Shown here: piece by piece, positions 1 through 24,796 of the stretch
Numbering within the stretch: the first letter of the stretch is position 1
How the letters are laid out: each line of letters begins with the position of its first letter
Virus record (IMG/VR): IMGVR_UViG_3300040758_000585
Span: 1 to 24,796 of that record
Strand: one strand, 5' to 3'
Length of the DNA stretch: 24,796 bases
From: a virus
Position numbers and translations under genes: made by a program
Notes under the pieces: generated by a model
What the model was told of the DNA's origin: nothing
The model's input: only the letters and a program-made list of their open reading frames with translations
The model's database searches: none

Positions 1-138
1 TTAAACCTTCCAAGAGATCCATGCACTCCTCGCAGATGAGCGCAGGTGTTCCTCCACGGGAGCCGCTTCATCCTCTCCGATCCTACCTAACGAGTAGCGC
101 TCAAGCAACTCCTCATCGACGTGGTTCACGTTATCCAT
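1..138 (-). CDS. Frameshifted zf-HC2 (anti-sigma-like) zinc-finger protein
   Basis: Read on the minus strand, an ATG at 138-136 follows an AAGGA Shine-Dalgarno (plus 147-151) and opens a 45-aa ORF whose TAA is exactly at bases 3-1. Residues 9-31 have the 'EELLERY-LGRIGEDEAAPVEEHL' pattern that leads into the H-x3-C-x2-C zinc site of anti-sigma-type zf-HC2 proteins, which are very common in Acidobacteria. After EEHLR the frame is lost. In another frame the next bases read ICEECMDLLEGL, which restores the expected H-x3-C-x2-C if two bases (TC) are skipped. I infer an indel that truncated the gene before the zinc site. A sequencing error, with the gene continuing beyond the window, is equally possible. 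It is the only minus-strand gene here and may be host DNA flanking the phage. Confidence 0.6.
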   Translation of the reverse strand: MDNVNHVDEELLERYSLGRIGEDEAAPVEEHLRSSARSAWISWKV

Positions 139-180
139 GGGCCTGTCCTTTTCGGATCTTCCCATCCTCATTTTACATAA

Positions 181-235
181 ATTTTGGGGCGGCTGGATCT
201 TTCAGGGCGGGTCTTGTGGCTCGCTGCCTATACTT
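181..235 (+). promoter_or_regulatory. Promoter-like element, copy 1
   Basis: GGATCTTTCAGGGCG at 195-209 and CCTATACTT at 227-235 recur with identical 32-base spacing at 5161. The first half, with 14 more upstream bases, recurs at 24002. TATACT (229-234) is a good -10 box. No TTGACA-like -35 lies 16-18 bases upstream; that position holds GGCGGG. It precedes the methyltransferase fragment and SprT-like operon and faces away from the minus-strand gene. A promoter role is inferred from position and repetition. Confidence 0.5.
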
Positions 236-290
236 CAATCGTGCCGGTGAAATAACCAAACGCCTGGCACGCAAAACCCTTTTCCCAATG

Positions 291-476
291 AACACCGAAA
301 ACCATAAAGCCCGAAGTGCCGTGATCGAGCGCGGGCGCGATCCGCAAACCGGCTCCGAAGTGAAGCTCACGAAGACGGCACAGGTACGGATGTGCGGGAA
401 CTCCGTATCGCCTCCGCCGGCTGAGGCTCTGGTACGTGCGCAGTTCGGACTCACAAGAGCGGCGGTGGCGGCGTGA
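291..476 (+). pseudogene. C-terminal fragment of a C5 DNA methyltransferase
   Basis: The 61-residue ORF contains LTKTAQVRMCGNSVSPP followed by AEALVRAQF. This matches the extreme C-terminus (motif X, GNSV) of phage cytosine-C5 methyltransferases, which usually read 'VIDRG...LTKTAQVRMCGNSV-PP-AEALV'. The VIERG segment before it also fits. Motifs I, IV (PCQ), VI and VIII and the target-recognition domain are missing: upstream lies the promoter-like element, not coding sequence. No Shine-Dalgarno precedes the ATG. Its TGA overlaps the GTG start of the SprT-like gene, as in an intact operon, so a deletion probably removed the front of the gene and left its 3' junction. It cannot methylate DNA alone. 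A retained role in coupling translation of the next gene is possible. Confidence 0.65.
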
Positions 477-1054
477 CACGGGAGGAGTGGCTCAACACGT
501 TGGCGGAGAGTCTACGGCCGTTGTTCGATGCCGTGGGCGCCACAGTGCCGGACCTGGTACGGGTGAGCGTAGGATGGCCGTCGCGCTCGGGATTGTCGCT
601 CAAGAAGCGGACCATCGGGCAGTGCTGGAGTCCGAAGTGTAGCGCGGACCATGCGACGGAGATCTTCATCAGTCCGTTTCTGGGAGACGGCGGACAGGTC
701 GCGGAGACGTTGCTCCACGAGATGATCCACGCGGCGGTGGGGACGGAGTGCGGGCATAAGGGCGCATTCGTGGAGACGGCAAAGAAGCTCGGTTTCACGG
801 CTCCCTGGAAAAGCACTCCGGCGACTCCGGACCTGAAGGGCAGACTTCAACTGCTATTGCCGGGGGATTATCCGCACGGCCAGCTTGAGCCTCTGATGGG
901 GGGAATCAAAAAGCAGACTACCCGGCTGGTGAAGGTGTCGTGTCCGGGATGTGGGTACACGCTGCGCACTACGCGCAAGTGGATCGATGAGCGAGGAACG
1001 CCAATCTGTCCATGCAACTCGAAGCCGATGGAAGCGGAGGCGGCTCAGGTTTGA
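473..1054 (+). CDS. SprT-like zinc metalloprotease
   Basis: The 193-aa protein has the SprT-like signature HEMIH (residues 82-86) followed by GT-ECGH, whose His95 would be the third zinc ligand; Glu83 would be catalytic. The C-terminus carries a zinc-ribbon-like cysteine set, CPGC at 157-160 and CPC at 179-181, as in SprT/Spartan relatives. Cellular members cleave DNA-protein crosslinks; phage members are usually unassigned, and this phage substrate is unknown. The GTG start overlaps the TGA of the methyltransferase fragment (GTGA), indicating translational coupling. No signal peptide is seen, so it is cytoplasmic. The length is usual for phage SprT-like proteins. Confidence 0.88.
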   Translation: MTREEWLNTLAESLRPLFDAVGATVPDLVRVSVGWPSRSGLSLKKRTIGQCWSPKCSADHATEIFISPFLGDGGQVAETLLHEMIHAAVGTECGHKGAFVETAKKLGFTAPWKSTPATPDLKGRLQLLLPGDYPHGQLEPLMGGIKKQTTRLVKVSCPGCGYTLRTTRKWIDERGTPICPCNSKPMEAEAAQV

Positions 1055-1065
1055 GGAGGTGGGCT

Positions 1066-1242
1066 ATGCGCGGGGAACGCCGGCAGATGTAGCGGATGGT
1101 TGACGGCGAAAGCCCGCTGGACTGCTGGAAGTGGCGGGGGATGTACCGACGAAACAGCGCGGGGCCGGGACAGCCTGGCTCCGCAATGAAAAAGGAGCGA
1201 AGAGGTGGGACAACCGGGACCGGAAGTAACGAAACGGAGTGA
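1066..1242 (+). pseudogene. Short ORF interrupted by an in-frame amber codon
   Basis: A strong Shine-Dalgarno (GAGGAGG, 1053-1059) lies just before ATG 1066, but after eight codons there is a TAG (1090-1092). The same frame continues from ATG 1096 for 48 codons to a TGA at 1240-1242. The continuation contains SPLDCWKWRGMYRRN, vaguely like the 'CW-W-G' start of small phage HNH proteins. Its 3' part overlaps the better-supported 42-aa gene at 1205. It may be a decayed gene, a leader peptide or chance. Confidence is low. Confidence 0.25.
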
Positions 1243-1333
1243 TGGGCAGTGGTGGAAGTGGGACGGCTACAGGTGGTCGGGTCCGTTCGCCACGGCCGAC
1301 GAAGCACGGAGGGAAAATGCGACGCGTCAATAA
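1205..1333 (+). CDS. Small 42-aa hypothetical protein
   Basis: A GTG at 1205 lies seven bases after AAAGGAG (1191-1197), an excellent ribosome binding site. The frame gives 42 residues rich in Trp and charge: DGQWWKWDGYRWSGPF, then ATADEARREN, ending at TAA 1331-1333. The composition is protein-like, with a 'W-W-G-Y-W-GPF--ADEA' pattern typical of compact phage domains, whereas the other two frames here look like noise. The stop overlaps the next gene's start region (ATG 1317), as elsewhere in this operon. I do not recognise the family. It resembles short proteins that describe their own substrate surface with aromatic residues, but no function can be assigned. Confidence 0.6.
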   Translation: MGQPGPEVTKRSDGQWWKWDGYRWSGPFATADEARRENATRQ

Positions 1334-1673
1334 AACCATTCTGCTCGGGATCGCCAGAATCAAGCGCTGGTGGAACGGGACGCCTGTCCAGGTCCGGAAG
1401 GCGCACGCATACTCCATCCATGGATGGACGCGCGATGAAAACGGCATTTATCGCAACGGGGCCACGTTTCCGGAGTCGGATTCGGTGATCTTCCGGGATG
1501 GCCGGAGCTGGATCAGACAGTACCGCGCGGCGGGGTTCGATGTATTCACGAACCCGGAGGAATATCCAAACCTACATGCGGCCATCCGGCGAGAACGGTC
1601 GGAGACCACGGACGGTCGAATCTACCTGGTGGCCGCCGATCCGGAGACTCCACTCCTGGACCAAGGCGAGTGA
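1317..1673 (+). CDS. Hypothetical protein, 118 aa
   Basis: ATG 1317 follows GGAGGG (1308-1313). A start at 1239 in the same frame would add 26 low-quality residues and cover the 42-aa gene, so 1317 is preferred. The protein begins with a basic segment (MRRVNKTILLGIARIKRWW) and continues with an aromatic, mixed alpha/beta-looking body (SIHGWTRDENGIYRNG, SVIFRDGRSWIRQYRAAGF). No catalytic motif or membrane segment is clear. The TGA overlaps the ATG of the helicase-methyltransferase gene by 4 bases (1670-1673), so the two are probably co-translated. The family is not recognised. Confidence 0.6.
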   Translation: MRRVNKTILLGIARIKRWWNGTPVQVRKAHAYSIHGWTRDENGIYRNGATFPESDSVIFRDGRSWIRQYRAAGFDVFTNPEEYPNLHAAIRRERSETTDGRIYLVAADPETPLLDQGE

Positions 1674-4261
1674 TGAAGAGCTACCGCGAATTCCTGGAAT
1701 CGAAGTCGGTCATCGCTGTCGAACGAGGATACGACGGACCGGTGACGTTGAATCCGGACCTCAAGCCGCACGCTCGCGATATCGCGGCTTGGATGATTCG
1801 CGGTGGCGCGCGGGCTTGCTTCGCGAGCTTTGGTCTGCATAAGACCTCGATTCAACTTCAGGTGTGCGAATCGCTGCTGGACGTGTTTCCGGGAAACTCC
1901 GCGCTGATCGTGTGTCCGCTCGGCGTCCGCCGGGAATTCAAAAAAGAGCAGGTGGCGCGCGGATTTCGGCGGGCTCCGGTGTACGTCGCCACCAATGAAG
2001 ACTACGAGCGGTTGCGCGCTGCGGGAAATGAACTGTTCCTGACGAATTACGAGAGGGTCCGTGACGGCGCGCTTGACCCTAACCGTTTCCACATCTGCTC
2101 GCTCGATGAAGCGGCCGTTCTACGGTCCTTCGGATCGAAGACCTACCAGACGTTCCTACCGTTGTTCGACAGGGTGAAGTTTAAGTTCGTGGCGACGGCA
2201 ACGCCTTCGCCGAACCGATACAAAGAGCTGATTCACTACGCCGGGTTCCTTGGCGTGATGGACACCGGGCAGGCTTTGACGCGGTTCTTTAAGCGGGACT
2301 CTTCGCAGGCGGGGAACCTGCAATTGCATCCGCATAAGGAGCGGGAGTTCTGGATCTGGGTGAGCACCTGGGCTACGTTCCTGACGAAGCCTTCCGACAT
2401 GGGGTACTCCGATGAAGGGTACATCCTACCGCCGCTGAACATTCATCGTCACCGATTGCCGGTTGACCACACGTCCGCCGGCTACGATTCCTGGGGACAG
2501 GGGCGGCTACTGCGCAACGCGGCGGTGAGCCTGAGCGCGGCGGCCGGCGAGAAGAGGGACAGCCTCACGGCGCGCGTCCGGCGGTGCAAAGAGATCATCG
2601 AGGGGGCGCCGGACCGGAGTTGGATTATCTGGTGCGAGCTGGAGGATGAGCGCCGGGCGGTGGAACAGGCGCTGCCGGGCGTGCGGTGTATCTGGGGAAG
2701 CCAAGACATCGAGCATAGGGAGGCTATTGTCGAGCGGTTCGCCGAGGGCGAATTGAAGCTCTTTGGCACGAAGCCGAGCTTGAGCGGGTCCGGCTCAAAC
2801 TTCCAGGAGCACTGCTATTCGAACATCTTCCTCGGGCTCGGGTACAAGTTCGCCGATTTCATTCAGTCGATTCACCGGACCCAGCGGTTCGGCCAGGTGC
2901 ATCCGGTGGATGTCCACCTGATCTACACGGAATCGGAAGATCCGGTCCACGATGCGCTGATGGCGAAGTGGAAGCAACACGATGAACTGCACGCCACGAT
3001 GGCGGGGATTATCAAGGAGTTCGGGTTGAATCAAGCGAAGGCCAATACGGAGATGCACCGCTCGATTGGGATCGAACGGCGGGAAGAGAAGGGCGAACTG
3101 TTCACGGCCGCCAACAATGACAACGTGCTGGAACTTCAGCGGATGGCGGACGGATCGGCGGACCTGGTTGTCACATCGTGGCCCTTCAGCGACCATTACG
3201 AGTACACCGAATCGTACAACGACTTCGGCCATAACGACGGGGACAAGGGATTCTTTGAACAGATGGAGTACCTCACGCCGGAGGTGATGCGCGTACTGGC
3301 GCCGGGGCGGATGTACTGCGTTCACGCGAAGGATCGCATCGTCTACGGCACGGTGAGCGGCGACGGGATGTACACGGTGAACCCGTTCAGCGATAAGTGC
3401 GTGGAACACCTCCGCCGGCACGGCTTCCGGTATTGCGGGCGCATCACGGTGGTAACGGACGTGGTTCGAGAGAACAACCAAACTTACCGCCTGGGATGGA
3501 CCGAGAATTCCAAAGACGGGACCAAGATGGGCGTGGGTTCGCCGGAATACGTGCTCCTATTCCGTAAGCTGCCAACGGACCGAGCGAACGCTTACGCGGA
3601 TAGCCCCGTGCCGCACGAAAAGCCGCGCTGTGTGGGTCCGGACGGCGAGCCGATACCTTTCGACGCCGGGGCGCCGATGATCGCAGGGACGGGCTACAGT
3701 CGCTCGCGATGGCAGCTTGACGCGCACTCCTTTTGGCGCTCGAACGGGAACCGGTTTCTACGGCCGGAGGAAATCGCCGGGATTCCGATGGATCAGCTCC
3801 GCGCGGCGTGGCACCGCTACAGCCGGGAGAAGGTCTACGACTTCGCCGAGCACGTGGACATTGCCGAGCAGATGGAAATGCGCGGGATTCTGCCGAGCAG
3901 TTTCATGGCATTGGACCCGCCGAATCCCGGAGCGCCGAACGTCTGGGATGACGTTATCCGCATGAAGACGCTGAATAGCCAGCAGGCGCGCAAGGGATGG
4001 GAGATGCACGTGTGTCCGCTCCAACTGGACATCGTGGAGCGCTTGATTGAGCGGTATTCCTCGCCTGGCGATCTGGTGATGGACCCGTTCGGCGGGATCG
4101 GGACGGTGGCGTACTGTGCGGTGCTCGCGGGCCGGCGCGGATACACGGTGGAGTTGAACGCGGGGTATTGGAGCGATTCGGTGGCATACTGCCGGGCGGC
4201 GGAACAGAAGGTGAGCGCTCCGACGTTGTTCGATTTGATAGGTGCGGAGGATGCGGCGTAG
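1670..4261 (+). CDS. SNF2-type helicase fused to N4/N6 DNA methyltransferase
   Basis: This 863-aa protein joins two enzymes. Residues about 40-450 are a superfamily-2 helicase: degenerate Walker A FGLHKT (54-59), DEAA box (146-149), motif III TATPSP (176-181) and motif VI QSIHRTQRFGQ (about 399-409). Residues about 480-850 are an amino-DNA methyltransferase: TSWPF (502-506) in place of the catalytic (S/D)PPY, and DPFGGIGT (805-812), the FxGxG S-adenosylmethionine motif, placed C-terminal to the catalytic motif (beta-class order). Related phage fusions are known to me with TSIPF-type motifs, so the altered motif may be family-typical. The likely role is protective or regulatory methylation of phage DNA coupled to translocation; the target site is unknown. 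No restriction nuclease is encoded nearby. Confidence 0.85.
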   Translation: MMKSYREFLESKSVIAVERGYDGPVTLNPDLKPHARDIAAWMIRGGARACFASFGLHKTSIQLQVCESLLDVFPGNSALIVCPLGVRREFKKEQVARGFRRAPVYVATNEDYERLRAAGNELFLTNYERVRDGALDPNRFHICSLDEAAVLRSFGSKTYQTFLPLFDRVKFKFVATATPSPNRYKELIHYAGFLGVMDTGQALTRFFKRDSSQAGNLQLHPHKEREFWIWVSTWATFLTKPSDMGYSDEGYILPPLNIHRHRLPVDHTSAGYDSWGQGRLLRNAAVSLSAAAGEKRDSLTARVRRCKEIIEGAPDRSWIIWCELEDERRAVEQALPGVRCIWGSQDIEHREAIVERFAEGELKLFGTKPSLSGSGSNFQEHCYSNIFLGLGYKFADFIQSIHRTQRFGQVHPVDVHLIYTESEDPVHDALMAKWKQHDELHATMAGIIKEFGLNQAKANTEMHRSIGIERREEKGELFTAANNDNVLELQRMADGSADLVVTSWPFSDHYEYTESYNDFGHNDGDKGFFEQMEYLTPEVMRVLAPGRMYCVHAKDRIVYGTVSGDGMYTVNPFSDKCVEHLRRHGFRYCGRITVVTDVVRENNQTYRLGWTENSKDGTKMGVGSPEYVLLFRKLPTDRANAYADSPVPHEKPRCVGPDGEPIPFDAGAPMIAGTGYSRSRWQLDAHSFWRSNGNRFLRPEEIAGIPMDQLRAAWHRYSREKVYDFAEHVDIAEQMEMRGILPSSFMALDPPNPGAPNVWDDVIRMKTLNSQQARKGWEMHVCPLQLDIVERLIERYSSPGDLVMDPFGGIGTVAYCAVLAGRRGYTVELNAGYWSDSVAYCRAAEQKVSAPTLFDLIGAEDAA

Positions 4262-4345
4262 AAGCGCCACGATGGTGAGACGTTTCTTTTAGGAGCGGGT
4301 GGATCGTCATCCGACGCAAGACAAGATCCGATGGGAGGTGGAAGT

Positions 4346-4885
4346 TTGACAAGGGAGCAAGTCTACAAACGAATCGATGGGGAAAGGGAATACCATGACA
4401 GGAAGTGGCCGGGCCATGGGCACCACGTTGCCGCCTACCTGACGTACATGCACTATTACCTTCAGGCCATGATCTCATCGGCCACGCTGTGTGAAGAGTG
4501 CGAATTGGGATACATCCAGGGAGCGCGCGGGGGGATGCGTAAATTCGCCTCTTTGGCCGTGGCGTGCATGGAGGAAAACGGAATCAGCTACCGCAATGGC
4601 CAGGTCACGCGGGTATTCAACGGTGTGAGGTTGGAGCGTGCCAGCGTCTATGCGGCCATCGACGCCGAGCGTGAATGTCAGGAAAGTGGCAGCGGGGGAC
4701 GGTTTACCGCACTACGCCGGGCGCATGAGTTCGGCGAGTTACTGACGATGCTCCGGCATTACATGCGGCTGGCCGATGCCGCCTGGAGTGGAATCCCCGG
4801 CTCCGATGCTGCGCTGGATGTGGTGCGCAAGCTGGCGGCAATCGCCGTGCGGGCGATGGAACTCTACGGGGCGCCGGAGAGATGA
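4346..4885 (+). CDS. Internally duplicated helical protein
   Basis: I prefer TTG 4346 because GGAGGTG (4334-4340) sits 5 bases before it; ATG 4331 would place this Shine-Dalgarno inside the gene. The 179-aa product is two copies of one domain. Each begins '(R)-x-VY--ID-ERE' (REQVYKRIDGEREY; RASVYAAIDAEREC), has a helical middle with a 'Y-L/M' core, and ends 'R-K-A--AV-AMEE/L-G' (RKFASLAVACMEENG; RKLAAIAVRAMELYG). Similar single-domain helical proteins occur in many phages without a firm function. Some resemble MazG-like all-alpha folds, but I see no metal-binding EExxE pattern, so no activity is claimed. Its stop overlaps the next ATG. Confidence 0.75.
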   Translation: MTREQVYKRIDGEREYHDRKWPGHGHHVAAYLTYMHYYLQAMISSATLCEECELGYIQGARGGMRKFASLAVACMEENGISYRNGQVTRVFNGVRLERASVYAAIDAERECQESGSGGRFTALRRAHEFGELLTMLRHYMRLADAAWSGIPGSDAALDVVRKLAAIAVRAMELYGAPER

Positions 4886-5160
4886 CGCGCGTAGTAAACC
4901 GCAGGCGAGAGGCGTTCGAGGTGTACATCGGGCGGCCGTCTCCGTACGGGAATCCTTTCAGCCACATGGCGGGAACGCTGGCGAAGTTCAAGGTGGCGAA
5001 CCGGGCGGAGGCGATAGCCAGGTTCCGGGAGTGGTTTCTCTCTCAACCGGAGTTGGTGGCGCGTGCTCGGCGGGAACTCCGCGGGAAGGTGCTCGGCTGC
5101 TGGTGTAAGCCGGCCGCCTGCCACGGGGACGTGATCGCGGAGATAATCGACTCCGAATAG
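4882..5160 (+). CDS. DUF4326 family protein
   Basis: The 92-aa protein has the family hallmarks: VYIGRPSPYGNPF near the N-terminus, a helix with EAIARFREW, and a C-terminal LRGKVLGCWCKPAACHGDV with conserved CWC and CHG. The Cys/His cluster suggests metal binding or a catalytic site. The family is common in phages and its function is undetermined. ATGA overlap with the preceding gene marks it as the last member of this operon. The promoter-like element copy 2 begins immediately after its TAG. Confidence 0.9.
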   Translation: MTRVVNRRREAFEVYIGRPSPYGNPFSHMAGTLAKFKVANRAEAIARFREWFLSQPELVARARRELRGKVLGCWCKPAACHGDVIAEIIDSE

Positions 5161-5201
5161 GGATCTTTCAGGGCGAGACTGGCTAGTCGATACCTATACT
5201 T
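5161..5201 (+). promoter_or_regulatory. Promoter-like element, copy 2
   Basis: GGATCTTTCAGGGCG (5161-5175) and CCTATACTT (5193-5201) have the same 32-base spacing as copy 1. The intervening bases are much less conserved, so the two blocks behave like two recognition boxes. TATACT (5195-5200) is a plausible -10. The element would drive the regulatory cassettes from 5308, and a phased half-site cluster lies directly downstream. Confidence 0.55.
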
Positions 5202-5207
5202 GCGGTA

Positions 5208-5257
5208 GTTGACTTGAAGTTAACTAGCAAGTCAAACGAGGTCAACATGCGGTTGAT
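5208..5257. promoter_or_regulatory. Phased operator-like half-site cluster
   Basis: Related hexamers occur at 5208 (GTTGAC), 5219 (GTTAAC), 5231 (GTCAAA), 5241 (GTCAAC) and 5252 (GTTGAT), spaced 11, 12, 10 and 11 bases, close to one helical turn each. They include a perfect 8-bp inverted repeat TTGACTTG/CAAGTCAA (5209-5216, 5228-5235) centred on the palindrome AGTTAACT (5218-5225). Lying just downstream of the presumed -10, this would suit a repressor or activator binding one face of the DNA. Confidence 0.5.
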
Positions 5258-5307
5258 CCTATGTATTGTAGTGTCTTAAATACAAGAAGCATCTAGAAGA
5301 GAAAATC

Positions 5308-5493
5308 ATGGAAACGACAGCGACGGGACGGGTGCGTTTAAACCGCGTCATAATTTTGAGGAGTGAGGCGGCGCGGCTGATACGCCGAATCGCAACCTGG
5401 ATAGATCCGGAGACTCCACGGCGCCGTGCGGCGCGGCGCGATCAGGGGAGATGCGCTGGAAGGCCTGTATTCATCATGGGGAGGGGTTTGTGA
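5308..5493 (+). CDS. Small basic protein, first gene of cassette A
   Basis: The 61-aa ORF starts METTATGRVRLNR, clearly paralogous to METASVGQVCLDK at the start of the sigma region-2-like gene (5876). After about 20 residues the similarity stops, and the rest is very arginine-rich (PRRRAARRDQGRC). Its TGA overlaps the GTG of the next gene (GTGA). It may be a degenerate or divergent copy of the region-2-like gene. The AGAAGAG stretch (about 5293-5299) before the ATG is a possible weak ribosome binding site. Function unknown. Confidence 0.5.
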   Translation: METTATGRVRLNRVIILRSEAARLIRRIATWIDPETPRRRAARRDQGRCAGRPVFIMGRGL

Positions 5494-5852
5494 GAATCCA
5501 TAGATCTCCAGAGACAGTAATCCAGGCTATCGATAGGGATCGCAGGGAGCGTACTTCGGCTTCGTGGGATACCGTGCGATACGCCTTCCGTGGACAGCCG
5601 GCACTGTCGGAGAGTCCAGCACCTGATGCGTTTCCGGTGTTACTGGTGAGCCGGGAGACGGCGCATATCCCACTGGCCATCGATTGGCAGAAGCGGGTTC
5701 GGGAGGCGCGGAAGGTTACGCGTGAGGTGCTTGATAACTTCTGGGGGGATATCGAGTACAACGCTTCGGCACCATTCCTGCAACTCATGGACGCAGGCGG
5801 ATACAACGAAAGCGCTCGGAAAAATCGGGAGCGTATCGCGAGTGGGCGCTAA
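5490..5852 (+). CDS. Cassette A second gene with YNESAR C-terminal motif
   Basis: GTG 5490 is chosen because it overlaps the preceding TGA and follows GGGGAGGGG (5479-5486); an in-frame ATG at 5451 would overlap the upstream gene by 43 bases. The 120-aa protein has a helical N-terminus and ends with FLQLMDAGGYNESARKNRER. The same peptide, with few changes, ends the sigma region-4-like protein at 6250-6777. No sigma HTH is visible here, so only the tail and the cassette layout are shared. Function unknown. The shared tail suggests a common partner, such as RNA polymerase or another phage protein. Confidence 0.6.
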   Translation: MRIHRSPETVIQAIDRDRRERTSASWDTVRYAFRGQPALSESPAPDAFPVLLVSRETAHIPLAIDWQKRVREARKVTREVLDNFWGDIEYNASAPFLQLMDAGGYNESARKNRERIASGR

Positions 5853-5875
5853 CTAAACCCCGGAATACAAACAAC

Positions 5876-6250
5876 ATGGAAACAGCATCAGTGGGACAGG
5901 TGTGTCTGGACAAGCGAACTGCCATTGTCAATGGGATTCTGCGCGGGATGCGGCGGCGTGGACTGCCCGGCAATGTTGACGTGGATGACCTCCAGCAAGA
6001 GGGGGTTGTCGCTGTGTTTCTGTCGGGCATTGAGGGGCCGGAATCGCTGGTTAAGCGGATTGCGCGTAATTCCATGCTGGATTTCTTACGGCGGAAGCTC
6101 CGGGAGAATAAGACCTTTACCGCGATTGACGACTCTCCGGATATGGACGCGCGAAAGACGTGGAAAGACCCGTTTTTCTTTAGTGCCGTTGATGCGCTCC
6201 GGCAGGGACATGAAGAGTGGAGCCGTGAGCGCGCGGAGCGGTGGGCGTAA
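5876..6250 (+). CDS. Sigma-70 region 2-like protein (half of a split sigma factor)
   Basis: The 124-aa protein matches sigma-70 region 2: VDVDDLQQEGVVAVF (about 38-52) corresponds to the region 2.1-2.2 core-binding helix, and LVKRIARNSMLDFLRRK to regions 2.3-2.4, which melt and recognise the -10. It ends after a charged linker (EEWSRERAERWA) with no region 4. The next gene, in another frame, supplies region 4; stop and start overlap as TAATG (6248-6252). Either this is a genuine two-polypeptide sigma (compare SigO-RsoA of Bacillus subtilis), a programmed frameshift near 6240, or an ECF-type gene broken by an indel. The N-terminus is paralogous to the 5308 product. A helical, basic, cytoplasmic protein. 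Confidence 0.75.
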   Translation: METASVGQVCLDKRTAIVNGILRGMRRRGLPGNVDVDDLQQEGVVAVFLSGIEGPESLVKRIARNSMLDFLRRKLRENKTFTAIDDSPDMDARKTWKDPFFFSAVDALRQGHEEWSRERAERWA

Positions 6251-6777
6251 TGACGACTTCTATCCAAACACTCTGGGATGAGTTCCAGAATCTGACAGCG
6301 CATCAGAGGCGCGTAGTTTTCCATATGTACTGGGACGGATATACGGCTGTCGAAACTGCTGAAACGATGGGGATCGGACTGCGAACGGTGGAGCGCGCGC
6401 TGGCTAATGCTGAAAGTCACCTGAAAAATAATTTAGAAAAGGTGGCGGGTTTTGGTGGGTCTCAAACGTTAGTACAGGCGAGAGGGAAAAGCGGGATGGC
6501 TAAAAGCGGCAAAGGGCTAGTGCCTACACAGGCTCCGAACGAGCATAAAGCGCCGCCTAATCTTGAGCGTCCCGCTGACTCTCAATGTCCTCCGCCGGAT
6601 ATCTATGACGCTCTGCTATTTGGCGGCAAGCAATCGGAAGATATGCCAGAGCGGGACGTGTTTCTGGAATCGCTGAATCAGGTATGCGCGTCGGCTTTCC
6701 TGCAACTCATGGATAAGGGCGGATATAACGAGTCCGCCAGGCTAAATAGAGCGCGCATCTCACAGGCGGTGAGCTGA
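6250..6777 (+). CDS. Sigma-70 region 4-like HTH protein with C-terminal extension
   Basis: The ATG at 6250 overlaps the upstream TAA; the same frame also has a GTG at 6241. Residues about 5-55 are a sigma region 4: an LTAHQRRVVFHMYWDGYTA helix pair followed by the HTH ETAETMGIGLRTVERALANA, which in sigma factors contacts the -35 box. A low-complexity linker rich in Lys, Pro and Ser (about 60-125) leads to a C-terminal segment ending FLQLMDKGGYNESARLNRAR, shared with the 5490 product. The 175-aa size far exceeds a bare region 4. It probably pairs with the 5876 product on RNA polymerase. Confidence 0.75.
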   Translation: MTTSIQTLWDEFQNLTAHQRRVVFHMYWDGYTAVETAETMGIGLRTVERALANAESHLKNNLEKVAGFGGSQTLVQARGKSGMAKSGKGLVPTQAPNEHKAPPNLERPADSQCPPPDIYDALLFGGKQSEDMPERDVFLESLNQVCASAFLQLMDKGGYNESARLNRARISQAVS

Positions 6778-6980
6778 TGGCGCGCAAGACCGGTGCGATC
6801 TCCAGTGAAGGCGGGACGGTACATCCGCACTTCTACGAACGGGCAAGCGCGGTTGAGGATCGGCTGATTAAGCTGATCGACGGCGGTGAGGACTTGGCGG
6901 ATTGGTACCCGCGACCGGATCTGAGTACGGTGATTCGGATGCGGCAGGCGTCGGGGATTGGTGGTAGCTACGACGTTTAA
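6777..6980 (+). CDS. Small hypothetical protein, 67 aa
   Basis: ATG 6777 overlaps the TGA of the sigma region 4-like gene (TGATG), so it is translated as part of the same cassette. The sequence HFYERASAVEDRLIKLIDGG looks like an amphipathic helix; the rest (WYPRPDLSTVIRMRQASGIG) shows no recognised motif. It could be a regulator or anti-sigma partner by position, but nothing in the sequence shows this. It is the last gene before the hairpin-rich gap. Confidence 0.55.
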   Translation: MARKTGAISSEGGTVHPHFYERASAVEDRLIKLIDGGEDLADWYPRPDLSTVIRMRQASGIGGSYDV

Positions 6981-7424
6981 ACTCGCAACCACATGCAGGC
7001 ATCGAGCGCCTGTAACATCGAGCGAGCGGATGTTTTTGCGGGGACTCGCATATGCGCCAAGGGGCGCTAAAGGCGATGGGCGGCCTGGACTGCCAAGACT
7101 TTGAGGGTGGACAGTAACCCTCACGGCCGGGTTAGCCTCCGTTGTCCTGATGGACTATCGGCTCGTTTCTTCGGATCGCATACCGAAGTGTGCTGGCGGA
7201 AATGCTCGAATGGCGATGAGCGGTTCAGGGCGAGATAACAAGCCTAGCCAGAGGTAAGGGTCACGGATCAATTCTGCGCGGCTGGTATGCGTGGGATGGC
7301 AGTTCGAATCTGCACCGCCTGCACAATCCTGAACACAGCGAAATTCTTAAAACGCGATGACGTAGAGATTTGGGACCTGACATCGAAGCGTTAAATATCC
7401 GGATCAAGCAACCTATAGCAGGCT
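6981..7424 (+). other. Hairpin-rich stretch without a convincing gene
   Basis: No ORF longer than about 47 codons with a usable start is present, but the plus strand can form many hairpins: CAGGC/GCCTG (6996-7012), GCGCC-AAGG-GGCGC (7054-7067), CGGCC/GGCCG (7081-7085, 7125-7129) enclosing GAGGGT/ACCCTC (7103-7108, 7117-7122), CTTCGG/CCGAAG near 7171-7190, and a T-arm-like hairpin at 7299-7313. TTCAGGGCGAG at 7224-7234 is a partial match to the promoter-like element but lacks its -10. Short ORFs exist (for example 7149-7256, 35 aa) without ribosome binding sites. It could be a structured phage RNA or a decayed gene. Confidence 0.4.
7249..7322 (+). other. Degenerate tRNA-like fold
   Basis: The T arm is good: GCAG-TTCGAAT-CTGC (7299-7313) with a consensus T loop. 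Arm lengths over 7249-7322 can be fitted to a cloverleaf (D stem 7258-7261/7271-7274 with GG in its loop; anticodon stem 7276-7280/7288-7292). The acceptor stem pairs at only about four of seven positions, several pairs are G-T, the anticodon loop lacks T33 in the best-paired register, and no CCA follows. A shifted register would give anticodon GGT. I regard it as a tRNA relic or a tRNA mimic, not a working tRNA. Confidence 0.25.
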
Positions 7425-7476
7425 GTGCCGGGCCAGATGACAGGCCACAGCGTTGAATCCCAAATCGCAACAATGA

Positions 7477-7510
7477 GCGGGGAGCGTCGGAGAGATCCGA
7501 TTCTCCCCGC
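7477..7510 (+). promoter_or_regulatory. Strong two-tier RNA hairpin
   Basis: GCGGGGAG (7477-7484) pairs perfectly with CTCCCCGC (7503-7510). Inside it TCGGA (7487-7491) pairs with TCCGA (7496-7500) around a GNRA-type GAGA loop, separated by a CG/TT internal loop. No T-run follows, so it is not an ordinary terminator. It ends 13 bases before ATG 7524, where it could act as a regulatory leader, a protein-binding site or an operator dyad. Confidence 0.5.
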
Positions 7511-7523
7511 GCCGGTATTTACG

Positions 7524-7703
7524 ATGACTTTTGACGAAGCTCTCCGAAAATACGGTGTCAGCGTGAAAGAGGACGTGGCGGACGCCTGCCGGATGCTGGA
7601 ATCGCAGGGATTCCGGTACGGCAAGGATTTCGTAACGGGCAACGCCATCGAGACGGCGGGTTCGGCGATTATCGAGTTGGAGGCGGAGCGCAATGGACTT
7701 TGA
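7524..7703 (+). CDS. Small hypothetical protein, first of two tandem paralogs
   Basis: I prefer ATG 7524 (59 aa); in-frame starts at 7473 or 7425 would place the perfect hairpin inside the coding sequence and add weakly protein-like residues. No clear Shine-Dalgarno supports any of the three. The core VKEDVADACRMLESQGF, then a DF, is matched by VEPDVADACRFLQERGY, then a DF, in the following gene, so these are a tandem duplication. The predicted fold is helix-rich. No function is recognised. It overlaps the next gene by 11 bases. Confidence 0.55.
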   Translation: MTFDEALRKYGVSVKEDVADACRMLESQGFRYGKDFVTGNAIETAGSAIIELEAERNGL

Positions 7704-8001
7704 TTCCGTTTGCGCGCATCTCCGCTTGAAGGTTGAGCCGGACGTTGCGGATGCGTGTCGATTCCTCCAGGAGCGCGGTTACGTGTTCTGTGTGGACTTC
7801 GGAATCCGCAACGCACACCAAAAAGCAGGGGAAGTGATTTTCGGCTATGGCGAAGCACCCTACACCGGTATTCCGCGGGTTGATCCAGAACGGAAGGATC
7901 GGCCTGGAACGGAAGGAAGACTTCGCTGCTCTCATCGCGCGTTTGGAAGGCAAGGAGATCGACCTTCGGCTCAGCAAGCATCGGCAAGCACGGTCGCTTA
8001 G
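7693..8001 (+). CDS. Small hypothetical protein, second tandem paralog
   Basis: ATG 7693 follows GGAGGCGGAG (7679-7688). Residues 1-50 align with the preceding gene (VEPDVADACRFLQERGY). After about residue 52 the frame overlaps the NinB-like gene for 155 bases, and the translation there (arginine-, serine- and alanine-rich) looks like an out-of-frame shadow. The ancestral gene probably ended near 7850 and lost its stop by mutation or frameshift. The N-terminal part is well supported, the C-terminal part is not. Confidence 0.5.
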   Translation: MDFDSVCAHLRLKVEPDVADACRFLQERGYVFCVDFGIRNAHQKAGEVIFGYGEAPYTGIPRVDPERKDRPGTEGRLRCSHRAFGRQGDRPSAQQASASTVA

Positions 8002-8275
8002 CCAGAACGCGTATTACTGGTCGGTGGTGATTCCGTTGCTCGCCGAGCACATCGGCTACGAGACGGAAGAAATGCACGATGCGCTGAAATGGCGCTTTTT
8101 GCAAACCCACACACAAGATGAGCACGATACGGCGGCGAGTTGGGTGAAGCTGCCAACGGTCCGCAGTACGGCCGATCTGGATACGGCTGAGTTCACCGAA
8201 TACATCGAGCAGTGCCGGCGACTCGGCGCGGAGATGGGTGTGGTGATACCGGGGCCTGGCGGAATGGATCGATGA
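7847..8275 (+). CDS. NinB-like recombination protein
   Basis: The 142-aa protein has the NinB/Orf family pattern: a basic RSLSQNAYYWSVVIPLLAEH (about 48-67) followed by GYETEEMHDALKWRFL, then a C-terminal STADLDTAEFTEYIEQCRR and the ending GVVIPGP. Lambda NinB (Orf) binds single-stranded DNA and helps phage recombination by mediating access to RecA or Red proteins. Here it is placed with HNH-type nucleases upstream of the packaging genes, as in many lambdoid phages. The start ATG 7847 has GGGGAAG 11 bases upstream. Confidence 0.75.
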   Translation: MAKHPTPVFRGLIQNGRIGLERKEDFAALIARLEGKEIDLRLSKHRQARSLSQNAYYWSVVIPLLAEHIGYETEEMHDALKWRFLQTHTQDEHDTAASWVKLPTVRSTADLDTAEFTEYIEQCRRLGAEMGVVIPGPGGMDR

Positions 8276-8276
8276 C

Positions 8277-8651
8277 ATGGCGAATGAGCACGGCGCGGCG
8301 GATGCACTGATGGCGGTGTTCGGTCTCAAGCGTGTCAAGGCGCGGCGGGGAACGGCAAGGCGTGGGCGCGTTACGGACACTGCCTACCTTGGATGGATGG
8401 CGAAGCAGGCGTGTATGGTGTCGGGACGGCGCGCCACGGTTCACCACGTACGGCGGTGTGGCGAACCCAAAAACGACAGGCGGACGGTTCCACTGGCGCC
8501 GGAGTATCACATGATCGGCCACGGCTCGCGCACGTCGATTGAGGCGCTGGGCAAGGCGAAGTTCGAAGCTCGATACGGCGTCAACCTGGAGGCTGCAATT
8601 GTCCGATACAACCAACGTTACGAGGCGGAGTCTGCGGGAGTGGCTGGCTGA
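8277..8651 (+). CDS. HNH-like nuclease (Ref/DUF968-like)
   Basis: The 124-aa protein has CMVSGRRATVHHVRRCGEP (Cys46, His56-His57, Cys61), ND at 66-67, then VPLAPEYHMIGH with His78 and His82, and a C-terminal F-ARYGVNLEAA. This layout (a HH motif, 'ND---VPL---HH', 'F---YG-DLEA') resembles the beta-beta-alpha metal nucleases of the P1 Ref / DUF968 group, which act with recombination proteins. The expected first CxxC is reduced to a single Cys (CMVS). The gene is adjacent to the NinB-like gene, one base after its stop. The nuclease activity is inferred from the family only. Confidence 0.65.
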   Translation: MANEHGAADALMAVFGLKRVKARRGTARRGRVTDTAYLGWMAKQACMVSGRRATVHHVRRCGEPKNDRRTVPLAPEYHMIGHGSRTSIEALGKAKFEARYGVNLEAAIVRYNQRYEAESAGVAG

Positions 8652-8682
8652 TCAGTGGACGCGGTTCGAGGTGTGGCGCTTT

Positions 8683-8859
8683 ATGCGCGCGTCTGTCGAG
8701 GTGAACGTCCGGCAAGCGTGCGGGCATCGGACGAACATTCGGTTACTGCGCAAGGGGATCGAGTATCGGCTTGCTGCCTATGAGTCATCGACCTGTGCCG
8801 AGTGTACCTTCTATCGGTGCATGGCGGAACTGAGGGCGCGGCGTGGCGGGCGCGGTTAG
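8683..8859 (+). CDS. Small zinc-ribbon protein
   Basis: ATG 8683 has GAGGTG (8668-8673) nine bases upstream. Longer starts in this frame would lie inside the preceding HNH-like gene. The 58-aa product has ACGHR (Cys and His near residues 12-14) and CAECTFYRC (near 40-48), a pattern suiting one zinc ribbon, with basic ends. Such short zinc proteins are common just upstream of phage packaging genes; the role is unknown. Its TAG overlaps the start of the HNH gene. Confidence 0.55.
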   Translation: MRASVEVNVRQACGHRTNIRLLRKGIEYRLAAYESSTCAECTFYRCMAELRARRGGRG

Positions 8860-9196
8860 GCGTCGATGTCCGGTGTGTGCGGAGTTCCAGCCTTGCCCGG
8901 TGCATCGTCCTGGAAGGCGGAGCGCGCGGGCGTCGGAGTGGCACGGACTGTACGACGGCCGGTGGCGGAGGTATCGCTTGCAGTTCCTGAGGGAGCATCC
9001 ACTGTGCGTCGATCCTTACGGGGACCATGGCAGACGGATCGTGGCTTCGGAGTGCGTGGATCACATCAAGGCGCATCGCGGGGATTACGGGCTGTTCTGG
9101 GATCAGTCGAATCACCAGGCGCTGTGTTTGGCGTGCAATTCGAAGAAGGCGGCACTCGAAGAAGGGGCCTTCGGGAACGCTCCATCGAACAGGTAG
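8843..9196 (+). CDS. HNH endonuclease next to the terminase
   Basis: The 117-aa protein has the HNH core: VDHIKAHRGD with His74, SNHQALC with Asn90, and the CPVC/CLAC zinc cysteines. The last position of the motif is Asn99 (CNSKK) instead of the usual His of 'CHSxKT', giving an H-N-N variant. HNH proteins located beside the terminase genes in HK97-like phages (HK97 gp74 and relatives) stimulate terminase cleavage at cos. The position just before the candidate cos region and TerS fits. The start is GTG 8843, overlapping the previous gene. Confidence 0.85.
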   Translation: MAGAVRRRCPVCAEFQPCPVHRPGRRSARASEWHGLYDGRWRRYRLQFLREHPLCVDPYGDHGRRIVASECVDHIKAHRGDYGLFWDQSNHQALCLACNSKKAALEEGAFGNAPSNR

Positions 9197-9379
9197 CGAA
9201 CAGGTTTTACAGGTTGCGGGCAAGGGGCGCTATCGATTGATTCTTAACGGTTAAGGCCGTCCGCCGGTAGGGTGGTTCGGATCTCTAAGCGAAGGGCCGC
9301 TACGACCTTGCCCACGTGTCTTTCACGCGCGGACAGGTTTTTGAACAAGTCACAGGTTTTCTGGAAGGCTGACTCTGAC
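9188..9379. other. Candidate cos / packaging region with ACAGGT repeats
   Basis: Between the HNH gene and TerS there are 183 non-coding bases. ACAGGT occurs at 9189, 9200, 9209, 9333 and 9352, three copies at the left edge and two at the right, three of them extended to ACAGGTTTT. Between them are the odd palindrome CTTAAC-G-GTTAAG (9243-9255) and a long-range inverted repeat GGGCAAGG/CCTTGCCC (9218-9225, 9306-9313). Repeats flanking a dyad next to HNH-TerS are what a terminase binding and nicking site looks like. No experimental end is known from this sequence. Confidence 0.45.
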
Positions 9380-9850
9380 ATGGGAATGAGAGGTCCACAG
9401 CGGAATCCGAATTCGGTGCGTGGGCGACGGGAAATCGCTAAGAAACAGAAACTTGCGGTGATTGGGAAAGTTGGAAAAGGCAAGATTTCGCCGGCTGTAG
9501 AGCAGATCGGGCAACTACCCACCTGTCCCAAGTGGCTATCAAAACCTGTCGCGGAGAAATGGACAAGTTTAGTGACGGATATGGCGGCGGCCGGAGTTCC
9601 TCTCCAGCAGCTTGACTCGCGGTCGATTGCGGTTGCGGCCGGATATGAGGCAGATCTGGATGCGCTGGAATCGTACGAAACCGAAGATGCGGATATTCGC
9701 CTCCAGTCGATCCGGCTGAAGAACGCGACTCGAAAGGAACTGCTGGCGGCGCTGATCGCAATCGGCGGGACTCCGGTAGCCAGGTTGCGCGCTCGAATCG
9801 CTCCAGAGGAAAAGAAAAAACCTAATGACGATCCGTGGGGGAGCTTGTGA
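9380..9850 (+). CDS. terS: Terminase small subunit (P27-like)
   Basis: The 156-aa protein starts MGMRGPQRNPNSVRGRRE, the 'G-RGP-P-p' N-terminus typical of P27-family small terminases, then has a helical middle (PKWLSKPVAEKWTSLVTDMA) and a C-terminal helix before a PNDDPWG tail. ATG 9380 is preferred over an in-frame start at 9272 because it gives the family N-terminus; GGAAGG lies 11 bases upstream. TerS recognises the packaging site and recruits TerL, which begins 26 bases before this gene ends. Confidence 0.88.
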   Translation: MGMRGPQRNPNSVRGRREIAKKQKLAVIGKVGKGKISPAVEQIGQLPTCPKWLSKPVAEKWTSLVTDMAAAGVPLQQLDSRSIAVAAGYEADLDALESYETEDADIRLQSIRLKNATRKELLAALIAIGGTPVARLRARIAPEEKKKPNDDPWGSL

Positions 9851-11564
9851 GCGCGATTACGTCGCTATCGCAAACCAGTACATCGCGGATGTCCTGTCGG
9901 GAGCGGTTCCGGCGTGCGAGTGGATTCGGCTTGCCTGCCAACGGCAGGTAGACGATCTTGCGCGGTGGAATGTCGCGGTCAAGAATCCGCCGTTCCACTT
10001 CGATCCGGATAAAGCGGCTCGGGTCTGCAAGTTCATCGAACTGTTGCCGCACATCAAGGGCAAGTGGAAAACGGCGGCTCTGCTTTTGGAGCCGTGGCAG
10101 GTTTTCATCCTTACGACGGTTTTCGGTTGGGTTGACGCCGATGGGAACCGCCGATTTTACGACGTTTATATCGAGGTTCCCCGCAAGAATGCCAAGAGCA
10201 CTCTGACATCCGGCGTTGCTCTGTACTGCATGTGCGAAGGTGAGCCGGGGGCGGAGATCTACTCCGCGGCCACGAAGAAAGATCAGGCGCGGATCGTATT
10301 CGACGTGGCGCGCCGGATGGTGATGAAGTGTCCGGGCCTGAAGCGGCGGTTCGGAGTCGAGACTGAGAAACACCGGATCTTCATTGAGGACGGCGCCACT
10401 GAGTTCCGCGCTCTGTCATCGGATGAAGACGGGCTTGACGGCCTGAATATCCACTTCGTAGCGGTCGATGAGTTGCACGCGCACAAGTCGCGGGCCGTGC
10501 ATGATGTTTTGGACTCGGCGACTGGATCGCGGCGACAGCCGTTGAAGTGGCGCATCACGACGGCGGGCAGTAACAAGCAGGGCGTGTGCTTCGAGCAACG
10601 CGAGTACGTTTGCAAGATCCTCAAGAAACAACATGAGGATGACCGGTACTTCGGCGTCATCTACACCATCGACCTTCCGACGAAGGATGCGGACGGGAAC
10701 GTGGTGGCCGGAGATGACTGGAAGAGCGAAGCGGCCTGGCGGAAAGCGAATCCGAACTACGGCGTATCGGTGCTGGCGGCGGATATCGCGGCACTGGCGC
10801 GGAAGGCTGTACAGTCGGCTCGGTCTCAGAACAACTTCCTCACGAAGCGGCTCGATGTTTGGGTGTCGGCGGCTTCGGCGTTCTACAACATCGACGCGTG
10901 GATAGGGAAGTGCTACCGGGATGTCACGCTGGCGGAGTTCGAGGGGTGTGAGTGCTGGATTGCGTTCGACCTTTCGAGCAAGGTAGACATCGCGGCGAAG
11001 GCCATCGTGTTCCGGCGGATGGAAGGTGGGCAGGCACACTATTACGTGTTTGCTTCGCACTACCTGCCTGATGCGGTGCTGGAGTCGGAAGAGAATATCA
11101 ACCTCCAGCACTACACGGAGTGGAATGAAGCGGGGCTGTTGACGCTCACTCCGGGGCCGGCGATTGACTACGCCACTATCGAGGATCACCTGAAGGAAGA
11201 TCTCAGGCGGTTCGATGTCCAGGCGGTGGCTTACGATCCCTGGAACGCAGAGCAGTTCCGGCAACGGATGGAAGCTGAGGGCGCTCCGATGGAGGAGTGC
11301 CGGATGGGCGTGCAGAACCTCAGCGAGCCGATGAAAACATCGGAGGCGCTGATACTCGCGGGCCGGTTGCATCATTCCGGAGATCCGTGTTTGACCTGGC
11401 AAGTCGGGAACGTGGTTGGTGTCGAGGACGCCAAGAAAAACATTTACCCGCGGAAAGAAAAACCGGAGAACAAGATCGATGCCGCGGTGGCGATGATCAT
11501 GGCTCTCCGTGTGGCGCTGTTCGCTGAAGGGAAAACTCATGACTTTGGAGTGCTCAACCTGTGA
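9825..11564 (+). CDS. terL: Terminase large subunit (HK97-type)
   Basis: The 579-aa protein has a Walker A-like VPRKNAKST (118-126), Walker B VAVDE (212-216) and a C-terminal RNase H-like nuclease domain with candidate metal-binding Asp382 (AFDLSS), Asp471 (AYDPW) and Asp552 (KIDAAVA). The first domain powers DNA translocation into the prohead and the second cuts the concatemer. Size and motif spacing are normal for HK97-type large terminases. The ATG overlaps TerS by 26 bases; the stop overlaps the portal start (GTGA). Confidence 0.95.
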   Translation: MTIRGGACERDYVAIANQYIADVLSGAVPACEWIRLACQRQVDDLARWNVAVKNPPFHFDPDKAARVCKFIELLPHIKGKWKTAALLLEPWQVFILTTVFGWVDADGNRRFYDVYIEVPRKNAKSTLTSGVALYCMCEGEPGAEIYSAATKKDQARIVFDVARRMVMKCPGLKRRFGVETEKHRIFIEDGATEFRALSSDEDGLDGLNIHFVAVDELHAHKSRAVHDVLDSATGSRRQPLKWRITTAGSNKQGVCFEQREYVCKILKKQHEDDRYFGVIYTIDLPTKDADGNVVAGDDWKSEAAWRKANPNYGVSVLAADIAALARKAVQSARSQNNFLTKRLDVWVSAASAFYNIDAWIGKCYRDVTLAEFEGCECWIAFDLSSKVDIAAKAIVFRRMEGGQAHYYVFASHYLPDAVLESEENINLQHYTEWNEAGLLTLTPGPAIDYATIEDHLKEDLRRFDVQAVAYDPWNAEQFRQRMEAEGAPMEECRMGVQNLSEPMKTSEALILAGRLHHSGDPCLTWQVGNVVGVEDAKKNIYPRKEKPENKIDAAVAMIMALRVALFAEGKTHDFGVLNL

Positions 11565-12898
11565 TTGAAACTCTCGGATCGCTTATGCAACGGGCGGGGC
11601 ACTCGCTACCTGGAGTGGCTCAACGCGACATCTCCACTCTTGGATCGTTGGCGGATGGACGGATCGGCTCTCCGGTCTGGCACTTACTGAATCAGGGCGC
11701 CGGGACGTATAGCGGCCGGGTGGTAAGTCCGGCGACGGCGATGCAGTACATTCCGGTGTACGGATGCGTCGCGAAGATCGCTAAGAGCGTGGCGTCGTGT
11801 CCGCTGGTGACCTACCGGAACACCGGGGTTAACTCGGACACGAAAGAGCCGGCGACAAGCGATTACCGGTTCCGGCTGCTCAAGGAACAGCCGAATCCGG
11901 AGATGACCTCGTTTCAGTGGAGAGAGGTTATGGTTGCGCACCTCTTACTGTGGGGCAATCACTACTCTTTCACGAAGCGGGACGGTGCGGGCCGGGTGGT
12001 TGAGGTATGGCCGCTGGAGCCGTCGTATGTGCAGGTGCTAAGGACACGGCTTGGCGGTGACCTGGTGTACAGGTACTTCCCGCACAATCCGTACGCGGTG
12101 CCAGTGCAGCCGGGGATCTACTCGGCGGCGATGGGCGAGATCCTGCACATTCCGTATCTCGGGTTTGACGGCGTGATGGGCTACTCTCCGATCACGCTGG
12201 CGCGGCAGGCTCTGGGGCTTGGGTTGGACGCCGAAGAGTATCTGGGCAGGTTCTACGGACAGGGCGGAAAGCCTCCGTACTGGATCGAGTATGACGGTCA
12301 GATCAAAGACCGCGAGCAGTTCATGGAGAAGTTCCGCGAAACCACTGGCGCGATGATGAACGCCGGTAAGCCGTTCTTCGGATACGGCGGATTAAAGCTC
12401 CATGAGTTCAAGATGTCTCCACAGGATGCTCAGTACGTGGAGGGATCGAACTTATCAGTAGCTCAGGCGTGCAGGCTGTTCGATATGCCGCTGAGCATGA
12501 TGGGCGATCCAGGCGGAAAGGCTTCGACGTACGCAAGCTCCGAACAGGAGGACATCAAGTACGCCAAACACACGGTTGCTCCGGTTTGCGAGCGCATTGA
12601 AAAGAAGATCGATCTGACAATTCTGGGGTCGATGGACGCGCTGACTTGCAGGCACGACATGCGGGCGCTGTATCGCGGCGACATGTTGACGGTCGCAAAG
12701 ACGCACGCCGTGGAGATCGCGTCCGGAGAGATCTCGCCGAATGAAGGCCGGGCTGAATCGAACCGGAATCCGGGGCCGGTGGAGCTTGACGAACATTTCA
12801 TGCAGGGCGCGATGGCGACGGTAAAGCACATCGTGAAGAACGGATTCGGCGGTGGCAAAGGCACTCCGCCAGGTGACGGAGAAAAGGAGCAGGGATGA
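11561..12898 (+). CDS. Portal protein (HK97-type)
   Basis: The 445-aa protein matches the HK97-like portal family: 'VYGCVAKIAKSVASCPL' near the N-terminus, a central NPEMTSFQWREVMVAHLLLWGN, then IPYLGFDGVMGYSPI and the C-terminal CRLFDMPLSMMG. It forms the dodecameric ring at one capsid vertex through which TerL pumps DNA. Its place between TerL and the prohead protease is canonical. The C-terminus is Gly-rich (GGGKGTPPGDG). The GTG start and ATGA end couple it to both neighbours. Confidence 0.93.
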   Translation: MIETLGSLMQRAGHSLPGVAQRDISTLGSLADGRIGSPVWHLLNQGAGTYSGRVVSPATAMQYIPVYGCVAKIAKSVASCPLVTYRNTGVNSDTKEPATSDYRFRLLKEQPNPEMTSFQWREVMVAHLLLWGNHYSFTKRDGAGRVVEVWPLEPSYVQVLRTRLGGDLVYRYFPHNPYAVPVQPGIYSAAMGEILHIPYLGFDGVMGYSPITLARQALGLGLDAEEYLGRFYGQGGKPPYWIEYDGQIKDREQFMEKFRETTGAMMNAGKPFFGYGGLKLHEFKMSPQDAQYVEGSNLSVAQACRLFDMPLSMMGDPGGKASTYASSEQEDIKYAKHTVAPVCERIEKKIDLTILGSMDALTCRHDMRALYRGDMLTVAKTHAVEIASGEISPNEGRAESNRNPGPVELDEHFMQGAMATVKHIVKNGFGGGKGTPPGDGEKEQG

Positions 12899-13902
12899 AA
12901 TCTATCGAAGAGCGGCGCGCACTGCTGGCACGGATGGGCGGCGAGGTGCGGACACTGAGCGCCGATGTGGTTCGGTCGCTGGCGAAGGAAACACAGGACT
13001 CGCTGCAAGTAATCCGGCAAACGCAGGCGGCCTGTTATGCGCTGATGTCGTACCTCTGCTACATGCCGTACGACAGTTTTCCGGATGGCGTGTACGCGGC
13101 TCTGTACGAGTGCTGGACATGCTGTGGGCTGTGCGTCGATCTGATCGGTCGCGAGTCGAACCTGTCGCCGGCCGGACAGGCGCTGTGTGCCGCGGCTTGC
13201 AGCGAATGCGTATCGGTTTGCACGGGCACGGCTGACGTGATTTTGCAGGCGTGCGTTTCGCTGTGCGGCGATGCGGTGAAGGCCTGCGGTAGCGGATCGG
13301 GCGATGAGGGACGGGCGGCTCGGAATGCGGGAGATGAAACGCGAGCCTGCAAGATCGAGTTCCGAAAGGCGGAGGACGGGCATATCAAGGGGTATCCGAT
13401 CCTGTTCAACGCGCTCTCGGAGGATTTGGGCGGATTCCGGGAACGTATTCTGCCGGATGCGATCCAGTTCGCGGACGATCTGAAGGCGGACTTCAATCAC
13501 AATCCCGATTACATCCTCGGTCGGACGTTGGCGGGAACGCTGAAGGTATCGACGGATGCGCGCGGCGCGTTCATGGATGCCGATCCTCCGGACACGACTT
13601 GGGCGCGGGATCTGAAGGTGTCCATCGACCGCGGCGACATCGATCAGGGATCTTTCAGTTTCCGGGTGTTGCCGGGCGGCCAGCAGATCAGCGAGGAAAA
13701 CGGACAGCAGGTGCGTACGCTGTCGAAGATTCTGGTACGGCGGGTGTCGGTTGTTTCCGATCCGGCGTACACGAAGACCTCTATCGAGGTTCGCAGTAAA
13801 CAGGGTGACCAGATCGCGGCGGGCCAGGCGGCTCCGCCCGCTCCGATACAGAGCGGCGGAGTAGGTCTTGACTTACTTCGCCGGAAATTGGAACTGGTCT
13901 AA
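12895..13902 (+). CDS. HK97-type prohead protease with N-terminal 13-Cys helical domain
   Basis: Residues about 152-310 are a peptidase S78 prohead protease: YPILFNALSEDLGG, His202 in DFNHNPDYILGR and Ser253 in QGSFSFRV, the expected catalytic His and Ser. It cleaves capsid delta domains during maturation. Residues about 40-135 are unexpected: thirteen cysteines (47, 55, 73, 76, 77, 80, 98, 102, 105, 109, 120, 124, 131) with C-x3-C-x2-C spacing on predicted helices, the pattern of DUF326/Csp four-helix copper-storage proteins. The frame is continuous from the ATG overlapping the portal stop, with good codon use. The usual family length is about 200 aa; this one has 335. Confidence 0.9.
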   Translation: MKSIEERRALLARMGGEVRTLSADVVRSLAKETQDSLQVIRQTQAACYALMSYLCYMPYDSFPDGVYAALYECWTCCGLCVDLIGRESNLSPAGQALCAAACSECVSVCTGTADVILQACVSLCGDAVKACGSGSGDEGRAARNAGDETRACKIEFRKAEDGHIKGYPILFNALSEDLGGFRERILPDAIQFADDLKADFNHNPDYILGRTLAGTLKVSTDARGAFMDADPPDTTWARDLKVSIDRGDIDQGSFSFRVLPGGQQISEENGQQVRTLSKILVRRVSVVSDPAYTKTSIEVRSKQGDQIAAGQAAPPAPIQSGGVGLDLLRRKLELV

Positions 13903-13927
13903 CTGCAATCAGAGTGAAAGGACAGTA

Positions 13928-15262
13928 ATGAAAATCGTAAAGCTGAAGGAACAGCGGGCCGCGCTGAAGGCGGAAGCGCGGGCCGTCATCACCAAGGCGG
14001 AGGGCGAGAATCGCAACCTCAATGCCGAGGAACAAACCACCTTCGATGCGCGCATGACGGCAATCGGAGAGATGGACACGCGTATCGAACGCGAAGAGCG
14101 GATGGCTCGGATGGAAGCACAGGACGCGGTTCCGGTGGGCGGCGTTACTCCGGCTCCCCACGTGGAAGTGCGGAGCAACGCGGCTCCGCTGTCCCGGTTC
14201 GTGAATTGCATTCGCGCCGTCGCGAAGGGCAAGGGCGATGAGCGGCGCGCTGCTCAGTACGCCGATGAGGTTTTGCACGATGCGGACCTGGCTCGCGCGC
14301 TGTCGGCTTCGGTGGCCGCAAGCGGCGGCTTCGCTGTGTCGGATGTGCTCTCTCAGGAATTCATCGAATACCTGCGTCCGGCATCCGTGGTTCGCGCGGC
14401 TGGCGCTCAGCCGGTTCCGCTGGCCAATGGCAACCTGTCGATCCCGAAGATCACGGGCGGCGCATCCGCCAGCTACATCGGTGAGAACACCGATGCTCCC
14501 ACGTCTCAGCAGACGGTCGGACAGGTTCGGCTCATCGCCAAGAAGTTGGTTGGCCTGATCCCGATCAGCAACGACCTGATCCGCTTTGCCAATCCGCAGA
14601 CCGATACCGTGATCCGCGGCGACTTGATCCGGGCCGTATCGCAGGCGGAGGACCTGAACTTCCTGCGCGGCGACGGAACGCAGTTCACTCCCAAGGGAAT
14701 GCGCAACTGGGCGTCTGCCGGTAACTTCGTTACCGCAGTTGCTCTGTCCGGCGCCTCTCTGGGATACGCCGATGTGACGGGAATCACGCTGTGGCTCGGT
14801 TCGATGATCGCGAACCTGCTCAACGCGGCCGTTCCGGTGACTCTGGAAACCGGCTGTTTCTTCCTCTCGGCGCGCAGCTTCATGGCTCTGCGCACGCTGC
14901 GCACTCAGCAGGGCAACTACGCGTTCCCCGAACTGTCCGACGATCCGAAAGATCCGCGGCTGCTCGGCTATCGCGTGAAGATGACTCCGCAGATCCCCAC
15001 CAATCTGGTGGCGACTCCGACCGGTGGCGCGCAGATCACCACGGCTTCCGAGATTTACTTCGCCAACATGCCGGATTGCCTGATCGGCGAAGCGGTCAAC
15101 CTGTTGCTCGACGTTTCCACCGAGGCGACTTACAAAGACGCTGGCGGCAACCCGGTTTCGGCGTTCAGTCAGGATCAGACCGTGATCCGCGTGATCGAAG
15201 AGAACGACTTCGGCGTGCGTTACGACCAGTCGGTGGCCGTGGCTACGGCCGTACCGTTCTAG
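13928..15262 (+). CDS. Major capsid protein (HK97 fold)
   Basis: ATG 13928 follows AAAGGA (13917-13922); the same frame is open upstream to 13868 without a good site. The 444-aa protein has an N-terminal charged coiled-coil delta domain (about 1-75) and the HK97 fold body: SGGFAVSDVLSQEFIEYLRP, then PKITGGASASYIGEN and LIAKKLVGLIPISNDLI, and RGDGTQFTPKGMRNWA. The delta domain acts as an internal scaffold and is removed by the upstream protease; I cannot fix the cut site. It is followed by a hairpin at 15271-15296. Confidence 0.95.
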   Translation: MKIVKLKEQRAALKAEARAVITKAEGENRNLNAEEQTTFDARMTAIGEMDTRIEREERMARMEAQDAVPVGGVTPAPHVEVRSNAAPLSRFVNCIRAVAKGKGDERRAAQYADEVLHDADLARALSASVAASGGFAVSDVLSQEFIEYLRPASVVRAAGAQPVPLANGNLSIPKITGGASASYIGENTDAPTSQQTVGQVRLIAKKLVGLIPISNDLIRFANPQTDTVIRGDLIRAVSQAEDLNFLRGDGTQFTPKGMRNWASAGNFVTAVALSGASLGYADVTGITLWLGSMIANLLNAAVPVTLETGCFFLSARSFMALRTLRTQQGNYAFPELSDDPKDPRLLGYRVKMTPQIPTNLVATPTGGAQITTASEIYFANMPDCLIGEAVNLLLDVSTEATYKDAGGNPVSAFSQDQTVIRVIEENDFGVRYDQSVAVATAVPF

Positions 15263-15270
15263 TCGGTTCG

Positions 15271-15302
15271 GGTGGGGCGGGTAACACCGCTCCACCTATT
15301 CA
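15271..15302 (+). terminator. Hairpin after the capsid gene, possible attenuator
   Basis: GGTGGGGCGG (15271-15280) pairs with CCGCTCCACC (15287-15296) over ten pairs, one of them G-T, around a GTAACA loop. The following TATTCAATTT is only moderately T-rich, so partial termination or mRNA protection of the abundant capsid message is more likely than full termination. Confidence 0.5.
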
Positions 15303-15329
15303 ATTTCCAACACAGAGGAGAAAAACAGA

Positions 15330-15791
15330 ATGGGAATGAGCTTGAGAAAGAATATCGGCGCGTACCTGCACGCCGCATACGCGGCAGTGGCGACGGCACT
15401 TACCGCGGCCGGTACCGGGGATAACACGGCGGTTACCGGGTCGGTTGTGGACCGCTTTGCGGCCGGTTCGCCGCTGTCCTGCTCGGTGCTGTACGCCATC
15501 GCCGCTACCATCGCCAACACGAAGACGTTGAGCCTGGCATACAAGATCCAGCACGGCACGAAGTCCGATGGGTCCGATATGGCCGATTACGCGGCCGTGG
15601 CATCGACTGTGGTGATGACCGGCAACGCTGGCGGTACGGCACAGACGGGCATCGTGAAACACGACGTGGACCTGACCGGCGCCTTGCAGTATATCCGGGT
15701 GGTTTTCACGCCGGATCTGAGCGCGACCGGCGTCGATACGGCTACGGTTTCGCCTGTGTTCGTGTTCGGTGGTATGGCCGAACTGCCGTAG
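15330..15791 (+). CDS. Probable capsid decoration or head-associated protein
   Basis: The 153-aa protein lies between the capsid gene and a strong terminator, with AGAGGAG before ATG 15330. It is rich in Ala, Thr, Val and Gly, has no charged catalytic motif, and shows beta-strand-like repeats (TLSLAYKIQHG, QYIRVVFTPDLSATG). Position and composition suit a head-decoration protein made in amounts similar to the capsid protein. I recognise no specific family, so the role is inferred from context only. Confidence 0.6.
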   Translation: MGMSLRKNIGAYLHAAYAAVATALTAAGTGDNTAVTGSVVDRFAAGSPLSCSVLYAIAATIANTKTLSLAYKIQHGTKSDGSDMADYAAVASTVVMTGNAGGTAQTGIVKHDVDLTGALQYIRVVFTPDLSATGVDTATVSPVFVFGGMAELP

Positions 15792-15822
15792 GGCGGTTCG
15801 TGGGTGTGTGGGGTGTGAAGTT

Positions 15823-15857
15823 GGGGGCGTCCTGATCGGGCGCTCCCGTTTTTATTT
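15823..15857 (+). terminator. Rho-independent terminator
   Basis: A ten-pair stem, GGGGGCGTCC (15823-15832) with GGGCGCTCCC (15838-15847), two of the pairs G-T, closes a TGATC loop and is followed by GTTTTTATTTT. It separates the highly expressed head genes from the connector and tail genes. Confidence 0.85.
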
Positions 15858-15868
15858 TGGGGGATTTC

Positions 15869-16078
15869 ATGACGGTGCGTTTCGTTTCTCGCTGTGGCAG
15901 GTACTTACCGCGTGACGTGGCGGCGTTTCCGGCGCATGAAGCGGAGCGCATTGTGAAGTCCGGCGCGGCCGTGATCGAGCAAGCTACGGCTCCGGTATGC
16001 GAGGTTTCCGCGGTGACGGTTGAGCATCCGCAGGTACCGCAAGAGACGGCGACGGTTGGCAGGCGGAGGCGACGGTGA
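15869..16078 (+). CDS. Small phage head-region protein
   Basis: ATG 15869 follows GGGGGA (15859-15864), directly after the terminator T-run. The 69-aa protein begins MTVRFVSRCGRYLPRDVAAF, then AHEAERIVKSGAAVI, the 'kVrf...y---d-a-f---eA--lv--GaA' pattern of small proteins that often lie between the capsid and connector genes of siphoviruses. It ends with GRRRRR, a basic tail. The function is not known. The stop overlaps the connector gene start. Confidence 0.7.
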   Translation: MTVRFVSRCGRYLPRDVAAFPAHEAERIVKSGAAVIEQATAPVCEVSAVTVEHPQVPQETATVGRRRRR

Positions 16079-16887
16079 ACATAAAGCTTATTTCGGAGAT
16101 CGGAGATGAGCCGATATCGCTGGATGAGGCGAAGGCTCAGCTCATGTACACCGCTACCGATCAGGACAACTACATCTCCGGGTTGATCTCGGCGGCTCGG
16201 GTGATGGCGGAGATCTACAACGGACGCCAACAGACGCTGAAGCAATGGGACCTGGCGATGGATCACTGGCCGGGTTCGCCGATGGCCGGGTTGAGTGCGA
16301 CGCCGAGTCCATACTTCAACCTGTGGCCATCCGAAGCGTACAACCTCTTGGCCGGTGTGGTTCCGTGGGCGCGGGCGGTGCGCGTGGCGGCTCCGCTGGT
16401 AGCGGTTTCGTCGGTGACGTACCGCGACGATAGCGGAGTGATTCACACGCTCAATCAGGGCGTAGATTACTTCGCGGACACCTGGAAAGAGCCGGGGCTG
16501 ATCGCTCCGTGTCCGAATCAGAGTTGGCCTTCGAGCGGGTTGTGGCCATCGTCCGCGATTCATATCCAGTTCACGGCGGGGAAGATCTCTACCGACGATG
16601 CGGACGGCGCGGCTCCGTGGGCGGCAGGGACGGCCTATGCGAAGGGGACGGTAGTAACTTCGAACGGGTTTTGGGTGGCCTTGCAGGCGTCCATAGGCGT
16701 GTTGCCGGGGTCGGATTACGTGTCCTGGGGACTCGTGGACCCGGTTGGACGGCACATCAAACAGGGGATGTTGCTGCTGGTTACGCAGTGGTTCGAGGAT
16801 CGTATCCCGTTCGACGCTATCCGTTCGATTGCGGAGATGCCGTTCAGTGTGACTTCGCTGTTCACGTCGGACAAGTTGTGGGTGTAA
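16075..16887 (+). CDS. gp6-like head-tail connector with an inserted Trp-rich module
   Basis: Residues 1-50 (EIGDEPISLDEAKAQLMYTA, then DNYISGLISAARVMAE) and the C-terminal IKQGMLLLVTQWFED match HK97 gp6-like connectors, which join portal and tail. Between FTAGK (about 167) and that last helix there is an extra piece of about 40 residues: W182AAGTAYAKGTVV, then NGFWVALQAS, up to SW218. This looks like the small Trp-rich CBM5/12-type carbohydrate-binding fold seen in other phage structural proteins. The 270 aa is longer than ordinary gp6 proteins (about 100-200). Confidence 0.82.
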   Translation: MNIKLISEIGDEPISLDEAKAQLMYTATDQDNYISGLISAARVMAEIYNGRQQTLKQWDLAMDHWPGSPMAGLSATPSPYFNLWPSEAYNLLAGVVPWARAVRVAAPLVAVSSVTYRDDSGVIHTLNQGVDYFADTWKEPGLIAPCPNQSWPSSGLWPSSAIHIQFTAGKISTDDADGAAPWAAGTAYAKGTVVTSNGFWVALQASIGVLPGSDYVSWGLVDPVGRHIKQGMLLLVTQWFEDRIPFDAIRSIAEMPFSVTSLFTSDKLWV

Positions 16888-16890
16888 CGA

Positions 16891-17244
16891 ATGCGCGAAC
16901 GTCTTAATTTCGGGATCAATCCGGGGCGGTTCCGGCACACGATCACACTGCTACAGGCTACATCGGGCGTGGATGCGTCCGGCGTGTCGATCACGTACAC
17001 GCCTTCGGCCGTTAAGCAAAAGGCGGAGATCCGCTACTTGCGCGGGGCGGAGTCACAGAGCAAAGGACAGGACGTTTCGGAGACTTGGATCGAGGTCACT
17101 ACGCGGTACAACCCGGCGCTTGCGCGGTTGAGCCGGTTCATCGCTCCGGATGGGAATCAGTACGTGATCCAGGCTATCGACAACATCCAAATGCGGAATG
17201 TCTACCTGGTGATGAACTGCCAGGGCGTGGGGGCGGGCGCGTGA
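16891..17244 (+). CDS. Head closure / head-tail joining protein
   Basis: The 117-aa protein has the head-tail joining family pattern: GRFRHTITLLQATSGVDASG at the N-terminus, a variable strand region, and the C-terminal APDGNQYVIQAIDNIQMRN. This family (SPP1 gp16, HK97 gp7-like) caps the connector and stops DNA leakage. The start ATG 16891 lies three bases after the connector stop, and the stop overlaps the glycosyltransferase GTG. Confidence 0.82.
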   Translation: MRERLNFGINPGRFRHTITLLQATSGVDASGVSITYTPSAVKQKAEIRYLRGAESQSKGQDVSETWIEVTTRYNPALARLSRFIAPDGNQYVIQAIDNIQMRNVYLVMNCQGVGAGA

Positions 17245-17921
17245 GGCTGAGGCCGGCGGTAACGGCGATCATGCCTACTCGCGGGCGGCCGGAGATGGCG
17301 CGCGCGGCGATGGAGTGCTGGAGGCGCCAGACGGGGCCGTGGTCGGAGCTGGTGATTGTGGATGACGGGGACGATCCCAGCTTTCCGGACGCACAGGATT
17401 CGTTCTGGGGGTACCGGATATCGTACGTGCAACTGCAATCGCGGTTGACGGTTGGGGCGAAACGAAATCTTGCCTGCCAGGTGGCGCGCGGAGAATACAT
17501 CGTCCATTTCGACTCGGACGATTGGTCCGCTCCGGGACGGATCGCGGATCAGGTCGAACGGATGGCGGCCGGGTGGCAGGTAACCGGATACCACACGCTG
17601 CTGTTTCGACAGGCTCCAGGGCTGATGGTGGTTGAGGGCGGCGGGGTACGGCCGGCGCGGGAATGGTGGCGCTATCGGGATCGGCATGGGTTGGCGGCGG
17701 GGACTTCGCTTTGCTATCGGCGGACGTGGTGGGAGGGTCATCCGTTCGCCGATCACAACCTGAATCAGGACGATCTCTTCTACGCCGAGGCGGCGGCGCG
17801 CGGTGTGGCTTGCGCGGTGGATGCCGGGAAGCTGATGTGGGCGCGGAATCACGCGGGGAACGTGAGCGGGCGGGTGATCGGCGGAGACGAATGGGAGGAA
17901 CTCTATGAAGGGCTGGATTAG
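17241..17921 (+). CDS. Family 2 glycosyltransferase
   Basis: GTG 17241 overlaps the head-closure stop (GTGA); ATG 17271 is an internal alternative. The 226-aa protein is a GT-A fold enzyme: AVTAIMPTRGRPEMARAAME, the nucleotide-binding DDG at 41-43, a KRNLACQVARGEYIVHFDSDD run with the DxD metal site at 91-93, and a later NQDDLFY acid segment. It would transfer a sugar from a nucleotide donor. The acceptor is unknown; capsid or tail proteins are natural candidates because the gene sits inside the structural operon. No membrane segment is seen. Confidence 0.9.
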   Translation: MRLRPAVTAIMPTRGRPEMARAAMECWRRQTGPWSELVIVDDGDDPSFPDAQDSFWGYRISYVQLQSRLTVGAKRNLACQVARGEYIVHFDSDDWSAPGRIADQVERMAAGWQVTGYHTLLFRQAPGLMVVEGGGVRPAREWWRYRDRHGLAAGTSLCYRRTWWEGHPFADHNLNQDDLFYAEAAARGVACAVDAGKLMWARNHAGNVSGRVIGGDEWEELYEGLD

Positions 17922-18126
17922 ACGATGGCTCGGAATCCTGGAGGAACAGCCTATCCGCGCGATTGAGTTGAAGCGCGGAGCGGTGTACGTGGTCGAGTCC
18001 GATCACGAGCTGTCGGAGGATGAGGTCGCGGACATTTACGCCTATCTCGCCAAGTTCAAGAAGGCTACCGGGTGTGAGTTCCTGCTACTCGATCGGGGGC
18101 TGAGCGTGGCGGTGGATCGTGGTTGA
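17905..18126 (+). CDS. Small hypothetical protein, 73 aa
   Basis: ATG 17905 has GGAGGA (17893-17898) upstream and overlaps the end of the glycosyltransferase by 17 bases. After a basic start (MKGWIRRWLG) it reads IELKRGAVYVVESDHELSED, then a helix with EVADIYAYLAKF, and LLLDRGLSVAV. The 'G-v-vv----LS-dE----i---L' layout recurs in small phage proteins of unknown function. It overlaps the tail gene at 18119. Confidence 0.65.
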   Translation: MKGWIRRWLGILEEQPIRAIELKRGAVYVVESDHELSEDEVADIYAYLAKFKKATGCEFLLLDRGLSVAVDRG

Positions 18127-18547
18127 GCAGGGATTCGTGATGCTGGTTCAGGCGGGGCTTGGGACTCCACCGATAGCGCCTGGCGGGTACGCGGTGCAAC
18201 TGCCATCGACCGCGCAGATCGGCGACGGAACTAACGGCACGTACAAGATGGCGTGGACGTACAACACCATCAACGATGAGCCGAGTTACACGCTCGGGGG
18301 GCAGGACGGGTTCACGGAGTGGGAATTCCGGCTGAACTGCCACGGGAACACGATGGCGAATGCTATCGCGTTGGCGCGGGCAATTGAGGGTGTGTTGCGC
18401 GGTTCGTGGGCCGGCGTGCTGCCTGATCCGGACGCAACGGTAGTGCAGGGAATCTTCCGGCGCGGTCCGAAAGTGGATGGCTACGATGACGTTAACCGCT
18501 CGTATGTAAGGACCTTGGAGTATCTGGTGCAGTACGAGCAAATCTGA
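18119..18547 (+). CDS. Probable tail terminator protein
   Basis: The 142-aa protein starts at GTG 18119. It lies between the connector genes and the tail tube protein, where siphoviruses encode the tail terminator. It contains a QLPSTAQIGDGTNGTYKMAW strand region, EWEFRLNCHGNTMANAIAL leading into a helix, and a C-terminal YVRTLEYLVQYEQI, the strand-helix-strand arrangement of tail terminators. The length is also usual. The assignment rests on position and shape rather than a diagnostic motif. Confidence 0.6.
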   Translation: MVEQGFVMLVQAGLGTPPIAPGGYAVQLPSTAQIGDGTNGTYKMAWTYNTINDEPSYTLGGQDGFTEWEFRLNCHGNTMANAIALARAIEGVLRGSWAGVLPDPDATVVQGIFRRGPKVDGYDDVNRSYVRTLEYLVQYEQI

Positions 18548-18559
18548 AAGGGAGAATGA

Positions 18560-19021
18560 ATGGCTTATACCAAGACCAAGAAGCAGAGCGGCAATGGGGT
18601 TCAGTTGAGCATCAACACGGGCACTGCGAGTAGCCCGGCCTTTACGCCGATCTACGAAATCGTGGATATCGGGCAGTCCGGAAAGACGAACAAAACCGAC
18701 GATGCCACGAACCTGAACAGCACGATGGAAGAGTTTATCGGGACGATTGCCAATCCGGGCGGATTCGCTCTTTCTATCAATCGCGTGTCGAGCGATCCGG
18801 GACAGATCGCGCTGTTGGCATCGTTCAACAACGCAACTACGGTGATGTATCAGGCGCAACTGCCGAAGGCGCCGGGGCAGACCACTACCGGAGATATGTT
18901 CGCATTCTCCGCCATCGTGGAGGAGTTCAACGACCTCGGCAATGTGAAGGCGGACAAGGGCATTATGACGCCTGCGAAGTTGAAGGTGTCGGGTCCGATC
19001 ACGTTGACGCCGGGCAGCTAG
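18560..19021 (+). CDS. Major tail tube protein
   Basis: The 153-aa protein follows AAAGGGAG and ATG 18560. It contains FTPIYEIVDIGQSGKTNKTD and TNLNSTMEEFIGTIANPGGF, then an FNDLGNVKADKGIMTPAKLK segment, a typical siphovirus tail tube pattern with loops and strands that stack hexameric rings. No Ig-like C-terminal domain is present. Its position immediately before the tail chaperones is canonical. Confidence 0.87.
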   Translation: MAYTKTKKQSGNGVQLSINTGTASSPAFTPIYEIVDIGQSGKTNKTDDATNLNSTMEEFIGTIANPGGFALSINRVSSDPGQIALLASFNNATTVMYQAQLPKAPGQTTTGDMFAFSAIVEEFNDLGNVKADKGIMTPAKLKVSGPITLTPGS

Positions 19022-19028
19022 GACAACA

Positions 19029-19427
19029 ATGGCGAAAGCTATACGGACGGTGGGTGGTGGGGCGTTGGACCCCACCATCCAATTTGCCACGCTGATGGTG
19101 GACGGCAAGGAATACCAGTTGGCGTATTCCTTCAACGCGATTGCCGCGGCGGAGCGGACGGCGGAATGCAATCTGTTGACCGGGTTGGAAAGTTTAAACG
19201 ATCTTACGGCGCTGCAACTGCGAGGGCTGCTGTTCGCGGCTCTTTCGATTGCGCATCCTACGGTCAAAGAGGGAGAGAAGGAACGCCTGCTCACGGTTGA
19301 GGACGCGGGACGGATGATCCGGCTGGACACCATCGCGCCGATCACGACTTCCCTGGCGGAGGCTTATCGGCTCTCGATGCCGGAGAAAAAGAAGGACCCT
19401 ATCGTGGCCGGCGCGCCTCCGGCGTAA
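19029..19427 (+). CDS. Tail assembly chaperone, short form (gpG-like)
   Basis: The 132-aa protein lies between the tail tube and tape-measure genes, as the lambda gpG type does. It contains DGKEYQLAYSFNAIAAAERT and a helical middle (ALQLRGLLFAALSIAH), and near the C-terminus the lysine run MPEKKKDP encoded by the candidate slippery site. It presumably binds the tape measure protein during tail assembly. A longer fusion form is produced if the -1 shift works. Confidence 0.8.
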   Translation: MAKAIRTVGGGALDPTIQFATLMVDGKEYQLAYSFNAIAAAERTAECNLLTGLESLNDLTALQLRGLLFAALSIAHPTVKEGEKERLLTVEDAGRMIRLDTIAPITTSLAEAYRLSMPEKKKDPIVAGAPPA

Positions 19428-19780
19428 AGCTGACGAATCAGCAACTGTGGGAGCGGTGCTGGTCGCAGGCGCGCGTCAACCTCGGACTAACTCCGGATGA
19501 GTTCTTCAGGCTGACTCCGCGGCAGTTCCACTTACTGGTGGATCGGCATCAGGAGCGGACGGAACATGCGGAGTTGCTCGCCGGGATTATCGCTGCTGAG
19601 GTGGCGAATCGCGGGGTCCGGTATCCCAAGAAGTGGGCGGTTCCGGCGGAGTTTATGCCGAGCCGTATGGGACGATCCGAGGATGCTCCTGTTCGGAAGA
19701 AACGGGTAAGTCAGAAGGAACTGGCTAATAAGTTCCGGTCGGTGTTCACGGGGCTAATGGCGGCGCAAAATGGCGGATGA
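19029..19780 (+). CDS. Tail assembly chaperone, -1 frameshifted fusion (gpGT-like)
   Basis: After AAA-AAG (19386-19391) a slip of one base into frame 2 gives EGPYRGRRASGVKLTNQQLW and continues to TGA 19778-19780 with real protein character: LTPDEFFRLTPRQFHLLVD, then ERTEHAELLAGIIAAEVAN. The second part has no ATG or ribosome binding site; the first GTG is at 19538, in mid-domain. That argues for expression by frameshift, as in lambda G-GT. The fusion would have about 250 residues. The T part has the HR-rich helical pattern of such chaperones and presumably contacts the tail tube protein. Confidence 0.7.
19385..19391 (+). promoter_or_regulatory. Candidate -1 ribosomal frameshift site
   Basis: GAAAAAG is read as GAG-AAA-AAG in frame 0. 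It fits the YYYZ half of the slippery consensus (AAA-AAG), but the first base is G where XXX would be AAA, so P-site re-pairing is imperfect. The gpT-like frame begins exactly one base back and stays open for 130 codons. Confidence 0.6.
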
Positions 19781-20315
19781 AGAGTTGGCGGTGCGCGGGA
19801 TAGAAAACGTTTGTGCGGCGCTGTCCCGCGCTCCGGCGTTGATCGTTAAGAACTGCTTTGCGGATGCGCTGCTGGCGGGTGCGGCTCCGATTGCACAGGA
19901 GTTGTACGTTGAGTGTCCGGTGAGCGCGAAGAACGAACTCTTTGACGATGAGACGTTCACGGTACTCAAGGGGACGGGCACGGGGAAGATGAAATCCAAG
20001 ATCGTCGCGGACGTGCGGATCGATCCGGCCGGGCGTGGCGGCGACTTGCAAGTGGGGTTTGGAAATCAGGGATTCAAGGCGCGGATGGTGGAGTACGGCC
20101 ATCGGTGCGTGACTCACTGGGCAGAGAAGATTCTGGTAAGCCGGCCGGGTAAGCGCCATCGATACCGCAAGTCGGGCGGACACGAGGATACCGGCAAGAC
20201 GGCGGCTCCGAATCCATTCATGGGGAGGGCGGCGGCTTCGTCGGCTGCGGCGGCTATCGAGGCCTTCGATGTGACTCTCGCGGCTTCGTTGGAACAACAC
20301 CTGAAGGACTTATAA
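19770..20315 (+). CDS. HK97 gp10-like tail/completion protein
   Basis: The 181-aa protein has the gp10-like pattern: an N-terminal helix pair (AELAV...IENVCAALSRAP), LLAGAAPIAQELYVECPVSA, a strand region with KSKIVADVRIDPA and VGFGNQGFKARMVEYGH, and C-terminal NPFMGRAAASSAAAAI. The family contributes to head-tail completion and usually lies before the tail tube gene. Here it is after the chaperones, an unusual place. The start ATG 19770 overlaps the gpGT stop by 11 bases. Confidence 0.7.
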   Translation: MADEELAVRGIENVCAALSRAPALIVKNCFADALLAGAAPIAQELYVECPVSAKNELFDDETFTVLKGTGTGKMKSKIVADVRIDPAGRGGDLQVGFGNQGFKARMVEYGHRCVTHWAEKILVSRPGKRHRYRKSGGHEDTGKTAAPNPFMGRAAASSAAAAIEAFDVTLAASLEQHLKDL

Positions 20316-20319
20316 CACT

Positions 20320-22806
20320 ATGCCTGCACGCGCTGGACAGATCGTAGTAGAGATGACGGCCGGGAGCCGGACGTTCATTCAGGACGTTGAAGTCGCGAAA
20401 ACGAAGATTCGGGAGTTGGGCGCGACTGGGCAGTCGGCGAACGCCGGGATGGTGAGCGCGACAAAGGCCACTACCGCATCGATCAAGGCGATGGAGGGCG
20501 GGTTCGCCAATAACAACAAAGCTGCGGCTGCATTCCTCAATACCGTGCTCGGCGGCGGGAAGATCATGCAGGCGGCGTTTCCGATTGTCGGCGGCCTGGC
20601 GTTCGCCGGGATGCTGGATACGATTGGAACCAAGGTCCAGGACTTCTTTAAGAACCTGGAGGAGGCTCCGGCGCGCACGGCGGCGGCGTTCCGCGGGATC
20701 TATGAGCCACTGCAAAAGGAGAACGATGAACTTCAGGTAACCAACGATAAGTTGGCGATGGAAATCGGGAAGCTCAGCGGGCATCCAGGGAACGGCCTGC
20801 AACTGGCACTGCATGAGGCGTGGGTGGTTGCGGACAAGTTGGAGGCGACGGTCTCCAAGACGTTGAAGGAACTCGGCGAGGTACAGAAGAAAGAAGGCAT
20901 CGGGTCGCTGAACGCGTTCTTTACGGGTCGCGCGGACACGAAGGACGATGAGGCGGACGTTAAGAAGTTCACGGACACGATGACTCGGATCGATGCCGAG
21001 GGTATGGCGAGTGTCCGGGCAGCGAAGACGCGGGATGACGCGAATAAGGCACAGGAGGCCTGGAACAAGAAGGCTCTCGCTGCGCTGGATGAGCAGATCA
21101 AAAAGTACGGGATTCTCGCGGATCAGTCGGCGAAGTTACAGCGGTTGCACGACAGAACCGCGACGCTCGATGAGTGGAACGAACACCGCAGACTTCATCC
21201 TCCCAAGACCTTCGATGAGCAGTACGGGATAGTCCCTGATCAGTCGGTGCTGCTGAACGAGCGGCAGGGAACGCTCTCTACGTTGTCGGCGTTGCGGAAC
21301 CGGTACGCGCTGTCGGCGGATGAAGCTTCGATGCAGGGGCAGATTCCGGGACTGCAAGCGGCGGATGAGGCGCACAAGAAACAAGAGGCTGAGGACAAAA
21401 AACGGCAAGAGTTGGAGAATCGACGGTCCAAAGCGGATCAGGCGGACTGGTCGCACCTGATCGAAGAGCGCGCACGCGTCAAGGAACAGTTCCTCTCGGC
21501 GATGGAAAAGATCGATGTCGAGGAGCAGGAGGCGGTAAGGCAGGAACAGGAGAAGGCTCGGAGCATGAACGAAGGGTTCATGGGTCCGGTAGCGGTCGAT
21601 CCGGAGAAGTTGAAATTCCTGCATGACACGTTCGATCAGAAGCGAATTGCAGAGTCCGCTCGTGAGGCTAAGAAGTTCTGGGATGAGCTAAACGCAGGCC
21701 TGGCGAAGGCCATGGAGCAGGAGCGCAAAGAGCAACTGAAGCGAGAGGAAGCGGCGCACGCGGCGGATGAGCGGATCGCGGATATCTCGCTGGGAGCGAA
21801 GCGGGAAAATCTCAACCGGGGCGCAAAGTCGGAGGAAGATCAAGCGAAGCATAGCGGGCTTACCGGCGTCGATCTGGTGAATGAGGAGTACCGGATTCGG
21901 ATGAAGTTGGCGTCCGACCTGGCGAAGATCGAGGACGAACGGATCGCGAAAGAGGCGGTCGGAGACAAGAAGCGGATTCTGCAAGCCGAGAAAGAGGCGG
22001 CGCTCGCGAAAGCCAATGCGGACGCGGAGGATCAGCGAGAGAGGGACCTGGCGGCGCTACGGCAGAAGGATGCGCGCGACTTCTTTGAGGAGATGCGCAC
22101 GCAGGCGGAGACTACCGGGCACATCCTGTATAACGCGCTGCATTCGGCTCTGGATCGCACGTCGGATCAGCTTGCGAAGTTGGTTACCGGGCAGAAGACG
22201 GACTTCGGCAAGACGGTCCAGAACGTCGGCGAAGGGATGGTCAAAGACGGTATCAAGTCGGCGATGTCCCAAGGGCTGGGAAAACTCGGATCGATGTTGG
22301 GGATCAAGGCTCCGAAGGGTAAGCCGGACTTCTCGGAGGCGAATCCGGGTCATGTGATTGTGGACAATCCGGCGGGCGGCGGGTCTACACCTGCCGGCGG
22401 GTTGAGCGGGTTGGCCGGACTGGTGAAGGGCGCCGGAGGCGATGCAGCAGGCGCGGGTGACGATCAGGGATCGGGAGCGGGAGGTTTCCTGAAGACGGCC
22501 AGCGGATTACTTGGGACGGTCCTGAAGTTCGGCGGGTTCATGGCCGGTGGCGGCGACGTGGACCCTGGACAGTCGTACATCGTGGGTGAGCACGAAGCGG
22601 AACTGTTCACGCCACGGACGGCGGGATCGATCACTCCAGGGAGCAAGCTCGGGATGGGCGGTCCTACTTACCACATAGACGCGCGCGGCGCCGATCTGGG
22701 AGCAGGTAATCGCGTATCGCGGGCAATTGAAGCGGCGCATCACGCGGCCAGGGCGGCGGCGGTGGCGCACGCGGATCGGAAATCTCGTACACCACAGAGG
22801 AGTTGA
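20320..22806 (+). CDS. Tail tape measure protein
   Basis: The 828-aa protein is the longest structural gene. It starts RAGQIVVEMTAGSRTFIQDV, has a hydrophobic patch near residues 85-107 (MQAAFPIVGGLAFAGM), a long charged helical centre (about 120-640) rich in Glu, Lys, Ala and Arg, and a Gly-rich C-terminus with the common ending GGDVDPGQSYIVGEHEAEL and FTPRTAGSITPG. Tape measure length sets tail length; at about 1.5 angstroms per residue this suggests a tail of roughly 120 nm. I see no lytic domain. Confidence 0.93.
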   Translation: MPARAGQIVVEMTAGSRTFIQDVEVAKTKIRELGATGQSANAGMVSATKATTASIKAMEGGFANNNKAAAAFLNTVLGGGKIMQAAFPIVGGLAFAGMLDTIGTKVQDFFKNLEEAPARTAAAFRGIYEPLQKENDELQVTNDKLAMEIGKLSGHPGNGLQLALHEAWVVADKLEATVSKTLKELGEVQKKEGIGSLNAFFTGRADTKDDEADVKKFTDTMTRIDAEGMASVRAAKTRDDANKAQEAWNKKALAALDEQIKKYGILADQSAKLQRLHDRTATLDEWNEHRRLHPPKTFDEQYGIVPDQSVLLNERQGTLSTLSALRNRYALSADEASMQGQIPGLQAADEAHKKQEAEDKKRQELENRRSKADQADWSHLIEERARVKEQFLSAMEKIDVEEQEAVRQEQEKARSMNEGFMGPVAVDPEKLKFLHDTFDQKRIAESAREAKKFWDELNAGLAKAMEQERKEQLKREEAAHAADERIADISLGAKRENLNRGAKSEEDQAKHSGLTGVDLVNEEYRIRMKLASDLAKIEDERIAKEAVGDKKRILQAEKEAALAKANADAEDQRERDLAALRQKDARDFFEEMRTQAETTGHILYNALHSALDRTSDQLAKLVTGQKTDFGKTVQNVGEGMVKDGIKSAMSQGLGKLGSMLGIKAPKGKPDFSEANPGHVIVDNPAGGGSTPAGGLSGLAGLVKGAGGDAAGAGDDQGSGAGGFLKTASGLLGTVLKFGGFMAGGGDVDPGQSYIVGEHEAELFTPRTAGSITPGSKLGMGGPTYHIDARGADLGAGNRVSRAIEAAHHAARAAAVAHADRKSRTPQRS

Positions 22807-22808
22807 TC

Positions 22809-23210
22809 ATGGCATATCCAGCATGGACGCTAGTTACGATGCCGGCGACTCCGGCTCCGAAGTCCATCGAGGGGATGGACGATTACATCGCGGGCGGGAA
22901 TGTCAATCCGTTCAACGCGGCGCAGCAGGTGTACGACTGGGGAGTGCGGTATAAGCAGGCGTCGATCTCTTATGCCGCACTCACGCAGGCGCAGGGGCAG
23001 GCGATAGTAGCGTTCCTGAATTCACTGAACGGGATCGTGAATGCGTTCACGTTTCCGGCAGGGCTGGTGACGAAGTACCCGGAGATTCTCAGCACGGACG
23101 GCGGAACTACTCCGCGGCAGTGGAAGCTGAAGAACAACGAGACGAAGTGGAGTATCGAGCCGGGGTCGGTGTACCGGTCGATCACGTTCGAGATTCGGGA
23201 GGCGCTGTGA
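22809..23210 (+). CDS. Tail-tip (distal tail-like) protein
   Basis: ATG 22809 follows AGAGGAG (22795-22801); an in-frame TTG at 22803 is closer than useful. The 133-aa protein contains VRYKQASISYAALTQAQ, then FLNSLNGIVNAFTFPAG, and ends SVYRSITFEIREAL, a pattern of short tail-tip proteins that lie directly after the tape measure. It probably helps to close the tail tube. The exact lambda equivalent (gpM-like) is uncertain. Confidence 0.65.
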   Translation: MAYPAWTLVTMPATPAPKSIEGMDDYIAGGNVNPFNAAQQVYDWGVRYKQASISYAALTQAQGQAIVAFLNSLNGIVNAFTFPAGLVTKYPEILSTDGGTTPRQWKLKNNETKWSIEPGSVYRSITFEIREAL

Positions 23211-23416
23211 AGACATTCGAGCAGTATCTACGTGAGAATACGTTTCCGAACAAGAAGGGACCTGACCACTCTCTACGGGCAACGGTGTATGGCGACAGGG
23301 TGGAGTTCTATATCCATCCGGCAAATGAAGGCGGAGACACGCCGATCTGTGTTGTGAGCGGAAATAATGTCGCGATAGTGAGCGTTTCATCGCAGGTTTC
23401 AACCGGGGAGGAGTAA
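23207..23416 (+). CDS. Small hypothetical tail-region protein, 69 aa
   Basis: GTG 23207 overlaps the preceding TGA (GTGA), and the stop shares one base with the next ATG. The protein begins MKTFEQYLRENTFPNKKGPD and continues SLRATVYGDRVEFYIHPANE, then VVSGNNVAIVSV, a compact strand-rich sequence. I do not recognise a family. Its position between two tail-tip genes suggests a minor tail or assembly role. Confidence 0.6.
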   Translation: MKTFEQYLRENTFPNKKGPDHSLRATVYGDRVEFYIHPANEGGDTPICVVSGNNVAIVSVSSQVSTGEE

Positions 23417-23997
23417 TGCCGAGACCGATGAGCAGCGCGATGCTGTCGGCGATTCAGGCTCCAGTGCTGCGCGTGGCGGTGTTCACGCAATTGACGTTCA
23501 CGTCGGGAGCGATGTGTTTGTGGTCCGGGTCCGGGTCGGTTACTTGGAACGGGCAGACGTGGGCAGGTATCGGGGATCTGCTTGGCGTGGCTCCGGCGGA
23601 GGATGGGACCACGGTGGAGGCGCGGGGAGTATCGGTCAAGGTGAGCGGACTGGATCTGACGATGTTGGCCAGTTTGCAGACCGCATACCGGGTCGGTCTT
23701 CCCGCGGTGGTGTACTTCGGGCTGTTCGACGGCGGCGGCTCGCTGATCGCTTCGCCGATCACCTCATGGGCCGGGAGGATGGACGCGCCGGAGGTGGATG
23801 TGGATGCGGATAAGGCGACGATCACCATCGGCTGTGAGAGTCGAATGATCGATATGAACACGGCGGTTGACCGGCGTGTGACGCATCAGGATCAACAGAT
23901 GAACTGGCCGGGGGATAACGGACACATGTTCGTGCCTGGCTTGCAGGAACTTACGACCTTCTGGGGAGGGTATCCCCAAGCCGGCGGAAACGTCTAA
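23416..23997 (+). CDS. DUF2163-like tail-tip protein
   Basis: The 193-aa protein shows the N-terminal DUF2163 pattern: a first strand with RVAVFTQLTFTSG, LWSGSGSVTWNGQTWAGIGD, GVSVKVSGLDLTML, then SWAGRMDAPEVDVDADKATI and a DQQMNWPGDNGHMFV end. In gene transfer agents and siphoviruses such proteins form the tail-tip hub. GGGGAGGAG lies before ATG 23416. It lacks the C-terminal lysozyme-type or peptidase extension that some relatives carry. It is the last gene before the 24002 element. Confidence 0.85.
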   Translation: MPRPMSSAMLSAIQAPVLRVAVFTQLTFTSGAMCLWSGSGSVTWNGQTWAGIGDLLGVAPAEDGTTVEARGVSVKVSGLDLTMLASLQTAYRVGLPAVVYFGLFDGGGSLIASPITSWAGRMDAPEVDVDADKATITIGCESRMIDMNTAVDRRVTHQDQQMNWPGDNGHMFVPGLQELTTFWGGYPQAGGNV

Positions 23998-24001
23998 ATT
24001 T

Positions 24002-24054
24002 ATTTTCGGGTGGGTGGATCATTCAGGGCGGGGATCGCGTGCCGTTTGTAGAGT
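24002..24054 (+). promoter_or_regulatory. Promoter-like element, copy 3
   Basis: ATTTT at 24002 and GGATCATTCAGGGCGGGG from 24016 match copy 1 (181-211) at 27 of 31 positions with no gap. The second box is weaker: TAGAGT at 24049-24054, one base nearer than TATACT in copies 1 and 2. It lies between the tail-tip operon and the zinc-finger gene, consistent with a promoter for the latter. A direct-repeat (att-like) role is the alternative. Confidence 0.45.
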
Positions 24055-24079
24055 GGTATTTCAGGCAGGGAGATCGGAA

Positions 24080-24796
24080 ATGAAAACTCAACGTTACGTG
24101 ATCATGCTCGGGCAGGTTTTCTTGTGGGAGGAAAAGGCTCCGTTCGTGGAGTCTGGAAAATCAGTATGGGGGGCGCTGGAGTACGACAAGGAAGCAGAGA
24201 AGGTGCGCTGTCATGAATGTGGAGAGTGGCATCGTAACCTTGGGTATCATCTCCGTATCCACGGGTTATCTCCTAGAGAATATAAGGTAAAGCACCGCCT
24301 TAACATATCTTCCAGGCTATTGGGTCCGAATGCTCACAAAGAGAGGGCGGCGAAGACCATAACGTGCAATAATTTTCGTAAACCGGAAGTAATAGCACGG
24401 GCCGTTGCGGCCCGTGCGAAACGCACTGAATACACGCGGAATTCTGCGGAACAGGTGAATGTAAGTGGCACATGTCCAGTTCAGTGGCCAGCAGTGGTGA
24501 GGGATGAGGCGTTACGTTTAGGTAGGACGCCGACATCGACGGAGGTTCCTGGCAAGATCAGGGACGCCGCGATAAGGGCATACGGCACGTGGACCTCCGC
24601 CATGGCGAACCTCGGATTAGATCCTGTCCATGGGCCTGGAAGGGGAAAGCCAAAGAGATACACTGCTGCCGTATTAATTGAGGTACTTCGGGATTTCTAC
24701 GTTCTGAATCAGAGGCTACCTAAAATGCGAGAGTACGGAATTGGTCGGTTACCGTCCAAGGCAAACTTTCACCACGAATTTGGCGGGTTTCCGGAG
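24080..24796 (+). CDS. Ros/MucR-type zinc finger with HNH-associated repeats (partial)
   Basis: ATG 24080 follows GGGAG (24068-24072), and the frame stays open for 239 codons to the window end. Residues 42-75 are a Ros/MucR C2H2 finger: Cys44, Cys47, His57, His61, followed by the family's GLSPREYKVKHRLN. The C-terminal half has at least two homing-endonuclease-associated (HNH_repeat) units: LGRTPTSTEVPG to YGTWTSAMANLGL, and a second ending FHHEFGGFPE at the edge. AT-richer wobble positions and less biased codons than the tail genes suggest a different origin. It is probably a DNA-binding regulator or endonuclease; no catalytic HNH is visible yet. Confidence 0.75.
   Translation, partial: MKTQRYVIMLGQVFLWEEKAPFVESGKSVWGALEYDKEAEKVRCHECGEWHRNLGYHLRIHGLSPREYKVKHRLNISSRLLGPNAHKERAAKTITCNNFRKPEVIARAVAARAKRTEYTRNSAEQVNVSGTCPVQWPAVVRDEALRLGRTPTSTEVPGKIRDAAIRAYGTWTSAMANLGLDPVHGPGRGKPKRYTAAVLIEVLRDFYVLNQRLPKMREYGIGRLPSKANFHHEFGGFPE

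Follow-up and report, generated by a model that had tools for sequence, protein, structure and literature searches.

A phage-encoded ECF-type sigma factor probably divided between two overlapping genes

A sigma factor is a protein that directs RNA polymerase to its starting points. Its readers of the -10 and -35 elements normally sit on one chain, and ECF sigma factors are the minimal form, consisting of those two domains only. In the 24.8-kb virus fragment examined here, which we read as a single window, a preliminary description had placed sigma region 2 on one open reading frame and region 4 on the next, leaving the question of whether the locus encodes a true two-polypeptide sigma factor, an ECF gene broken by an indel or a single protein made by programmed frameshifting.

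The first gene, ORF1 (5876-6250, plus strand, 124 aa), encodes a sigma region 2 protein, the half that comprises the beta' clamp helix and -10 element functions, and the second, ORF2 (6250-6777, plus strand, 175 aa), encodes a region 4 protein. In a plain scan ORF1 matched Pfam Sigma70_r2 (PF04542) with an E-value of 7e-5 and 23.0 bits against a cut-off of 24; a whole-frame search, in which ORF1 was taken together with its frame neighbours, gave 24.2 bits, above the cut-off, and returned ORF1 as the sole region 2 match in the whole record. The region 2.2 signature is present in ORF1 as VDVDDLQQEG and the region 2.3/2.4 helix as RIARNSMLDFLRRK; PHROGs gave no match to this protein. ORF2 scored 31.7 bits against Sigma70_r4_2 (PF08281, cut-off 25.7) and 29.6 bits against Sigma70_ECF (PF07638, cut-off 21.1), and matched PHROG 1740 (sigma factor) with an E-value of 4e-11, so that both halves are picked up by independent libraries and ORF2 additionally by PHROGs. 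The residues that follow region 4 in ORF2, previously put at about 120 and counted here as about 115, form a C-terminal extension that matched no family.

The two proteins tile a single profile. Residues 25-110 of ORF1 align to positions 21-120 of TIGR02937 and ORF2 aligns to positions 110-165, which identifies them as the halves of one ECF-type sigma factor, cut in the linker with nothing lost. When ORF1 and ORF2 were joined in silico, 158 residues aligned to the solved sigma factor 7qh5. That two sigma halves lie side by side in the right order and together cover one profile is not a chance pattern, and the codon-position GC content is typical of genes in both frames. AlphaFold2 run without an alignment produced helical models of low confidence (pLDDT 55), in which no sigma fold or usable fold match was found. 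Set against the ECF-type sigma70 family, region 2 is present in ORF1 and region 4 in ORF2, but the two regions do not share a polypeptide: ORF1 ends in a TAA at 6248-6250, the open frames overlap by 22 nt and no frameshift signal was detected. The ATG of ORF2 (6250-6252) overlaps this stop codon as TAATG, in the -1 frame relative to ORF1, and an in-frame GTG at 6241 offers an alternative start. The architecture first described thus stands, and we consider it likely that a phage ECF-type sigma factor is here distributed over two genes that overlap and are probably coupled in translation.

A second pair of genes lies immediately upstream, at 5308-5852, and did not feature in the preliminary description. 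ORF A (5308-5493, plus strand, 61 aa) starts like ORF1 (METxxxGxVxL), and ORF B (5490-5852, plus strand, 120 aa from the GTG at 5490) has a C terminus like that of ORF2. The GTG of ORF B overlaps the stop codon of ORF A (GTGA) and is accompanied by a Shine-Dalgarno-like GGGGAGGGG at 5478-5486; ORF B is in the -1 frame relative to ORF A, with an in-phase GGGTTTG at 5484. Around the start codons of ORF A and ORF1, 26 of 36 nt are identical, compared with a mean of 11.5 (sd 2.7) and a next best value of 20 among 561 start pairs, and with 21 at the best other place in the window. The first 27 aa of the two proteins can be aligned. This match is mainly at the nucleotide level and the changes mostly alter the amino acid, which supports common origin rather than constraint on the peptide. 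The C-terminal motif that ORF2 shares with ORF B, FLQLMDKGGYNESARLNRARI (6697-6759, plus strand), agrees with 5775-5837 at 47 of 63 nt and 18 of 21 aa, the next best place in the window reaching 32 of 63 nt. Here 10 of the 16 nucleotide differences lie in silent codons, and together with the retained residues this suggests protein-level selection on the frame of the ORF2 tail. The middle parts of ORF A and ORF B gave no alignment to the sigma core, and ORF B matched no family; by eye, it contains an HTH-looking stretch, TSASWDTVRYAFRG.

These similarities are most simply read as marking 5308-5852 as a partial copy of the ORF1-ORF2 cassette that has diverged and has no sigma core, and an exchange of the shared ends, instead of duplication and deletion, is another possible origin. 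As the A/B pair is also split, with the ORF1-like end first and the ORF2-like end second, the two-gene layout probably predates the duplication, and this speaks against a recent indel.

Together with ORF3 (6777-6980, plus strand, 67 aa, no function assigned), the two pairs make up a tight array of five genes in the same direction, with GTGA, TAATG and TGATG overlaps, the last between ORF2 and ORF3; overlaps of 1-4 nt are common in the window (10 of 31 junctions). The operon is preceded by a non-coding leader of 147 nt (5161-5307, plus strand) that contains two interleaved inverted repeats, TTGACTTG/CAAGTCAA (5209-5235) and GACTGGCTAGT/ACTAGCAAGTC (5177-5233), and may be a regulated, repressor-controlled promoter. 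On its other side, a gap of 444 nt (6981-7424, plus strand) separates the sigma operon from the recombination and packaging operon. Downstream of this gap are NinB-like, HNH, terminase, portal, protease and capsid genes (the names from portal to capsid are taken from the gene order of related phages), in agreement with the phage context first proposed. A position ahead of the packaging genes is usual for a phage late regulator. Since the operon directly precedes these genes, late transcription would be its likeliest target, and the gap would be the likeliest site of a late promoter. No convincing late-promoter dyads shared between sites were found, the few pairs that exceeded shuffled sequences being GC-rich and non-recurring; standard sigma-70 promoters did not rise above chance, and terminators were at chance level.

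Other features of the window were noted in passing. Within the same non-coding gap, GGCAGTTCGAATCTGCACCGCC at 7290-7320 resembles a tRNA T-arm and 3' end and is possibly an attP core; ARAGORN and Rfam reported nothing. Among the head-tail genes, the ORF at 17241-17921 looks by eye like a glycosyltransferase (ITAIMPTRGRPEMARAAMECWRRQ...) and overlaps its neighbours by a few bases. At 1670-4261 an SNF2-type helicase is fused to a DNA methylase (863 aa), about 51% identical to genes of Mycobacterium, Arthrobacter and Pseudomonas phages and 74% identical to the IMG/VR locus L093.

Relatives of the pair were sought in several collections. Searches of IMG/VR with ORF1, ORF2 and the C-terminal motif returned the same virus only, and no divergent homologue was found of ORF1 or ORF2 in IMG/VR or phages, or of ORF1 in plasmids or genomes. 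The phage collection yielded no match to ORF1 and only weak HTH matches to ORF2, and the plasmid collection yielded noise-level matches to ORF1. Among 80 terminase relatives in IMG/VR, many of them short fragments, none carried a homologue of ORF1 or ORF2, and no sigma pair was seen downstream of the helicase-methylase genes of L093 (74%) and L094 (53%) when their ORFs were read by eye. A scan of 84,980 genomes with the terminase alignment and with ORF1 gave no relative. Two degenerate DNA patterns for DDLxQE...ARN retrieved T4 gp55-like and other region 2 phage proteins but no relative; such pattern-based scans detect close relatives only. At this sensitivity the lineage is a singleton in the collections searched. 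A separate observation concerns locus L101, which at 6678-7310 encodes a phage sigma factor with region 2 only (PF04542, 39 bits; relatives L133, L167 and L168) between RecA-like and nuclease-like genes, and which is probably a late sigma factor of the T4 gp55 type.

The alternatives to a divided sigma factor turn largely on the junction. The two open frames overlap at 6229-6250 (plus strand, 22 nt), and only within this stretch could an indel or a frameshift merge them. The programmed frameshift earlier suggested near 6240 would yield one protein, and ORF2 lies in the -1 frame that it needs, as does ORF B relative to ORF A with its in-phase GGGTTTG. The overlap is short, however, with no slippery X XXY YYZ heptamer in 6229-6250 and local RNA folding no better than that of shuffled sequences (z 0.37), and ORF2 is provided with an ATG of its own, overlapping the stop codon of ORF1; we regard frameshifting as very improbable. 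An error in a single assembly is also unlikely because the identical junction occurs in two other IMG/VR metagenome contigs, at 100% identity over 8.2 and 6.9 kb with zero divergence, although these are not counted as independent samples. A real one-base indel within 6229-6250, leaving a single-gene ECF sigma factor as a pseudogene or barely functional, is harder to dismiss. The fused reading would have the normal ECF order and about the normal length, and no relative was found that shows a conserved split. Nor is the start-stop overlap in itself more than weak evidence, as 13% of out-of-frame stops inside the genes of the window overlap an in-frame ATG by chance. Against this, the break lies within 22 nt situated exactly between the two domains, the paralogous pair next to it is likewise made of two genes that overlap, all three contigs have the same junction and the C terminus of ORF2 looks constrained as protein. 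We therefore judge the broken gene raised in the preliminary description to be less likely than a division, and rather unlikely overall.

The remaining alternative does without a functional pair: ORF2 alone would be a late activator of the region 4 type, and ORF1 would be a sigma-2 protein that is independent or in decay. Late activation at this map position, ahead of the terminase genes, is the role of ArpU/RinA-like and further stand-alone HTH proteins of phages, and phages possess stand-alone HTH or sigma-4-like proteins such as DLane gp55; the long extra domain on ORF2 would also fit. Against it stands the gene just upstream, which encodes a region 2 and completes the same sigma profile in the correct order with no part missing; we find this explanation improbable, more so than an indel. 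The divided sigma factor has points against it in turn: the region 2 score lies right at the Pfam cut-off, ORF1 has no PHROG match, the structural models are of low confidence, divergent homologues and a late promoter motif were looked for and not found, and the chance of overlap is the 13% given above.

With these points weighed, ORF1-ORF2 is most likely a genuine two-polypeptide late sigma factor, its function being deduced from domain content and position. From the established sigma mechanism, ORF1 would dock on the beta' clamp helices of RNA polymerase and open the -10 element, and ORF2 would dock on the beta flap tip and read the -35 element. Translational coupling would supply the two proteins in near equal amounts and, because of this, could allow them to act jointly. 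The position of the operon suggests that the pair would switch on late transcription, making it probable that it is a two-piece switch for late genes, and it is plausible that this putative pair redirects the host RNA polymerase. The tail that ORF2 shares with ORF B might, at a guess, be a regulatory or partner-binding module. More tentatively, and at well under even odds, one could envisage a lineage with a true region 2/region 4 split of an ECF sigma factor, an exchangeable C-terminal module on the region 4 subunit and a duplicated two-gene cassette, whose other pair, having no sigma core, may act as a competitor or co-regulator.

How does this arrangement relate to known systems? Single-chain ECF sigma factors (TIGR02937, PF07638) have the same domain content and order but form one polypeptide. 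A two-polypeptide sigma factor is uncommon, as previously stated, yet SigO-RsoA is not the sole precedent, since T4 gp55 and gp33 have been reviewed as "a split sigma" (PMC2988020), and a phage split sigma is consequently not new in kind. The T4 proteins resemble ORF1-ORF2 in being phage-encoded and on two polypeptides, with gp55 carrying region 2 only and gp33 occupying the beta-flap site of sigma 4. However, gp33 is structurally unrelated to sigma region 4 and reads no DNA sequence (PMC7892883, PMC2988020), whereas ORF2 has a true region 4 match; T4 late activation, moreover, requires the sliding clamp gp45. If correct, the present reading would place beside the T4 split sigma another whose sigma 4 is genuine. 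In SPO1, genes 33 and 34 are also adjacent and overlapping (4 nt, NC_011421) and are annotated as sigma factor accessory and sigma factor, but gp34 has region 2 and a region 4 match, a very weak one, within a single chain, and the pair is therefore not a region 2/region 4 split. SPO1 gp33 has its own Pfam family, Phage_Gene33 (PF25742), which matches neither ORF1 nor ORF2. GafA of gene transfer agents, a sigma-like, phage-related regulator encoded by one gene in Rhodobacterales and two in Hyphomicrobiales (PMC9638019), has DnaA-like and sigma-DNA-binding-like domains and an omega-binding centre, and is compared here by description only.

In SigO-RsoA of Bacillus subtilis, sigma 4 and sigma 2 are on separate proteins whose joint action is required (PMC8103513, PMC10028694), and, as in ORF1-ORF2, the two regions are on separate co-encoded proteins, SigO being region 4 and RsoA region 2. 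That system is bacterial and stress-regulated, with no phage context, whereas in the virus the region 2 gene comes first and the region 4 protein bears a long tail; the A/B pair of paralogues shows a split as well, yet has no sigma core. At present the ORF1-ORF2 split is a single-lineage case. Were it confirmed, a natural two-piece phage ECF sigma factor would mean that there, too, the two domains can do without a covalent linker, and would constitute a ready two-input switch. Likened by domain content, the predicted pair is closest to SigO-RsoA, in a T4-like phage setting.
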